From positions 62,001 through 126,000 of the forward strand of contig MKUQ01000012.1 in the NCBI GenBank assembly GCA_001898645.1: DNA of 64,000 nt. The letters run 5' to 3'. Both the position numbers and the translations under genes were made by a program. Under the pieces are notes generated by a model, which did no database searches, was not told the origin of the DNA, and saw nothing but the letters and a program-made list of their open reading frames with translations. Origin of the DNA: Burkholderiales bacterium 70-64. Its GTDB lineage: Bacteria; Pseudomonadota; Gammaproteobacteria; Burkholderiales; Burkholderiaceae_E. This document shows, piece after piece, positions 1-64,000 of the stretch (the stretch's first letter is position 1; the number at the start of each line of letters is the position of its first letter).

Positions 1-175
1 CCAGGAAGGTCAGCCAGATCATCAGGTAGCGGGCGATCTCCTCGGCCCACACCAGCGAGTCGTTGGTCAGGTAGCGCAGCGCGACGTTGGCGAAGACGAT
101 GCAGGCCATCGCCGCCAGCAGCGCGATCAGCGCCCAGCGGTTGGCGGCGACGAAAGCGCGCTCGAGGGCCTGCAT
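1..175 (-). CDS. TRAP transporter small permease, DctQ family (cut by window edge)
   Basis: This is the N-terminal part of a DctQ-type small membrane subunit of a TRAP carboxylate importer, reading left out of the window. About 58 codons are visible. They start MQALERAFVAANRWALIALL and continue into a hydrophobic helix (roughly residues 13-33). A second stretch, LRYLTNDSLVWAEEIARYLM, carries the WAEE(I/V)ARY pattern typical of DctQ proteins. It lies 25 bases downstream of the DctP gene on the same strand, so the two form one transcription unit, and the large permease DctM is expected beyond the edge. The start was chosen from this N-terminus; no strong ribosome site is seen, which suits translation coupled to dctP. 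Confidence 0.85.
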   Translation of the reverse strand, partial: MQALERAFVAANRWALIALLAAMACIVFANVALRYLTNDSLVWAEEIARYLMIWLTFL

Positions 176-200
176 CGCGGGGAGCCGCGCCGGCCGCGCC

Positions 201-1190
201 CTACTTTGCGTTGGCGATGCTGTCGATCAGCGCCCGGCCGTAGCGGCTCTCGTACTGCTTGTAGGCCGGCCCGAGCGCCTGCTGGAAGGAGGCCTTGGAG
301 CGATCGTCGAGCTCGACCACCTGCATGCCCGCCGCCTTGACGTCGGCGAGCCCCTTGCGCTCGACCTCGTCGACGTAGGCGCGCATCGCCTGGGCGCCGG
401 CCCGGGCGCCCTCGGCGAGCGCCTTCTTGCCGGCGTCGTCGAGGCTGTTCCACAGCTTGGTCGAGACGATCAGCGCGGCCGGCGAATAGACGTGGCCGGT
501 GAGCGTGAGGTACTTCTGGACCTGCGCCAGCTTGGCCGAGACGATCACCGACATCGGGTTCTCCTGGCCGTCGATGGTGCCCTGCTGCAGCGCGCCGATC
601 ACTTCCGGCCAGGCCATCGGCGTGGGCGCCGCCCCCAGCGTCTTGAACGCCGTGATGTGCACCGGGTTCTCCATGGTGCGGATCTTCAGGCCCTTCATGT
701 CGTCGGGCTTGCTCACCGGATGCCGGCTGTTGGTGAGGTGGCGAAAGCCCTGCTCGCCCCAGGCCAGCGCGACCAGGTTGCGCGAGCGGAACTTGGCGAG
801 CAGGTCCTGGCCGACCGGGCCGTCGAGTACCGAGCGCGCGTGCTTCAGGTCGCGGAACAGGAACGGGATGTCGGTCACGCCGACCTCGGGCACGAAGTTG
901 CTCAGCGTGCCGCTGGACACGATGACCGCCTCGAGCGTCCCGAGCTGCACGCTCTCGACGGTCTCGCGCTCGCCGCCCAGCGCGCTGGAGGGAAACTGCT
1001 TGAACTTCAGCTTGCCGTTGCTGAGCTTCTCGGCGGTCTCGGCCCAGGCCGCGGCACCCGCTCCGTAGTGGGAATTGGTGGCCAGCGCGTAGGCGAGCTT
1101 GACTTCGGTCTGCGCCGCTGCCGGCGCGGCGACGCAGAAGGCGGCGGCAAGGATCGCGGCGGCGGCCGGAATCCGCTTGAGGAAGGACAT
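201..1190 (-). CDS. TRAP transporter solute-binding protein, DctP family
   Basis: A 329-residue periplasmic binding protein that captures a small carboxylate-type solute for a TRAP secondary importer. It begins MSFLKRIPAAAAILAAAFC, a clear Sec signal peptide ending in AxA before QTEVKLAYALATNSHYG. The central KIRTMENPVHITAFKTLGAAPTPM region contains the Arg and the GAxPTPM motif used by the DctP family to bind carboxylates. The EVIGALQQGTIDGQENP motif is also family-typical. Length is normal. An AGGAG ribosome site sits 7 bases before the ATG. DctQ follows 25 bases downstream. The ligand cannot be deduced; family members bind C4-dicarboxylates, lactate, keto acids and others. Confidence 0.93.
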   Translation of the reverse strand: MSFLKRIPAAAAILAAAFCVAAPAAAQTEVKLAYALATNSHYGAGAAAWAETAEKLSNGKLKFKQFPSSALGGERETVESVQLGTLEAVIVSSGTLSNFVPEVGVTDIPFLFRDLKHARSVLDGPVGQDLLAKFRSRNLVALAWGEQGFRHLTNSRHPVSKPDDMKGLKIRTMENPVHITAFKTLGAAPTPMAWPEVIGALQQGTIDGQENPMSVIVSAKLAQVQKYLTLTGHVYSPAALIVSTKLWNSLDDAGKKALAEGARAGAQAMRAYVDEVERKGLADVKAAGMQVVELDDRSKASFQQALGPAYKQYESRYGRALIDSIANAK

Positions 1191-1226
1191 GGGAGGTCTC
1201 CTGGCTGGGAGCGGAAGGCGGCGGCG

Positions 1227-1255
1227 ATTATGACACGCGCGCCAGGGCGCCGAAA
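1227..1255 (-). promoter_or_regulatory. Likely sigma-70 promoter of the TRAP genes
   Basis: Read on the minus strand, a TTTCGG -35 (1250-1255) is followed by exactly 17 bases and a CATAAT -10 (1227-1232). It lies 37 bases before the DctP start codon. The boxes are moderate matches, but they stand out in a GC-rich intergenic region. Confidence 0.5.
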
Positions 1256-1360
1256 CGAATGGCCCGCCGGAAAGCAAGGCCGGCAGGCGGAGGCTGCGCT
1301 CCGGCCGGTGCGCATCGGCGCAGGCTCCAGCAGGCGCCGGCCGAAGCCCGCGCCGGCCTG

Positions 1361-3178
1361 CTAGCCGCTGATCGGCGGCGCCGCCTTGACCACCTCGTCC
1401 CAGGTGGTCTGGCCGGCGGCGATGCGCTGGGCACCGGCGAGCCGCAAGGGCCTGAGCCCGCCGCGCATGGCGCGGCGCCGGATCGCCCCGAGGTCGGGCT
1501 TGTCGTTGATCAGGGCGCGCAGCTCGGCATCGAGCACCAGCAGCTCGTACAGGCCGTTGCGGCCGCGATAGCCGGTCATGCGGCACTCCAGGCAGCCCAC
1601 CGGCCGGTAGACGCGGGCCGGCCTGGCGGCGCGAAAGGGCTTGATCAGCGTCTCCCACTGCTCGTCGGTGAGCGTGCCCGCCTCCTCCTTGCACGACTCG
1701 CACAGCGTGCGCACCAGCCGCTGCGCCATCACGCCGATCAGCGTGGCGTTGAGCAGGTACGGCGCCACGCCGAGATCGAGCAGCCGCGTGATCGCCGAGG
1801 CGGCGTCGTTGGTGTGCAGCGTGGAGAGCACCAGGTGGCCGGTGAGCGCCGCCTGCACCGCCATCTCGGCGGTCTCGAGGTCGCGGATCTCGCCCACCAT
1901 GATGATGTCGGGGTCCTGGCGCATCAGCGCGCGGATGCCGTCGGCGAAGCTCAGCTCGATGCCGTGCTGCACCTGCATCTGGTTGAAGCTCGGCTCGACC
2001 ATCTCGATCGGGTCCTCGACCGTGCAGACGTTGACGTCCTCGGTGGCCAGCATCTTGAGCGTCGTGTACAGCGTGGTGGTCTTGCCCGAGCCGGTCGGGC
2101 CGGTCACCAGCACGATGCCGTTGGGGCGCGAGGTCATCTCCTCCCAGGTCTCGAGATCGTCGTCGTAGAAGCCGAGCTGCGCGAAATCGCGCACCAGCAC
2201 CTCGGGGTCGAACACCCGCATCACCAGCTTCTCGCCGAAGGCGGTCGGCAGCGTGGACAGGCGCAGCTCGATCTCGCGCCCGTCGCCGGTGCGCGTCTTG
2301 ATGCGCCCGTCCTGCGGGCGGCGCTTCTCCACCACGTCCATGCGCCCGAGCAGCTTGATGCGGCTGGTCATCGCGGCCAGCACCGAGGCGGGCAATTGGT
2401 AGACGTTGTGCAGCACGCCGTCGATGCGGAAGCGGATCGAGCCGGTCTCGCGCCGCGGCTCAAGGTGGATGTCGCTGGCGCGCTGCTCGAAGGCGTACTG
2501 CCACAGCCAGTCGACGATGGTCACCACGTGCTGGTCGTTGGCGTCGAGGTTGCGCCCCGAGCGTCCCAGCTCGACCAGCTGCTCGAAGTTGCCCTGGCTC
2601 GAGGCCGCGCCGTTCTTCTGCGCGCCGCGCACCGTGCGCGCGAGCGTGAAGAACTCGACGATGTAGCGGGCGATGTCCTGCGGATTGGCGATCACCCGCC
2701 TGATGTCGCGCCGCAGCAGCCCGCCCAGCTCGTCGACCCAGTCGGTGACGAACGGCTCGGCGGTGGCGATGGTCACCTCCGCCGGCTTGATCTCGAGCGG
2801 CAGGATCCTGAAGCGCGTCGCGTACTGGCTCGACATCACCTCGGCGACGCGCGCCAGGTCGACCTTGAGCGGGTCGATGCGCATGAACGGCAGGCCCACC
2901 CGCCTGGCGAACCAGGGGCACAGCACTTCCAGGTCGAGGGTACGGTGGGTGCCTGGAGACTTGAGCTTGCGCCGCGCGATCGCCACCAGCGCGTGCGGCT
3001 CGGCGCTCGAAAGCCGCGCGTACCGCTCGACGGTTTCGGCGTCGGCCTGCCCGAGCAGCCCGTCGGCCACCAGCGCCGGCAGCAGGTCTTCGACCGTGAC
3101 GCGCCGTCCCGGCTGGCCGAGCGGCAGCATGGCGGCGGCGCCGGCCGGGCCGGACGCGAGCTCGGTACGCGCGTTCAT
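1361..3178 (-). CDS. GspE/PulE/PilB-family secretion or pilus assembly ATPase
   Basis: A 605-residue hexameric ATPase of the type II secretion/type IV pilus family, which works on the cytoplasmic face of the inner membrane to power pseudopilin or pilin assembly. Visible parts in order are an N-terminal GspE_N-like domain (about 30-180), an ASDIHLEPR motif near 235, Walker A GPTGSGKT at 360-367, the Asp box CTVEDPIE near 385-392, Walker B DIIMVGEIRD at 424-433, and a zinc-ribbon pair CESC (493-496) and CLEC (529-532). All key residues are present, so it should be active. No pilin, GspF/PilC or secretin gene lies nearby, so it is an orphan here. Assignment between GspE and PilB subfamilies is uncertain. 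Confidence 0.92.
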   Translation of the reverse strand: MNARTELASGPAGAAAMLPLGQPGRRVTVEDLLPALVADGLLGQADAETVERYARLSSAEPHALVAIARRKLKSPGTHRTLDLEVLCPWFARRVGLPFMRIDPLKVDLARVAEVMSSQYATRFRILPLEIKPAEVTIATAEPFVTDWVDELGGLLRRDIRRVIANPQDIARYIVEFFTLARTVRGAQKNGAASSQGNFEQLVELGRSGRNLDANDQHVVTIVDWLWQYAFEQRASDIHLEPRRETGSIRFRIDGVLHNVYQLPASVLAAMTSRIKLLGRMDVVEKRRPQDGRIKTRTGDGREIELRLSTLPTAFGEKLVMRVFDPEVLVRDFAQLGFYDDDLETWEEMTSRPNGIVLVTGPTGSGKTTTLYTTLKMLATEDVNVCTVEDPIEMVEPSFNQMQVQHGIELSFADGIRALMRQDPDIIMVGEIRDLETAEMAVQAALTGHLVLSTLHTNDAASAITRLLDLGVAPYLLNATLIGVMAQRLVRTLCESCKEEAGTLTDEQWETLIKPFRAARPARVYRPVGCLECRMTGYRGRNGLYELLVLDAELRALINDKPDLGAIRRRAMRGGLRPLRLAGAQRIAAGQTTWDEVVKAAPPISG

Positions 3179-3203
3179 GCGGGCAGGCTAGCAGCCTGCC
3201 CGC
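3179..3203 (-). other. Strong hairpin directly before the GspE-like start codon
   Basis: An 11-bp perfect inverted repeat (core arms GGGCAGGCT and AGCCTGCCC with a 3-base loop) ends exactly at the base before the ATG of the downstream gene. There is no T-run, so it is not a classical terminator. It lies in the 81-base gap between the methyltransferase-fold gene and the ATPase gene. It could end readthrough from the parE-parC-htpG operon or reduce translation of the ATPase. Confidence 0.55.
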
Positions 3204-3259
3204 GGGGCGCGCGCCGGCGGCGGACGAACGGTCGGAAGCGGGGCCCGTGCGACGGAAGC

Positions 3260-3997
3260 TTAGATACCGAAGTCGGGGAAGTGCCCTTGCTGCGCCCGCA
3301 ACGCCCGCAGCCAGGCGCGCGCGGGCAGGCGCTCGGCAGCGAGGGCGTGCGCACGTTCGGCGAGCTGCGGCCAGGCCACGCGCAGCATCGGCCCCTTGAA
3401 GGCGAGCATCACCACGTTGCCGGCCGGCACCGGCGGCAGCGCCAGCACGCGTCCCTCGAAGGCCCGGCTCAGCGCCAGCCGGCTGCCCCGGCAGGCATCG
3501 TCCTCGCCGAACAGGTTCACCACCAGGATGCCGGGATCGGCCAGCGCGCGCCGGCAGCTGCGGTAGAACGACTCGCCGTCGAGCGCCGGCGCGCGGGCGT
3601 GCCGGTCGTACAGGTCGGCCTGGATCACGCCGTAGCCGCCGCGCGCGGCGGGCCGGGCGACGAACTCGCCGGCATCGGCCAGCACCACCGACAGGCGCGC
3701 ATCGTCGGCGGGCAGCGCGAAATCCCGCCGCGCGCAGGCCAGCACCGCTGCGCTGACCTCCACCGCCGTGACGCGGGTATCCGGGAAGCGGCGCCAGCAG
3801 TACTTGGTGAGCGCGCCCGCGCCCAGCCCGAGCTGCAGCACGCGAGCCGGCGGCGCGAGGAACAGCAGCCATGCCATCATGTCGCGGACGTAGTCGATCT
3901 CGAGCTCGAAGGGGCGCGCGATGCGCATCGCACCCTGGATCCACGGCGAGCCGAAATGCAGGTAGCGCACGCCCCCTTCCTCGGAGAGCGTGATCAT
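3260..3997 (-). CDS. Spermidine synthase-like (SAM methyltransferase-fold) protein
   Basis: A 245-residue protein with the Rossmann fold of the spermine/spermidine synthase family. The nucleotide-binding glycine motif LQLGLGAGALTKY lies near residues 62-74, the acidic VTAVEVS strand about 20 residues later, and the QADLYDRHA strand further on. It resembles the shorter SpeE-like proteins often annotated as spermidine synthase in Burkholderiales. The N-terminal beta domain is short and a recognisable catalytic gatekeeping loop is not evident, so true aminopropyl transfer is doubtful. It is the last gene of the parE-parC-htpG run, 56 bases downstream of htpG. The start MITLSEEGGVRYLHFGS fits the family; upstream in-frame codons would run into htpG. 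Confidence 0.8.
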   Translation of the reverse strand: MITLSEEGGVRYLHFGSPWIQGAMRIARPFELEIDYVRDMMAWLLFLAPPARVLQLGLGAGALTKYCWRRFPDTRVTAVEVSAAVLACARRDFALPADDARLSVVLADAGEFVARPAARGGYGVIQADLYDRHARAPALDGESFYRSCRRALADPGILVVNLFGEDDACRGSRLALSRAFEGRVLALPPVPAGNVVMLAFKGPMLRVAWPQLAERAHALAAERLPARAWLRALRAQQGHFPDFGI

Positions 3998-4053
3998 CGG
4001 GTCGTCGCGGCGCGCGTGCCCGCGGGCCGCCCGGGCCGCCCCGCGACGATCGC

Positions 4054-6057
4054 TCACGAGGCTTCCGGCGCGCCGGCCGCGGGCGCCAGCATCGCGTTGA
4101 GCCGGCGCACGAAGCCGGCCGGATCGCGCAGCTGGCCGCCTTCGGCCAGCACCGCCTCGTCGAGCAGGAGCTGCGCCCAGTCGGCGACGCGCCCGGGCTC
4201 GGCGCGCAGGCGCGCCACCAGCGCATGATGCGGATTGATCTCCAGGATGGGCTGGCGCGGCGGCGCCTTCTGGCCGGCCTGCTCGAGCAGGCGCTGCAGG
4301 TGGCCGCTGATCTCGCCTTCGTCGGAGACCAGGCACGAGGCCGAATCGGTGAGCCGGTTGGTGACGCGCACCTCCTTCACCGCATCGCCGAGCGCGGCCT
4401 TGATGCTCTCGGCGAGCGGCCGGAACTCGTCGGCGGCCTGCTGCGCGGCCGCCTTCTCGGCCTCGTCCTCGAGCGCATCGAGGTCGAGCCCGCCGCGCGC
4501 GACCGAGGCCAGCTCGTGCCCGTCGAACTCGGTGAGGAAGGACAGCATCCATTCGTCGACGCGGTCGGTGAGCAGCAGCACCTCGATGCCCTTCTTGCGA
4601 AACACCTCCAGGTGCGGGCTGCTGCGCGCAGCCGCCGGCGTATCGGCGGTGACGTACCAGATCTTCTCCTGGCCCTGCTTCATGCGTCCGGCGTAGTCGG
4701 CCAGCGACACCGTCTGCGCATCGTCGCCCGATGCGGTGGAGACGAAGCGCAGCAGCCTGGCGATGCGCTCGGCGTTGGCGCGGTCTTCGCCCACGCCCTC
4801 CTTGACCACCTGCCCGAACTCGCGCCAGAACTTTGCGTAGTCGTCGGGCCGTTCGGCCGCCATCTCCTCGAGCATCGACAGCACGCGCCGGGCGCAGCCC
4901 TCGCGGATCGCCCGCACGTCTCGGCTTTCCTGCAGGATCTCGCGCGAAACGTTGAGCGGCAGGTCGTTGGAGTCGATGACGCCGCGCACGAAGCGCAGCC
5001 AGCCGGGCAGCAGCTGCTCGGCGTCCTCCATGATGAACACGCGCCGCACGTACAGCCGCACGCCGCTGCGGCGATGGCGGTCGTAGAGGTCGAAGGGCGC
5101 GCGCGCCGGCACGTAGAGCAGCTGGGTGTATTCGGTGCGGCCCTCGACGCGATGATGCGCCCAGGCCAGCGGCTCGTCGTCGCCGTGCGAGAGATGCTTG
5201 TAGAAGGCGCGGTACTGCTCGTCGTCGATCTCCGCCTTCGGGCGCGCCCACAGCGCGCTCGCCTGGTTGACCGTCTCCCACTCGTCGGTGGTGCGCATGC
5301 GCTTGGCTTCGGCGTCCCACTCCTCCTTGCGCATGCGGATCGGCAGCGAGATGTGGTCGGAGTAGCGGCGCACGATGGCCTTCAGCGTCCAGGCCGACAG
5401 CAGGTCGTCGAAGCCCGATGCCTCGTCTCCCGCCGCCTCCCCCGTGCCGCCCGCCTCGCCGCCCTCGCCGGCCGGTTTCCGGCGCAGGTGCAGCGTCACG
5501 TCGGTGCCGCGGCCGGCCTTCTCCACGGTCTCGACGGTGAAGGCGCCGCTGCCGTCGGATTCCCAGCGCACGGCCTGGTCGGCCGGCAGGCCGGCGCGCC
5601 GCGACACCACCGTGACGCGGTCGGCCACGATGAAGGCCGAATAGAAGCCGACCCCGAACTGGCCGATCAACTGGGCGTCCCTGGCCTGGTCGCCGGAGAG
5701 GCGGTCGAAGAACTCGCGGGTGCCCGAGCGGGCGATGGTGCCCAGGTGCTCGATCGCCTCCTCGCGCGAGAGCCCGATGCCGTTGTCCGAGATGGTCAGC
5801 GTGCGCGCGGCCGCATCGGCCTCGATGCGGATCTGCAGCTCGCCGTCGCCCTCGTAGAGCTCGGGGCGGTCCAGGGCCTCGAAGCGCAGCTTGTCGCAGG
5901 CGTCCGAGGCGTTGGAGATCAGCTCGCGCAGGAAGATCTCGCGATTGCTGTACAGCGAATGGATCATCAGCTTCAGGAGCTGCGTGACCTCGGTCTGGAA
6001 TCCCAGCGTTTCCTTCATGGCATCCATCTCGTCGTTCGCAGTGGTCGAATCGGTCAT
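4054..6057 (-). CDS. htpG: Molecular chaperone HtpG (Hsp90)
   Basis: A 667-residue cytoplasmic Hsp90 chaperone that uses ATP to remodel client proteins. The GHKL ATPase domain is at the N-terminus: [36 protein letters not shown], and the lid [15 protein letters not shown]. The middle domain has the [17 protein letters not shown] catalytic-loop region, and a dimerisation domain follows. It is somewhat longer than the usual 630 residues. The extra length comes partly from a glycine/alanine-rich insertion (about residues 235-260, [18 protein letters not shown]) after the ATPase domain and partly from the N-terminal [13 protein letters not shown] extension. The ATG overlaps the parC stop codon as ATGA, so translation is probably coupled to the topoisomerase gene. 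Confidence 0.96.
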
Positions 6058-8386
6058 CGCGGCGTCTCCAGCACGGCGTCCCTGACGCGCGGCTCGAGGA
6101 AGCGCCCCTTGCGCGCACGGCTGCCGGCCCAGGCTTCGAGCGCCGCGGCGGAGAATACTCGGTCGACGGGCTTGCCGCCGCGCCCGGCGCCGCGCACGCG
6201 CACGCCGGCCTCGCCGAAGACGATCGCCTGGCGCAGGCGGTCCTTCGCGTCGAGCCCCATCAGGATCACCCCGCGCCCGCCGTTCCTGAGCACCTTCGCC
6301 TCGTCGAGGCCGAACACCAGCGCCTTGCCCTCGGCCGACACGCACAGCACCCGTCCCATGCCGGGGGCGAACAGCGCCGGGCGCAGCGGCACCTCGTCCT
6401 GTCCGAGCGCGAAGAACGCCTTGCCCTGGCGGGTGCGTCCGGCCAGGTCGGCGGCCTGGCACAGCAGGCCGGTGCCTCCGCTGGCGGCCAGCAGCACGCC
6501 GGCGCCGGGCGCCGCGGCGAAGGCGTGGTCGATGCGCGAGCCGGGCTCGAGCTCGACCAGGCTGGTGATCGGCGCGCCGTCGCCGCGCGCCGAAGGCAGC
6601 TGCGACACCGGCACCGAGTACACGCGGCCGTTGGTGGCGACGGCGAACAGCTGGTCGGTGGTCATCACCTCGTAGGCCCCGTACGGCCCGTCGCCGGCCT
6701 TGTAGCCGAATTGCGCGACGTCGTGGCCGTGGCCCTGGCGTGCGCGCACCCAGCCCTTCTCCGACACGATCACGGTCACCGGCTCCTCGGCGACCTCGAT
6801 CGTCGCCGAGGTGCGCTCGGCCGCCTCGATGAGCGTGCGGCGCGCGTCGCCGTAGGTCTTGGCGTCGGCCTCGATCTCGCGCACCACCTGGCGGCGCATC
6901 GCCACCGGGTTGGCCAGCAGCCCCTCGAGCGTGCCCTTTTCGCCGCGCAGCTCGGCCAGCTCCTGCTCGATGCGGATCGCCTCGAGACGGGCGAGCTGGC
7001 GCAGGCGGATCTCCAGGATGTCCTCGGCCTGCCGCTCGCTCAGCCCGAAGGCGGCGATCAGGGCCGGCTTGGGCTCGTCGGAGGCGCGGATGATGCGGAT
7101 CACCTCGTCGAGGTTCAGCAGCACCCGCTGGCGGCCCTCGAGGATGTGGATGCGCTCCTCGACCTTGTCCAGCCGGTGGCGGCAGCGCCGGGTGACGGTG
7201 CGCAGGCGGAACTCGCACCACTCCGACAGGATCTGCGGCAGGTTCTTCTGGCGCGGCCGGCCGTCCAGGCCGATCATCACCAGGTTCATCGGTACGCCGG
7301 TCTCCAGGCTGGTATGGGCGCGCAGCACGCGCAGCAGCTCGTCCTGGTCGATGCGCGAGGTGCGCGGCTCGAACACCAGGCGCACCGGGGCATCCTTGCC
7401 CGATTCGTCGCGCACCGCGTCGAGCACCGCCAGCAGCGCCTGCTTGAGCTGCAGCTGCTCGGGCGTGAGCGACTTCTTGCCGGCGCGCACCTTGGGGTTG
7501 CTCAGCTCCTCGATCTCCTCGAGGACCTTCTGCGCCGACACCCCGTGCGGCAGCTCGGTGACCACGAGCTGCCACTGCCCGCGCGCCAGGTCCTCGATCG
7601 CATGGCGTGCACGCACCTTGATCGAGCCGCGCCCCGAGGCATAGATCTCGCGCAGCTCGGCCGGCGTGGAGATGATCTGGCCGCCGCCGGGGAAATCGGG
7701 GCCCGGTATCAGCGCCAGCAGCTCGTCGACGCCGGTATCGGGCTTCTTGAGCACGGCCACCGCCGCCGCGGCCACCTCGCGCAGGTTGTGCGGCGCGATC
7801 TCGGTGGCCATGCCGACGGCGATGCCCGAGGCGCCGTTGAGCAGCACCATGGGCAGGCGCGCCGGCAGCAGCCGCGGCTCCTCGGTGGAGCCGTCGTAGT
7901 TGGGCACGAAGTCGACCGTGCCCTGGTCGATCTCGTCGAGCAGCAGCCGGGCATAGGGCGTCAGGCGCGCCTCGGTGTAGCGCATCGCCGCCGCGCCGTC
8001 GCCGTCGCGCGAGCCGAAGTTGCCCTGGCCGTCGATGAGCGGATAGCGCAGCGTGAACGGCTGCGCCATGCGCACCAGCGCGTCGTAGGCCGCCACGTCG
8101 CCGTGCGGATGGAACTTGCCGAGCACGTCGCCCACCACGCGCGCCGACTTGACCGGCTTGGCGCCCGGGCCCAGGCCCATCTCGTTCATCGCGTGCAGGA
8201 TGCGCCGCTGCACCGGCTTCTGGCCGTCGCACACGTCGGGCAGCGCGCGCCCCTTGACCACCGACACCGCGTAGTCGAGATAGGCGCGCTCGGCGTAGTG
8301 CGCCAGCGCCAGGGCCTGCTGCGCCTCGCGGTCGTCGACGGCGAAGAGGTCCGGCTCGCTGGTGCCGGTCGTGCCCGCGCCGGCCA

Positions 8387-8387
<1 letters not shown>
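6054..8387 (-). CDS. parC: DNA topoisomerase IV subunit A
   Basis: A 777-residue DNA breakage-reunion subunit of topoisomerase IV, which unlinks daughter chromosomes. The region [20 protein letters not shown] followed by the AMRYTEARL motif gives the catalytic tyrosine in the usual place (roughly residue 130). The C-terminal half has degenerate beta-pinwheel repeats. The length matches ParC rather than the longer GyrA. Its start overlaps the parE stop by one base (TGATG) and its stop overlaps the htpG start, so parE, parC and htpG are one translationally coupled operon. The quinolone-determining region follows the ordinary pattern [17 protein letters not shown]. Confidence 0.96.
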
Positions 8388-10366
<1,979 letters not shown>

Positions 10367-10394
10367 GAGGGGGAAGAGACGGGGGAAACAGGCC

Positions 10395-10619
10395 CTAGCG
10401 GGCGACGGGAATGCCGCACATCTGCAGCAGCAGCGCGAAATCGAACACCATGCCGGGGTTGCGATAGGCGAGGAAGGCCCACGCCGCCGCCAGGCCGAGC
10501 GCGAGCGCCGCGGCCGTCCACCCCAGGATGCGTGGGGCACGCCTCACCGCGCGCGCGACGCGGGATTGCGCGGCACGGGCAACTCCGCCTGACCTAGAAT
10601 CGAACGTCGCCTGACCCAT
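10395..10619 (-). CDS. Small single-pass membrane protein, unknown function
   Basis: A 74-residue protein with an Arg-rich N-terminus (residues 10-30, containing ARAVRRAPR) followed by one hydrophobic helix (about 33-52, GWTAAALALGLAAAWAFLAY) and a short C-terminal tail. By the positive-inside rule the N-terminus would be cytoplasmic. It starts ATG at 10619, only 39 bases from the start of the divergent PLP-enzyme gene, and ends 28 bases before parE. The placement argues for a real first gene of the parE-parC-htpG operon. I do not recognise the family. The coding call is supported by position, the membrane segment and GC-rich third positions. Confidence 0.6.
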   Translation of the reverse strand: MGQATFDSRSGGVARAAQSRVARAVRRAPRILGWTAAALALGLAAAWAFLAYRNPGMVFDFALLLQMCGIPVAR

Positions 10620-10658
10620 CCCGCCATTTTACTTGCCGGCGAGTATCTCCCGGAAATC

Positions 10659-11834
10659 ATGCCCACCGCCCGCGAACGTTCCGACACCCTGCTCATCCAC
10701 GCCGACCGCGGCCCCGGCGACGACCGCGCCCTGGCTCCGCCGATCCACGCCTCGGTCACCTACGCCGCGGGCGACGCGCGCGAGTTCGCCGAGATGGCCA
10801 CGCGAGCGCGCCACCCGCGCTTCTATGCCCGCTACGGCAACCCGACCCACGAGCGCGCCGCGCGCCTGGTCGCGCAGCTCGAGGGTGCCGAGACGGCGCT
10901 GCTGACCGCCAGCGGCATGGGCGCCATCTCGGCGGTGCTCCTGGGCCTGCTCGGCGCCGGCGACCGCGCGGTGGCCCAGACCAGCCATTACATGGGCACG
11001 ACGCAGCTGTTCACCGAGCTGCTGCCGCGCTTCGGCGTGCAGGTCGAGCTGGTCGACCAGGCCGATACCGCCGCGCTGGTGGCCGCGATCGGCCGCGGCG
11101 CCAGGCTGGTCATGGTCGAGACGCCGTCGAACCCCACCATGACCCTCACCGACCTGCGCACGGTCGCCGAGGCGGCGCGCGCGGCGGGCGCGGTGAGCGT
11201 GGCCGACAACACCTTCGCCTGTCCGCTGAACCAGCAGCCGCTGGCGCACGGCATCGACCTGGTGGTGCACAGCGCGACCAAGTACCTCGGCGGGCACCAC
11301 GACCTGATCGCGGGCGTCGTGGCGGGCAGCGAGGCGCTCGTCGAGCGGATCTGGCGCGGCACGATCGCCCTCGGCAGCACCCTGGGCGCCTTCGACGCCT
11401 GGCTGCTGCTGCGCGGGCTGCGCACGCTGTCGCTGCGCGTGGCCCGCGCCAACGAGAACGCCCTGGCCGTGGCCCGCCACCTCGAGGCGCATCCGGCGAT
11501 CGAGGCAGTGCACTACCCGGGGCTGGAGAGCCATCCGCAGCACGCGCTCGCGCGCGCGCAGATGAGCGGCTTCGGCGGCGTGCTGTCGGTGCGCGTGCGC
11601 GGCGACTACGCGCGCACCGAGCGCTTCGTGTCGCGGCTGCGCCTGTTCACCCAGGCCGTGAGCCTGGGCGGCATCGAATCGCTCGCGGTGCATGCCGCCG
11701 CCATGGTGGCCGGCACGCTGGACGACGCGCAGATGCGCGCCGCGGGCATCGCGCCCAACCTGGTGCGGCTGGCCTGCGGCATCGAGGCCGCCGAAGACCT
11801 CCTCGCCGATCTTGACCAGGCGCTGGCCGCCTGA
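10659..11834 (+). CDS. Trans-sulfuration family PLP enzyme (cystathionine gamma-synthase/lyase type)
   Basis: A 391-residue cytosolic enzyme of the Cys/Met metabolism PLP family. It has the YARYGNPTHERA phosphate-binding region (56-67), SGMGAISAVLL (85-95), VETPSNPTM (153-161), VADNTFACP (181-189), and the Schiff-base lysine in VVHSATKYLGGHHD (Lys208). The SATKYxxGH motif is diagnostic. Members make or cleave cystathionine, O-acylhomoserine or methionine. The SHYMGTTQLF loop and the VSLGGIESL region near the C-terminus do not settle the exact reaction from sequence alone. It is monocistronic, divergent from the small membrane protein and convergent with kup. A TAGAAT box at 10595-10600 could be its -10, although that sits inside the opposite gene. 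Confidence 0.9.
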   Translation: MPTARERSDTLLIHADRGPGDDRALAPPIHASVTYAAGDAREFAEMATRARHPRFYARYGNPTHERAARLVAQLEGAETALLTASGMGAISAVLLGLLGAGDRAVAQTSHYMGTTQLFTELLPRFGVQVELVDQADTAALVAAIGRGARLVMVETPSNPTMTLTDLRTVAEAARAAGAVSVADNTFACPLNQQPLAHGIDLVVHSATKYLGGHHDLIAGVVAGSEALVERIWRGTIALGSTLGAFDAWLLLRGLRTLSLRVARANENALAVARHLEAHPAIEAVHYPGLESHPQHALARAQMSGFGGVLSVRVRGDYARTERFVSRLRLFTQAVSLGGIESLAVHAAAMVAGTLDDAQMRAAGIAPNLVRLACGIEAAEDLLADLDQALAA

Positions 11835-11841
11835 CCGCTCG

Positions 11842-11856
11842 GAACGTGCGAAGGAA
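11842..11856 (+). repeat. Intergenic 15-base repeat, copy 1
   Basis: GAACGTGCGAAGGAA occurs here, in the 72-base convergent gap between the PLP-enzyme gene and kup, and again at 54905-54919. Here it sits in the loop of an inverted repeat with arms CCGCTCG and CGAGCGG (about 11835-11868). The two copies also resemble each other just downstream, so it may be a dispersed intergenic element. Confidence 0.5.
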
Positions 11857-11906
11857 CCGTAGCGAGCGGCGCGAGATCGGGCCGCGCAGCAGGTTCATTC
11901 ACACGT

Positions 11907-13778
11907 TCAAATGGTGACCTGGGTGCCGAGCTCCACCACGCGGTTCGGCGGCAGGCCGAAGTAGTTCGCCACGCTGGTGCTGTTCTGGATCATCCAGCCG
12001 AACAGCGAGCGGCGCCACCCGAAGATGCCGCGCCGGCTCTGCGAGATCAGCGTCGGCTTGCTGGTGAAGAACGAGGTCTCCTCGGGCAGGCAGACCACCT
12101 CCTTGCGCATGGCCAGCCTGAGCACCCGGTCGATGTCGGGGTCCTCGCGGTAACCGAAGTGCGCGATGACGCGCACGATCCCGTTGCTCCCGCGCATCAC
12201 CTGGATGCGCTCGTCGTCGCGCACCCGCGGCAGGTCGTCGAACTCCACCGTCAGGAACACCGTACGCTCGTGCACGATCTTGTTGTGCTTGAGGTTGTGC
12301 AGGAAAGCGCTCGGACAGCCGGTCGGCGAGGACGAGAAGAACACCGCGGTGCCGGGCACCCGCGGCACGTCGGCGAGGTCCAGCGTCAGGCCGTCGAGCG
12401 CGGTGCGCGGATTGACGTCCTTCTTCGCGCGCATGATCTCGAGGCCGCGGCGCCAGGTGGTGAGCGCGGTGAACACGCACAGCGCCAGCAGCAGCGGGAA
12501 CCAGCCGCCGTGCGCCACCTTGGTCGCATTGGCCGCGAAGAACGACAGCTCGAGCAGCGCGAACAGCAGGAACGCCGGCCACAGCAGCCGCAGCCGGCGG
12601 TCGGCCATGAACGGCAGCACGATCAGCATCATCGCGCTGCCCAGCAGCAGGTCGCCCGAGACCGCGATGCCGTAGGCCGAGGCCAGGGCGTTGGAGCTGC
12701 GGAACCCGAGCGTGACGGCCACCACCAGCACCATCAGCAGCCAGTTGACCGCCGGGATGTAGATCTGCCCCTGGGCGAGGTCGGAGGTGTGCAGCACGCG
12801 CAGGCGGGGCAGCAGGTTCAGCCGCGACGCCTGCTGCGTGGCCGAGAACGCCCCCGAGATCGTGGCCTGCGAGGCGATCACGGTGGCCGCCGTCGCCAGC
12901 GCGATGAACGGCACCAGCATCGATTCCGGTGCGAGCAGGTAGAACGGGCTGCGCACCGCGGCCGGGTCGCGCAGCACCAGCGCCCCCTGCCCGAAATAGT
13001 TCAGGGTCAGCGACGGCAGCACCAGCGCGAACCACGCCAGCTGGATCGGCCGGCGCCCGAAATGCCCCATGTCGGTATACAGCGCTTCGGCCCCGGTCAT
13101 GCACAGGAACACCGCGCCGGCGGCGACGAAGGCGAGCCCCGGGCGCTCGAGGATGAGCAGGAGCGCATAGCGCGGATCAAGCGCCTGCAGGATCGCCGGG
13201 TTCTCTGCAATGCTGTCCACACCCAGCACGGCCAGGGTCAGGAACCAGGCCGCCATCAGCGGACCGAACAGGGCGCCGACCGCGGCGGTGCCGCGGCGCT
13301 GGATGAAGAACAGCGCCACGATGATGCCCACGGCGATCGGAAGCACCAGCACCTCGAGTGCCGGTGCCGCCACCGCGATGCCCTCCACCGCCGACAGCAC
13401 CGAGATCGCCGGCGTGATCACCGCGTCGCCGTAGAACAGCGACACCGCGAAGGCCCCGAGGACGGTGATCACCCACAGCAACACCGGGCGCTCGCGCACC
13501 TGCTGCGCGCAGTACGACAGCAGCGCCAGCACGCCGCCATCGCCGCGGTTGTCGAAGCGCAGCATGATCAGCACGTACTTCATCGAGACGATGATCATCA
13601 CCGCCCAGAAGATCATCGACAGCACCGCGTACACGTTGGCCGGCGTCAGCGGCAGGCCGTGCTGGGGGTCGAAGGCCTCCTTGAAGGCGTACAGCGGGCT
13701 GGTGCCGATGTCGCCATAGACCACGCCCAGCGCCGCGAGCGCGACCGTGGGCAGGCCTTGACGGGTGCTCTCGGACAT
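11907..13778 (-). CDS. kup: Potassium uptake protein Kup
   Basis: A 623-residue inner-membrane K+/H+ symporter of the KUP/HAK/KT family. The diagnostic N-terminus GVVYGDIGTSPLYAFKEAF is present, followed by about 12 hydrophobic helices (to roughly residue 450) including GDAVITPAISVLSAVEG and the FGRRPIQLAW loop. A hydrophilic C-terminal domain follows. The length is normal for a bacterial Kup (about 620-630). It is convergent with the PLP-enzyme gene and divergent from a small DMT permease gene. The ATG directly follows an 8-bp hairpin, and no Shine-Dalgarno sequence is visible. Confidence 0.95.
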   Translation of the reverse strand: MSESTRQGLPTVALAALGVVYGDIGTSPLYAFKEAFDPQHGLPLTPANVYAVLSMIFWAVMIIVSMKYVLIMLRFDNRGDGGVLALLSYCAQQVRERPVLLWVITVLGAFAVSLFYGDAVITPAISVLSAVEGIAVAAPALEVLVLPIAVGIIVALFFIQRRGTAAVGALFGPLMAAWFLTLAVLGVDSIAENPAILQALDPRYALLLILERPGLAFVAAGAVFLCMTGAEALYTDMGHFGRRPIQLAWFALVLPSLTLNYFGQGALVLRDPAAVRSPFYLLAPESMLVPFIALATAATVIASQATISGAFSATQQASRLNLLPRLRVLHTSDLAQGQIYIPAVNWLLMVLVVAVTLGFRSSNALASAYGIAVSGDLLLGSAMMLIVLPFMADRRLRLLWPAFLLFALLELSFFAANATKVAHGGWFPLLLALCVFTALTTWRRGLEIMRAKKDVNPRTALDGLTLDLADVPRVPGTAVFFSSSPTGCPSAFLHNLKHNKIVHERTVFLTVEFDDLPRVRDDERIQVMRGSNGIVRVIAHFGYREDPDIDRVLRLAMRKEVVCLPEETSFFTSKPTLISQSRRGIFGWRRSLFGWMIQNSTSVANYFGLPPNRVVELGTQVTI

Positions 13779-13779
13779 G

Positions 13780-13805
13780 GCGCGGCAGTTTAACAGTTGC
13801 CGCGC
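13780..13805. promoter_or_regulatory. Inverted repeat between kup and the DMT gene
   Basis: Arms GCGCGGCA (13780-13787) and TGCCGCGC (13798-13805) flank a 10-base AT-rich centre holding a possible kup -10 (TAAACT on the minus strand). On the kup transcript the hairpin would end two bases before the start codon. It could be a protein operator or an RNA structure controlling kup. Confidence 0.45.
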
Positions 13806-13835
13806 AGACCGGGCGACCGGCTAAGATGTGCGCCC

Positions 13836-14213
13836 ATGAATGCGCTCAGCTTCCTGCTGGTGCTCACCGGCGTGGTGCTCAATGCGCTCGCCCAGACGCT
13901 GCTCAAGCATGGCACCAACCGGCTCGGGCCGGTGGACTTCGCCCTCTCACATGCCTTCGAGATCGGCTGGCGCGTGCTGCGCGACTGGCCGTTCCTGCTC
14001 GGCTTCGCCTGCTACGGCGTGAGCTTGGTGGTGTGGATCGCCGCCCTCACCCGGGTGCCGGTGACCGTGGCCTACCCGATGCTGTCGATCGGCTACATCA
14101 TCAATGCGCTGATCGCGCGCTTCTGGCTCGGCGAGACCATGGGCCTCACCGGCTGGGTCGGCATCGCGTTCATCTGCCTGGGGGTGACGATGATCGCGCG
14201 CCAGGGAGCCTAG
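13836..14213 (+). CDS. Small EamA/SMR-like transporter of the DMT superfamily
   Basis: A 125-residue inner-membrane protein with four hydrophobic helices (about 2-20, 43-62, 70-88, 95-121), the layout of small DMT/SMR transporters such as EmrE or the ArnE/ArnF flippase subunits. The TVAYPMLSIGYIINALIARF segment followed by LGETMGLTGWVGIAFICLGV is typical: conserved Pro-Met, then GE, then a final helix. These work as dimers to export drugs or flip lipid-linked sugars; the substrate here is unknown. The ATG was preferred over an upstream in-frame codon because a TAAGAT -10 at 13822-13827 lies only 8 bases before it, so the mRNA may be nearly leaderless. Confidence 0.8.
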   Translation: MNALSFLLVLTGVVLNALAQTLLKHGTNRLGPVDFALSHAFEIGWRVLRDWPFLLGFACYGVSLVVWIAALTRVPVTVAYPMLSIGYIINALIARFWLGETMGLTGWVGIAFICLGVTMIARQGA

Positions 14214-14217
14214 GGCC

Positions 14218-15219
14218 TCAGACGACGGTCGAATCGATCCGCAGCACCGACTTCCCGATCGATTCGCGCGCCTCGAGCTGGCGATGCCCCTCGGCGAGGG
14301 TGGAGAAATCATGCACGCCGGAGATGTGCACCGAGAGCGCTCCCGCCGCCAGCGCGTCGAACACGTCCTTGGCGCGCCGACGCAGCGTCGCGGCGTCGGC
14401 AACGTAGTCGGCGAGGCGCGGCCGGGTGAAGAACAGCGAGCCGGCGTCTGCGAGGCGCATCGGATCGATCGGCGGCACCTTTCCGGAATTCGTTCCGTAG
14501 AGCACCATGAGGCCGGCGGTGCGCAGTGCGCGCAGGCTGGTGTCGAAGGTATCGGCGCCGGCCGAATCGAAGACGACGTCGACGCCCCGTTCTCCGATGT
14601 GCTGCTGCACGAGCGCCATCACCGCCTCGCTCTCGTAGCCCGAGACCCCCTCCGCGCCGCGGCTGCGCGCGACCTCGGCCTTGCCGGCGCTGCTCGCGGT
14701 GGCCAGCACGCGCGCCCCGCGCCGCCGCGCCATCTGGATGAGGAGTTGCGCGATTCCGCCCGACCCCGAATGCACGAGGCACCATAGCCCGCTCCGCAGG
14801 CAGCCGACGTCCTCGACGAGATAGTGCGCGGTGATGCCCTGGAACAGCGCGGCCGCGGCGATGTCGAGCCCGAGCCCGTCGGGCACGGCGACGAGCTTCG
14901 ATCCGGGCACCACGGCGTACTCGGCATGGCTGCCGCGCACCAGGCACCAGGCGACGCGATCGCCGGGCTTCCATGCCCGGACCCCCTCGCCCACCGCGTC
15001 GACGCGGCCGGCGCCTTCCATGCCCAGCGTGAGGGGCAGCGACGCCGCGTAATGGCCGGGTTTCGCGTAGACGCCGCGCCGGGTATAGACGTCCATGAAG
15101 TTGATGCCGGCATAGGCGAGCTTCACGCGGACCTCGCCGGGGCCCGGCGCCGGCACGTCGACGCCGACTTCCTCGAGGACCTCCCGGCCGCCGTAGCGTT
15201 CGATGCGGATCGCACGCAT
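14218..15219 (-). CDS. NADPH:quinone oxidoreductase-like (zinc-free MDR) protein
   Basis: A 333-residue medium-chain dehydrogenase/reductase of the quinone oxidoreductase class. The N-terminus MRAIRIERYGGREVLEEV and the YAGINFMDVYTRRGVY segment are QOR signatures. The nucleotide-binding region HSGSGGIAQLLIQMARRRGA replaces the usual AAAGGVG with SGSGGIA but keeps its spacing. The cysteine zinc ligands of alcohol dehydrogenases are absent. The C-terminal SIGKSVLRID pattern is normal. It is downstream of, and 8 bases from, the LysR regulator gene on the same strand, so both are co-transcribed away from the catabolic operon. It may reduce a quinone or enone formed in that pathway. Confidence 0.88.
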   Translation of the reverse strand: MRAIRIERYGGREVLEEVGVDVPAPGPGEVRVKLAYAGINFMDVYTRRGVYAKPGHYAASLPLTLGMEGAGRVDAVGEGVRAWKPGDRVAWCLVRGSHAEYAVVPGSKLVAVPDGLGLDIAAAALFQGITAHYLVEDVGCLRSGLWCLVHSGSGGIAQLLIQMARRRGARVLATASSAGKAEVARSRGAEGVSGYESEAVMALVQQHIGERGVDVVFDSAGADTFDTSLRALRTAGLMVLYGTNSGKVPPIDPMRLADAGSLFFTRPRLADYVADAATLRRRAKDVFDALAAGALSVHISGVHDFSTLAEGHRQLEARESIGKSVLRIDSTVV

Positions 15220-15227
15220 GGGCCGGC

Positions 15228-16133
15228 CTATGCTCGCGCCCGGTCGAACTCGCCGGCCGTCGCCACGATCCAGTCGCGCAGCTTCGCGACCAGGGGAGAA
15301 TCCTGCTTGTACTCGGGAAAGACCAGGCAGTAGCGTTTCATGTGCTTGAGCGCGATGTCGAAGGGAATGACGAGATCGCCCCGGTTGATCTCGTCCTGGA
15401 CATAGAAGCGCGGCACGAGGCCGACGCCGAGGCCGGCGCGCGCAGCCTCGATGACCATGCCGTACAGCTCGAAGCGCATTCCGGGCACGGGCCCCTCGTG
15501 CCGATGGCCGGCGAGCTCGAACCAGCGCGGCCAGGCGTCGGCGCGGGTCGACTTGTGCAGCAGCGGGAGGCCGAGCAGTTCGCGCGGCGACGAGAGGCGT
15601 GAAACATCGAAATGGGCGGGATTGAGCACCGGGACGACCGCTTCCTCGAAGAGCTCGATCTTGACGACGTCGACCCAGGAAGGGCTGTCGAAGTGTAGCG
15701 CGGCATCGAAGATCGTGCCGCGGAACGGAAAGGGCTCCGGGCGCTCCGAGAGGTTCAGCGTGATGTCGGGGTATTGCCTGCGGAACTCGTGCAGGCGCGG
15801 GAGCAGCCATCGGTTCGCGAAGGTCGGGATCACCGCCAGCTCGAGCACGCCGCCGGCGCCCTTGTGCGCCATCAGCGAGCGCGTGTGCAGCTCGATCTCG
15901 TCCAGGTTGACCGCGATCGTGCGGCTGTAGTGCCGGCCGGCCTCGCTGAGCACCACCTGCTTCTTCACCCGCTCGAAGAGCCTGACGCCGAGGTAGTTCT
16001 CGAGCGCGGCGATCTGGCGGCTGACGGCGCTTTCCGTGAGGCAGAGCTCGGTTGCGGCACGCGCGAAGCTCTCGTACCTGGCGGCCGCGTCGAATACGGC
16101 GAGCGCGACCGTGCTCGGGATCTTGCGCTTCAT
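15228..16133 (-). CDS. LysR-family transcriptional regulator
   Basis: A 301-residue LysR-type regulator. The N-terminal winged helix-turn-helix spans about residues 8-68, with AARYESFARAATELCLTESA VSRQIAALE and RVKKQVVLSEAGRHY. A periplasmic-binding-like effector domain follows (about 95-295, starting VLELAVIPTFANRWLLPRL). The start MKRKIPSTVALAVFDAA was chosen over an upstream ATG because it matches the family N-terminus. The gene is divergent from the aldehyde dehydrogenase operon with a 143-base gap, the usual LysR layout. It probably activates that operon in response to the pathway substrate or an intermediate. Confidence 0.93.
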   Translation of the reverse strand: MKRKIPSTVALAVFDAAARYESFARAATELCLTESAVSRQIAALENYLGVRLFERVKKQVVLSEAGRHYSRTIAVNLDEIELHTRSLMAHKGAGGVLELAVIPTFANRWLLPRLHEFRRQYPDITLNLSERPEPFPFRGTIFDAALHFDSPSWVDVVKIELFEEAVVPVLNPAHFDVSRLSSPRELLGLPLLHKSTRADAWPRWFELAGHRHEGPVPGMRFELYGMVIEAARAGLGVGLVPRFYVQDEINRGDLVIPFDIALKHMKRYCLVFPEYKQDSPLVAKLRDWIVATAGEFDRARA

Positions 16134-16207
16134 GCGGAACGATCCATGGCCCTTCCGTGACTCTCCAGGGTCATGACAAAACGGAACGATCTCGTCCGGA
16201 ATCCTCA

Positions 16208-16234
16208 ATTGTAGCAACGCAGGTGCCTTGCAAT
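16208..16234. promoter_or_regulatory. Candidate LysR operator in the divergent gap
   Basis: An imperfect dyad with outer ends ATTG (16208-16211) and CAAT (16231-16234) and internal GCAA/TTGC lies in an AT-rich patch between the lysR and aldehyde dehydrogenase genes. It contains the T-N11-A type spacing expected of LysR sites. This is inferred from position and symmetry only. Confidence 0.4.
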
Positions 16235-16276
16235 AATCCAGCCGCATATTCACCCGAAGACGAGAGAACCGGAACG

Positions 16277-17755
16277 ATGGGCCGTTACAAGCTGTTCATT
16301 GCCAACGAATGGCAGGACCCGCATTCGGGGCGCTGGTTCGATACGCTCGATCCCTTCTCCGGCGAAGGCTGGGCCGAGATCCCGCGGGGCGACGCGGTCG
16401 ACGTCGACCGCGCGGTGACGGCGGCGGCCGATGCGTTCGAGGGGCCGTGGTCGAGGATGTCGGCGAGCGACCGCGGCATGCTGCTGCACCGGCTCGGCAA
16501 CCTCATCGAGCGCGACGCGGAGAAGCTCGCGGCCGTCGAGAGCCGCGACAATGGCAAGCTGCTGAGCGAGACCCTCGGGCAGGTGAAGTACACCGCCAGG
16601 TACTTCTACTACTACGGCGGCCTGGCGGACAAGATCCAGGGCGCGGTCGTGCCGATCGACAAGCCCAAGGTGTTCAACATGGTCCGCTACGAGCCCATGG
16701 GCGTCGTCGCGAGCATCACGCCGTGGAACTCCTCGCTGCTTCTCACGGCGTGGAAAGCGAGCGCCGCGCTCTGCGCGGGCAACACCATCGTCTGCAAGCC
16801 GTCGGAGTTCACGTCGGCCTCGCTGCTCGAGCTCGCCAGGCTGGTCGTCGAGGCGGGATTCCCGCCGGGCGTGTTCAACGTCGTCACCGGCTTCGGCGCC
16901 GAGGTCGGCGAGCCGCTGATCCGGCATCCCAAGGTGGCGCGCATCGCCTTCACCGGCGGCGACGAAGCGGGCCGCAAGGTCTACATGACGGCAGCCGAGG
17001 GATTCAAGCGCGTATCGCTCGAGCTCGGCGGCAAGTCGCCCAACATCGTCTTCGACGACGCCGACCTGGCCAAGGCGGCCAACGGCGTCATCACGGGCAT
17101 CTTCTCCGCGGGCGGCCAGACCTGCATGGCGGGCTCGCGCCTGCTGCTGCAGGAATCGATCCACGACGAGTTTCTCGAGCGTATCCAGGCCATCACGCGG
17201 TCGGCCAAGATCGGCAACCCGGCCGACCCGGCGACGCAGATCGGGCCCGTCGCCACGCGCCCGCAGTTCGAGAAGGTCCTGCGCTACATCGACATCGCCA
17301 AGGCCGAGGGCGCACGCTGCGTGGCGGGCGGCCGCGCGCTGTCCGGCGAAGGCTACGGCTGCGGCCAGTTCGTCGAGCCGACGATCTTCGCCGACGTGCG
17401 CAACGACATGCGCATCGCACAGGAGGAGGTCTTCGGCCCGGTGCTCGCCGTGCTCAAGTTCAAGGACGAGGAAGATGCCATCCGCATCGGCAACGACATC
17501 CGCTTCGGGCTGGCCGCGGGCGTGTGGACCAGGAGCCTGCACCGGGCGATGCTGCTGTCCGAGAAGCTGAAGGCCGGAACGGTCTGGATCAACAATTACC
17601 GCTCGACGAGCTACACCACGCCTTTCGGCGGCTACAAGCACAGCGGGCTGGGCCGCGAGAGCGGAGTGGAGTCGGTCAAGGAGTACATGGAGACCAAGAG
17701 CGTCTGGATCTCGACCGACCTCGACATGCCGAATCCGTTCGTTCGCAAGTACTGA
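16277..17755 (+). CDS. NAD(P)-dependent aldehyde dehydrogenase
   Basis: A 492-residue cytosolic enzyme of the ALDH superfamily that oxidises an aldehyde to a carboxylate. Catalytic Cys283 is in SAGGQTCMAGSRL, general base Glu249 in SLELGGKSPN, and Asn151 in ITPWNSSLL, where the usual PWN(F/Y)P is altered. The coenzyme loop is TGGDEAGRKV (226-235). The sequence is close to the betaine/hydroxymuconic-type ALDH group. It is the first gene of the rightward catabolic operon, 19 bases before the flavin dehydrogenase. The upstream sequence CGGAACG is a poor ribosome site. The aldehyde is unknown. An ALDH feeding a TcuA-like dehydrogenase suggests that the resulting acid is the next substrate. Confidence 0.93.
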   Translation: MGRYKLFIANEWQDPHSGRWFDTLDPFSGEGWAEIPRGDAVDVDRAVTAAADAFEGPWSRMSASDRGMLLHRLGNLIERDAEKLAAVESRDNGKLLSETLGQVKYTARYFYYYGGLADKIQGAVVPIDKPKVFNMVRYEPMGVVASITPWNSSLLLTAWKASAALCAGNTIVCKPSEFTSASLLELARLVVEAGFPPGVFNVVTGFGAEVGEPLIRHPKVARIAFTGGDEAGRKVYMTAAEGFKRVSLELGGKSPNIVFDDADLAKAANGVITGIFSAGGQTCMAGSRLLLQESIHDEFLERIQAITRSAKIGNPADPATQIGPVATRPQFEKVLRYIDIAKAEGARCVAGGRALSGEGYGCGQFVEPTIFADVRNDMRIAQEEVFGPVLAVLKFKDEEDAIRIGNDIRFGLAAGVWTRSLHRAMLLSEKLKAGTVWINNYRSTSYTTPFGGYKHSGLGRESGVESVKEYMETKSVWISTDLDMPNPFVRKY

Positions 17756-17774
17756 AGGACCGAAGGCAAGAGAC

Positions 17775-19244
17775 ATGGAAACCCTGGACTTCGACGTCGT
17801 GGTCGTCGGCTGCGGGATCGCCGGGCTCTCGGCCGCCGTCTCGGCGCTCGAACAGGGCGCGCGCGTCGCGATTCTCGAGCGTGCTCCCGAGGAGGAGCGC
17901 GGCGGCCAGACGCGGTGGACCGAGGCCATGATGCGCATGAAGAGCCTCGATGCGGTTTCCGACGACTTCGAGGAGCACTTCGCCCGGAATGCGGGGTACT
18001 ACCTCGATCCCGGCCTCGTGCAGGAGGCCGCCGGCTCCTGGGAGAGCTGGTCGTCTATCGTCAAGGTGCTCGGCTTCACCGACCCCGAGCTGATCTCCAC
18101 GCTGGCCGATCGCGCGGGGCCCACCATCCGCTGGCTCGAGAAGCTCGGCGTGCGCTTCGACTTCCTGCCCGGCTACTTCATCACCACCTGCACCACGCGG
18201 ATGGCGCCGGTGGGCGGCGGGCACGCGCTGGTGGAAGCGCTCGCGGCGGCCGCGGAGAAGCTGGGCGGCCGCATCCACTACCGCACGACGGCCCGCGAGC
18301 TGCTCCGGGAGCCGGACGGCTCGGTCGCCGGCACCGCCGCGACGGGGCCCGGCGGAAAGGCGATCCGCTTCGGCGCGCCGTCGATCGTGCTCGGAAGCGG
18401 CGGCTTCGAGGGCAACCCCGAGATGCTCACGCGCTACCTCGGGCCGCGCGCACGCTACCTGCGCCCGGTGGCGCGCGGCGGCTACTACAACAAGGGCGAG
18501 GGAATCCGGATGGCGCTCGAGATCGGCGCCGCGCCCTGCGGCGACTTCGGCCAGATCCACGCCGAGCCGCTCGACCCGCGCTCGGGCGCCACCGAGCCCA
18601 TCGTCCTCGTGTTCAGCTATGGCGTGCTGGTGAACCGCGACGGACGCCGCTTCGTCGACGAGGCGCCGGCGACGGTCGACGCGACCTACGAAGCGATCAC
18701 GCGCACGGTGCTGCGCCAGCCCGAGGGGATCGCCTACGTCATCCTCGATTCGCGCATCGAGGAAGTGCCGAACTGGAAGCGTTCGGTGCGCTCGGACCAG
18801 CCGCCGATCGTCGCGGACTCGCTCGAGGCCCTGGCAGCGAAGCTCGGGATCGACGGGCGCAGGCTCGAGCGGACCATCGCCGAGTACAACGCTGCCTGCG
18901 TGCCGGGCCGCTTCGACCCGCTCGCCGCCGACGGGCTGAAGACGGCGCCCGACCTGGATCCGCCCAAATCGAACTGGGCGCGTCCCATCGAGCGCGCGCC
19001 CTTTCTCGCCTATCCCGTCATCTGCGGCAATTGCTTCACCTTCGGCGGCATCAAGGTGAACACGCGCAGCCAGGTGCTCGACATGGCCGGCGATCCGATC
19101 GCCGGGCTCTACGCCGCGGGCGAGATGACGGGCCTCTATTACGGAACCTACACGGGCGCCACCTCCGTGCTGCGCGGCGCGGTCTTCGGCCGCATCGCGG
19201 GCGCGGAGGCGGCGCGGCGAGCGCGCGAACTCCCGTCCGCATGA
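17775..19244 (+). CDS. TcuA-like FAD-dependent tricarballylate dehydrogenase / fumarate reductase-type flavoprotein
   Basis: A 489-residue flavoprotein of the fumarate reductase/succinate dehydrogenase flavoprotein family. The FAD-binding motif VVVVGCGIAGLSAAVSALEQ (8-27) is followed by LERAPEEERGGQTRWTEAMM, which matches the APEExRGGNTRYT pattern of tricarballylate dehydrogenase TcuA. The C-terminus has GGIKVNTRSQVLDM and GLYAAGEMTGLYYGTYTGATSVLRG. TcuA removes two hydrogens from tricarballylate to give cis-aconitate. This paralogue probably desaturates a related carboxylate. No TcuB iron-sulfur/heme partner is seen in the window. It sits between an ALDH and an ABC importer, with a PrpF isomerase gene at the operon end. 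Confidence 0.82.
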   Translation: METLDFDVVVVGCGIAGLSAAVSALEQGARVAILERAPEEERGGQTRWTEAMMRMKSLDAVSDDFEEHFARNAGYYLDPGLVQEAAGSWESWSSIVKVLGFTDPELISTLADRAGPTIRWLEKLGVRFDFLPGYFITTCTTRMAPVGGGHALVEALAAAAEKLGGRIHYRTTARELLREPDGSVAGTAATGPGGKAIRFGAPSIVLGSGGFEGNPEMLTRYLGPRARYLRPVARGGYYNKGEGIRMALEIGAAPCGDFGQIHAEPLDPRSGATEPIVLVFSYGVLVNRDGRRFVDEAPATVDATYEAITRTVLRQPEGIAYVILDSRIEEVPNWKRSVRSDQPPIVADSLEALAAKLGIDGRRLERTIAEYNAACVPGRFDPLAADGLKTAPDLDPPKSNWARPIERAPFLAYPVICGNCFTFGGIKVNTRSQVLDMAGDPIAGLYAAGEMTGLYYGTYTGATSVLRGAVFGRIAGAEAARRARELPSA

Positions 19245-19266
19245 CCACCAGAAAGGAGAGGGTCGA

Positions 19267-20445
19267 ATGAAGAAGTCAGCATCGAAGTTGCTCCTGGCGC
19301 TCGGCGCGATCGCGCTTGCCGGTCACGTATCGGCCGCCGAGGTCGGGGTCACCGCCGACACCATCCGCATCGGCATGTTCGGCCCCCTGACGGGCCCCAC
19401 GGCCATCGGCTCGCTCTCGGTGCTCGGGGCGGCCGCGATCTACAAGGACGTCAACGACCACGGCGGCATCAACGGCCGCAAGATCGACCTCGTCATCGAG
19501 GATGACGCCTGCCAGCCCAACAAGACCATCGCCGCGACCAAGAAACTGATCGCGCAGGACCAGGTCTTCATGATCCACGGCGGATGGTGCAGCGGCACGG
19601 TGCTGGCGATCAAGCCCGAGCTCGAGCGCAACCCGCAGGTGCCCTTCATGGTTGCGGGAGCGGCCAGCGCCGCCATCTCCACGCCGGTGCAGTCGAACAT
19701 CTTCCATCCGGTCGCCACCACCAATACGGTCGCGCGGGCGATGGTCGACTTCGCCGTGACCAAGCCCGGCGTCAAGCGCATCGCCCTCATCAGCCACTCG
19801 GACGAGTGGGGCAAGTCGCACGTCGAGCCGCTCGTGAAGGAGATGGAGCAGCGCGGGTTGCAGGTCGTCGAGACCGCCTGGTTCGAGCGCGGCACCACCG
19901 ACGCGACCTCGCAGACATTGCGCATCCGCGCGGCCAAGCCCGACATCGTCATGGCGGTGCTCCACCAGCCCGAGCTGACGATCTTCCTGCGCGACGCGCA
20001 CAAGTTCGGCATGCGCGTCCCGGTGGTCACGACCCAGGGCGTTTCGATCGAGGACATGGTCAAGCGCGTGGGCAACACCGCGGCAACGAGCGAGCTGTAC
20101 GTCTTCTACCCGCTCTCGCACACGCTCGAGGCGCCGGAATTCAAGAAGTGGGCCGACATCTTCCGCCGCTACAATCCGAAGGAGCCGGTCGAAACGATCA
20201 GCTTCATCGGAATGACCGGGGCACTGGCCGTCGTGGAGGCGCTCAGGAATGCCGGACCCGACCTGACGCGCGAGAAGTTCATCGCCGAGCTGAACAAGCT
20301 GAGGAACTTCGACCCCGGCATCCAGTCCGGTCCGCTGACCTTCACGCCCGAGGACCACGCCGGGATCAAGACCGGCAAGATGATCTACATGCCGGATGGA
20401 AAGCAGCCCCGCATCGTCGCGAAATACCCCGGCACGGCGCAGTAG
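19267..20445 (+). CDS. Branched-chain-amino-acid-type ABC transporter substrate-binding protein
   Basis: A 392-residue periplasmic binding protein of the LivK/amide-urea family. The signal peptide MKKSASKLLLALGAIALAGHVSAA is followed by VTADTIRIGMFGPLTGP, the standard start of this fold. The NDHGGINGRKIDLVIEDDACQPN segment is family-typical. It delivers a ligand to the LivHM permease encoded just downstream. The gene context (ALDH, TcuA-like, PrpF) points to a carboxylate or aromatic acid rather than an amino acid, as is common for such proteins in Burkholderiales. An AAAGGAGAGGGTCGA ribosome site precedes the ATG. A strong hairpin separates it from the permease genes. Confidence 0.93.
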   Translation: MKKSASKLLLALGAIALAGHVSAAEVGVTADTIRIGMFGPLTGPTAIGSLSVLGAAAIYKDVNDHGGINGRKIDLVIEDDACQPNKTIAATKKLIAQDQVFMIHGGWCSGTVLAIKPELERNPQVPFMVAGAASAAISTPVQSNIFHPVATTNTVARAMVDFAVTKPGVKRIALISHSDEWGKSHVEPLVKEMEQRGLQVVETAWFERGTTDATSQTLRIRAAKPDIVMAVLHQPELTIFLRDAHKFGMRVPVVTTQGVSIEDMVKRVGNTAATSELYVFYPLSHTLEAPEFKKWADIFRRYNPKEPVETISFIGMTGALAVVEALRNAGPDLTREKFIAELNKLRNFDPGIQSGPLTFTPEDHAGIKTGKMIYMPDGKQPRIVAKYPGTAQ

Positions 20446-20463
20446 AGGCCGGAAAGGCGGGAA

Positions 20464-20490
20464 GCGATCCCGGCGGCTCGCCGGGATCGC
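20464..20490 (+). other. Intra-operon hairpin after the binding-protein gene
   Basis: Perfect 11-bp arms GCGATCCCGGC and GCCGGGATCGC with a 5-base loop lie in the 63-base gap between the binding-protein and permease genes. No T-run follows. Such hairpins after binding-protein genes stabilise or partly terminate the mRNA, so that the abundant binding protein is made in excess over the permease. Confidence 0.7.
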
Positions 20491-20508
20491 CTCGTATCAG
20501 GGAAGCCC

Positions 20509-21378
20509 ATGTTCACGCAGCTCGTGGTGAGCGGCATCGCCGTCGGCAGCGTCTACGCGCTGGTCGCACTCGGGATGACGGTCCTGTTCCGGTCGACGAC
20601 CGTCGTCAACTTCTGCCATGGGGAGTTCTTCATGCTCGGCGCATTCGCCGTGCTGGTCGCCCTCCAGGCCTTCGGCTGGGGCTATATCATGGCGCTGCTG
20701 TTCGCGCTCGCCCTGCTCTTCGTCGTCGGCAGCGCCATCGAGCGGGGGCTGATGCGCCCGCTGCAGCACGCGCCGCACATCAGCCTCGCGATGATGACGG
20801 TCGCGCTGTCCTACCTCCTGAGGGGGATCGCCCGCTTCTTCTACGGACGGGAAGTCATCGCCCTGCCGCCGTTGCTCGGAGGGGACCCGATCATGCTCGG
20901 CGACGTCGTGCTGATGCCGCAGGACGCCCTGATCATCGCGTTCTCGTTCGCCGTCGTGCTCGCGTTCTACTGGTTCTTCCAGAAGACGCGCACGGGCAAG
21001 GTGGTCCAGGTCGCCTCGCAGACCCCGCGGGGCGCATCGCTCGTCGGCATCGACGTGCCGCGGCTGCGCAACCTGATGTGGGGCGTGGGCGCGGCGATGG
21101 GCGCGGTGGCGGGCATCCTGATCGCCCCGAGCACGCTGGTATACCCGGACATGGGCGGGCACATGCTGATCCGCGGCTTCGCCGCCATGACGCTCGGCGG
21201 GTTCGGCTCGCTCAACGGAGCCATCGTCGGCGGGCTCGTCCTCGGAGTGCTGGAGAACCTGGTCGGCGGATTCGTGTCGAGCGCCATGGTCGAGATCACG
21301 GCCTACCTCGTCATCATCGTGGTGCTCGTTGCGCGGCCGCAGGGCCTGCTCGGCGAATGGAGACAGGGCCGTGCCTGA
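20509..21378 (+). CDS. ABC transporter inner-membrane permease, LivH family
   Basis: A 289-residue permease with about eight hydrophobic helices. It starts MFTQLVVSGIAVGSVYALVA, the typical LivH opening, and has VNFCHGEFFMLGAF (the conserved N-x-x-H/Q-GE region), RGASLVGIDVPRLRNLMWGVGA near the middle (the EAA-like coupling loop), and the final FGSLNGAIVGGLVLGVLENL. It forms the pore with the LivM subunit, whose gene starts inside its 3' end (8-base overlap), so translation is coupled. It would import the ligand of the upstream binding protein. Confidence 0.93.
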   Translation: MFTQLVVSGIAVGSVYALVALGMTVLFRSTTVVNFCHGEFFMLGAFAVLVALQAFGWGYIMALLFALALLFVVGSAIERGLMRPLQHAPHISLAMMTVALSYLLRGIARFFYGREVIALPPLLGGDPIMLGDVVLMPQDALIIAFSFAVVLAFYWFFQKTRTGKVVQVASQTPRGASLVGIDVPRLRNLMWGVGAAMGAVAGILIAPSTLVYPDMGGHMLIRGFAAMTLGGFGSLNGAIVGGLVLGVLENLVGGFVSSAMVEITAYLVIIVVLVARPQGLLGEWRQGRA

Positions 21379-22372
21379 GGCGAGCCTGCCCTCGGCCCGG
21401 CGCGTCGCGAGCGAGCGCAACCCGGCGATCGCCGCGCGCCGCCGCATGCTGCTCGGCCTGCTCACGCTGCTGTGCCTGCTGCCGCTGTTCGTCAACAACT
21501 ACGTGCAATTCGTCGTCAACACCATGCTCGTCTACTGCCTCGTCGCGGTCGGCTTCAACGTGGTGCTCGGCTATCTCGGGCAGCTCGCCTTCGCCAACGC
21601 AGCGTTCTTCGGGGTCGGCGCGTACGCGACCGGCCTCTCGATGGTGCACTGGGGCCTTTCCGCCCCGGCCGGGATCGCGCTCGGCGGCATCGCCGGCGCG
21701 GCGTTCGGCTTCGTCGTCGGCCTGCCCGCCCTGCGCGTGAAGGGGTATTACCTCGCGATCGCGACGCTCGCCGTCGGCGAGCTCATGCGCTGGCTCTACG
21801 TGCACAGCGACCGCATCACGTTCGGGCCGGGCGGCTTCAGCCTGCCGGATATCGCGCTGTTCGGCAAACCCCTGAACGAGGCCGGCAAGTACTACCTGTT
21901 CCTCGCCGTGGTCGCGCTCGCGATCGCCGCCACGTCGCTCCTGCTGCGCTCGCGCTTCGGCCGCGCCTTCGTGGCGATCCGCAACAACGAGCGCGCGGCC
22001 GCCTCGCTCGGGATCGACGGCAGGCGGATGAAGATCCTCGCCTTCGTCTGGAGCGGAATGATCGTCGGCCTCGGCGGAGCGCTCTTCGCCCTCCTGAACG
22101 GGCGCGTCTCGCCCGACACCTTCGGCCTCTCGCAGCTGCTCATGCACTTCGCGATCGTCATGGTGGGCGGGCTCGGCAACCTGGCGGGATCCGTCGTGGG
22201 CGCGGTGCTGCTCACCGGCGCGCCCGAGGTGTTCCGCAACTTCCCGGGCCTCGAGGAGATCGTGTTCAGCACGATGCTGATCTTCGTGATCTTCCTCATG
22301 CCGCGAGGCATCGGCGGCCTGCTGGCCGACGTCTTCCCCCTGCTGCGCGAGCGGCTGTACCGGGAGCCGTGA
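21371..22372 (+). CDS. ABC transporter inner-membrane permease, LivM family
   Basis: A 333-residue partner permease of LivH. Helices span most of the protein. Diagnostic motifs are GFNVVLGYLGQLAFANAAFFGVGAY, LRSRFGRAFVAIRNNERAAASLGID (the coupling loop) and MVGGLGNLAGSVVGAVLLTG. A GTG at 21371 (VPEASLPSARRVASE) overlapping the livH stop is taken as the start. An internal ATG about 25 codons on (MLLGLLTLLC) is the alternative and is closer to the first helix. The stop is two bases before the ATG of the ATPase gene, so the whole transporter is one coupled unit. Confidence 0.9.
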   Translation: MPEASLPSARRVASERNPAIAARRRMLLGLLTLLCLLPLFVNNYVQFVVNTMLVYCLVAVGFNVVLGYLGQLAFANAAFFGVGAYATGLSMVHWGLSAPAGIALGGIAGAAFGFVVGLPALRVKGYYLAIATLAVGELMRWLYVHSDRITFGPGGFSLPDIALFGKPLNEAGKYYLFLAVVALAIAATSLLLRSRFGRAFVAIRNNERAAASLGIDGRRMKILAFVWSGMIVGLGGALFALLNGRVSPDTFGLSQLLMHFAIVMVGGLGNLAGSVVGAVLLTGAPEVFRNFPGLEEIVFSTMLIFVIFLMPRGIGGLLADVFPLLRERLYREP

Positions 22373-22374
22373 GC

Positions 22375-23127
22375 ATGCTGCAGGTGGAAGGGCTCACCGT
22401 GCGCTTCGGCGGCCTCACCGCCGTCAACGATCTCTCGTTCTCGGTGCGCGCGGGCGAGGTGTTCGCGATGATGGGGCCGAACGGCGCCGGGAAGACGACC
22501 GCCTTCGACGCGATCGGCGGCTTCGTGCAGGCGTCGGCCGGCGCCGTGCGCTTCGACGACAGGCCCATCCTCGGGATGGCGCCGGAACGGATCGCCGCGC
22601 TCGGCATCCGCCGCACTTTCCAGAACAACGGGATCCTGCGCGAGATGAGCGTGCTCGAGAACGTCCTCACCGGGCTCGAGCTCAGCACGCCGAACACCTT
22701 CCTCGGCGTCGTCACCGGCTGGCCCTCGGCCGCGCGCGCCGAGCGCTCCGCCGTGCGGCGCGCGCGCGGGATGCTCGAGCAGATGGACATCGCCGAGCTG
22801 GAGGAGCGCGCCGCCGGCGATCTCTCGTTCGGACAGCAGCGCATGGTGGAGATCGCGCGCGCCCTCGTGGCCGGCGCCCGCCTCATCATGCTCGACGAGC
22901 CCGCGGTCGGCCTGTCGCCGAACGAGCGCGTCCATCTGGGGCAGGTCCTGCGCCGGCTGGCGGGAACCGGCATCGCCATCCTGCTCGTCGAGCATGTGCA
23001 GGACCTGGTCATGGCAGTCTCCGACGAGGTGCTCGTGCTCAATTACGGACGCAAGCTGGTGCAGGGCCCGCCCGAGACGGTGCGGCAGAACCAGGAAGTC
23101 CTCGAGGCATATCTGGGAAATGGCTGA
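22375..23127 (+). CDS. ABC transporter ATP-binding protein, LivG family
   Basis: A 250-residue cytoplasmic ATPase subunit. Walker A is GPNGAGKTT (residues 36-44), the ABC signature LSFGQQRMVEIARAL, Walker B LIMLDEPAVGLSP, and the switch histidine LLVEHVQDLVM. LivG proteins carry the insertion between Walker A and the signature seen here (VLTGLELSTPNTFLG). It pairs with the LivF ATPase, whose start codon overlaps its end by 8 bases, to power the importer. No other role is likely. Confidence 0.94.
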   Translation: MLQVEGLTVRFGGLTAVNDLSFSVRAGEVFAMMGPNGAGKTTAFDAIGGFVQASAGAVRFDDRPILGMAPERIAALGIRRTFQNNGILREMSVLENVLTGLELSTPNTFLGVVTGWPSAARAERSAVRRARGMLEQMDIAELEERAAGDLSFGQQRMVEIARALVAGARLIMLDEPAVGLSPNERVHLGQVLRRLAGTGIAILLVEHVQDLVMAVSDEVLVLNYGRKLVQGPPETVRQNQEVLEAYLGNG

Positions 23128-23836
23128 GCCCGTTCTGCGAGTCTCGGGTCTCGAAGTGCGCTACGGCAGGCTCCCTGCCCTCGCCGGGATCGACCTGGAG
23201 CTGGACCGCGGCGAGGCCGTGGGGCTGCTAGGCGCGAACGGAGCCGGCAAGACGACGCTGCTCAACGCGCTCTCGGGCTTCCTCAAGCCGCACGCCGGCC
23301 GCATCGAGTTCCTCGGCCGCCCGATCGCCGGGACGGCTCCGCACGCCGTCGTGCGGCAAGGCCTGCTGCAGGTCTCGCAGGAACGCGACCTGTTCGGCGA
23401 GCTGACCGTGCTCGACAACCTGCAGCTCGGCTCGCTCGCACGGGCACCGCAGAATGCAGCGCGCAACATGGAGCGCGTATTCGGCTACTTCCCGCGGCTG
23501 CGCGAGCGCAGCGTCCAGAAGGCCGCGACGATGTCCGGCGGCGAGCAGCAGATGCTCGCGATCGGCCGCGCGCTGATGGCCGAACCGCGGGTGCTGCTCC
23601 TCGACGAACCTTCGGCAGGACTCTCGCCGCTCTTCGTCGACGAGATCGGCGCGATGATGCGCGCCCTCAAGAGCGAAGGCGAGATCTCGATCATTCTCGT
23701 CGAGCAGAATATCCGCCTGGCCGCCCGCGTCGTCGACCGCTTCCACGTCCTGCGCGCCGGCGCGGCCGTGGCGCAGGGCGTGGCCGCCGATCTCGAGGGC
23801 GACCACGGGGAGCTGGCCCGCAACTTCTACCTTTGA
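23120..23836 (+). CDS. ABC transporter ATP-binding protein, LivF family
   Basis: A 238-residue second ATPase subunit of the importer. Walker A is GANGAGKTT, the Q-loop region QVSQERDLFGELTVLDNL, the signature MSGGEQQMLAIGRALM, Walker B VLLLDEPSAGLSPLF, and the H-loop ILVEQNI. LivF differs from LivG by its shorter length and the YG-rich VRYGRLPALAGI start, both seen here. It starts inside livG (ATG overlapping the TGA region by 8 bases) and ends 14 bases before the PrpF-family gene. It completes a five-gene importer set. Confidence 0.94.
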   Translation: MAEPVLRVSGLEVRYGRLPALAGIDLELDRGEAVGLLGANGAGKTTLLNALSGFLKPHAGRIEFLGRPIAGTAPHAVVRQGLLQVSQERDLFGELTVLDNLQLGSLARAPQNAARNMERVFGYFPRLRERSVQKAATMSGGEQQMLAIGRALMAEPRVLLLDEPSAGLSPLFVDEIGAMMRALKSEGEISIILVEQNIRLAARVVDRFHVLRAGAAVAQGVAADLEGDHGELARNFYL

Positions 23837-23850
23837 GCCCACGACCTCCG

Positions 23851-25002
23851 ATGGCAGACCACACCGGGTACGACAGGATTCCCGCCGTCTTCATGCGCGG
23901 CGGTACCAGCAAGGGCGTCGTGATCCGCCAGGCCGACCTTCCGGCCGACCGCGCGCGCTGGGATCCGATCTTCCTTTCCCTGATGGGCAGCCCCGATCCG
24001 CACGGACGACAGCTGGACGGGATGGGGGGCGGCGTCTCCTCGCTGTCCAAGGTCTGCGTGGTCGCGCCTTCATCGCACCCGGACGCCGACGTCGACTACA
24101 CCTTCGCGCAGGTCATGGTGAACGAGGCGCGAGTGGACTACAGCGGCAACTGCGGCAACATGTCCTCGGCGATCGGCCCCTATGCGGTGGCCGAGAAGAT
24201 GGTGAGCGCGGCCGACGGCGACGCGCTGGTGCGCATCTTCAATACCAACACCGGCAAGGTGATCCACGCCGTCTTCGAGGTGCGCGGCGGACAGCCGGTC
24301 CGCGAAGGCAGGCTGGCGATTCCCGGTGTGGCCGGCACCGGCGCGCCCGTGCGGCTCGACTTCCTCGATCCGGGCGGCGCGACCACGGGCCGGCTGCTGC
24401 CGACGGGCAATGCTCTCGACGTCCTGGACGTCCCGGACTTCGGACGCATCGAGGCATCGATGGTCGATGCCGCCAACGCGTGCGTTTTCGTCGAGGCCGC
24501 GGCCCTCGGCCTGGCCGGCAACGAAATGCCCTCGACGCTCGGCGAGCGTGCCCACCTGTGCCTGTGGCTGGAGGAAATCCGCGCCAGCGCGTCGCTGGCG
24601 ATGGGCATCACGTCGAGCCGGGAAGCCGCGCATGCGCGGCGCATGGTCCCGTTCGTGGGCTTCGTCTCGGGCCCGCAGGCGGCGGGCACGCTCTCCGGAG
24701 AGAACATCGCGCCGGAGTCCGTCGATCTGACCGCCCGCATGATCTCGAACGGCCAGCCGCATCTCGCCCTGCCCCTCACGGCGTCGCTGTGCACGGCGGT
24801 CGCGGCTCGCATCCCCGGCACGCTCGTGAACCGGTCGACGCGCCGGGAGACTGCCTCGGGAGGGCTGCGCATCGGCATGCCTTCCGGCGTGCTGACGGTC
24901 GACGCCCAAGTGGATCGCGACGAAAGCGGCCGATCCGTCGCGGTCCGGGGCTCCTTCTACCGGACGGCACGACGGCTCTTCGACGGATACGTCTATCCCT
25001 AG
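23851..25002 (+). CDS. PrpF-family (4-oxalomesaconate tautomerase / aconitate isomerase-like) protein
   Basis: A 383-residue protein of the PrpF family, with a diaminopimelate-epimerase-like fold, which moves double bonds in unsaturated carboxylates (cis/trans-aconitate, 2-methylaconitate, 4-oxalomesaconate). Key parts are the N-terminal PAVFMRGGTSKGV, the catalytic-cysteine loop DYSGNCGNMSSAIGPYA (Cys101), and the C-terminal NRSTRRETASGGLRIGMPSGVL. The length is normal. It closes the ALDH-TcuA-livKHMGF operon, where it would isomerise the product of the TcuA-like dehydrogenase. Its TAG stop lies within a CTAG shared with the stop of the convergent gene. An upstream TTG would add six residues and is less likely. 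Confidence 0.88.
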   Translation: MADHTGYDRIPAVFMRGGTSKGVVIRQADLPADRARWDPIFLSLMGSPDPHGRQLDGMGGGVSSLSKVCVVAPSSHPDADVDYTFAQVMVNEARVDYSGNCGNMSSAIGPYAVAEKMVSAADGDALVRIFNTNTGKVIHAVFEVRGGQPVREGRLAIPGVAGTGAPVRLDFLDPGGATTGRLLPTGNALDVLDVPDFGRIEASMVDAANACVFVEAAALGLAGNEMPSTLGERAHLCLWLEEIRASASLAMGITSSREAAHARRMVPFVGFVSGPQAAGTLSGENIAPESVDLTARMISNGQPHLALPLTASLCTAVAARIPGTLVNRSTRRETASGGLRIGMPSGVLTVDAQVDRDESGRSVAVRGSFYRTARRLFDGYVYP

Positions 25003-25526
25003 TCCGACCCGTTCGAACGCCTCGGGCTGCCCGAAGCGCCCGGCGTGCTCGAACCGGAGACCCCCAGCGCCGCGAGCGTCGCCTGGTCGAGGCGCCCGGT
25101 CTGCGGAATGTTCTGCTGCTTCTGGTACTCGAGCAGAGCCGTGCGTGTTTTCGGTCCCATGACGCCGTCGGCCGTGCCGACATCGTGACCCTTCGCTTCG
25201 AGCGCCTCCTGCGCCTGGCGGACCGTATCGCTGGATTGTCCCGCCGAGGCCTTCGGCGCGGCGGTGCTACCCATCGATTTGTCCGTCGAGGCGTTGCTGT
25301 CCTGGGGCTGACTGCCCGACGACTTGCCGTTCATCGCGCCCGATTCGCCGGAACTCCCGCTTCCCGGAGAGGCCGCGTTATCGCCCCGGATAGTGCCCGG
25401 TGACGTTGCTGTGCCGGGCGACCTCTCGTAGCTCGGGGTCGGCGGCTGGTTCTGCGCGCTCGCGACCTGCAGGCCGCCGGCCAGGGCGGCCAGGCTCGAG
25501 GCCAGGATCAATGATCGCAGTTTCAT
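24999..25526 (-). CDS. Secreted peptidoglycan-binding (PG_binding_1) domain protein
   Basis: A 175-residue exported protein. The signal peptide MKLRSLILASSLAALAGGLQ (cut after ASA) leads to a low-complexity Ser/Gly/Pro-rich linker (about 25-95). A single peptidoglycan-binding repeat follows (about 98-155): VRQAQEALEAKGHDVGTADG, VMGPKTRTALLEYQKQQNIPQTGRLDQATLAALG. This three-helix domain binds cell-wall glycan. No catalytic domain is attached, so it may tether or act as a wall-stress component. A good TCGGAGGTA ribosome site precedes the ATG. Its TAG stop overlaps the stop of the convergent prpF-like gene in a CTAG palindrome. Confidence 0.88.
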   Translation of the reverse strand: MKLRSLILASSLAALAGGLQVASAQNQPPTPSYERSPGTATSPGTIRGDNAASPGSGSSGESGAMNGKSSGSQPQDSNASTDKSMGSTAAPKASAGQSSDTVRQAQEALEAKGHDVGTADGVMGPKTRTALLEYQKQQNIPQTGRLDQATLAALGVSGSSTPGASGSPRRSNGSD

Positions 25527-25759
25527 GAATGTACCTCCGAAGTGACTGACGAATGCGGGGCGGATCGCCGCCCCTATGGCTACCCCCGCAAGTCGCATGC
25601 CCGGGCATACGACCCGGTCCATCCGCAGAAATGCGAGCGATGGCCCGATCGGGACCCGGCTTCGGGAAATTGTTCGACCCTGTCGGCAATTCTTTCCGGC
25701 TCGGCCGCGACTGTTCGACGCCGCGACGCGCAAGCCTCGCTGAAGTCGCATGCACGCAC

Positions 25760-25775
25760 TGGCACGCTCGTTGCA
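25760..25775 (+). promoter_or_regulatory. Sigma-54 (RpoN) promoter, perfect consensus
   Basis: TGGCACG-CTCG-TTGCA fits the -24/-12 consensus TGGCACG-N4-TTGCW at every position. It lies 65 bases before the ATG of the small basic protein gene at 25841, giving a predicted leader of about 55 bases. The surrounding 314-base gap (25527-25840) holds no coding sequence. An enhancer-binding activator would be required; its site was not identified. Confidence 0.75.
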
Positions 25776-25840
25776 GCCGTTCATGGGCAGCCGCCATGGT
25801 TACATGGCGGGCAGAGGCAATCGATCGCAGGGAGGCCGAA

Positions 25841-26161
25841 ATGCCGAGAAATACCTGGAGCGCCAAGCGCGAGCGACAGTACCAGCACATCAAGGAAAGC
25901 CTCGAGGAACGCGGCCGCGGCCGCCGTGCCGCGGAGATCGCGGCGCGTACCGTGAACAAGGAACGTGCACAGCACGGTGAGGCCAGGGCCCGCAGTGCCT
26001 CTTCGGTGCACGACGTCTCCCCGGGCCATCGCGGCGGCAAGCGTTCTCACCAGGGACCCGGAGGCAGGACCTACAGGCAGCTCTACAACGAAGCGAAGGC
26101 CAAGGGTATCAAGGGCCGCTCGAAGATGACCAAGAAGGAATTGCTCGAGGCCGTGGGCTGA
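25841..26161 (+). CDS. Small basic protein, Rho N-terminal/plasmid-stabilisation-like
   Basis: A 106-residue, very basic protein. The N-terminal half (MPRNTWSAKRERQYQHIKES to about residue 45) is charged and helical. The middle has HRGGKRSHQGPGGRTY, and the C-terminal RQLYNEAKAKGIKGRSKMTK KELLEAVG resembles the LEAP/SAP-like fold of Rho termination factor N-terminal domains. Close relatives are usually annotated as plasmid stabilisation or Rho-N domain proteins; the function is unproven, and nucleic-acid binding is likely. The start follows a strong GGAGG site 5 bases upstream. It is driven by the sigma-54 promoter upstream and is followed by a PRC-barrel gene. Confidence 0.78.
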   Translation: MPRNTWSAKRERQYQHIKESLEERGRGRRAAEIAARTVNKERAQHGEARARSASSVHDVSPGHRGGKRSHQGPGGRTYRQLYNEAKAKGIKGRSKMTKKELLEAVG

Positions 26162-26257
26162 CGTCGTGGCATGCGGGCATCGATCTTGCTCGCAGACGGG
26201 ATACGGCCGCGGATTTTCGCGTGCCGTCAACGAACGGAACGTTCAGGAGGATTCAGC

Positions 26258-26629
26258 ATGAAGACCGTCAGCACGCGCGGCAACCTCATTTCGACCGACA
26301 ACGTGGAAGGCACCGAGGTCTACGGCACCGGCAACGAACACATCGGCGAGATCCACAGCCTCGTCGTCGACAAGAGATCCGGCCAGATCCTCTATGCGAT
26401 GATGAGCTTCGGCGGCTTCCTCGGGCTGGGGAAGAGCTACTATCCGATTCCCTGGAGCGCCCTGAGCTACGATCCCGAGCAGGGCGGCTACCGCACCGAC
26501 CTGACGGAGGCGCAGGTGAAGAATGCGCCGGTGCTCGATCCGGATAGCCTGTTCGAAAACACCGACGACGACTGGAACCGCCGGCTGTACAAGCACTACG
26601 GCATGCGCGGCTATTGGGATCAATCGTAA
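26258..26629 (+). CDS. PRC-barrel domain protein
   Basis: A 123-residue cytoplasmic protein with one PRC-barrel domain (about residues 10-85). GNLISTDNVEGTEVYGTGNE HIGEIHSLVVDKRSGQILYAMMSFGGFLGLGKSYYPIPWSAL matches the barrel strands seen in photosynthetic reaction centre H subunits and stress-related PRC proteins. The C-terminal LFENTDDDWNRRLYKHYG tail is common in this group. CAGGAGG lies 7 bases before the ATG. It follows the small basic gene by 96 bases and may share its sigma-54 control. The role is unknown; such genes often respond to envelope or osmotic stress. Confidence 0.88.
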   Translation: MKTVSTRGNLISTDNVEGTEVYGTGNEHIGEIHSLVVDKRSGQILYAMMSFGGFLGLGKSYYPIPWSALSYDPEQGGYRTDLTEAQVKNAPVLDPDSLFENTDDDWNRRLYKHYGMRGYWDQS

Positions 26630-26730
26630 GGGATCGATCGTGACGCCTGATGCCGCGACGACCCGACGGGAGTTCGAGGTCAGCGAGTCGTCGGCGAGCG
26701 GAGCCGGGATCGCGCTATACTGCGCGCCCC

Positions 26731-26822
26731 GGAGAGATGGATGAGTGGTTTAAATCGCACGCCTGGAAAGCGTGTAGGGGTCTCAAAGCCCCTCGGGGGT
26801 TCGAATCCCCCTCTCTCCGCCA
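26731..26822 (+). tRNA. tRNA-Ser (anticodon GGA)
   Basis: A 92-base class II tRNA. The acceptor stem GGAGAGA (26731-26737) pairs with TCTCTCC (26812-26818), followed by G73 and an encoded CCA. The anticodon stem CACGC/GCGTG holds the loop CTGGAAA, giving anticodon GGA (serine UCC/UCU). The long variable arm and GGTTCGAATCC T-arm are clear. A TATACT -10 lies at 26716-26721. The 3' end is the left attachment site of the integrated element that follows. Confidence 0.97.
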
Positions 26823-26831
26823 GAATGACAT

Positions 26832-26860
26832 ACGCCCGCGTTCGCGGGCGTTCTTGTTTG
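26832..26860 (+). terminator. Rho-independent terminator of tRNA-Ser
   Basis: A 9-bp perfect stem (arms ACGCCCGCG and CGCGGGCGT, two-base loop) is followed by a T-rich tract TCTTGTTTG. It is 9 bases after the tRNA CCA and insulates the integrase gene from tRNA transcription. Confidence 0.85.
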
Positions 26861-26938
26861 TACGGAAATCCTCTGGAAACCCGCGCCAGTCCTGGCTTCT
26901 ATCGACTGTGGCTGTTCCGCACGGTTCGCAGTCGTTCG

Positions 26939-26967
26939 TTGACAGTCGCAAATTGTACGGGTACGGT
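26939..26967 (+). promoter_or_regulatory. Integrase promoter
   Basis: A perfect TTGACA -35 (26939-26944), 17-base spacer and TACGGT -10 (26962-26967) lie 33 bases before the GTG of the integrase. The surrounding GGTAC-containing direct and inverted repeats (26957-26977) could be integrase arm sites. Confidence 0.6.
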
Positions 26968-26999
26968 TTCGGGTACCGATTCCGGAGGGATACCGAACC

Positions 27000-28238
27000 G
27001 TGCCGAAGAAGATCATCGAGGCGCTGTCGGACGTCATGCTGCGAGGCGCGAAGCCGCGCGCTGCCGACTACAAGCTCAACGACGGGCGCGGGCTCGTACT
27101 CATCGTCAAGCCAACCGGCGCGCGGCTCTGGCGGCTGCGCTACGTCTTCGCCGGCAAGGAGCGGATGCTCGCATTGGGCGAGTACCCGGACGTGGGTCTG
27201 AAGGTCGCGCGTGAGCGGGCGGCCGCTGCCCGTGACCTGGTTGCACAGGGCACCGACCCGGTACAGCACAAGCGCGAGCAGGTGGCGCAGCGGGTGAACG
27301 CGGCCCTGCAGACGTTCGAGGTCGTCGCCGAGGAGTGGATCGCCAAGAAGGCGGCGGCCAAGAAGAAGCGCTGGACCGACGGCCACCTCGAGCAGAACCG
27401 CCAGAGCTTGCGCGACTACGTGTACCCGAGAATCGGCAAGCGACCGATCGGCGCGCTGACCGCGCAGGATATCGTCCAGGTGCTCACGCCGATCGAACAA
27501 GCGGGCAAGCTCGAAACCCTGCGCCGGGTCCGGCAGCGCATTGGCGCGGTATTCGCCTACGCGGTGCAAACCGGTCGGCGCACCGACAACCCGATCCGCG
27601 ACATCGGAGGCGCCTTCGAGGCGCCTGAGCGGCAGCACTTCGCCAGCATCAAGCCGGCCGACCTGTCGGCCTTCCTGACGCGCCTGGACGCCTACCAGGG
27701 CCATCCGAGTACGAAGGGGATCATCCGCATGATCCTGTGGACCGCGAGCCGTACCGGCGAGATACGCGGGGCGACGTGGGACGAATTCGACCTGGACGCA
27801 GGTAAGTGGACGGTCCCGGCCGAGCGGATGAAAAAGCGCCGTCCACACGTCGTACCGCTACCGCCGCAAGCCGTGGCGATGTTGCGCGAGCTGCGCGACG
27901 TGAACACCGACCGATTGGCGTTCGCATCGCCGAACAGCATCGATCAGATGGCGTCGGAAAACGTCGTCCTGCAGGCGCTGAAGAAGATGGGCTACGGCGG
28001 CAAGCTCACGGGGCACGGGCTGCGCGCCACCGTCGCTACTGGCCTCGAAGAAATGGGCTTTCCGGTGGAGATCGTGAAGGCGCAGCTCAGCCATGCGAAG
28101 GACAACCTGACCGACGCCGCGTACCTGCGCGGGGTTCACCTTGAACGGCGCACGACGATGATGCGGCAGTGGGCCGACTGGATCGACGGCAAGCCGGGTG
28201 GGAAGGTGGTGAAGATGCCGGCGCGGGGTGCGGCGTGA
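27000..28238 (+). CDS. int: Tyrosine recombinase / P4-type integrase
   Basis: A 412-residue site-specific recombinase that inserts the element at tRNA-Ser. It has an N-terminal DUF4102-type arm-binding domain (about 1-90, LNDGRGLVLIVKPTGARLWR), a SAM-like core-binding domain (about 100-200), and a catalytic domain. The catalytic residues are Arg256 (ASRTGEIRGATWDEFD), His339 and Arg342 (GHGLRATVAT), His365 and nucleophile Tyr375 (DAAYLRG). All are present, so it should be active. The GTG start is preceded by GGAGG at a good distance. Its location right after the tRNA 3' end is the usual prophage/satellite arrangement. The next gene starts within its stop (GTGA overlap). Confidence 0.95.
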   Translation: MPKKIIEALSDVMLRGAKPRAADYKLNDGRGLVLIVKPTGARLWRLRYVFAGKERMLALGEYPDVGLKVARERAAAARDLVAQGTDPVQHKREQVAQRVNAALQTFEVVAEEWIAKKAAAKKKRWTDGHLEQNRQSLRDYVYPRIGKRPIGALTAQDIVQVLTPIEQAGKLETLRRVRQRIGAVFAYAVQTGRRTDNPIRDIGGAFEAPERQHFASIKPADLSAFLTRLDAYQGHPSTKGIIRMILWTASRTGEIRGATWDEFDLDAGKWTVPAERMKKRRPHVVPLPPQAVAMLRELRDVNTDRLAFASPNSIDQMASENVVLQALKKMGYGGKLTGHGLRATVATGLEEMGFPVEIVKAQLSHAKDNLTDAAYLRGVHLERRTTMMRQWADWIDGKPGGKVVKMPARGAA

Positions 28239-28798
28239 GCGCCGACGACCAGGTGTTCGACCCGTGGGCGCCGATCGAATCCGAGGCGGCCAGACGCTAT
28301 CGAAACGACCACGAATTGATGCAGGGCGTCATTGCTCGCGGCATCACCCGTCGTCGAAGCGAAATCGAGAAAAGCGGCTTCGAGGTAATGCAGGCAGTCG
28401 CCGACTGCGCGCGTTACGAACTGGTTATCCCGCCCTGGCTTGCCGATGAATTCAAGCGACGGTTCAACGCGGTGAGGAACCACGTCGCCAGCTCGTGGGA
28501 CGACGAGCAGTCATTCGGCCGGCCGTACCCGAAAGGGACGCACCTGCGCACCCTGCGCAAGGAACGGCTGTGGCCGGAGATTCACCTCATCGCCCGCAGG
28601 CTGCTCGACGAAAACTCCGCGCGGCCTATCGACGAATCGTTTTTCGACAGCGTGGCGGAGAGGCTACGAGCGCTCAAGGGTATCGAGGACCGGATCGGAG
28701 GCCTGCAGGGATTGGGGCGTAGCGAAGTCCAGCGCATCTACTACGAGACCCGAGACCGAGCAGCCGCGCTTTTCGGTACTGCCGGGAATTCGCGATAA
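28235..28798 (+). CDS. Hypothetical protein, element-borne
   Basis: A 187-residue soluble protein of unknown family. It is rich in Arg and Glu, with long predicted helices (about 30-50 and 110-150), no signal peptide and no membrane segment. Recognisable segments include PWAPIESEAARRYRNDHELM and RRLLDENSARPIDESFFDSV, neither of which I can tie to a known domain. A GTG overlapping the integrase stop (GTGA) is taken as start, so translation is coupled to int. Position between integrase and excisionase suggests a role in mobility control or host interaction, but that is inference only. Confidence 0.65.
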   Translation: MSADDQVFDPWAPIESEAARRYRNDHELMQGVIARGITRRRSEIEKSGFEVMQAVADCARYELVIPPWLADEFKRRFNAVRNHVASSWDDEQSFGRPYPKGTHLRTLRKERLWPEIHLIARRLLDENSARPIDESFFDSVAERLRALKGIEDRIGGLQGLGRSEVQRIYYETRDRAAALFGTAGNSR

Positions 28799-28836
28799 AT
28801 CCCGGTTATACGTCGCCGTCGCCAAACAATCTAATC

Positions 28837-28883
28837 GTGTTCGTCTGTGCCGCTGGTGGCGCAGCGTGGTTAAGGACGAACAC
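28837..28883 (+). promoter_or_regulatory. Inverted repeat / leader hairpin before the excisionase gene
   Basis: Perfect 9-bp arms GTGTTCGTC (28837-28845) and GACGAACAC (28875-28883) enclose a second weaker stem (TGTGCC with GGCGCA). The right arm ends two bases before the excisionase ATG. It could be an operator or an RNA hairpin controlling excisionase translation. Confidence 0.5.
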
Positions 28884-28885
28884 AC

Positions 28886-29017
28886 ATGCAACGACTTGTT
28901 CACACTGTCCCGCAGGCCTCCGAGGCCGCGCAAACGGGACGAACGAAGCTCTACGCGGAAATCGCAGCCGGACGGCTTCGCGTCGTCAAGGTCGGCAGAA
29001 AGACGCTGAGGCGGTGA
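28886..29017 (+). CDS. Tiny excisionase / AlpA-like helix-turn-helix protein
   Basis: A 43-residue protein: MQRLVHTVPQASEAAQTGRT, then KLYAEIAAGRLRVVKVGRKT LRR. The ASEAAQTGRTKLYAEIAAGR part is the winged-helix recognition region shared by AlpA/excisionase-type DNA-binding proteins (usual form EAARLLGIGRTKLYxLIAAG). Relatives normally continue about 15-20 residues past the GRRTL motif, so this copy is short at the C-terminus, ending at LRR. It may be truncated but still folded. Its stop overlaps the next start as TGATG. In satellites, AlpA-type proteins control excision and expression. The gene is small and easily missed; domain similarity and tight coupling support it. Confidence 0.72.
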   Translation: MQRLVHTVPQASEAAQTGRTKLYAEIAAGRLRVVKVGRKTLRR

Positions 29018-29175
29018 TGAACGAGCCGCAGCGCGATCTGAAGCCTTGCCCGTTCTGCGGCGGGCCGGCATCACTCTCACCGATGATGCTGTCACCAAAG
29101 GTGAAGGTGTCGCTCTGGTGGAAGGTGCGGTGCGACTCGTTCCACTGCGGCGGTACCCCCCTCTGGGAACCGTAG
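29017..29175 (+). CDS. Lar-like zinc-ribbon protein (restriction alleviation family)
   Basis: A 52-residue protein, MNEPQRDLKPCPFCGGPASL, with a CPFCGG knuckle near residues 11-16 and a second cysteine pair in RCDSFHCGGTPLW. This is the layout of small phage Lar/restriction-alleviation-type proteins, whose founding member in Rac prophage moderates host type I restriction. Function here is inferred from the motif only. The ATG overlaps the excisionase stop (TGATG), and its own TAG is immediately followed by the capsid ATG, so it is part of the head-gene transcript. Confidence 0.68.
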   Translation: MNEPQRDLKPCPFCGGPASLSPMMLSPKVKVSLWWKVRCDSFHCGGTPLWEP

Positions 29176-30417
29176 ATGAACCTTCAGACGATCCGCGAGC
29201 AGCGCGCCGGCCACGTTGCCGAGATGCGCACGATGCTCGCCAAGGCCGAGGGCGAGAAGCGCTCGCTGTCGGCAGACGAACAAGCCGCCTTCGACACACT
29301 GAAGTCGAAGATCACCGACCTGGAATCGCAGGAGGCGCGCGCGCAATTCCTGCTCGACGCCGAGCGCCGGATGATGGGTACGCCGGCCGGCGGCGGTGAT
29401 CGTTCCTTCGCGGATCTCGAACGCCGCGTCAACGTGCTCGACGTGCTGCGTGCCGGCATGGAAGGCCGAGCGCTCGACGGAGCCGCCGCCGAGTACTCGC
29501 GCGAGACCGAGCGTCGCACCGGGCGCAAGGCGCAGGGCGTGTTCGTGCCGCTGGCTGCGCTCGAGCAGCGCGTGAGCACGACCACCTCGGTAAGCGATAT
29601 CGTGCCGACCGACCACCGGCCGGACCAGTACATCTCGCCGTTGCGCAATGCGCTGCTGGCGCGTCGGCTGGGCGTGCGCGTGCTCTCGGGCCTGAGCGGC
29701 AACGTCTCGATTCCGAAGCACGGCTCCGGCCTGACGGTCGGATGGGTTGCCGAGAACAGCGCGCTGACGCCGAGCGACATGTCGTTCGATTCCGTGATGC
29801 TTTCGCCGCGGCACGCGGGCGGGCTCACCGAACTGTCGCGCCAACTGATCCAGCAGTCGAGCCCCGACATCGAGCGGCTGGTGCGCGAGGATCTGGCCGC
29901 GATGCTGGCGCAGGCGATCGACTCGGCGCTCATCAAGGGCGGCGGCGCGAACGAACCCGACGGCGTACTCGCGTCGGTCGGCACCAGCGGGGTCCAGTCG
30001 GGCACGCTCGCGACGCCGACCTGGGCTCAAGTGCTCGGCATGATCGAGATGGCCGAGCTCGAGAACGCGCCGGTGTCGTCCTGGCTCACGCACCCGGAAG
30101 TAGCCACGAAGCTGCGCGGCACGCTCAAGGCAACGGGCCTGCCGGGCTACCTGCTCGAAAACGGGCACATGGCCGAGCGGCCGGTATACGTCACGAATCA
30201 GGTTCCCGCGACTGGCTCGCCGGCCACCGGCACCGTGATCCTCGGCGACTGGTCGCAGGCGATTCTCGGGATCTGGAGCGAAGTCGACATCCTCGTGAAC
30301 CCGTTCGCCGAGACGGCGTACACGAAGGGGAACGTGCTGGTTCGCGCGATGTCGACCGTCGACGTGGCGCTGCGTCACCCGCAGGCGTTCGTCGTCGCGG
30401 ACGACGTGGCGATCTGA
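29176..30417 (+). CDS. HK97-family phage major capsid protein
   Basis: A 413-residue major head protein. The N-terminal 70 residues form a charged coiled coil (ERRMMG end), the delta scaffold domain that is removed by the prohead protease. The HK97-fold core follows with SDIVPTDHRPDQYISPLRNA, RLGVRVLSGLSGNVSIPKHG, AHQ-type AMLAQAIDSALIKGGGANEP and the C-terminal RHPQAFVVADDVAI. The length is normal. It is the first of the head genes, with the protease second, the opposite of typical phages. The next gene overlaps by one base (TGATG). No separate scaffold gene is needed in this family. Confidence 0.93.
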   Translation: MNLQTIREQRAGHVAEMRTMLAKAEGEKRSLSADEQAAFDTLKSKITDLESQEARAQFLLDAERRMMGTPAGGGDRSFADLERRVNVLDVLRAGMEGRALDGAAAEYSRETERRTGRKAQGVFVPLAALEQRVSTTTSVSDIVPTDHRPDQYISPLRNALLARRLGVRVLSGLSGNVSIPKHGSGLTVGWVAENSALTPSDMSFDSVMLSPRHAGGLTELSRQLIQQSSPDIERLVREDLAAMLAQAIDSALIKGGGANEPDGVLASVGTSGVQSGTLATPTWAQVLGMIEMAELENAPVSSWLTHPEVATKLRGTLKATGLPGYLLENGHMAERPVYVTNQVPATGSPATGTVILGDWSQAILGIWSEVDILVNPFAETAYTKGNVLVRAMSTVDVALRHPQAFVVADDVAI

Positions 30418-30926
30418 TGACGCTCGAGCGACGCGGCGCGGCCGGCGCGGTGTCGGCGAAGGGCCGGCACCTTGTCGGCTACGCCGCGCGATTCGGCGTG
30501 CAGACGAACATCGGTTCCTTCCGCGAGCGCATCGCACCGGGCGCGTTCGCCGCCTCGCTCGCTTCCGGGCGCGACATACTCGCGCTGGTCGATCACGATC
30601 CGAAGGCGCTGCTCGGGCGCACGCGATCGGGCACGTTGATGCTGAAGGAAGACGCCGATGGACTTGCTTTCGATCTGGCTCTACCTGACACGCGGTCCGC
30701 TGCTGACCTGCTGGCACTGGCCGAGCGCGGCGACATCGGCGGCATGTCTTTCGGGTTCGTGGCGCGTGAGGATCACTGGACTGGCGATCTTCGCGAACTG
30801 CGCGCTGTAGAGCTTCACGAAATCTCGGTCGTCCAATCGTGGCCGGCATACGAGCAGACGACGGTCGCGGTGCGCGCCAGGCACGCCGAGCACGACCTGC
30901 GCCGGCTGTGGCTGCTGACCGTATGA
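30417..30926 (+). CDS. HK97-family prohead protease
   Basis: A 169-residue serine protease (U35 type) that cuts the delta domain from capsid subunits during head maturation. Catalytic His60 lies in ALVDHDPKALLGRT and Ser111 in RGDIGGMSFGFVAR. The VELHEISVVQSWPAYEQT stretch gives the third conserved region. The N-terminus VGYAARFGVQTNIGSFRERI APGAF is characteristic. The start overlaps the capsid stop by one base and its stop overlaps the portal start (ATGA), so stoichiometric expression is coupled. The sequence is complete and not truncated. Confidence 0.93.
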   Translation: MTLERRGAAGAVSAKGRHLVGYAARFGVQTNIGSFRERIAPGAFAASLASGRDILALVDHDPKALLGRTRSGTLMLKEDADGLAFDLALPDTRSAADLLALAERGDIGGMSFGFVAREDHWTGDLRELRAVELHEISVVQSWPAYEQTTVAVRARHAEHDLRRLWLLTV

Positions 30927-32062
30927 AGTTCCTGCGACGACTCTTCGAACGCCGCTCGACGAACCAGGCACCCGGCGGCGATTCGTACTGGCAGGACTTC
31001 TCCGCGTTACGTAGTAACGCAGTGACGCCGCAGAAGGCCGAGAGCATCTCGGCAGTGTACGCCTGCGTCGCGGCCATCAGCGAGACGATCGCATCCCTGC
31101 CGCTGATCCTGTACAGGCGCGCCGCGTACGACGACCGGGAGCGCGCCACCGATCATCCGCTGTACCGCGTTCTTCACGACGCGCCGAACGAGCAGCAGAC
31201 CGCGCTCGAGTTCCGCGAGCAGATGCAGGCGGCGGTGCTCCTGCGCGGAAACGCCTTCGCCGAGATTCGATTCGGCTGGGACGGTCAGGTGCGCGAACTC
31301 GTGCCGATCCACAACGATCGCGTCAACGTCATCGAATTGGACAGCGGCCGACTCGGGTACGACGTGCTCGACACGAAGGGCCGGATGCACCGGCTCGTGG
31401 CCGAGGAAGTCTTTCACCTGCGCCATCGCTCGGAGAACGGCGCCGTCGGCGTCTCGCCGATCACGGCCGCGCGCGAAGTGCTCGAGCTGGCTCTGCAGGA
31501 GCGCGACCATGGCGTCGCCACCTTCCGCAACGGCACGAAGCTGTCCGGCATCCTGCAAACGCCTGCGCACCTGTCCGACGCGCAGTTGCAGAGCCTGCGC
31601 GATACCTGGGCGCAACGCTACAGCGACACGGCGAACGCTGGAAAGACGGCGGTGCTCGGCGCTGGCATGGAATTCAAGCCGGTGTCGATGACGCTCGAAG
31701 ATGCCGAGTGGATCGCGGCGCGGCAATTCAGCGTCGAAGAAGTCGCGCGCCTGTTCCGCGTGCCGCCGACCGTCATCGGCGATCTGAGGCATGGCAACTA
31801 CTCGAACAGCGTCGAGATGTCGCGCGTCTTCGTGACGATGACCTTGCGCCGGCACCTGGCCGCGTGGGAGCAGGCCATCTCGCGACAGCTGCTCACCGAG
31901 GCAGGCAGGCGAACGTACTTCGCCGAGCACTCGGTCGAAGGGCTGCTGCGCGGCGACTCGACTACCCGCGCCGCGTTCTACGAACGAGGGATCGCCGATG
32001 GATGGCTCGACGTGGACGAAGTGCGTCGACTCGAAAACCTTCCTGCTCGGCAGGCAGCATGA
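30923..32062 (+). CDS. Phage portal protein (HK97 family)
   Basis: A 379-residue portal subunit, twelve of which form the ring at the head vertex through which DNA enters. The N-terminus MKFLRRLFERRS leads to AVYACVAAISETIASLPLILYRR (the typical VxACVxxIaxxiaxLPl opening). HDAPNEQQTALEFREQMQAA VLLRGNAFAEI follows, and near the end RLFRVPPTVIGDLRHGNYSN, all family hallmarks. An ATGA overlap joins it to the protease. The length is slightly short for HK97 portals (about 400-420), mainly in the C-terminus. The following gene overlaps its stop (ATGA) and is an HNH nuclease. Confidence 0.93.
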   Translation: MKFLRRLFERRSTNQAPGGDSYWQDFSALRSNAVTPQKAESISAVYACVAAISETIASLPLILYRRAAYDDRERATDHPLYRVLHDAPNEQQTALEFREQMQAAVLLRGNAFAEIRFGWDGQVRELVPIHNDRVNVIELDSGRLGYDVLDTKGRMHRLVAEEVFHLRHRSENGAVGVSPITAAREVLELALQERDHGVATFRNGTKLSGILQTPAHLSDAQLQSLRDTWAQRYSDTANAGKTAVLGAGMEFKPVSMTLEDAEWIAARQFSVEEVARLFRVPPTVIGDLRHGNYSNSVEMSRVFVTMTLRRHLAAWEQAISRQLLTEAGRRTYFAEHSVEGLLRGDSTTRAAFYERGIADGWLDVDEVRRLENLPARQAA

Positions 32063-32463
32063 AGCGGCCGATTCTGCACCTGCCGAAGCGAGCGAACCCG
32101 ACCGGGCGCACGGCCGATCCGCGTCGAACGATCCCGCTCAACACGGCGAGATGGCAGCGGCTGAGGGCACTGGTACTCGCCGAGCATCCGCTGTGTGCGC
32201 ACTGCTTCGCCCTCGGACGAGTGGCGTTGGCCACCGACGTTGACCACGCCGACGGCAACCCCGGGAACAACGCGCGCGGCAACCTGCAAAGCCTCTGCCA
32301 CGCGTGCCACTCGCGCAAGACCGGGCGCGAGCGCGCGGGGCTGCCTGCGGACCACGGCTGCGACGTGAACGGCTGGCCGCTCGATCCCGGGCATCCGTGG
32401 AACGAAAAATCGCCAGCAACCGAGCGAGTCCAGACCGACCGTGCTCCCTCGATTCACCGCTAA
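32059..32463 (+). CDS. HNH endonuclease (packaging-associated)
   Basis: A 134-residue HNH nuclease. Zinc cysteines are in HPLCAHCFALG (Cys46, Cys49) and LCHACHSRKT (Cys80, Cys83), and the HNH core in VDHADGNPGNNARGNLQSLC, with His63 and Asn75 conserved. Such proteins sit next to terminase genes in HK97-like phages and help the large terminase cut DNA at cos sites. It overlaps the portal gene by 4 bases and lies just before the small terminase, as in HK97-type cos phages. That suggests the element is packaged by a cos mechanism. Confidence 0.92.
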   Translation: MKRPILHLPKRANPTGRTADPRRTIPLNTARWQRLRALVLAEHPLCAHCFALGRVALATDVDHADGNPGNNARGNLQSLCHACHSRKTGRERAGLPADHGCDVNGWPLDPGHPWNEKSPATERVQTDRAPSIHR

Positions 32464-32473
32464 CCGAGACGCC

Positions 32474-32920
32474 ATGAAGCCCCGACAGCGACGCTCCGAC
32501 AGCATCACGGCGGCCGTTGTGGCCGCTCAGAACGCCGCACAAGCGCCGATCGAGCCCCCGGAGCACGTCACCCTGCCCGAAGCGGCTGCGCCGTTCTGGC
32601 GGGCTCTGATGCTCAATCGCCCGCGTGACCGCTGGAACGATGCGGATCTCGCCGTCGCCGCGCATCTCGCCCGGGCGCAGGCCGATGCAGAACGCCTGCA
32701 ACGCGAGATCGACGCCGAAGGCGACCTGCTCGGCGAGAAGCTCAATCCGAAGCATCGCCTGCTCGAGACCATCATCAAGCGCATCGTGCTCCTGTCGCGC
32801 ACGCTGAACGTCCATGCCGACGCCACGGTCGGGCGCGCTGCCGACCAGGTGAAGCCGTTGCATCTCGAACAGCAGGCTCGCGCCATCGAGCGCGACGACT
32901 TGATCCCGCTGATGCAATGA
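32474..32920 (+). CDS. Phage terminase small subunit (P27 family-like)
   Basis: A 148-residue packaging protein that recognises element DNA and recruits the large terminase. The N-terminus MKPRQRRSDSITAAVVAAQN is basic. A helical core follows with LPEAAAPFWRALMLNRPRDR WNDADLAVAAHLARAQAD. A linker GEKLNPKHRLLETIIKRIVL ends in a second helical region with TLNVHADATVGRAADQ. This layout matches P27-type small terminases. The ATG at 32474 was preferred over an in-frame GTG inside the HNH gene. Its stop overlaps the large terminase start (ATGA). Because it sets packaging specificity, it is key to whether this element packages itself. Confidence 0.85.
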   Translation: MKPRQRRSDSITAAVVAAQNAAQAPIEPPEHVTLPEAAAPFWRALMLNRPRDRWNDADLAVAAHLARAQADAERLQREIDAEGDLLGEKLNPKHRLLETIIKRIVLLSRTLNVHADATVGRAADQVKPLHLEQQARAIERDDLIPLMQ

Positions 32921-34428
32921 CCCGCGCCGGGCGGATCATCGCCTTCATCGAGCGTTACTGCGTCACGCCCGAGGGCGCGCACGTCGGCGAGCCGCTGCGC
33001 CTTGCCGAGTTCCAGAAGCGGTTCATCCGCGAGGTGTACGACAACCCCGCCGGCACGCGGCGCGCGTACCTGAGCATCGCGCGGAAGAACGGCAAGTCGG
33101 GCCTGATTGCTGGCCTGCTGCTCGCGCATCTCGTCGGACCCGAGGCGAAGTTGAACTCGCAGATCGTCAGCGGCGCGATGTCCCGAGACCAAGCCGCGCT
33201 CGTCTTCGGGCTGGCGGCGAAGATGGTGCGCCTCTCCGAGAAGCTCTCGCAGATCGTGCGCATCGTGCCGAGCGGCAAACGCCTGATCGGCCTGCCGCTG
33301 AACGTCGAGTATCGAGCGCTCGCGGCCGAGGGCAAGACGGCGCACGGGCTTTCTCCGGTGCTGGCGATCCTCGACGAGGTGGGGCAGGTGCGCGGACCGC
33401 ACAGCGACTTCATCGACGCGATCACGACGAGCCAAGGCGCGCACGACTCGCCGCTGCTGATCGCCATCTCGACGCAGGCGGCGAGCGATGCCGATCTGTT
33501 CTCGCTGTGGCTGGACGACGCCGAAGCCTCGAACGACCCGCGCATCGTCTCGCACCTCTACGCGGCGCCCGAGGACTGCGATCTGATGGACGCCGACGCC
33601 TGGCGTGCGGCGAACCCGGCGCTCGGGATCTTCCGTTCCGAGGACGACCTGCGCGAGCAGTTGACGCAGGCCGGGCGGATGCCCAGCGCGGAGAACGCGG
33701 CGCGGAACCTGCTGCTCAATCAACGGGTGTCCACCGACGCGCCCTTCGTCTCGCCGGCCGTCTGGGCGTCCTGCGCAGGCGACGTGCTGCCGTTCGACGC
33801 CGATACGCCGGTCTTCGGCGGGCTGGATCTGTCGGCGCGCACCGACCTGACGGCGCTGGTGCTCGTGGGCAAGGTGGCCGGCGTCTGGCAGGTGGTGCCG
33901 CACTTCTGGACGCCGAAGACCGGGCTTGCCGATCGGGAGCGCCGGGACCGCGCGCCATACGTCACCTGGGCGCGGCAAGGCTTCCTGCGCACGACGCCGG
34001 GGGCGAGCGTCGATTACGAGCACGTCGCGACCGACATCGCCGGCATCGTGGCGGGGCTGAACCTGCAGGCGGTTGCGTTCGACCGCTGGCGCATCGACGT
34101 GCTGCGGCGCGAGTTCGAGCGCATCGGCTGCTCGCTGCCGCTGGTGGAGTGGGGGCAGGGCTACAAGGACATGGCGCCGGCGCTCGATGCGCTCGAAGCC
34201 GAGCTGCTCAATGCGCGCATCGCGCACGGCGACCATCCGGTGCTGCGCATGTGCGCGGCCAATGCCGTGGTGGTGAAAGACCCGGCCGGCTCGAGGAAGC
34301 TGGACAAGGCCCGCACGACCGGGCGCATCGACGGCATGCAGGCGCTCGCGATGGCGATCGGCGCGGCGGCGGCGACCGAGGTCACGCAGCCGATCACCAG
34401 CATCGAGCAGTTGATCGCCTTCGTATGA
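32917..34428 (+). CDS. Phage terminase large subunit (HK97/P27 family)
   Basis: A 503-residue packaging motor and nuclease. The ATPase has Walker A ARKNGKS (55-61, in YLSIARKNGKSGLIAG) and Walker B LAILDEVGQV (Asp153, Glu154), with the coupling motif AISTQAA near 188. The nuclease domain begins VFGGLDLSARTDLTALVLVG with the metal aspartate, and the GYKDMAPALDALE segment and final GRIDGMQALAMAIGAAA follow family pattern. All motor residues are present. The start overlaps the small terminase stop, and the stop overlaps the next small gene (ATGA). Full length argues against a decayed prophage. Confidence 0.94.
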   Translation: MTRAGRIIAFIERYCVTPEGAHVGEPLRLAEFQKRFIREVYDNPAGTRRAYLSIARKNGKSGLIAGLLLAHLVGPEAKLNSQIVSGAMSRDQAALVFGLAAKMVRLSEKLSQIVRIVPSGKRLIGLPLNVEYRALAAEGKTAHGLSPVLAILDEVGQVRGPHSDFIDAITTSQGAHDSPLLIAISTQAASDADLFSLWLDDAEASNDPRIVSHLYAAPEDCDLMDADAWRAANPALGIFRSEDDLREQLTQAGRMPSAENAARNLLLNQRVSTDAPFVSPAVWASCAGDVLPFDADTPVFGGLDLSARTDLTALVLVGKVAGVWQVVPHFWTPKTGLADRERRDRAPYVTWARQGFLRTTPGASVDYEHVATDIAGIVAGLNLQAVAFDRWRIDVLRREFERIGCSLPLVEWGQGYKDMAPALDALEAELLNARIAHGDHPVLRMCAANAVVVKDPAGSRKLDKARTTGRIDGMQALAMAIGAAAATEVTQPITSIEQLIAFV

Positions 34429-34619
34429 AGACGGTGCGTCAGCAGGAGATGGAAGCGCAACTGCGCGCCGAGATCGCGCAGCGCGGCCTGCGCATCGAGC
34501 AGCACGGAAAGGCGGTGCGCGTGGTCGGCGTCGGGGTCGACGTTATGGCATCCCGGCTGACGTACATCACGGTGCGCGATCTGGAACCGATCTCTACCCC
34601 TGCCGGTGGGGCCGCGTGA
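34425..34619 (+). CDS. Small hypothetical protein after terminase
   Basis: A 64-residue soluble protein, MKTVRQQEMEAQLRAEIAQR then GLRIEQHGKAVRVVGVGVDV and a Thr/Pro/Gly-rich tail. It has an N-terminal amphipathic helix and a beta-strand-like middle. I do not recognise a family. It overlaps the terminase stop as ATGA, so it is the last gene of the coupled head-gene block. It could be a connector or packaging accessory, but nothing in the sequence proves that. Confidence 0.6.
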   Translation: MKTVRQQEMEAQLRAEIAQRGLRIEQHGKAVRVVGVGVDVMASRLTYITVRDLEPISTPAGGAA

Positions 34620-34766
34620 GCGGGTTGCCGGACACGGATCAGACGGTGAGTGCCGTGTCATGAGAAAACCCCGTCAGCCGGCGGTGCTCGCTTTTCCACG
34701 GGCGCGCGGCCGGTATCCGACATCTGACTCTGCTACGATGACTCCGTGTGTCGGTTTCCGGTGGCT

Positions 34767-34880
34767 CGATTCACCGGGTGAATCGCGGCAAGGCATGGCC
34801 TCAATCCCGAGGCCAACAGGGACGGCGCCCGGCACATACGGCCCCCTGCTGGCTTCACCCCTTATGTAGGAGTTGAAGCC
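34767..34880 (+). promoter_or_regulatory. Highly structured leader / candidate regulatory RNA
   Basis: Four consecutive hairpins are visible in 114 bases. The first is a dyad with arms CGATTCACC/GGTGAATCG (34767-34785). The second has arms GGCCTC/GAGGCC (34797-34814) and the third CAGGG/CCCTG (34817-34848). The fourth has arms GGCTTCA (34851-34857) and TGAAGCC (34874-34880), with the AGGAG ribosome site (34868-34872) in its loop and its 3' arm touching the ATG at 34881. It looks like a translation-control element or structured RNA. The rest of the 34620-34880 gap shows no convincing gene. Confidence 0.55.
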
Positions 34881-35072
34881 ATGAATGAGCAAGAGAAGAT
34901 CTGCGCAAGAGTTGCGGAGGCGGCGCGTGCCTTGCTAGGCGAAGAAGCGCAGGCGAACGTGCGCTACGACAGCCAAAAGGAAGTCTGGCAGCTCTGGGTC
35001 GGCACGCGGGTTGAGGACGAAAAGTTCTCACTCCTTACTCTCGCGGAAGCGTGGGGCGTCTCAAACGCCTAA
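34881..35072 (+). CDS. Small hypothetical protein at the element end
   Basis: A 63-residue, mostly acidic soluble protein: MNEQEKICARVAEAARALLG, then EEAQANVRYDSQKEVWQLWV and LLTLAEAWGVSNA. A helix followed by a strand-rich part is likely. No known family is recognised. A good AGGAG ribosome site is 8 bases upstream but lies in the loop of a hairpin that ends at the start codon. Base composition is clearly less GC-rich than the host genes, which supports an element origin. A terminator-like hairpin follows 21 bases after the stop. Confidence 0.6.
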   Translation: MNEQEKICARVAEAARALLGEEAQANVRYDSQKEVWQLWVGTRVEDEKFSLLTLAEAWGVSNA

Positions 35073-35093
35073 GGTAATCTTGTAGTTCTCTTC

Positions 35094-35113
35094 GAGCCGC
35101 CTACGGGCGGCTC
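35094..35113 (+). terminator. Terminator-like hairpin after the last element gene
   Basis: Perfect 8-bp arms GAGCCGCC and GGCGGCTC with a TACG tetraloop lie 21 bases downstream of the small gene at 34881-35072. The following CTTCGT is only weakly T-rich. The rest of 35073-35317 holds no credible gene. Confidence 0.6.
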
Positions 35114-35248
35114 CTTCGTACCTGCTGGTGCTCGACTACCAGTGCGGCGCTGATCGGCGGTGCGGCCAGCACCCTTTCATAGAGAGATCGGGTAGGCATA
35201 CGGGTACATCGGCGGTAAACCGGCCGGAAAGCCTTTACTGGCGCGGCA

Positions 35249-35267
35249 GTTCGACGGCCCCTCTCCC
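35249..35267 (+). other. Candidate decayed right attachment site
   Basis: GTTCGA, three unmatched bases, then CCCCTCTC repeats the tRNA-Ser T-arm/acceptor sequence GTTCGA-N3-CCCCTCTC at 26799-26815 with the same spacing. If real, it is the displaced original 3' end of tRNA-Ser and marks the right end of the element. Three internal mismatches and divergence after the match leave it uncertain. Confidence 0.4.
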
Positions 35268-35277
35268 ACGGCACCAT

Positions 35278-35300
35278 CGGCCCGCTTGGCAGGCGGGCCG
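35278..35300. terminator. GC hairpin after the VOC gene, copy 1
   Basis: Arms CGGCCCGC and GCGGGCCG with a 7-base loop lie 17 bases past the VOC gene stop (minus strand). No T-run follows. A near-identical hairpin lies at 35923-35947, so the VOC region is bracketed by two copies. Confidence 0.55.
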
Positions 35301-35317
35301 GCTTCGATGGATTCCGA

Positions 35318-35764
35318 TCAGCCCTGCGACGGCTTCCAGCCAGCCGGTGGAACGACGTTGATCATCCACGGAACGCCGAATCTGTCGACCAACGAGCCGA
35401 AGCCGGGCGACCAGAAGGTCTCGCCGAACGGCATGACCGCCTTGCCGCCTCCGGACAGTTGATCGAACCAGCGTCGGGCTTCGGCCTTGTCCTCGGTGTG
35501 CAGGGTAACGTCGAAACCGTTCTTGGCCTTGTCGATGTTGGGCGCCCATCCGACGTCCATGTCGGCGCCCATCAGTGCCTGGTCGCCGACATCGAGCCAG
35601 CAATGCATCAGCCAGGTCTTGTACTTCTCGTCGGTGATCGGCATGTCCGGAGGCGCATCGCCATAGGGTATGGCGGCGGTGATCTTTCCGCCCAGGACCT
35701 TGGCGTAGAACTCGAATGCCTCGCGGCACCGGCCCTGGAAGCTCAAGCTGGTCACGATCTTCAT
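35318..35764 (-). CDS. VOC-superfamily (PhnB/glyoxalase-like) protein
   Basis: A 148-residue protein of the PhnB subgroup of the vicinal oxygen chelate fold. MKIVTSLSFQGRCREAFEFY AKVLGGKI is the standard opening (beta strand, then EAFxFYxxVLGG). The second half-module ends WSPGFGSLVDRFGVPWMINV, with the conserved DRFGVxW. These proteins form dimers with edge-to-edge metal or ligand sites and are often of unknown substrate. The ribosome site AAGGAGA is strong. A short leftover of a second, similar protein lies just upstream, so a tandem pair once stood here. It is monocistronic, next to the right end of the satellite element. Confidence 0.9.
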   Translation of the reverse strand: MKIVTSLSFQGRCREAFEFYAKVLGGKITAAIPYGDAPPDMPITDEKYKTWLMHCWLDVGDQALMGADMDVGWAPNIDKAKNGFDVTLHTEDKAEARRWFDQLSGGGKAVMPFGETFWSPGFGSLVDRFGVPWMINVVPPAGWKPSQG

Positions 35765-35799
35765 GGTCGTCTCCTTTCTGATCGGGACTTCGACGCGCG

Positions 35800-35872
35800 T
35801 CAAGCGACATCGAGCTGCCAGGGTACGCCGAAACGGTCGGCGACCCAGCCGAAGCTTGCTGACACAATCCAT
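35800..35872 (-). pseudogene. C-terminal remnant of a second VOC-family gene
   Basis: On the minus strand, about 24 codons in one open frame read SASFGWVADRFGVPWQLDVA and then stop (TGA at 35800-35802). This matches the C-terminus of PhnB-like proteins and the neighbouring gene's FGSLVDRFGVPWMINV. No upstream coding continuation is seen before the acs terminator hairpin, so the rest has been deleted. It is evidence of a deletion between acs and the VOC gene. Confidence 0.7.
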
Positions 35873-35922
35873 GGATGTTCCGGCCGAGGCGGCGCCGACG
35901 CGTGGGCCGCCGATACCCATAT

Positions 35923-35947
35923 CGGCCCGCCCCGGGCGGGCGGGCCG
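35923..35947. terminator. GC hairpin after acs, copy 2
   Basis: Arms CGGCCCGCC and GGCGGGCCG with a 7-base loop lie 12 bases beyond the acs stop codon (minus strand). It resembles the hairpin at 35278-35300, including flanking ATCGGCCCGC and GCGGGCCGG. It is a likely transcription end for acs, without a classical T-run. Confidence 0.6.
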
Positions 35948-35958
35948 GTACCTCTCCC

Positions 35959-37944
<1,986 letters not shown>

Positions 37945-38055
37945 CGCTCGTCCTCCTGTCTTTGCTCGTCCTGGTAGCTTAGCCGAACCGCCAGCCGGGA
38001 AACACCATACCCGCGATCCGCTAGAATCGCAGCCCGGTTCCCATGAGGATACGCC

Positions 38056-39579
38056 ATGGCCGTCATCCGGCAGGACGATCTGATCGAATCGGTAGCCGCC
38101 GCGCTGCAATTCATCAGCTACTATCACCCCCGCGACTACATCGAGCACCTGGCCCGGGCCTGGGAGAGCGAGCAAAGCGCCCCCGCCCGGGACGCCATCG
38201 CGCAGATCCTGACCAATTCGCGCATGTGCGCCGAGGGTCACCGGCCCCTGTGCCAGGACACGGGGATCGTCAACGTGTTCCTGAAGGTGGGCATGGGCGT
38301 GCGCCTCGAGGGCTTCAGCGGCTCGCTGGCCGAGGCCGTCGACGAGGGCGTGCGCCGCGGCTACCTCGATCCGTCGAACACGCTGCGCGCCTCGGTGGTG
38401 GCCGATCCGCACTTCGAGCGGCGCAACACGCGCGACAACACCCCGGCGGTGGTGCACGTCGAGCTGGTGCCCGGCGACACGGTCGAGGTCACGGTCGCTG
38501 CCAAGGGCGGCGGCTCGGAGAACAAGTCCAAGCTCACCATGCTCAATCCGTCGGACTCGGTGGTCGACTGGGTGATCAAGACCGTCCCGACCATGGGCGC
38601 CGGCTGGTGCCCGCCGGGCATGCTGGGCATCGGCATCGGGGGCACCGCCGAGAAGGCGGTGCTGATGGCCAAGGAAGCGCTGATGGAGCCGATCGACATG
38701 TTCGATCTGCTCGCACGCGGGCCGTCGAACCGGCTCGAGGAGCTGCGCATCGAGCTGTTCGAGAAGGTCAACGCGCTGGGGATCGGCGCCCAGGGCCTGG
38801 GCGGGCTCACCACCGTGCTCGACGTGAAGATCGCCATGTACCCCACCCACGCGGCCTCCAAGCCGGTGGCGATGATCCCCAACTGCGCGGCGACGCGGCA
38901 CGCCCACTTCGTGCTCGACGGCTCGGGACCGGCGTACTGCGAGCCGCCGCCGCTGTCGGCCTGGCCCGACGTGCACTGGACGCCCGACGTGGAGAAGTCC
39001 CGGCGGGTCGACCTGGATGCCCTCACCCGCGAGGAGGTCGCCTCCTGGAAGCCCGGCCAGACGCTCCTGCTGTCCGGGAAGATGCTCACCGGGCGCGACG
39101 CCGCGCACCAGCGCATCCAGGACCTGCTGGCGCGCGGCGAGCCGCTGCCGGTCGATTTCGCCGGGCGGGTGATCTACTACGTCGGGCCGGTCGACCCGGT
39201 GCGCGACGAAGCGGTGGGGCCGGCCGGGCCGACCACCTCGACGCGCATGGACAAGTTCACCGAGACGATGCTGGCGCGCACCGGCCTGCTGGCGATGGTC
39301 GGCAAGGCCGAGCGCGGGCCGGCGGCGATCGAGGCGATCCGCCGGCACCGCGCGGCCTACCTGATGGCCGTGGGCGGCGCCGCCTACCTGGTGTCGAAGT
39401 CGATCCGCAGCGCGCGCGTGCTCGCCTTCGAAGACCTGGGCATGGAGGCCATCTACGAGTTCGAGGTGCGCGACATGCCGGTCACCGTGGCCGTGGACGC
39501 GGCCGGCACCTCGGTCCACGAGACCGGCCCGCGCGAATGGCAGGCGCGCATCGGTAAGATCCCGATCACCACGGCCTGA
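38056..39579 (+). CDS. Fumarate hydratase, class I (iron-sulfur)
   Basis: A 507-residue [4Fe-4S] fumarase converting fumarate to L-malate in the TCA cycle. The three cluster cysteines are in [13 protein letters not shown] (Cys66), [12 protein letters not shown] (Cys185) and [13 protein letters not shown] (Cys277), which also has the catalytic basic residues. The N-terminal alpha-domain and C-terminal beta-domain (from about 330, [17 protein letters not shown]) are fused, as in FumA/FumB. A GAGGA ribosome site lies 5 bases before the ATG. A TAGAAT -10 is at 38022-38027. CoaX follows 19 bases downstream. Oxygen-sensitive cluster enzymes like this are often the low-stress fumarase. Confidence 0.95.
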
Positions 39580-39598
39580 ACGCACCCGCCGAACCGAC

Positions 39599-40366
39599 AT
39601 GGCCTTCCTGCTGATCGACATCGGCAACACGTTCCTGAAATGGGGGACGTACCTCCCACCGCCGCAGCAAGGCCGCTCGCTCGCGCAGGACAAGATGGCG
39701 GCCTTCGGCCGGGTGCTGCTCGAGGAGATCCCGATGGTGACCAAGGACTGGCGCCGCCAGCCCGTCCCGGAGCGCATCGTGATCGCCAACGTCGCCGGCA
39801 CCGCGGTGGCCAACCCGGTGCTGCGCGCCTTCGAGGTCTGGCCCGATGCGCCCGAGCCGCACTGGATCACCTCGCGCGCCGAGCAGTGCGGCGTGCGCAA
39901 CGGCTACCTGAACCCGGCCGCCCTCGGCTGCGACCGCTGGGCGGCGATGATCGGGGCGCGCGCGCTGATCGGCGCGCGCCCGGCGCTGGTGGTGGTGTGC
40001 GGCACCGCCACCACCATGGACCTGCTCACCGCCGACGGGCATTTCCTCGGCGGCGGCATCATGCCCGGCCTGGGCCTGATGATGCGCTCGCTGCACCAGA
40101 ACACCGCGACGCTGCCCGATGCGCAGGGCGAGTACGTCGACTATCCACGCCAGACCGTGGACGCAATCGCCTCGGGCTGCGCGCACGCGCAGGCGGGCGC
40201 GGTGGAGCGGCTGTACTACCTGCACAAGCACAACCATCCGGACCTGCGCTGCATCCTGTCGGGCGGGGCGGCGCGCACCATGGGGCCACGCCTGACCATC
40301 GAGTTCACCTATCACGAGAACCTGGTGCTCGAAGGCCTGTACCGGATCGCCGCTACGCTAGGCTAG
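39599..40366 (+). CDS. coaX: Type III pantothenate kinase
   Basis: A 255-residue kinase catalysing the first step of coenzyme A synthesis, with no feedback inhibition by CoA. It belongs to the ASKHA fold: the phosphate-1 motif [13 protein letters not shown] at residues 4-16, [15 protein letters not shown] at about 109-123, and [27 protein letters not shown], giving the second phosphate and pantothenate loops. The length is standard. In many betaproteobacteria coaX follows birA; here it follows a class I fumarase with a 19-base gap, which is unusual. It is the sole CoA-pathway gene here, near two acyl-CoA synthetases. Confidence 0.93.
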
Positions 40367-40442
40367 GAGCGTAGCGTCCAGGACGGAATCGGGGGAAGGC
40401 CCGACCGGCCGTCGGCGCGGGCACGCGACGCGCCCGCACCGT

Positions 40443-41243
40443 TCAGCGCCCGGCCAGGCGATACCACAGGCCGCCCAGCGCCTCGTGCGCGGCCAGCCAG
40501 TTGATCGTCACGCCATCGGCGCTGGGCAGCCACGACAGCATGCCGTAGGAAGGCGGTGAGCCGAGGAAGCCGTGCGGCACGGGCACCGGCGCGAAGCCGG
40601 CGCGCTCGAAGGCGGCCCGGGCGCGCGGCATGTGGTAGGCATGGGTCACCAAGAGGATCCGGCGGCGCCCCTCGGGCAGCAGCAGCGCCGCCGCATCGCG
40701 CGCGTTGCCGGCGGTGTCGAGCGACCCGTCCTCGACCCAGCGCACCGGCGTGGCGAGCCGGCGCTCGAGCATGCGCTTCATCAGCGCCGCTTCGCTCGCC
40801 TCGCCGCCCGGCGGCGTGCCGCCACTCACCAGCACCGGCAGGCCGGTGATGCGCGCCACCCAGGCACCGTGCACCAGGCGCTCGGTGGTGCGCGAGTTCG
40901 GCCACGCCTGATCGGGCCGCTCGCGCACATCGCTGCGCATGCCGCCGCCCAGCACGACGATGGCCCGCGGCGCATCGGCCCCGGCCACGAGGGCGCGCAG
41001 TGCCTTCTCGTCGAGCGCCGGGCCGGCGTCGCGCTCGATGCGTCCGATCAGCCACTGCCCGGCTGCCTGAGAGGACAGGACCAACGCGGCCGCCAATCCG
41101 AGGACGGCGAGCGCCGTACCCGCGCGCGGCCTGCGCCGCGCGAGCGCCACGCCGAGGGCGATCGGCCACAGCGGCAGCGCCGGCGGCAGCAGCAGCAGCT
41201 CGAGCGCGCGTCGGCCCAGCAGCGCGAGCTGCGCGGGCTCCAT
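40443..41243 (-). CDS. YdcF/ElyC-family (DUF218) membrane-anchored protein
   Basis: A 266-residue envelope protein with two N-terminal hydrophobic helices (about 15-35 and 42-60) and a periplasmic DUF218 domain (about 92-250). The domain signature IVVLGGGMRSD, LVSGGTPPGGEASEAALMKR, EDGSLDTAGNARDAAALL and LVTHAYHMPRARAAFERAG is complete. ElyC/SanA-type members act in cell-wall precursor or undecaprenyl carrier metabolism. The ATG immediately follows the TGA of prpE on the same strand, so the two are co-transcribed, which links it only by position to propionate metabolism. Confidence 0.88.
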   Translation of the reverse strand: MEPAQLALLGRRALELLLLPPALPLWPIALGVALARRRPRAGTALAVLGLAAALVLSSQAAGQWLIGRIERDAGPALDEKALRALVAGADAPRAIVVLGGGMRSDVRERPDQAWPNSRTTERLVHGAWVARITGLPVLVSGGTPPGGEASEAALMKRMLERRLATPVRWVEDGSLDTAGNARDAAALLLPEGRRRILLVTHAYHMPRARAAFERAGFAPVPVPHGFLGSPPSYGMLSWLPSADGVTINWLAAHEALGGLWYRLAGR

Positions 41244-43181
41244 TCAGGCGCGCGCGCCCACGGCCTGGCGCACCTGCTCGAGCGCGGAAGCGTCCTCGAT
41301 GGTGGTGAGGTCGCCCGGATCGCGCGACTCGCAGATCGCCTGGATCGAGCGGCGCAGCACCTTGCCCGAGCGCGTCTTGGGCAGCAGCGTCACGAAATGC
41401 ACCCGGGCGGGCCGCGCCACCGCGCCGAGCTGCGCATCGACGGTGGCCATCAGCTCGCCTTCGAGCGCCAGGCGCGCGTCGGGCGAAGCGACGCGCGAGG
41501 GGTCCTTGAGTACCGCGAAGGCCACCGCCACCTGGCCTTTGAGCTCGTCGGCCACGCCGACCACCGCGCACTCGGCCACCGCGGCATGGCTCGACAGGCT
41601 CTCTTCGATCTCGCGCGTGCCGAGCCGGTGGCCGGCGACGTTGATCACGTCGTCGGTGCGCCCGAGGATGAAGTAGTAGCCGTCGGCGTCGCGGATGCCC
41701 CAGTCGAAGGTCGAGTAGGCGAGCCGCCCGGGGATGGTGGTGAAGTAGGTCTGCACGAAGCGCTCGTCGTTGCCCCACACCGTCTGCATGCACCCCGGCG
41801 GCAGCGGCGGAAGGATGGCCACCACTCCTTTCTCGTCGACGCCGACCTCCTCGCCGGTCTGCTCGTGCAGCAGCCGCACGTCGTAGCCGTACATCGCCAT
41901 GCCCGGCGAGCCGAGCCGCGTGGGCGTCTTCTCGATGCCGTGGGCAACGGTGAGGATGGGCCAGCCGGTCTCGGTCTGCCAGTAGTTGTCGATGATCGGC
42001 TTGCCCAGCGCCTCGCCGATCCAGCGCGCCGTCGGCTCGTCGAGCGGCTCGCCGGCGAGGAACAGCGCGCGCAGCGAGGACAGGTCGTGGCGGCGCAGCC
42101 AGGAGGGGTCCTGTTTCTTGAGCACGCGGACCGCGGTGGGCGCCGAGAACATCACGGTGACGCGGTACTTCTCGACCAGCCGCCACAGGATGCCCGCATC
42201 GGGACGCAGCGGCGTGCCCTCGTACATGATGGTGGCCATGCCGGCGATGAGCGGCCCGTAGACGATGTAGGAGTGCCCGACCACCCAACCGATGTCGCTG
42301 GTCGAGAAATAGGTCTCGCCGGGGTTGCCGCAGAAGATGTACTTCATCGACGCGGCCAGCGCCACCGCATGGCCGCCCACGTCGCGCTGCACTCCCTTGG
42401 GCGTGCCGGTGGTGCCCGAGGTGTAGAGCGTATAGCTGACCTCGTTGGATTCGAGCCACTCCACCGGCACCGAGGTCTCGAGGTGGCGCTCGCGCAGCGG
42501 CGCGTAGTCGTGGTCGCGGCCGGCCACGCGCTCGAAGGCGGCCAGGCCGCGGTCGACCATGAGCACGGCGGCCGGCTTGTTGCGCGCGAGGCCGATCGCC
42601 GCATCGAGCAGCGGCTTGTAGGGGATCACCTTGCCCACGCGCGAGCCGGCATCGGCGCTGACCACCAGCACCGGCGCGGCGTCGTCGATGCGGCTGGCCA
42701 GGCTGTGCGAAGCGAAACCGCCGAACACCACCGAGTGGATCGCGCCCAGGCGCGCGCAGGCCAGCATGGCGAAGGCCGCCTCGGGGATCATCGGCATGTA
42801 GATGAGCACCCGGTCGCCGCGGCCCACGCCCAGCTCGCGCATGACCGCGGCCATGCGCACCACCTCGCGATGCAGCTCGCCGAAGGTGTAGACGCGCTCG
42901 CTGTCGGTCTCGGTCGAGACGTGGATCAGCGCGGGCCGGTCGCGCTGGGTCGCCAGGTGGCGGTCGACGGCGTTGTGGCACAGGTTGGTGCGCCCGCCGA
43001 CGAACCAGCGCGTGAATGGAGGATTGGAGTAGTCGAGAACTTCCCGGAAGGGCTCGTGCCAGTCGATCAGCGCGGCCTGCTCGGCCCAGAACCCTTCGCG
43101 ATCGGCGATCGACCGCCGGTGGAATTCGCTCAGGGAAGAGGGCCCGGCCGAAGGAACCCCCGCCGCGTTGGCTGCACCCAT
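41244..43181 (-). CDS. prpE: Propionyl-CoA synthetase
   Basis: A 645-residue AMP-forming acyl-CoA ligase close to PrpE. Its distinguishing segments are FWAEQAALIDWHEPFREVLD YSNPPF, GGRTNLCHNAVDRHL and FGGFASHSLASRIDDAAPVL VVSADAG, which match PrpE rather than Acs. The adenylation motif is YTSGTTGTPKGVQRDVGGHA, and WQTETGWPI, GRTDDVINVAGHRLGTREIE and [13 protein letters not shown] follow. It makes propionyl-CoA for the methylcitrate or methylmalonyl route. A GAGGAGGG ribosome site precedes the ATG at 43181. The stop abuts the ydcF-like ATG. No prpBCD genes lie in the window. Confidence 0.93.
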   Translation of the reverse strand: MGAANAAGVPSAGPSSLSEFHRRSIADREGFWAEQAALIDWHEPFREVLDYSNPPFTRWFVGGRTNLCHNAVDRHLATQRDRPALIHVSTETDSERVYTFGELHREVVRMAAVMRELGVGRGDRVLIYMPMIPEAAFAMLACARLGAIHSVVFGGFASHSLASRIDDAAPVLVVSADAGSRVGKVIPYKPLLDAAIGLARNKPAAVLMVDRGLAAFERVAGRDHDYAPLRERHLETSVPVEWLESNEVSYTLYTSGTTGTPKGVQRDVGGHAVALAASMKYIFCGNPGETYFSTSDIGWVVGHSYIVYGPLIAGMATIMYEGTPLRPDAGILWRLVEKYRVTVMFSAPTAVRVLKKQDPSWLRRHDLSSLRALFLAGEPLDEPTARWIGEALGKPIIDNYWQTETGWPILTVAHGIEKTPTRLGSPGMAMYGYDVRLLHEQTGEEVGVDEKGVVAILPPLPPGCMQTVWGNDERFVQTYFTTIPGRLAYSTFDWGIRDADGYYFILGRTDDVINVAGHRLGTREIEESLSSHAAVAECAVVGVADELKGQVAVAFAVLKDPSRVASPDARLALEGELMATVDAQLGAVARPARVHFVTLLPKTRSGKVLRRSIQAICESRDPGDLTTIEDASALEQVRQAVGARA

Positions 43182-43296
43182 GTCTTGCCCTCCTCTTGTT
43201 TTGCGCGCCGTCGGCGGACATTCTACGTCCGGGCCCGACGGCCGGGCGACCGCGGCCGACGGACGTCGCGGCCCTGCGGCGAGGCTGCGGCGAGCT

Positions 43297-43325
43297 TTGA
43301 CACCGTGACGGAATTCTCCTACCCT
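43297..43325 (+). promoter_or_regulatory. Promoter of the NlpC/P60 gene, possibly leaderless
   Basis: TTGACA (43297-43302), a 17-base spacer and TACCCT (43320-43325) lie upstream, with the ATG at 43333. The expected start of transcription is at or within one base of the start codon, and no ribosome site is seen. Confidence 0.6.
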
Positions 43326-43332
43326 GCGCCGC

Positions 43333-44013
43333 ATGCCGAAGAGGACCCCCGCTCGCGCCCGCTCGTGCTGCCTTCGCAGCGCCGGTGCCGCCGCCCTCCT
43401 GGTCCTCGCGTGGATCATGGCTTCGCCTCCGGCACTCGCCGCAGAGACTCCCGAACCGGCCCGCGAAACGGCGCCGTCAGCGGCACCGGCGCACAGCGCC
43501 GCCGAGCTGGTGATCCGCTCGCTCTCGCTGCTCGGCGTGAACTACAAGTTCGGCGGCAACTCGCCCGAAACCGGCCTCGATTGCAGCGGCCTGGTGCGGC
43601 ACGTGTTCCGCGAGGCCATCGGCCTGGTGCTGCCCAGGCGCAGCGAGGAGATCAGCCGCGAGGGCGAGAAGGTGGCGCTCGACCAGCTGCGCCCCGGCGA
43701 CCTGGTGTTCTTCAATACGCTGCGCCGGACGTTCTCGCACGTCGGCATCTACATCGGCAACAACCAGTTCGTGCACGCGCCTTCCCGCGGCGGGCAGGTG
43801 CGGGTCGAGAAGTTCGACTCGCGCTACTGGATCGCGCGCTTCAACGGCGCACGCCGCCTCGCCGGATCCGACGGCCGCGGCACGGGCCCCTCGATCGAGA
43901 CCGATGTGCCGGCTTCGAGCGCATACGCGACGCTCTCGGCGCCGGCGCTGCAGCGCAATTCCGCACCCTACGCCGCGCCGCCGGCGCCCGCCCTGCCCTC
44001 GTCCTTCTACTGA
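43333..44013 (+). CDS. NlpC/P60 cell-wall hydrolase
   Basis: A 226-residue exported endopeptidase that cuts peptidoglycan stem peptides. It has an Arg-rich start and a hydrophobic signal (about 17-36, AAALLVLAWIMASPPALAA). The NlpC/P60 domain spans about 55-165. Catalytic Cys84 is in GLDCSGLVRHV, His136 in TFSHVGIYIG and the third residue His148 in NQFVHAPSRGG. A Pro/Ala-rich tail follows. Close relatives include Spr/MepS-type enzymes. It overlaps the convergent DUF2325 gene by 7 bases. Confidence 0.92.
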   Translation: MPKRTPARARSCCLRSAGAAALLVLAWIMASPPALAAETPEPARETAPSAAPAHSAAELVIRSLSLLGVNYKFGGNSPETGLDCSGLVRHVFREAIGLVLPRRSEEISREGEKVALDQLRPGDLVFFNTLRRTFSHVGIYIGNNQFVHAPSRGGQVRVEKFDSRYWIARFNGARRLAGSDGRGTGPSIETDVPASSAYATLSAPALQRNSAPYAAPPAPALPSSFY

Positions 44014-44384
44014 CCGGGCGCGTACGCCACCGTTGCGCGCCGGCCCGTCCGACGCTCCTCATTCTTGCTGCACCCGGACGTCTCCACCCGGTAGCGACAG
44101 TGGTTGCAGGCATCCAGCGCACCGCGCAGGCTGCACGTCGAGCGCCGGCAGGCGAGCACCGGCACCCCCTGCTTGCGCGCCGCCTCGCGATAGCCGCGCA
44201 TCACGTTGTGGCCGAGGAAATCGGTGAACAGGATCAACAGCTCCGCGCCGGCCGGCATCGCGCGCTCGCCGCGCTGCTCGGACGGATCGCGCCCCGAAAC
44301 GTGGCGCAGGATGGAGATCCCATACTCGGTCAGCACCTGCGGGATGTTGCCCAGACGGTCCGCACCTACCAGGAGAGCCTTCAT
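44007..44384 (-). CDS. DUF2325 domain protein
   Basis: A 125-residue cytosolic protein. The N-terminus MKALLVGADRLGNIPQVLTE YGI has a Rossmann-like G-x-D-x-x-G turn. LLILFTDFLGHNVMRGYREA ARKQGVPVLACRRSTCSLRG is typical of DUF2325, and cysteine clusters CRRSTC and CNHC may bind metal. Relatives are often found near metal-handling genes. Its strong AT-rich promoter shares a 127-base gap with a ferric-iron binding protein gene reading the other way. The function is unknown; an iron-linked role is an inference from context. Confidence 0.82.
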   Translation of the reverse strand: MKALLVGADRLGNIPQVLTEYGISILRHVSGRDPSEQRGERAMPAGAELLILFTDFLGHNVMRGYREAARKQGVPVLACRRSTCSLRGALDACNHCRYRVETSGCSKNEERRTGRRATVAYAPGQ

Positions 44385-44401
44385 GTTCGTGGTGGCCTTG
44401 A

Positions 44402-44441
44402 TAAGATCTACACATAATACATCTTAAAGAGGCCTTGTCAA
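44402..44441 (-). promoter_or_regulatory. Strong promoter of the DUF2325 gene with an overlapping inverted repeat
   Basis: On the minus strand TTGACA (44436-44441), a 16-base spacer and TATTAT (44414-44419) form a near-consensus promoter, rare in this GC-rich DNA. An inverted repeat TAAGAT...ATCTTA (44402-44426) straddles the -10, as a repressor operator would. Confidence 0.65.
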
Positions 44442-44447
44442 TTCCTG

Positions 44448-44471
44448 TTGCGAACTCCTCTCGTTTGCATT
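44448..44471 (+). promoter_or_regulatory. Fur-box-like site and promoter of the iron-binding-protein gene
   Basis: The segment has the form TTGCGAA-N4-TCTCGTTTGCATT, resembling proteobacterial Fur boxes of the type TGAGAATnATTCTCATTTGCATT. TTGCGA (44448-44453) also serves as a -35, with TTAGTG about 17 bases on. This would give iron repression of the gene starting at 44512. Confidence 0.5.
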
Positions 44472-44511
44472 AGTGTCCGGCGACCCGTCGAACCTTCGAG
44501 AGAAGTCCGCA

Positions 44512-45552
44512 ATGATCCGAACGACGTTTTCCCGCCTCGCCGCTGCCTTGCTGGTAGCCGCCGCCCCGGCCGCCATGGCGCAGGACAAGGTGCTCAACCT
44601 GTACTCCGCGCGGCACTACCAGACCGACGAGGCGCTGTACGCCGAGTTCACGCGCCAGACCGGCATCCGCATCAACCGCATCGAGGCCGGCGACGAGGCG
44701 CTGCTCGAGCGCCTGCGCAACGAGGGACGCAACAGCCCGGCCGACGTGCTGCTGCTGGTGGACGCCGCCCGGCTGTGGAAGGCCCAGATCGAGGGCCTGT
44801 TCCAGCCGGTGAAGTCGGCCACGCTCGAGTCGCGCGTCCCGGCCACGCTGCGCGGCAAGGACGACGGCCAGGGCAGCGAGTGGTTCGGAGTGTCGGTGCG
44901 CGCGCGCGTGATCGTCTACGACAAGGCCGGGGTGGACCCGGCGCTGGTGCAGACCTACCAGGATCTCGCGCGGCCCGAATTGAAGGGTAAGGTGTGCACG
45001 CGCTCGGGCGCGCATCCGTACATGCTGTCGCTGATCGGCGCCATGTCCGAGCACCTCGGTGCGGCGCAGGCCGAGCAGTGGGCCGGCGGCGTGGTGGCGA
45101 ACTTCGCGCGCAAGCCGCGCGGCGGCGATACCGACCAGATCCGCGCGGTGGCCAGCGGCGAATGCGGCGTGGCGCTCACCAACACCTACTACCTGGCCCG
45201 CCTGATGAACTCGACCAAGCCGCAGGACCAGGAGGTGGTCGCGCGCGTCGGCATGGTCTGGCCGAACCAGAAGACCTGGGGCACGCACGTGAACGTCTCG
45301 GGTGCGGGCGTGGCGCGCAACGCGCCCAACCGCGACCACGCGGTGCGCTTCATCGAGTTCCTCGTCAGCGACGCCGGGCAGCGCCACTTCGTCGACGGCA
45401 ACTTCGAGTGGCCGGTGGTGAAGAGCGTGAAGGCGGACAAGCCCGAGCTCGCCGCGCTCGGCCAGTTCAAGGCCGATCCCCTGCCCGTGGCCTCCATCGG
45501 CCGCGCGCAGGTCGGCGCCTCGAAGATCATCGACCGGGTCGGCTGGCGCTGA
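44512..45552 (+). CDS. Ferric iron ABC transporter substrate-binding protein (FbpA/FutA type)
   Basis: A 346-residue periplasmic Fe3+ binding protein. The signal peptide runs through residue 23 (AAAPAAMA), followed by QDKVLNLYSARHYQTDEALY, the family opening with its first Tyr. The iron-coordinating tyrosine pair is at 226-227 in ALTNTYYLARL. EGRNSPADVLLLVDAARLWK and RSGAHPYMLSLIGAMSEHLG are also conserved. No permease or ATPase gene follows, so it is an orphan binding protein here, which is common in this family. A Fur-box-like promoter is upstream, suggesting induction by iron starvation. Confidence 0.9.
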   Translation: MIRTTFSRLAAALLVAAAPAAMAQDKVLNLYSARHYQTDEALYAEFTRQTGIRINRIEAGDEALLERLRNEGRNSPADVLLLVDAARLWKAQIEGLFQPVKSATLESRVPATLRGKDDGQGSEWFGVSVRARVIVYDKAGVDPALVQTYQDLARPELKGKVCTRSGAHPYMLSLIGAMSEHLGAAQAEQWAGGVVANFARKPRGGDTDQIRAVASGECGVALTNTYYLARLMNSTKPQDQEVVARVGMVWPNQKTWGTHVNVSGAGVARNAPNRDHAVRFIEFLVSDAGQRHFVDGNFEWPVVKSVKADKPELAALGQFKADPLPVASIGRAQVGASKIIDRVGWR

Positions 45553-45588
45553 ACCCGCGGCGCTGCGGCGGCCCGGGCGGCGGGAGCC

Positions 45589-45939
45589 TCAGCGCCGCGC
45601 CGCGATCACCTTGATCTCGACGCGATACTCCGGCGAGGCCAGGCGCGCCTCGACCGTGGCGCGCGCCGGCGCGTGCCCGGCCGGCACCCAGGCGTCCCAG
45701 ACGGCGTTCATCGCCGCGAAGTCGCTGATGTCGGCCAGGAACACCTGCGCCTGCAGGATGCAGGTGCGATCGCTGCCGGCCTCGGCCAGCAGGCGATCGA
45801 TGGCGGCCAGCACCTGGCGCGTCTGGGCGCCGACGTCGGCCGAAGGGTCGTCGGCCACCTGCCCGGCCAGGTACACGATACCGTTGTGGATGACGGCCTC
45901 GGACATGCGCGGACCGGCATGCAGGCGCTCGATGGTCAT
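45589..45939 (-). CDS. RidA-family (YjgF/YER057c) deaminase-like protein
   Basis: A 116-residue trimeric protein of the Rid family, which hydrolyses reactive enamine/imine intermediates. HNGIVYLAGQVADDPSADVG AQTRQVLAAIDRLLAEAGSD is the standard core. The C-terminal segment carries the conserved Arg in YRVEIKVIA. MNAVWDAWVPAGHAPARATV EARL is typical of the Rid2/TdcF-like subgroup. Its ATG overlaps the TGA of an alpha/beta hydrolase gene (ATGA), so both are co-expressed. Substrate is not predictable. Confidence 0.9.
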   Translation of the reverse strand: MTIERLHAGPRMSEAVIHNGIVYLAGQVADDPSADVGAQTRQVLAAIDRLLAEAGSDRTCILQAQVFLADISDFAAMNAVWDAWVPAGHAPARATVEARLASPEYRVEIKVIAARR

Positions 45940-46823
45940 GAGTACTCCTCCGCGAGAAAGCGCTCCACCGCTTCGATCTGATCCTCGGCGATGAACGTGG
46001 GCGCGTGGCCGACACCCTCGAAGGTGACGCAGCCGGCGCGCGGACCGCGCTCGCCCATCTGGCGCGCCGTCGCCGCCGAGAGGATGTCGGACTGCGCGCC
46101 GCGCAGCACCAGGGTCGGGCAGCGGATCGCGTCGTAGACCGGCCACAGGTCGGGAGCGGCCTGCTGCGCGCCGGCCTGCCGCAGGGCGAGCGCGATCGCC
46201 GGGTCGTAGTGGAAATGCCAGCGTCCCTGGCGCTCGACCAGGTAGTGGCGCGTGAGCAGCCGGAACTGCTCGTCGGTGTGGGGGCCGAAGTCGCGCATCA
46301 GCTCGCGCAGCGCCGCGACCCCTTCGGCCTCGCTGGCGTAGGAAGGGTCGCCGCCCACGTAGGAGGCGATGCGCGCCAAGCCGGCCGTGTCGACCACCGG
46401 GCCGACGTCGTTGAGGACCAGGCGCGCGATCGGCGTGCCGGGCAGGCCCGCCAGCAGCATGCCGATCAGCCCGCCCATCGACGTGCCGAGCCAGGCCACG
46501 CGCTCGACGTCCAGGCGCGCCACCAGCGTGACGCAGTCGGCGACATACTGGGGCAGCGCGTAGAGCTGGGGGTCGGCCACGCGGTCGGATTGGCCGCGCC
46601 CGATCATGTCCGGGCAGACCACGCGCCAGCGCCGCGACAGCCGCGCCGCGAGCGCGTCGAAATCGCGCCCGTTGCGGGTCAGGCCGTGCACGCACACGAC
46701 GGTATCGGGGACGCCCGGCGCGCGCACCGGCGCGCTGTCGGCACGCGGCCACTCCCAGTAGGCGAGGCGATGCAGGCCGCGCGGGCTGGCGCAGGTGACG
46801 CGGCGTAGGAGAGGCTGGAGCAT
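45936..46823 (-). CDS. Alpha/beta hydrolase
   Basis: A 295-residue cytosolic alpha/beta-hydrolase fold enzyme. The oxyanion-hole strand is VVCVHGLTRNGRDF (42-55), the nucleophile elbow AWLGTSMGGLIGML (Ser in GTSMGG), the acid region CPTLVLRGAQSD, and the catalytic His in FEGVGHAPTF. A cap region separates the halves. Such enzymes hydrolyse esters, lactones or C-C bonds; no substrate is evident. It is coupled to the downstream RidA gene. The ATG at 46823 lacks a clear ribosome site, and the gene is divergent from a hydroxybutyrate dehydrogenase gene 45 bases away. Confidence 0.88.
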   Translation of the reverse strand: MLQPLLRRVTCASPRGLHRLAYWEWPRADSAPVRAPGVPDTVVCVHGLTRNGRDFDALAARLSRRWRVVCPDMIGRGQSDRVADPQLYALPQYVADCVTLVARLDVERVAWLGTSMGGLIGMLLAGLPGTPIARLVLNDVGPVVDTAGLARIASYVGGDPSYASEAEGVAALRELMRDFGPHTDEQFRLLTRHYLVERQGRWHFHYDPAIALALRQAGAQQAAPDLWPVYDAIRCPTLVLRGAQSDILSAATARQMGERGPRAGCVTFEGVGHAPTFIAEDQIEAVERFLAEEYS

Positions 46824-46868
46824 CGAGGCGCACCGTTACAATCGGAGCGAATTGTACAGGGAGGGACC

Positions 46869-47651
46869 ATGCTCAAGGACAGGACTGCGCTCGTCACCGG
46901 ATCGACCAGCGGCATCGGACTGGGCATCGCGCGCGCCCTCGCACGCGAGGGCGCGAACGTGGTGCTCAACGGCTTCGGCGACCCCGCCGAGATCGAACGC
47001 CTGCGCGCCGAGCTCGCCCGGCAGCACGGCGTCACGGTCGACTATGCGGCGGCCGACCTGGCGAAGCCGGCCGAGATCGAGGCCATGATCGCCGACATCG
47101 AGAAGCGTCGCGGCGGCGTGGACATCCTGGTGAACAACGCCGGCATCCAGCACGTCGCGCCGGTGGAGCGCTTCCCCACCGAGCGCTGGGACGCGGTGAT
47201 CGCGATCAATCTCTCGGCGGCCTTCCATGCCATCCGCTGCGCACTGCCGGCGATGCGCCGGCGCAACTGGGGCCGCATCGTGAACATCGCCTCCGCGCAC
47301 GGGCTGGTCGCCTCGACGGAGAAGGCGGCCTACGTCGCGGCCAAGCACGGCCTCGTCGGCCTGACCAAGGTGGTCGGGCTGGAGACCGCCCGCAGCGGCA
47401 TCACCTGCAATGCGATCTGCCCCGGCTGGGTGCTCACCCCGCTGGTGCAGAAGCAGATCGACGCGCGCGCCGCGCAGGAGGGCATGACCCCGGAGCAGGC
47501 ACGGCTCGCGCTGGTGTCGGAGAAGCAGCCCTCGCAGGAGTTCGTCACGCCCGAGCAGCTGGCCGAGCTCGTCGTGTTCCTGTGCTCGCCGGCTGCCGAC
47601 CAGGTGCGCGGCGCGGCCTGGGCCATGGACGGCGGCTGGACGGCGCAGTGA
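46869..47651 (+). CDS. D-3-hydroxybutyrate dehydrogenase
   Basis: A 260-residue short-chain dehydrogenase. The cofactor motif VTGSTSGIGLGIARALAREG is at 9-28, NNAGIQHVAPVE at 89-100, catalytic Ser142 in NIASAHGLVAS, and Tyr155/Lys159 in AAYVAAKHGLVGLTK. The substrate-loop sequence GITCNAICPGWVLTPLVQKQ ID is the signature of BdhA-type enzymes, which interconvert 3-hydroxybutyrate and acetoacetate in PHB metabolism. A GGGAGG ribosome site lies just before the ATG, and a TACAAT -10 at 46837-46842. A clear terminator hairpin follows. Confidence 0.93.
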   Translation: MLKDRTALVTGSTSGIGLGIARALAREGANVVLNGFGDPAEIERLRAELARQHGVTVDYAAADLAKPAEIEAMIADIEKRRGGVDILVNNAGIQHVAPVERFPTERWDAVIAINLSAAFHAIRCALPAMRRRNWGRIVNIASAHGLVASTEKAAYVAAKHGLVGLTKVVGLETARSGITCNAICPGWVLTPLVQKQIDARAAQEGMTPEQARLALVSEKQPSQEFVTPEQLAELVVFLCSPAADQVRGAAWAMDGGWTAQ

Positions 47652-47660
47652 CGCTGCGCG

Positions 47661-47698
47661 CTCGGGAGCGCTGTCGGTAATTCCGGCAGACTCCCGAG
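47661..47698. terminator. Compound hairpin between the dehydrogenase gene and comEC
   Basis: Outer arms CTCGGGAG (47661-47668) and CTCCCGAG (47691-47698) enclose inner arms CTGTCGG and CCGGCAG with a TAATT loop. It sits in the 73-base convergent gap and can terminate both genes, although no long T-run is present. Confidence 0.7.
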
Positions 47699-47724
47699 GG
47701 TCCGCCGAAGTCGCCGACAGCCTC

Positions 47725-50301
47725 CTAGCCGGGAGCGGCGAGGTCGTCGGGCAGGCGGATGCGCCAGTAGCGGCGATCCTCGATGCGCGTGCGCTCGATG
47801 CGCGGCGCGCGTCCCACGGCGTAATGCGCCACGATCGCGCCGTCGCGGTCGCTGCGCAGCACCGCGATGCCGGCATCGCGATAGCGCGTCAGCGCGCGCT
47901 CGGCCGGATGCCTGAAGCGGTTGCGGTAACCCGCCTGCACGATCGCGTGGCGCGCTGCCACCGCCTCCAGGAACGGCGCGCTCGAGGAGCCGCCGCTGCC
48001 ATGGTGGGGCGCGAGCATGAGGTCGGCCGCCAGCCCCGGCGCGCCGTGGCGCGCGAGCAGCGATCGCTCCTGGGCGGCCTCGATGTCGCCGGTGAGCAGC
48101 AGGCGTGCCGCGGGCGAGACGATGCGCAGCACGCAGCTCGAGGCGTTGGTGGGCGACTTCGCGCCCTGCGCGGGATGCGGCCCGGGATGCAGGAACTCGA
48201 AGTCGACCTCGCCCCAGCGCCAGCCGTGGCCGCTGCGGCAATCGTGGAAGGGGCGTCCGGCCTCGCGCAGCGGGTGCTCGGGCGGCAGCGAGCCGGCGAT
48301 CCAGTCGATGCGCAGGTTGCGCAGCACGCTCGGCGCCCCTCCGGAGTGATCGGAATCCAGGTGCGAGACTACCAGCGCATCGAGCCGGTCGATGCCGCGC
48401 GCACGCAGCCACGGCACGATCACGCGCGCGCCGGCTTCCGAGTCTCCGCCGTAGAGCGGGCCGGTGTCGTAGAGCAGGCGCCGTTCGGGCGTCTCGACGA
48501 GCACGGCCATGCCCTGCCCGACGTCGAAGGCGGTGAGGCGGATCTCGCCGGCGGCCGGCAACCGGTCGCCGGGCGCCAGCAGCGGCAGCAGGCCGGCGAA
48601 GGCCATGCGCCGTGCCGGCAGCGGCACCGGCCACAGCAGCAGCGCGATGGCGGCTGCGGCCATCGCCAGCGCGCCGGCGCCGGGCTGGGCCAGCACGACG
48701 GTCGCCAGCGGCGCTGCCGCCAGCGGCTCCAGCACGTCGAGCATCAGGCCGGTGACCCAGGCCGCCAGCGACAGCAGGACGCCGCCGGCCGCGGGCCACG
48801 CCGCCAGCAGTGCGCTCGCCAGCATCGCCAGCGGCGTGATCACGGCCGACACCAGCGGGATCGCGACCGCGTTGGCGAGCGGACCGACGAGCGAGAAGCT
48901 CGAGAAGAACAGCGCCCCCAGCGGCAGCAGCGCCAGCGTGGCCGCCCATTGCGTGCCCGCCGCCTCGCGCAGCACGGCGGCTGCGCGCAGGCCCAGCGTG
49001 ACGCGCGGGCCCGCCGCGGTGCGCAGACGCCCGCCCGACCCGTGCAACGTGATCGCCGCCACCGAGGCGAACGAGAGCCAGAACCCGGCGGCCAAAGGCG
49101 CCCAGGGATCGAGCAGCGTGACCACCGCCGCCGCCAGCGACAGCACGTACAGCATCGAGCGCGAGCGCGCGCCGAACAGCGCCAGCCCGGCGACCGCGAG
49201 CATCCAGCACGTGCGCTGGGCGGGAATGCCCCAGCCGGCCAGCCCCGAGTAGAGGAACGCCGTCGCGATGCCGGCCAGCCAGGCGAGGCGCCCGGCCGGC
49301 CAGCGCAGCAGCAGGCCGCTGCGCGCCACCGGCACCGTGTGCAGCAGGCGCCGCGCGAGCAGCACCGACAGGCCCGCGAGCATGGTGATGTGCAAGCCCG
49401 AGATGGACATCAAGTGGCCGATCGCGGTCTTGTTGAAGATCTCCCACCAGCGGGTCGAGATCGCCGCCTGGTCGCCCACCACCAGGGCCACCAGCACGCC
49501 TGCCGCGTCGGGGCGCGACTCGCGCAGCGCCGACTGCATTGCCTCGCGCAGTCGCGCACGCGCCGCCTCGAACGCGACGCCGAGGCTCCAGGCATGCGAA
49601 CCGAGCCGCTCGTTGGGCGCGGCCGCGCCGCGTGATGCACGCACGTAGCCGTTGGCGGCGATGCCCTCTTCGAGCGCGCGCAGCTCGGCGTCGAACACGC
49701 CGGGGTTATGCAGCGCGTGCGGCCGCTTGAGCCGTACGTTCAGCCGCCAGCGCTCGCCGGGGCGCGGCGTGCCGGCCTCGCCGCGGGCCGGCCGCTCATC
49801 GGCCGTTGCACGAGCGGCATCCGCCCCATCGGTCGTCGCACCGCCGGCCGTTGCTCCGCTGGTCCTTGCCCTGCCGAAGGTCGACCAGCTCAGGCGCACG
49901 CGACGGCCGTCGGGGCAGCCGTCAACCTGCGGCAGGCAGCGCTCGATGTCGAACGCGAAGCGCGTGCCGTAGTCGGCCGCGATCGGCATCGAGGCGACGC
50001 GGCCCTCCACGACGAAGTCGCGGCCTTCCTGCGCGGCATCGAGGCGCTCGGACAGGCCGCGCTCGGCTGCCAGCAGCGTCCAGCCGGTCGCCGCCACCCC
50101 TACGGCGAGCAGGCGCCAGGCGTGGCGGCGAGCACCGCCGGCGCCAGCGATGCCGACGGCCAGCCCGAGCAGGCCGACAAGCAACAGGACCAGCGCAACC
50201 GGCCGCCCCGGCAGCGCCGGCAAGCGGTGCACGAGCAGGGCGGCTGCCACGACCGGCACCGGCAGCGGCACTGCCCGCAGCAGCGCAGCGAGCCATGACA
50301 T
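47725..50301 (-). CDS. comEC: DNA internalization-related competence protein ComEC/Rec2
   Basis: An 858-residue inner-membrane channel for single-stranded DNA during natural transformation. It has an N-terminal hydrophobic region and DUF4131 domain (about 10-230). The competence domain carries LMSISGLHITMLAGLSVLLA and WGIPAQRTCWMLAVAGLALF. A C-terminal metallo-beta-lactamase domain has VVSHLDSDHSGGAPSVLR, LLLTGDIEAAQERSLL and LAPHHGSGGSSS. An Ala/Thr/Gly-rich insertion (about 148-180) lies within DUF4131. It ends in a long shared terminator with the dehydrogenase gene and is divergent from tonB. The gene is complete, which suggests competence potential, with the GspE/PilB-like ATPase elsewhere in the window. 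Confidence 0.94.
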   Translation of the reverse strand: MSWLAALLRAVPLPVPVVAAALLVHRLPALPGRPVALVLLLVGLLGLAVGIAGAGGARRHAWRLLAVGVAATGWTLLAAERGLSERLDAAQEGRDFVVEGRVASMPIAADYGTRFAFDIERCLPQVDGCPDGRRVRLSWSTFGRARTSGATAGGATTDGADAARATADERPARGEAGTPRPGERWRLNVRLKRPHALHNPGVFDAELRALEEGIAANGYVRASRGAAAPNERLGSHAWSLGVAFEAARARLREAMQSALRESRPDAAGVLVALVVGDQAAISTRWWEIFNKTAIGHLMSISGLHITMLAGLSVLLARRLLHTVPVARSGLLLRWPAGRLAWLAGIATAFLYSGLAGWGIPAQRTCWMLAVAGLALFGARSRSMLYVLSLAAAVVTLLDPWAPLAAGFWLSFASVAAITLHGSGGRLRTAAGPRVTLGLRAAAVLREAAGTQWAATLALLPLGALFFSSFSLVGPLANAVAIPLVSAVITPLAMLASALLAAWPAAGGVLLSLAAWVTGLMLDVLEPLAAAPLATVVLAQPGAGALAMAAAAIALLLWPVPLPARRMAFAGLLPLLAPGDRLPAAGEIRLTAFDVGQGMAVLVETPERRLLYDTGPLYGGDSEAGARVIVPWLRARGIDRLDALVVSHLDSDHSGGAPSVLRNLRIDWIAGSLPPEHPLREAGRPFHDCRSGHGWRWGEVDFEFLHPGPHPAQGAKSPTNASSCVLRIVSPAARLLLTGDIEAAQERSLLARHGAPGLAADLMLAPHHGSGGSSSAPFLEAVAARHAIVQAGYRNRFRHPAERALTRYRDAGIAVLRSDRDGAIVAHYAVGRAPRIERTRIEDRRYWRIRLPDDLAAPG

Positions 50302-50374
50302 CGGGCCATGCTAGGCGCGGCCCGGCGCTTGCGCGATCGACCGTACGGACGAGCCGAACGAACGAGCCTAAGCA

Positions 50375-50407
50375 ATTCTTGCTACCAAGAATAATTCGCA
50401 TTACCAT
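50375..50407 (+). promoter_or_regulatory. tonB promoter with Fur-type site
   Basis: TTGCTA (50379-50384), a 17-base spacer and TACCAT (50402-50407) form the promoter. Between them lies an AT-rich AAGAATAATTCGCATTACC (50387-50405), a Fur-box-like sequence. A palindrome ATTCTTG-CTAC-CAAGAAT (50375-50392) overlaps it. Iron repression of tonB-exbB-exbD is expected. Confidence 0.6.
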
Positions 50408-50468
50408 TGAGGCCGACGTGGTCGAGCACCCCATCGTTCATCGTGCTCGTCGGCCACGCATTCCGGTC

Positions 50469-51236
50469 ATGTTTTTCCGGCCGCCCTTCCCACCGGATTT
50501 CCCCTTGTCGTCCGCCAGGCCTTTTCCCGTCGTCGCCGTCGAGCCGGTTTCCCCGGCGTTGCGCCGCATCGTGGCGGTGGCGATGGTCGCCCTGCATTTC
50601 GGAGTCATCTGGGCCCTGCTCCAGATCGCGCCGGTGCGCCAGGCGGTGGGCGAGGTGATGCCGATCCTGGTCGAGCTGGTCGCTCCGCCGGCGCCCCCGC
50701 AACCCGAAGTCGCGCCGCCGCCGCCGCCCAAACCCGTGCAGGCGCCGCCGCCACCCCGGCACGTCGTCACGGTCAAGCCCAAGCCGGTCCCGGTCCAGCA
50801 GCCGGTGTTCGTCGCTCCACCTCCGCCGCCCGAACCGGTTCCCGTCGCCGAGCCCGAGCCCAGCCCGGCGCCGCCGCAGGCCCCGGCACAGCCGGCGGTC
50901 GCGGCCGGACCACTGTCCCCGCCGGCTCCGCCTCCAGCGCCGCCGGCACCGAAGACGGTATCGATCAGTGCGGTGTCGTACCTGACGCCCCCGGTGCTGC
51001 ACTACCCGAACATCTCGCGCCGGATGGGAGAAGCCGGGCGCGTGCACGTGCGCGTGCTGGTGGACACGCAGGGACTGCCGCGCGAGACGGTGGTGGTGCG
51101 TTCCTCCGGCTATGCGCGCCTGGACGAGTCCGCGCTGGCCACCGTGCGGGCGACCCGCTTCAAACCGTACACCGAGAACGGCGTGGCCCGCCCGTTCTGG
51201 GTGGTGATGCCGCTGATTTTCGAAATGGAGAGCTGA
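50469..51236 (+). CDS. tonB: TonB energy transducer
   Basis: A 255-residue periplasm-spanning protein carrying proton-motive energy to outer-membrane receptors. An N-terminal membrane anchor (about 35-58, IVAVAMVALHFGVIWALLQI) is followed by a long Pro/Val/Lys-rich linker (about 75-165, many PPPP and KPVPV repeats). The C-terminal TonB domain (about 180-255) has RRMGEAGRVHVRVLVDTQGL and the PYTENGVARPFWVVMPLIFE ending. ExbB starts 4 bases after its stop. An in-frame GTG at 50418 with a TGAGG site is an alternative start adding 17 residues, though it would lie too close to the predicted transcript start. Confidence 0.92.
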   Translation: MFFRPPFPPDFPLSSARPFPVVAVEPVSPALRRIVAVAMVALHFGVIWALLQIAPVRQAVGEVMPILVELVAPPAPPQPEVAPPPPPKPVQAPPPPRHVVTVKPKPVPVQQPVFVAPPPPPEPVPVAEPEPSPAPPQAPAQPAVAAGPLSPPAPPPAPPAPKTVSISAVSYLTPPVLHYPNISRRMGEAGRVHVRVLVDTQGLPRETVVVRSSGYARLDESALATVRATRFKPYTENGVARPFWVVMPLIFEMES

Positions 51237-51240
51237 GATC

Positions 51241-51996
51241 GTGCAGGAACCCCAAACCACGCTGGGATTGGCCCACTTCCTCGCGCAGACCGACGCGGTC
51301 GGCCGGACCTTGCTGGTGATTCTGCTGGCCATGTCGGTGATCTCGTGGGTGCTGATCGCCGTCAAGGGACTGTCGCAGATGATCCGCGCGCGCCGCAGCG
51401 AGCAGTTCCTGCGCCTGTTCTGGAACGCACGCTCGCTCGACGAGGTGAACGCCGAGATCATGGCGCACGGCGTGCGCGATCCGTTCGCGCATCTCACCGC
51501 GCACGCGATGAACGCGCAGGCACACCACGCTCGCTACGGCGCGGCCAAGCTCTCCGAGGCGGGCACCGCCCAGGACTTCGTCACCCGCACCATCAAGAAG
51601 GTGCTCGACGAGGAGAACACCCGCCTGGAGAACGGCCTCACCACGCTGGCCACGATCGGCGCGACGGCTCCCTTCGTGGGCCTGTTCGGCACGGTATGGG
51701 GCGTCTACCACGCGCTGGTGGCGATCGGCCTTTCCGGCGCCGGCACGCTCGACAAGGTGGCCGGCCCGGTCGGCGAGGCGCTCATCATGACCGCGATCGG
51801 ACTGGGCGTGGCGGTGCCTGCGGTGGTCGCCTACAACGCGATCGCCCGCAGCAACCGCGTGCTCAACGGCAAGCTCGACGGCTTCGCCTTCGAGCTGCTC
51901 ACCTTCCTCTCGATGGGCCAGGCGCTGCACGCCGGCCAGCACGAGCCGCAGGAGGCCGTGCGGCCGCTGCGCCCCATCGTGGCCCAGCAGGCCTGA
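51241..51996 (+). CDS. exbB: ExbB proton channel subunit
   Basis: A 251-residue inner-membrane subunit of the TonB-ExbB-ExbD motor (MotA/TolQ/ExbB family). It has three transmembrane helices: about 23-43 (LLVILLAMSVISWVLIAVKG), about 135-155 with TLATIGATAPFVGLFGTVWG, and about 175-195 with AVPAVVAYNAIA. The conserved TxxT/GLFGTVWG motif that forms the proton path is intact. GTG start at 51241 lies 4 bases after the tonB stop. It is followed by exbD with a 13-base gap. The length is typical. Confidence 0.94.
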   Translation: MQEPQTTLGLAHFLAQTDAVGRTLLVILLAMSVISWVLIAVKGLSQMIRARRSEQFLRLFWNARSLDEVNAEIMAHGVRDPFAHLTAHAMNAQAHHARYGAAKLSEAGTAQDFVTRTIKKVLDEENTRLENGLTTLATIGATAPFVGLFGTVWGVYHALVAIGLSGAGTLDKVAGPVGEALIMTAIGLGVAVPAVVAYNAIARSNRVLNGKLDGFAFELLTFLSMGQALHAGQHEPQEAVRPLRPIVAQQA

Positions 51997-52009
51997 GGGA
52001 GCGGCAGCC

Positions 52010-52429
52010 ATGGCCTTCGCCTCCTTCGACCGCAATAGCGGCTCGACGCCGATGTCCGACATCAACATGGTGCCGCTCATCGACGTGATGCTGGTGATGC
52101 TGGTGATCTTCATCGTCACGGCGCCGCTGCTCACGCATGCGGTGAAGATCGATCTGCCGAAAGCCGATTCGTACGTCAACCAGCTCAAGCCCGAGAAGAT
52201 CGATTTCGCCATCGACGCGGCCGGCACCCGTTTCTGGAACGGCGAGCCGGTCAGCCGCGAGGAGGCCGCACAGCGCTTCCTTGTGCGCGGCAAGCAGGAG
52301 CCGCAGCCCGAGATCCATCTGCGGGCCGACCAGTCGGTGGCCTATCGCTACGTGGCCGAGACGCTGGCCGACGCCTCCAAGGCGGGGCTGGGCAAGATCG
52401 GCTTCGTCAGCGAGCCCGAGAGGCACTGA
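52010..52429 (+). CDS. exbD: ExbD proton channel subunit
   Basis: A 139-residue inner-membrane protein with one N-terminal helix (about 22-42), VPLIDVMLVMLVIFIVTAPL, whose Asp (PLIDV) is the proton-carrying residue shared by ExbD/TolR. The periplasmic domain follows: IDLPKADSYVNQ, IDAAGTRFWNGEPVSREE, IHLRADQSVAYRYVAETLAD. A GGGAGCGGC ribosome region precedes the ATG. Its end overlaps the convergent tatD gene by 23 bases. With tonB and exbB it forms a complete energy-coupling operon for iron-siderophore or heme receptors, none of which are in the window. Confidence 0.94.
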   Translation: MAFASFDRNSGSTPMSDINMVPLIDVMLVMLVIFIVTAPLLTHAVKIDLPKADSYVNQLKPEKIDFAIDAAGTRFWNGEPVSREEAAQRFLVRGKQEPQPEIHLRADQSVAYRYVAETLADASKAGLGKIGFVSEPERH

Positions 52430-53231
52430 CCGGCACGTCGCCGCGCGCGAGCAAGGCAGGCAGGCGCGGCATCACCCGGCAGGCGTTGGCCGCGGTGCGC
52501 GCCACGACGGCCCCGAGCGGCTCGCCGCGCAATTCGGCGAACGCGCGGGCGATGCGCACGAGCTGCGCCGGCTCGTTGCGGCCGCGCGCGATCCACTCGG
52601 GCGGGATGTCCGGCGCATCGGTCTCGAGCACGTGGGCATGCTCGGGAAGCCCGCGTGCCAGGCCGCGGATGCGCAGCGCACGATCGTAGGTCATCGCGCC
52701 GCCGAAGCCCAGCACGATGCCCAGGTCGAGGAAGTGACCGGCCTGCTGCGCGCTGCCGTTGAAGGCATGCGCGATGCCGCCGGGCGGAGGCGTGCGCCGC
52801 AGGTGCTTGAGCACCGTGTCCTGCGCGCGGCGCACGTGCATCAGCACCGGCAGGCCGAATTCGCGCGCCATCGCCAGCTGCGCGGCGAAGAAGCGCTCCT
52901 GGCGCGCGCGGTCGCCGCCCGGCTCGAAGAAGTCGAGCCCGATCTCGCCGATCGCCAGCAGCGCGGGATCGTCCAGCGCATGCTCGAGGGCCGCGCGCAG
53001 GCGCGCCAGATCGCCCTCCTCCGCGCGATCGACGTACAGCGGATGGATGCCCAGTGCATAGCCGATGTGGGGATAGGCAGCCGCAAGCGCACGCACGGCA
53101 TCGAATCCGCCGGCATCGACCGCCGGCAAGACGATCGCCGCGACCCCGGCATCCCAGGCGCGCGCGATGACGTCCTCGCGGTCGGCATCGAACTCGCGGG
53201 CATCGAGATGGCAGTGCGTATCGATCAGCAT
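52407..53231 (-). CDS. TatD-family metal-dependent hydrolase
   Basis: A 274-residue TIM-barrel deoxyribonuclease-type hydrolase. The metal motif IDTHCHLDA is at 3-11, LGIHPLYVDRAEEGD near 64-78, AIGEIGLDFFE with the catalytic Glu, VLMHVRRAQD with a metal His, and ETDAPDIPPEW at about 200. The order is correct for the TatD family. TatD proteins act as 3'-5' DNases in DNA repair or turnover. It follows the amidase gene with a 7-base overlap and its end overlaps exbD from the other strand. The catalytic set appears complete. Confidence 0.92.
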   Translation of the reverse strand: MLIDTHCHLDAREFDADREDVIARAWDAGVAAIVLPAVDAGGFDAVRALAAAYPHIGYALGIHPLYVDRAEEGDLARLRAALEHALDDPALLAIGEIGLDFFEPGGDRARQERFFAAQLAMAREFGLPVLMHVRRAQDTVLKHLRRTPPPGGIAHAFNGSAQQAGHFLDLGIVLGFGGAMTYDRALRIRGLARGLPEHAHVLETDAPDIPPEWIARGRNEPAQLVRIARAFAELRGEPLGAVVARTAANACRVMPRLPALLARGDVPVSASRAR

Positions 53232-54799
53232 CGCAGCGCCGGCTCGCATTGCCGGGGTTGCTGCGGCGATAGCGCCTGGCGCGGCTGCTCGCCTTCCCCG
53301 GACAGCATCGGCGGGCGGCGCTGCGCCCATGGGCGCGCCCGCTCGAGCTGACCGCCCAGGCGCAGCAGCGTCGCCTCGTCGCCGAAGCGCGCCACGAACT
53401 GCATGCCGATCGGCAGCCCGGCGGCGCTCCAGTGCAGCGGCACCGACATCGCCGGCTGGCCGGTGACGTTGAACAGCGCCGTGTACGGCATGTAGGAGAA
53501 GGTGCGGTCGGCGATCAGGCGCACCATGCCGGCGCGGCGCAGCAGCCAGCCCGCGCCGAGCCGGTTGAGCACTCGCAGCACGGCCCGTTCGACCGCGCTC
53601 GGCTGCAGCGCGCCGATCGGGATCGGCGGCTGCGCCAGCGTGGGCGTCAGCAGCACGTCGTGGTGCTCGAAGAACGTGCCCACGCCGCGCGCGGTCAGCT
53701 GCAGCAGGTTGGAGGCATGCGCGTACGAAGAGGCCGGCATGGCGCGACCGAGCAGGCCCAGCGCGTAGGTGGCCGCCTCGAAATCGGCCGGGCTGAGCCG
53801 ACGCTGCGCCAGCTGCGCCGCCCATTCGATCGCGATGCGCGTCTCGGCGGCCAGGATGGCGATGAAGGCCATGGTGCACGCATCGCCGTCCAGCGGCGGC
53901 GCGGCCTCGACCAGCTCGTGGCCGAGCTCGCCGAGCAGCGTCACGGTGCGCATGAGCCCTTCCCGGCACTCCTCGTGCACCGGCGCATCCGCCGGCCCGA
54001 ACAGCGGGCGGGCGGTGAACGCGATGCGCAGGCGGCCCGGCGGCTCGGCGACCTCCTGCAGGAAGCTGCGCTCCGGGCGCGGCGATGCGTAGGGCGCGCC
54101 GACGTCCTCGCCGGCGATCGCATCGAGCACCGCTGCGCTGTCGCGCACCGAGCGCGTCAGCACGTGTTCGCTGACGAAACCGCGCCACAGCTCGCCGAAA
54201 TCGGGGCCGGTCGGCGTGCGCCCGCGGCTCACCTTCAGGCCGAACAGCCCGCAGCAGGAAGCGGGGATGCGGATCGATCCGCCGCCATCCCCGCCGGTGG
54301 CGATGGGCACCATGCCGGCAGCCACGGCGGCCGCCGAGCCGCCGCTGGAGCCGCCCGGCGAGCGCGACGGATCCCAGGGGTTGCGCGTCGGCCCGAAGGT
54401 CTCGGGCTCGGTGTACGGCATGAGGCCGAACTCGGGGGTGTTGGTCTTGCCCAGGGGCAGCATGCCCGCCCGGCACAGGCGCCGCACCAGCTCGCTGTCG
54501 TGCGACCAGCGGATGCGACGCATCAGCCGGTTGCCGCAGCCGGTGGGCACCCCGGCCACGGTCGAGAGCAGGTCCTTGAGCAGCACCGGCACGCCGCACA
54601 ACGGGCCGGCCGGCGGCGCCACGGCGGCGCTGCGCGCATGCTCGAACATCGGCACGATCACGGCGTTGAGCGCCGGGTTGCGCGCCTTGATCCGCTCGAT
54701 CGCGGCCTCGACCAGCTCGCCCTGGCTCAGCTCGCCCGCGCGGACCAGCGCAGCCAGACCGAGTCCGTCGTACTGCTCGTATTCCTCGAAGTGAGCCAT
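53225..54799 (-). CDS. Amidase (amidase-signature family)
   Basis: A 524-residue serine hydrolase with the Ser-cisSer-Lys triad. Lys75 is in [12 protein letters not shown], cis-Ser 151/152 in [20 protein letters not shown], and nucleophile Ser175 in [16 protein letters not shown]. The C-terminus [24 protein letters not shown] is typical. The overall pattern is close to 6-aminohexanoate-cyclic-dimer hydrolase-like amidases. The substrate is unknown. It is upstream of and overlaps tatD by 7 bases. Its start region is preceded by a 15-base tandem repeat. A charged, Gln/Pro-rich tail ([15 protein letters not shown]) follows the domain. Confidence 0.93.
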
Positions 54800-54812
54800 C
54801 GTCGGATCATTT

Positions 54813-54857
54813 TCGCGCGAATCGGCGTCGCGCGGATCGGTGCCGCGCGAGACGGGG
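54813..54857. repeat. 15-base imperfect tandem repeat upstream of the amidase
   Basis: Three 15-base units: TCGCGCGAATCGGCG (54813-54827), TCGCGCGGATCGGTG (54828-54842) and CCGCGCGAGACGGGG (54843-54857). They start 14 bases before the amidase ATG (minus strand). Repeat unit symmetry suggests a protein-binding array or slippage. The rest of 54858-54964 is GC-rich intergenic sequence. Confidence 0.55.
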
Positions 54858-54904
54858 GGCGGCGCCGGGCGCGCCGGCCGGGGCCGGGCTCCTCGCCCCT
54901 CGCA

Positions 54905-54919
54905 GAACGTGCGAAGGAA
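54905..54919 (+). repeat. Intergenic 15-base repeat, copy 2
   Basis: A second copy of GAACGTGCGAAGGAA, also found at 11842-11856, with similar flanks (CTCG before, TCGCGGCGGGCGG after compared with CCGTAGCGAGCGG). It lies between two genes on the same strand. Confidence 0.5.
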
Positions 54920-54942
54920 TCGCGGCGGGCGGCCGGATTCCC

Positions 54943-54975
54943 TCGCTCAGTCGATGGCCTTCGCTCAGTCGATGG
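54943..54975. repeat. 18-base tandem repeat at the Bug-gene stop
   Basis: TCGCTCAGTCGATGG occurs at 54943-54957 and 54961-54975 with an 18-base period. The second copy holds the stop codon of the minus-strand Bug gene, so a recent slippage duplication produced the spare copy downstream. Confidence 0.6.
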
Positions 54976-55972
54976 TCGCGCCGCTGCGCTTGATGATCGG
55001 GGTCATCACCGCGAGCTCGCGCTGCATGAACTGCTTCAGGTCTTCGGGCGAGCCGCCGATCGGCTCCATGTACTGCGCGTGCAGCTTCTCGCGGACCTCG
55101 GGCAGGGCGAGCACGGCATTGATCTCGCGGTTCATGCGCTCGACGATCGGCGTCGGCGTGGAGGCCGGCGCCATGAAGGCCATCCAGGCGACGTTCTCGA
55201 TCTCCGGCAGACCCGCCTCCTTCATCGTGGGAACGTCGGGCATGAGCGCGCTACGCTTGCCGGTGGAGACGGCCAGCGCACGCAGCTTGCCGGCCTTCAC
55301 CTGCGGCATCACGGCCACCGCGGGCACGCAGGCGAACTGGACGTCGCCCTGGAGGATGGACAGGATGGCCTGCGGCGAGGACGGATACGGGATGTGGACC
55401 GCATAGGTGCCGGTCTTGGCCTTGAGCAGCTCGATGCCGAGCTGCGACAGGCTGCCCACGCCGGTGGAGGAGAAGTTGAACTTGCCCGGGTTGGCCTTCA
55501 TCGCGGCCACCAGGTCCTTGAGCGAGTGGATGCCGGAATCCGCGCGCACCGCGCACACGTTGGCCTGGCCGCCGCCGAGCACCACCGGCCGCAGCTCGGT
55601 GAACGGATCGTACGGGAGGCTCTTGTACATCACCGTGTTGTAGACCAGCGGGCCGTTGGTGCTCACCAGGAAGGTGTAGCCGTCGCCGGCCGCCTTGGCG
55701 ACCATGCCGGTGCCGAGGTTGCCGCCGGCGCCGGCGCGGTTCTCGACCACGACCGGCTGGCCCAGGCGTTGCTGCAGGCGATCGCCGACGATGCGCGCGA
55801 ACACGTCGGGCGAGGATCCCGCCGCATAGGGGACGACGACCTTGATCGGACGCGCCGGCCATGCGGCCTCGGCCTGCTGGGCATGTGCGCCCGCGCTCGC
55901 CGCCGCCACCACCGCCAGTGCCATGCCCGCCTTGGCCAGCGCGCTCCACCCGGAAAGCAGAGTCTTCTTCAT
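54965..55972 (-). CDS. Bug-family (TTT) periplasmic solute-binding protein
   Basis: A 335-residue tripartite tricarboxylate transporter receptor of the BugT/TctC family. The signal peptide MKKTLLSGWSALAKAGMALA ends at about residue 31 (GAHA). WPARPIKVVVPYAAGSSPDV FARIVGDRLQQRLGQPVVVE NRAGAGGNLGT is the classic Bug opening. The two carboxylate-gripping loops (VVPYAAGSSPD and the NFSSTGVGSLSQLGIELL segment) are present. These proteins are greatly expanded in Burkholderiales and mostly lack partner permeases, as here. Ligands vary widely among family members and cannot be named. Its end lies within an 18-base tandem repeat. Confidence 0.93.
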   Translation of the reverse strand: MKKTLLSGWSALAKAGMALAVVAAASAGAHAQQAEAAWPARPIKVVVPYAAGSSPDVFARIVGDRLQQRLGQPVVVENRAGAGGNLGTGMVAKAAGDGYTFLVSTNGPLVYNTVMYKSLPYDPFTELRPVVLGGGQANVCAVRADSGIHSLKDLVAAMKANPGKFNFSSTGVGSLSQLGIELLKAKTGTYAVHIPYPSSPQAILSILQGDVQFACVPAVAVMPQVKAGKLRALAVSTGKRSALMPDVPTMKEAGLPEIENVAWMAFMAPASTPTPIVERMNREINAVLALPEVREKLHAQYMEPIGGSPEDLKQFMQRELAVMTPIIKRSGATID

Positions 55973-56048
55973 GTTCGCCCGATGCCTCCGAAAAGCCCGA
56001 TGCTATCAAAGGCTGCCGCCTCGAAGGCGCCGCCGCGGCAAGGCCGTA

Positions 56049-56810
56049 TCAGCCGCCCGCCTCGGGCTCCAGGCGGCCGTCGCGCAAGCGCAGCACCCGA
56101 TCGGCGCGCGAAGCCAGGTCGGGGTCATGGGTAACGATGACGAAGGCCACGCCGAGCTCGCGCGACAGCGCGGCCATCAGCTCGTGCACCTGGTGCGCCG
56201 TGGCGCGATCGAGGTTGCCGGTCGGCTCGTCGGCCAGCACGCAGCGCGGCTGGGTGACCATCGCGCGCGCCATCGCCACTCGCTGGCGCTCGCCGCCCGA
56301 GAGCTCGCCCGGCGCGTGCTCGAGGCGCGCGCCGAGGCCGACCCGCTGCAGCATGCGCGCGGCCTGCGCGCGCGCCTCGGCTGCCGGCAGGCGGCGGATG
56401 CGCAGGGGCATCGAGACGTTGTCGAGCGCGCTGAACTCCGACAGCAGGTGGTGGAACTGGTAGACGAAGCCGAGCAGGCGGTTGCGCCGCATGCCGAGCT
56501 CGGCCTGCGACAGCCCGGCGATGGGCCGGCCGAGCCACGTCACGTCGCCGGCGCTCGCCTCGTCCAGGCCGCCGAGCAGGTGCAGCAGCGTGCTCTTGCC
56601 GGAGCCGGACACGCCGACGATCGCGACGCGCTCGCCGGCATGGATGTCGATGTCCACCCCGTGCAGCACCGGCACCGCGAGCGCGCCGCTGCCGTAGGTC
56701 TTGCGCAGCGCGCGCGCCGACACCACTGTGACGTCGGCGCCGCCCTGCGCCGCGGCGCCGGCCGCCGCGGCCTCGGACACGTCGGGCTTCACGGGTACGT
56801 CGGGCTTCAT
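56049..56810 (-). CDS. lolD: Lipoprotein-releasing system ATP-binding protein LolD
   Basis: A 253-residue ATPase of the Lol lipoprotein-sorting machine. Walker [10 protein letters not shown], the diagnostic [27 protein letters not shown] region of LolD, ABC signature [15 protein letters not shown] and Walker [13 protein letters not shown] are present. A longer N-terminal Ala/Gly-rich extension (first about 25 residues, [20 protein letters not shown]) is added to the usual 230. The ATG overlaps the stop of the upstream permease gene (ATGA). Together they extract lipoproteins from the inner membrane for delivery to LolA. Confidence 0.94.
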
Positions 56811-58063
56811 TCGTAGCGCAGCGCTTCGGCCGGGCGTACGCGCGAGGCGCGCCAGCTCGGGTACAGCGTGGAGCCGAGAGCCAGCACGCAGGCCGTCACG
56901 CCGATGGACAGCACGTCGTGCCAGCGCAGGTCGCTGGGCAGGTAGTCGATGAAATAGATGCCCTTGGGCAGCACCTGGAAGCCGAACACCGACTCGAGCC
57001 AGCCGGTCACCGGCCCGATGTTCAGGGCGAGCAGCACGCCGAAGAGCACGCCCAGCAGCATGCCGAGCAGGCCCACCGAGGCGCCCTGCACGACGAAGAT
57101 GCGCATGATGCTCGCGGGCGGCGCGCCGAGCGTGCGCAGGATGGCGATGTCGGGCCGCTTGTCGGTGACGGTCATCACCAGCATCGAGACCAGGTTGAAG
57201 GCGGCCACCGCCATGATGAGCGTGAGGATGATGAACATCATCCGCTTCTCGATCTGCACCGCGGCGAACCAGTTGCGGTTCTCCGAGGACCAGTCGCGCA
57301 CCAGGAAGTCGCCGTCGAGCGAGCGCACCAGCTCGCCGGCGATCTGCGGCGCCGCCAGCATGTCGCTGGTCTTCAGGCGCACGCCGCTGACGCCCTCGAC
57401 GCGGAACAGCTTCGCGGCGTCCTCGATGTTCATCAGCAGCAGGCTCGAGTCGTACTCGTAGTGCCCGGCCCTGAACACGGCGACCACGGTGAGCTGGCGC
57501 AGCCGCGGCACCACCCCGGCCGGCGTGGTCGTGCCCTGGGGCGCCACGAGCGTGATCTTCGAGCCGACGTCGAGCAGCAGCTGGTCGGCCAGCTCGGCGC
57601 CCACGGCCACGCCGAACTCGCCCGGGCGCAGGTCGGCCAGCCGCCCGCGCGGCATGTCGCGCACGAAGTCCGACACCTCCGGCTCGAGCGCCGGATCGAC
57701 GCCGCGCACCAGCACGCCGCGCACGCTCTCGCCGTGCGTGAGCATCGCCTGGCCGGACACGTACGGGGCACCGGCCACGACGCGCGGGTTGCGCTTGGCC
57801 TGCGCGAGCACCGAGCGCCAGTCGGTCATCGGCGTATGGCCGGCGAGGATCTCGATGTGCGCGAGCACCGACAGCATGCGGTCGCGCACTTCCTTCTGGA
57901 AGCCGTTCATCACCGAGAGCACGGTGATGAGCGCGGCCACGCCCAGCGCGATCCCGGCCACCGACAGGGCGGAGATGAACGAGATGAAACCGTTGCGCCG
58001 GTCGGCGCGTCGACGGGCGCGCGTATAGCGCAGGCCGATGAAGAGTTCGTATGGGAGTTGCAT
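56807..58063 (-). CDS. Lipoprotein-releasing system permease LolC/LolE
   Basis: A 418-residue inner-membrane permease of the Lol system. [20 protein letters not shown] precedes helix 1 ([20 protein letters not shown], about 25-45), then [20 protein letters not shown], a large periplasmic domain (about 50-265) and a three-helix C-terminal block (about 270-400) with [20 protein letters not shown]. This fits LolC/LolE proteins. A single gene here means the complex uses a LolC-E hybrid (LolF-like) as a homodimer, as in some betaproteobacteria. It is coupled to lolD by ATGA. Confidence 0.93.
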
Positions 58064-58084
58064 CGGGACGCCGGCAGTTTGCCA

Positions 58085-58090
58085 TAGAAT
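58085..58090 (+). promoter_or_regulatory. -10 box just before the gene at 58097
   Basis: TAGAAT lies six bases before the GTG start at 58097, predicting transcription from the start codon itself. No ribosome site is present in the gap. The divergent lolC/E gene begins 34 bases away. Confidence 0.5.
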
Positions 58091-58096
58091 CCCGCG

Positions 58097-59221
58097 GTGA
58101 CCATCACGATCCTGTGCGCCGGCGCGCTGGCTCGCCCCGGCACCGACGCCGATGCCGGGTCGACCTCTACGATGCAGGCCCCGCTGCCGCCCGAGATCTC
58201 CGACGGGACGGTTGCCCGCACCCTCCTTCGCGCCCGCGTCGTGAGCCGCACGCGCCAGCCGGGCCTGGTGCCCGAGGAGCTGCCCGAGGAAGCCTGGCTG
58301 CGCGCACGCTTCGGCCTCGAGGGCGCGGTCGCCGCCTGCGCGCTGCCGCCCGGCGACCCGCACGCTCCCGACGTGCTGGTGCGCCCGGTGCATCTGCACC
58401 TCGGCCTCGATCACCTGGTGCTCGCGCCGCCGGCCGCCGTCGCGCTCGCGCGTGCCGAAGCCGATGCGCTGGCAGCGCGCGCCAACGAGCTCATCGGCGA
58501 AGACGGGCTCGCGCTGCGCGTCGTGCAGCCCGATGCCTGGCGCCTCGAGGCGCCCTCGCCCGCCGCGCAGGCGGACCTCGCGGCGATCGCCGCGCTGCTC
58601 GCGCGCAGCGCGCGCATGGCGAGCGGGCGCAGCATCGACGTCTACGAGCCGCAGGGCGAGGCGGCGCGGCGCTGGCGCCAGCTGAACAACCTGGTCCAGA
58701 TGGGCTGGTTCGAGCACGCCGTCAACCTCGCCCGCGAAGCCGAGGGGCGGCTGCCCGTCAGCGGCCTGTGGCTCGAAGGCGGCGTGCGCAGCGTCGCGCG
58801 GCGGCCGTTCGCCGACGTGCGCGCCACCGATCCCGCCGTCGCCGGGCTCGCCCTGCGCGCCGGCGTCCCGTCGCGGCTGATCGCCGCCGGGGACGAAGCC
58901 GCGATGGACCCCTCGGCATGGATCGAAGCAGCCGGGCCGTCGCGCGGCGAGGCAGTGCTGCTCGCCCCGGGCTTCTGGCAGCAGGCCGTCGGCGAGGGCG
59001 ACCCGGCCGCCTGGACGCAGGCCTGGCAACGCTTCGAGCGCTGGTTCGCGGCGCTCGCGCATGCCCGGCCGGCGATCGCCGAGGACAGCCTGCACTGGGT
59101 GCTGACGGGCGAGCGCAGCACCGTGGTGCTGGCCAGCACGCGCGGCGATCGCTTCAGGCCGTGGCGCCGCGTGCAGCTGGCCACGCTGGTGCGCGACGCC
59201 GCGCGGGACGCCTCGGCATGA
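58097..59221 (+). CDS. Conserved protein upstream of recJ (phosphoglycerate-mutase-like annotation)
   Basis: A 374-residue soluble protein found upstream of recJ in many betaproteobacteria, where it is often annotated as a phosphoglycerate-mutase-like or regulatory protein. Visible segments are [53 protein letters not shown] and [13 protein letters not shown]. No metal or phosphohistidine motif of either mutase class is obvious. It begins at a GTG six bases after a TAGAAT box, so its mRNA may be leaderless. Its TGA overlaps the recJ ATG (ATGA), so it is translationally coupled to the repair nuclease. Its function is unknown. Confidence 0.75.
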
Positions 59222-61014
59222 TCACTACCCGCCCGGTGCCGCCGGCCGCGCTGCAGCGGCTGCTCGAAGCGGGCGTGGCGCCGGTGCTGGCGCGCCTGCT
59301 GGCCGCACGCGGCATCGCGGACTCGGCGGCGCTCTCGCGCGACATGGGCCGGCTCGCCCCGCCCGATGCGATGAAAGGCCTCGCCCTGGCCGCGCGGCTG
59401 CTGGCCGATGCGATCGAGCGCGGCGAGCGGCTGTGCATCGTGGCCGACTACGACTGCGACGGCGCCACCGCCTGCGCCGTGGCGATGCGCGGCCTGCATG
59501 CCCTCGGCGCGGCGCCGGGCCAGGTCGACTACCTGGTGCCCAACCGCTTCGAGCACGGCTACGGGCTCACGCCGCCGGTGGTCGCGCTGGCCGCGCGCCA
59601 CCCGCGGCTCGGGCGCCCCGACTGGCTGCTCACCGTGGACAGCGGCATCGCCAGCCTCGAAGGCGTGGCCGCGGCGCGCGCCGCCGGCATGCGCGTCATC
59701 GTCACCGACCACCACCTGCCGGCCCAGGCGCTGCCGCAGGCCGATGCCATCGTCGATCCCAACCAGCCGGGCTGCGGCTTTCCGAGCAAGCACCTGGCCG
59801 GGGTCGGCGTCATGTTCTACCTGCTGCTGGCGCTGCGCGCCGAGTGGCGCCGGCGCGACCCGGGCGCCGCGGCCGCGCGCGCGCCGCTGCAGCGGCTGCT
59901 CGACCTGGTGGCGCTGGGCACGATCGCCGACCTGGTGCCGCTGGACGCCAACAACCGCCTGCTGGTGACCGCCGGGCTGCAGCGCATCCGCGCCGGCGCC
60001 GCCTGCGCCGGCGTGCGCGCGCTGCTGCGCGTGGCCGGCCGCGAGGAACGGCGCGCCGGCAGTGCCGATCTCGGCTTCGCGCTCGGCCCGCGCATCAACG
60101 CCGCGGGCCGCCTGGCCGACATCTCGGTGGGCATCGAGTGCCTGCTCAGCGACGATGAGGCGCGCGCCGCCGAGCTGGCCGGCGCGCTCGACGCGATCAA
60201 CCGCGAACGCCGCGACCTCGAGCGCGACATGCGCGAGGAGGCGCTGGCCGCGCTCGAGGCCCTGCCCGAGCCGGCCGCCGCGCGCTGCTCGGTGGTGCTG
60301 CATCGCGAGGGCTGGCACGAAGGGCTCATCGGCCTGATCGCCGGCCGCATCAAGGACCGCCTGCACCGCCCGACCTTCGCGCTCGCCACGGCCGCCGGCG
60401 ACGCGGCTCAGCTGCGCGGCTCGGGCCGCTCGATCCCCGGCGTGCACCTGCGCGACGTGCTCGATCTGGTGGACAAGCGCGCGCCGGGGCTGCTGCTGCG
60501 CTTCGGCGGCCACGCCATGGCCGCCGGCCTGACCCTGCACGCGGCCCGGCTGGCCGAGTTCGAGGCGCGGCTCGAGGAAGCGGTCGCGGCATTCGCCGAT
60601 CCCTCGTGCTTCGCCCCCACGCTGATGACCGACGGTGCGCTGGCGCCCGGCGAGATCGACCTGGCGCTGGTCGATGCCCTCGAAGCCGAGGTGTGGGGCC
60701 AGGGGTTCGCCCCGCCGCTGTTCAGCGGCGAGTTCACGGTGCTGCGCCAGTCGGTGCTCGCCGGACGACACCTGAAGGTGGAGCTGCGCGCCGGCACCGC
60801 GGCCGCCGGCGGCGCTGCGAACGGCGCTGCCCCCATTGCCGCCGCCGGCGCCACGGCCGCCGCCGCGCAGCGGCTCGGCGCCATCGCCTTCGGCCGCACC
60901 GAGCCGCTGCCCTCGCCGGCGCGCCTGGCCTACCGGCTGATGCGCGACGAGTGGCAGGGGCTGGCCAGCGTGCGCCTGGTGATCGAGGCCGCGGAAGCCG
61001 CCTCACCCGTATAA
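59218..61014 (+). CDS. recJ: Single-stranded-DNA-specific exonuclease RecJ
   Basis: A 598-residue 5'-3' ssDNA exonuclease of the DHH family used in recombination and mismatch repair. Motif I is [18 protein letters not shown], motif III is the DHH itself in [11 protein letters not shown], with [10 protein letters not shown] (motif IV) and [20 protein letters not shown]. The DHHA1 region [22 protein letters not shown]...[11 protein letters not shown] follows, and an OB-type C-terminal domain. An Ala-rich insertion ([20 protein letters not shown]) is present near the end. The start overlaps the upstream gene stop. A TATAAT -10 for prfB overlaps its stop codon. Confidence 0.95.
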
Positions 61015-61015
61015 T
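61010..61015 (+). promoter_or_regulatory. -10 box of prfB overlapping the recJ stop
   Basis: A perfect TATAAT lies across the recJ TAA stop, about 30 bases before the prfB ATG. No strong -35 is visible at 17 bases upstream, so the promoter strength is uncertain. Confidence 0.45.
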
Positions 61016-61044
61016 TTCAGGTTTGCCTCTTGCGAACGGACACC

Positions 61045-62149
61045 ATGGAAGCCGAGCGCCTCAACCAGCTCGAATCGCTCATCGACGACCTGCGCAAGCG
61101 CGCGGCCGAGCTTCGGGGGTATCTTTGACTACGACGCGAAGAAGACCCGCCTCGAAGTGATCAACCGGGAGCTCGAGACTCCCGACATCTGGAACGACGC
61201 CAAGCACGCCCAAGAGCTCGGCCGCGAGAAGAAGAGCCTCGACGACGTGGTCGGGCGCCTCGCCGGCATCGAGCAGGCGCTGCAGGACGCCGCCGAGCTG
61301 TTCGCCATGGCATCGGCCGAGGGCGACGACGCCACGCTGGCGGCGGTCGAGACCGATGCGCAGGCGGTGGAGGCGCGCGTGGCCGACCTCGAGTTCCGGC
61401 GCATGTTCTCCAACCCCGCCGACCCGAATCCCTGCTTCATCGAGATCCAGGCCGGCGCCGGGGGCACCGAGGCCCAGGACTGGGCCGCCATGCTGCTGCG
61501 CCAGTATCTGCGCTACTGCGAACGCAAGGGCTTCGCCACCGAGCTGCTCGAGGAGTCGCCCGGCGACGTCGCCGGCATCAAGGGGGCGACCATCCGCGTC
61601 GACGGCGACTACGCCTACGGCTACCTGCGCACCGAGACCGGCATCCACCGCCTCGTGCGCAAGTCGCCCTTCGACTCCGGCGGCGGGCGGCACACCTCGT
61701 TCGCCTCGGTCTACGTCTATCCCAAGGTCGACGACTCGATCGAGGTCGAGATCAACCCCGCCGACCTGCGCATCGACGTCTACCGCGCCTCGGGCGCGGG
61801 CGGCCAGCACGTGAACAAGACCGAATCGGCGGTGCGCATCACCCACCTGCCGACCAACATCGTCGTGCAGTGCCAGAACGACCGCTCGCAGCACCGCAAC
61901 CGCGACGAGGCGATGAGCATGCTCAAGGCGCGGCTGTACGAGCTCGAGCTGCGCAAGCGCCAGGCCGAGCAGGACAAGGTCGAGGCCGGCAAGACCGACA
62001 TCGGCTGGGGCCACCAGATCCGCTCGTACGTGCTCGACCAGTCGCGCATCAAGGATCTGCGCACGAGCGTCGAGACCAGCAATACGCGCTCCGTGCTCGA
62101 CGGCGACCTCGACGAGTTCATCAGCGCAAGCCTCAAGCAGGGAGTCTGA
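61045..62149 (+). CDS. prfB: Peptide chain release factor 2, with programmed +1 frameshift
   Basis: Release factor 2 ends translation at UGA and UAA. The gene needs a +1 shift: codons 1-27 ([20 protein letters not shown] to RGYL) run to an in-frame TGA at 61126-61128. Skipping T61126 continues as [11 protein letters not shown] to the end at 62149, giving 367 residues. The specificity tripeptide SPF ([15 protein letters not shown]) and catalytic GGQ ([15 protein letters not shown]) are intact. The shift context is complete, so this is autoregulation and not an error. The gene lies between recJ and lysS, the usual order in these bacteria. Confidence 0.97.
61114..61129 (+). promoter_or_regulatory. 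RF2 programmed frameshift site
   Basis: An internal ribosome-binding-like CGGGGG (61114-61119) lies three bases before the slippery CTT-T (61123-61126), followed by TGA and C (61126-61129). It matches the bacterial prfB recoding consensus GGGGGT-ATCTTTGAC. Low RF2 causes shifting, so the cell senses its own release-factor level. Confidence 0.95.
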
Positions 62150-62152
62150 TCC

Positions 62153-63736
<1,584 letters not shown>

Positions 63737-63807
63737 CCCCCTCCCCGCAGCGCCCCGGCCACGGGCTCGAGCACAGGGCGTTGCGGCCCCCAGCGAGTCC
63801 CGGCGCC

Positions 63808-64000
63808 ATGTCCCGTTCCGTCGGCGCCGCGATCACGGCGCTCGGGGTCACCCAGATCATCGGCTGGGGCACCACCCATTACATGCCCGCGATCCTCTCC
63901 GGGCCGATCGCCGCCGGCCTCGGGCTGAGCCCCACCACGGTGCTCGGCGGCTTCTCCTGGGGCCTGCTGGTCGCCGCGGCCAGCGCGCGCACCAGCGGCC
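63808..64000 (+). CDS. MFS transporter, 5' end only
   Basis: The first 64 codons of a major facilitator transporter cut by the window edge. MSRSVGAAITALGVTQIIGW GTTHYMPAILSGPIAAGLGL SPTTVLGGFSWGLL is the standard N-terminal pattern of a group of MFS permeases (LGxTQIIGWGTxxYxPA). Two helices are visible. The ATG follows a 71-base gap after lysS and may belong to a new transcription unit. The substrate is unknown. Confidence 0.8.
   Translation, partial: MSRSVGAAITALGVTQIIGWGTTHYMPAILSGPIAAGLGLSPTTVLGGFSWGLLVAAASARTSG

Follow-up and report, generated by a model that had tools for sequence, protein, structure and literature searches.

Gene content of the element at tRNA-Ser(GGA)

The window is the whole stretch of DNA analysed here, 64,000 nt of Burkholderiales bacterium 70-64 (MKUQ01000012.1, positions 62,001–126,000 of the forward strand), and all coordinates are positions in it. 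From a tRNA-Ser(GGA) gene at 26731–26822 to ∼35263 it contains an element of about 8.4–8.5 kb, which bears genes for an integrase, an excisionase fragment, an HK97-type capsid, a protease, a portal, an HNH endonuclease and the small and large terminases (TerS and TerL):

26731–26822, +, tRNA-Ser (GGA), 3′ end on the attL side (ARAGORN and Rfam)
27000–28238, +, tyrosine integrase, 412 aa (Arm-DNA-bind_3, Phage_int_M, Phage_integrase)
28235–28798, +, orf2, 187 aa (no match in PHROGs, Pfam or NCBIfam)
28886–29017, +, AlpA/excisionase-like protein ending early at 43 aa (sequence comparison with relatives)
29017–29175, +, Lar-like zinc-ribbon fragment, 52 aa (below Pfam and NCBIfam cut-offs)
29176–30417, +, HK97-fold major capsid protein, 413 aa (PHROGs, Pfam)
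30417–30926, +, prohead protease, Peptidase_S78 (PHROGs, Pfam)
30923–32062, +, portal protein, PF04860 (PHROGs, Pfam)
32059–32463, +, HNH endonuclease (phrog_2323, 6.8e-28)
32474–32920, +, small terminase (phrog_5601)
32917–34428, +, large terminase (PHROGs, Pfam)
34425–34619, +, orfA, 64 aa, overlapping the RNA (no relatives among the loci examined)
34597–34679, +, Proteo-phage-1 RNA, RF03044 (Rfam 78.9 bits, gathering score 42)
34881–35072, +, orfB, 63 aa (no relatives among the loci examined, no library match)
35162–35263, +, right end with a degenerate attR-like match (15/20 bases against the tRNA 3′ end)

The integrase, capsid, protease, portal, HNH, TerS and TerL genes matched PHROGs families with best E-values from 6.8e-28 to 2.7e-124; the integrase, capsid, protease, portal and TerL also passed Pfam cut-offs, and the Pfam search returned no match for HNH and TerS. 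Tail, lysis and replication families gave no match when 10 ORFs were compared with PHROGs and Pfam and the small ORFs with NCBIfam (the AlpA-like ORF and orfA with NCBIfam only). The original prediction, an integrase, a tiny excisionase and these head and packaging genes at a tRNA-Ser gene with no tail, lysis or replication gene, was thus borne out by ARAGORN, PHROGs and Pfam, with one reservation: the 43-aa excisionase ORF exists, but its match to TIGR01764 scores 19.3 bits, below the cut-off of 28.8. Orf2, the Lar-like fragment, the lack of neck genes and the Rfam RNA were not part of that prediction. A Pri-Rep replication initiator was not matched among the ORFs scanned, family profiles being silent as well. 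Neck (head-tail connector) genes gave no signal in the element even with filters off, and remnants of neck or replication genes within the window did not rise above noise. A search for sigma-70-like promoters between 26800 and 35300 found 0, with 0.7 expected in shuffles.

Integration site and ends

The integrase region (26924–28238) is 82% identical at the DNA level to positions 5057–6367 of L094, an IMG/VR element (also recorded as L231; the capsids of L093 and L095 are near-identical to that of L094). The right end, predicted at 35267, was placed closely: 35162–35263 aligns with the right end of L094 (15468–15569) at 79% identity. A perfect att repeat is absent, and near the right end no match exceeds 15/20 bases, a level that also occurs by chance at other places in the window. 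The integrase and attachment site expected of a cf-PICI are present, with a degenerate right att core. By eye, the right flank of L094 is similar to the sequence that follows tRNA-Ser(GGA) in the congeners L048 and L049, and the target locus of L094 is probably the same as that of the window element. Among congeners no clean empty site was found: tRNA-Ser(GGA) is present, but the gene order after it is unlike that of the window. In L046 and L047, acs lies upstream of tRNA-Ser(GGA).

Head and packaging genes

Both gene sets that mark a cf-PICI, major capsid/protease/portal and HNH/TerS/TerL, were found. Compared with L090, the six genes give dN/dS values of 0.20–0.27, and with L053 as outgroup the window copy carries 89 unique amino-acid changes versus 120 in L090. 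These comparisons support head genes that are intact, open and under purifying selection, with no excess of changes, in agreement with the argument of the original prediction against simple decay. TerL is 65% identical to HK97 TerL across 94% of the query. The capsid matched 75 of 50,697 phage records, all below 60% identity, and the maximum among the 30 matches listed of these 75 was 37%. In six phage capsid genes examined, the annotated length exceeds the aligning part. In the capsid tree these six group together outside the family of the window element, on long branches, and the capsid of E. coli L176, the sole cf-PICI-layout capsid used, lies on a very long branch. The published set of cf-PICI capsids comprises 900 sequences (PMC13230959).

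The integrase-to-capsid interval

The spacing between the alpA and cap profile matches is 168 bp in the window versus at least 1115 bp in 67 other loci, and that between int and cap is 986 bp versus at least 2126 bp in 72 others, both counts including near-copies. From the match start, AlpA reaches 40 residues in the window versus at least 51 in 81 other ORFs. The Lar-like ORF has 52 aa, its counterparts 68 aa (L094) and 91 aa (L090). In the window it ends at CGGT; what follows resembles, by eye, the leader in front of the capsid gene in L094 and L096. A short interval together with shortened AlpA and Lar fits a deletion from a fuller element, although misassembly at this point is possible since the genome is a draft of 63 contigs. 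The small size had been taken as design; this is not supported, given the 67 loci that keep at least 1.1 kb between alpA and cap and the truncation of both genes. Distant relatives of orf2 (23–32% identity) occur in L135, L091 and L062 between int and alpA or cap; its end appears helix-turn-helix-like by eye.

A family of related elements

Our scans yielded related elements in beta- and gammaproteobacteria, many of ∼10–12 kb, with a cf-PICI-like order of int, alpA, variable genes, cap, pro, portal, HNH, terminases and often neck genes. Of 117 related loci, 73 keep cap, pro, port, HNH and terL in this order, and 49 of these 73 have an integrase upstream; a tRNA or tmRNA gene was present in 21 of 28 loci scanned. 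The same block thus recurs in relatives, many copies adjoining tRNA genes. That such elements are in themselves new in betaproteobacteria is not supported, as carriers of relatives include Alcaligenaceae, Comamonadaceae, Oxalobacteraceae and Nitrosomonadaceae. Nor are homologues confined to full prophages: the nearest relatives found (L090, whose contig stops just after terL, L091, L053 and L094) have a satellite layout. L094 and L091 are unlike each other between alpA and cap.

Another 8 loci likewise have no neck genes, so that their loss is not damage by itself. The room after the TerL match is small in some elements, ∼324 bp to the tRNA in L056 and 315 bp in L091. Neck genes are counted as part of a cf-PICI, and yet several members of this family do without them. 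An integrase scan returned 17 loci, with only the L094 contig (L231) and L232 above 38% identity; on the contig of L232, which stops 1.1 kb beyond the integrase, no head gene was seen. A second copy of the reduced form was not seen, a narrow exact-pattern scan of viral contigs giving 0 matches. With its short alpA–cap interval, its cut AlpA and Lar and its missing replication and neck genes, the window copy is an outlier within the family.

Comparison with named systems

The cf-PICI definition, in the accessible parts of two reports, includes head-tail connectors (PMC10690885, PMC10448857). The locus L176 of E. coli (TUM9757), assigned to cf-PICI by its layout in the present analysis and not by its record, shares with the window element an integrase at one end, the same order of capsid, protease, portal, HNH and terminases and no annotated tail or lysis gene. 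Compared with this layout, the window element lacks Pri-Rep and head-tail connectors and has a shortened AlpA, and the two capsids are very distant. The prototype EcCIEDL933 was not found at the guessed place searched in E. coli EDL933. The element of Pusillimonas TS35 (L053, also recorded as L038 and L092) is closer, with a capsid of 74% identity, the same order and Proteo-phage-1 after terL. In contrast to the window element it adjoins tmRNA and has its own full AlpA, a 365-aa ORF ahead of cap that by eye is of replication type, with no match in Pfam, and its own neck genes (Phage_HCP, Phage_connect_1). L094 shares the integrase, the right end, a Lar-like gene and the absence of a neck gene in the ∼277 bp between the TerL match and the right end. 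However, its int–cap interval contains a full alpA, an h72-type gene, one ORF of 220 aa and another that is topoisomerase-like; its TerL comes from another lineage and RF03044 was not found at gathering score.

The same head-packaging layout also occurs in the family member L114, which is circular with a ParA-like ORF by eye, and in the Acinetobacter plasmid L255, recalling the satellite-plasmids termed cf-PISP in the available text of PMC13230959. The window element differs in being integrated, and no plasmid genes were seen in it.

Gene transfer agents are not known to have an integrase or att site and typically form a conserved host locus. The window element has an integrase. Among the 73 further genomes searched in the family, 5 have any match to its TerL, the best at 50% identity, and it is therefore no conserved host locus.

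Origin of the element

A cf-PICI-type origin, as originally proposed, is supported by the integrase, the element's own head and packaging genes, the absence of any tail match and the recurrence of the block in relatives. We consider it rather probable that the element is a deletion derivative of a cf-PICI-type satellite, integrated by its integrase at the 3′ end of tRNA-Ser(GGA). By analogy with published cf-PICIs, fuller relatives would excise and amplify as circles through AlpA and replication genes, build heads from their own capsid, protease and portal, fill them by their own HNH and terminase, and receive tails and lysis from a helper phage. In the window copy, a deletion between alpA and the capsid gene would have cost it the replication genes, the last part of AlpA and some of Lar. 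By itself, the element probably cannot excise and replicate. Heads may still be formed and filled if its genes are transcribed, and mobilisation in trans is conceivable. The lack of decay in the head genes could mean a recent deletion or an element still in use. The window copy suggests a route by which a head-making satellite gets pared down.

A working minimal satellite, consisting of only an integrase and a head/packaging operon and dependent on a helper for replication, neck, tail, lysis and assistance with excision, appears unlikely to us. The open, constrained head genes would suit it, as would the 8 loci without neck genes and little space after TerL in some of them; Streptomyces head-forming satellites without an obvious replicase are described in the accessible part of PMC10690885, and contig C39 of the same genome carries a tail module with closure, neck, terminator, tape measure and hub genes. 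However, AlpA and Lar are cut instead of cleanly absent, the interval is longer in all 67 other loci measured, and a second copy of the reduced form was not seen. Furthermore, the two largest ORFs neighbouring the C39 module have no PHROG match and the window portal is the sole PF04860 match in the genome, so that this module may be incomplete or non-phage. Still more doubtful is such a satellite with replication, neck and tail borrowed from a helper and with Proteo-phage-1, as a conserved structured RNA closing its packaging operon, serving its cycle, e.g. in packaging or late regulation.

Host domestication of the head-making locus, as a gene-transfer-agent-like system or an anti-phage decoy, is very improbable given the element's own integrase and att-like end and the sparse TerL matches, even though the head genes are constrained, an RcGTA-like tail module lies elsewhere in the genome (hub above cut-off, distal tail and NlpC below) and cf-PICI and gene transfer agent capsids are grouped by structure in the portion of PMC12846349 available. 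We regard as least credible a derivation from a complete HK97-like prophage through loss of the tail, lysis and replication genes. Such an origin would agree with the similarity to HK97 TerL, but the capsid has no close phage relative, the six phage capsids fall outside the family (on long branches), and the block recurs in ∼10 kb elements, many next to tRNA genes. The order cap-pro-port-HNH-terS-terL also differs from HK97, which opens with terS-terL-portal and has HNH at the other genome end.

Proteo-phage-1 RNA

The Proteo-phage-1 motif occurs in many relatives, 3′ of terL or 3′ of the closure gene. The region 34620–34700 alone showed no excess stability of secondary structure (z 0.00), so support for the RNA comes from the Rfam model and from conservation of the sequence. 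A role as cos site was considered and is not supported: the HK97 genome ends are unlike the motif by eye, and 19 of 47 motif-bearing viral contigs have no head-profile match, five of them being 38–70 kb. The literature searched, which left most subscription journals outside and so leaves absence unproven, contained no mention of Proteo-phage-1 that we found. Its association with the 3′ side of terL in satellites is a new link: this orphan RNA family gains a home in many satellites of the window element's family, and its function thereby becomes testable.

Content and boundaries of the element

The element is located on contig C12 of a draft genome (63 contigs, 4.72 Mb), where its genes follow a tRNA gene:

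26731-26822, same strand as the element genes: tRNA-Ser(GGA)

3′ of this tRNA gene the order on one strand is int, orf2, an AlpA-like ORF (43 aa), a Lar-like zinc-ribbon ORF (52 aa), capsid, protease, portal, HNH, TerS and TerL; two small ORFs, orfA and orfB, which have no relatives among the fetched loci, end the row. TerL shares 65% identity with HK97 TerL. The phage relatives of the capsid are distant: a search of 50,697 phage records gave 75 matches, none of which reaches 60% identity, with no more than 37% among the 30 matches listed. Scans of 10 ORFs against family libraries, and of the AlpA-like ORF and orfA against NCBIfam only, gave no match to tail, lysis or replication families.

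L094, a sister element from IMG/VR, aligns to positions 26924-28238 with 82% and to positions 35162-35263 with 79% DNA identity. By eye, its DNA to the right of the second match resembles the DNA after tRNA-Ser(GGA) in the congeners L048 and L049, and we therefore place the right end at about 35263, which gives a size of about 8.4 kb. The att repeat in the window is degenerate (15 of 20 bases). L094 and its longer version L231 contain a further integrase on the opposite strand, more to the left, and neither yielded a tRNA gene, so that L094 may be part of a tandem array. The second integrase and alpA at L094:2161-4719, on the opposite strand immediately left of the sister element, suggest stacked elements at one tRNA-Ser.

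A family of related elements

Two capsid searches were carried out: a five-capsid alignment against one genome per species yielded 37 loci, and viral contigs yielded 193, of which the best 80 were kept. Genes in the resulting 117 loci were called with local profiles built from relatives. The order capsid, protease, portal, HNH, terL is present in 73 of the 117 loci, with an integrase upstream of the block in 49 of these 73; the 117-locus counts include near-copies and five Pasteurellaceae loci sharing only the first 60-80 capsid residues. Among the other 44 loci, which do not show this order, terL precedes the capsid gene in L076-L080 and L082, L074 is without protease and portal, and 17 gave no terL match with the local profiles although their sequence continues for more than 2 kb beyond the portal, which points to another packaging module or none:

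Loci without terL match: L057, L059, L061, L062, L064, L083, L086, L104, L116, L120, L134, L135, L140, L141, L142, L144, L145

In the remaining ones the contig stops near or inside the head block. Of 28 loci scanned, 21 contain a tRNA or tmRNA gene, often adjoining the integrase or the right end. Among the hosts are Pusillimonas, Hydrogenophaga, Acidovorax, Nitrosospira, Massilia, Herbaspirillum, Pseudomonas, Luteimonas and Billgrantia. In a capsid tree of 110 sequences the window groups with L090, L091 and L053 (Pusillimonas TS35) with support of 95-98, and six phage capsids stand together outside the family (support 97), with a program warning that long branches leave the deeper joins unsure. 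The window element is a member of a family and not a single oddity.

According to PMC10690885 and PMC10448857, capsid-forming satellites (cf-PICIs) combine AlpA and Pri-Rep with a head and packaging set of capsid, protease, portal, HNH and terminases and with head-tail connectors; their capsids fall into three radiations according to PMC11389934, and PMC10690885 states that they are widely distributed. The window element shares the capsid, protease, portal, HNH and terminases with cf-PICIs, whereas neither Pri-Rep nor head-tail connectors were detected, and its AlpA candidate is the 43-aa ORF. For this reason we regard it as cf-PICI-derived, without classing it as a cf-PICI itself.

A short interval and intact head genes

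The window copy differs from its relatives in spacing: measured between profile matches, AlpA and capsid lie 168 bp apart compared with 1115-4161 bp in 67 other loci, and integrase and capsid 986 bp compared with at least 2126 bp in 72 other loci, both sets containing near-copies. From the start of the match the AlpA ORF extends over 40 residues, versus at least 51 in 81 other AlpA ORFs; its alignment with the L091 AlpA continues to arginine 43, where the ORF ends. Lar breaks off after CGGT, and what comes directly next is similar, by eye, to the capsid leader in L094 and L096. The alpA-capsid stretches of L090 and L094 both contain an h72-type gene, together with a PC4-like gene in L090 and a 220-aa ORF in L094; a topoisomerase-like ORF was identified in L090 by PHROGs and a similar one in L094 by eye. 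The PC4-like protein (PF02229) is encoded at L090:2738-2974, between alpA and the capsid gene. The short interval is best read as a deletion.

Against L090, dN/dS was 0.20 for capsid, 0.21 for protease, 0.20 for portal, 0.25 for HNH, 0.26 for TerS and 0.27 for TerL. With L053 as outgroup, unique amino-acid changes summed over these six genes amount to 89 in the window and 120 in L090, leaving out the integrase, since that of L090 is of a different lineage (42 versus 89); TerS alone is reversed (14 in the window, 10 in L090). Higher dN/dS values were obtained for TerL against L094 and L091 (0.82) and for protease against L094 (0.71), because the genes compared are swapped or distant. Judged by the L090 ratios and the unique changes, the window head genes are neither broken nor accelerated, which fits a young deletion and continued use alike.

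Neck genes (gp6-like or closure) are present in 44 of 61 loci with a complete capsid gene followed by a complete terL, and none were found in nine, the window among them, despite at least 800 bp after terL; eight are uncalled as the contig ends, and the counts include near-copies. The space between terL and the tRNA or right end is only about 280-320 bp in L056, L091 and L094. Neckless loci fall in several capsid-tree branches, and neck loss thus seems recurrent. A divergent neck gene might lie inside the alpA-capsid interval; PHROGs detected none in 10 ORFs of L055, L090, L091, L094 and L099.

Probably circular relatives and a possible helper

L142 has end repeats of 125 bp (124 identical) with an integrase inside and is therefore probably an 11.1 kb circle, in which the local profiles recognised no terL; this suggests a relative's DNA in excised or packaged form. 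Exact end repeats occur in L114 (127 bp) and L166 (87 bp). Both contigs measure about 10.9 kb and carry the full head-terminase-neck block, and the local profile detected no integrase in either; in L114 one ORF looks ParA-like by eye. On an Acinetobacter schindleri plasmid the same head-packaging-neck block lies near repM (L255:5863-14881). These three appear to be episomal forms of the satellite.

Contig C39 of the window's own genome carries a tail module (L174:3095-9574) with head closure, neck, tail terminator, major tail, tape measure, distal tail, hub and NlpC-type genes, the last three being RcGTA-type; hub and closure match above, distal tail and NlpC below the NCBIfam cut-offs. The tape measure was found by PHROGs, and a PF10145 search found none. 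About 4 kb of ORFs separate the module from the contig end, and the two ORFs scanned beside it have no PHROGs match. As the assembly holds no PF04860 portal besides that of the window element, the module may be an incomplete prophage or GTA-like cluster. It is a possible helper for the window element.

Proteo-phage-1 and other RNAs

The orphan Rfam family RF03044 (Proteo-phage-1) matches the window at 34597-34679 with 78.9 bits. Its gathering score is passed in 11 of 15 loci scanned, many of them picked for an earlier match to the motif; the L090 contig stops 63 bp past terL.

RF03044 in the scanned loci
Over gathering: window, L053, L055, L063, L071, L097, L099, L126, L136, L153, L154
Below gathering: L074, L090, L091, L094

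Of 123 loci searched with a nucleotide profile, 33 contain the motif (seeds and near-copies included), which lies 3′ of terL or of a closure gene in 31 of them. A protein-independent pattern scan of viral contigs gave 47 contigs, three of them already in the locus set (L092 and the contigs of L136 and L154). The motif adjoins a family-type terL in 26 and a closure gene in one (L225); in L188 it shares a contig with satellite genes without being adjacent to them, and 19 contigs, five of them 38-70 kb long, have no match to the satellite head profiles. The 9.8 kb contig L205 has an integrase beside the motif on the same contig and a terminal repeat of 47 bp that resembles a tRNA 3′ end, and gave no head-profile match.

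Across 399 genomes of the order, the RF03044 cut-off is passed in four, three of which carry the satellite family (the window's own, G169 and G333); the match in the fourth, G080, has no head gene within 3 kb. A blastn search with the window copy against 50,697 phage records returned one partial match covering 27% of the query.

A second orphan RNA, int-alpA (RF02996), passes the Rfam cut-off in three of the 15 loci and not in the window, each time downstream of int:

L053:7403-7469, int-alpA RNA
L071:6708-6773, int-alpA RNA
L099:2419-2487, int-alpA RNA

C4 antisense RNA (RF01695) is known from P1/P7-type phages; a copy lies at L136:2482-2571, in a satellite of the family.
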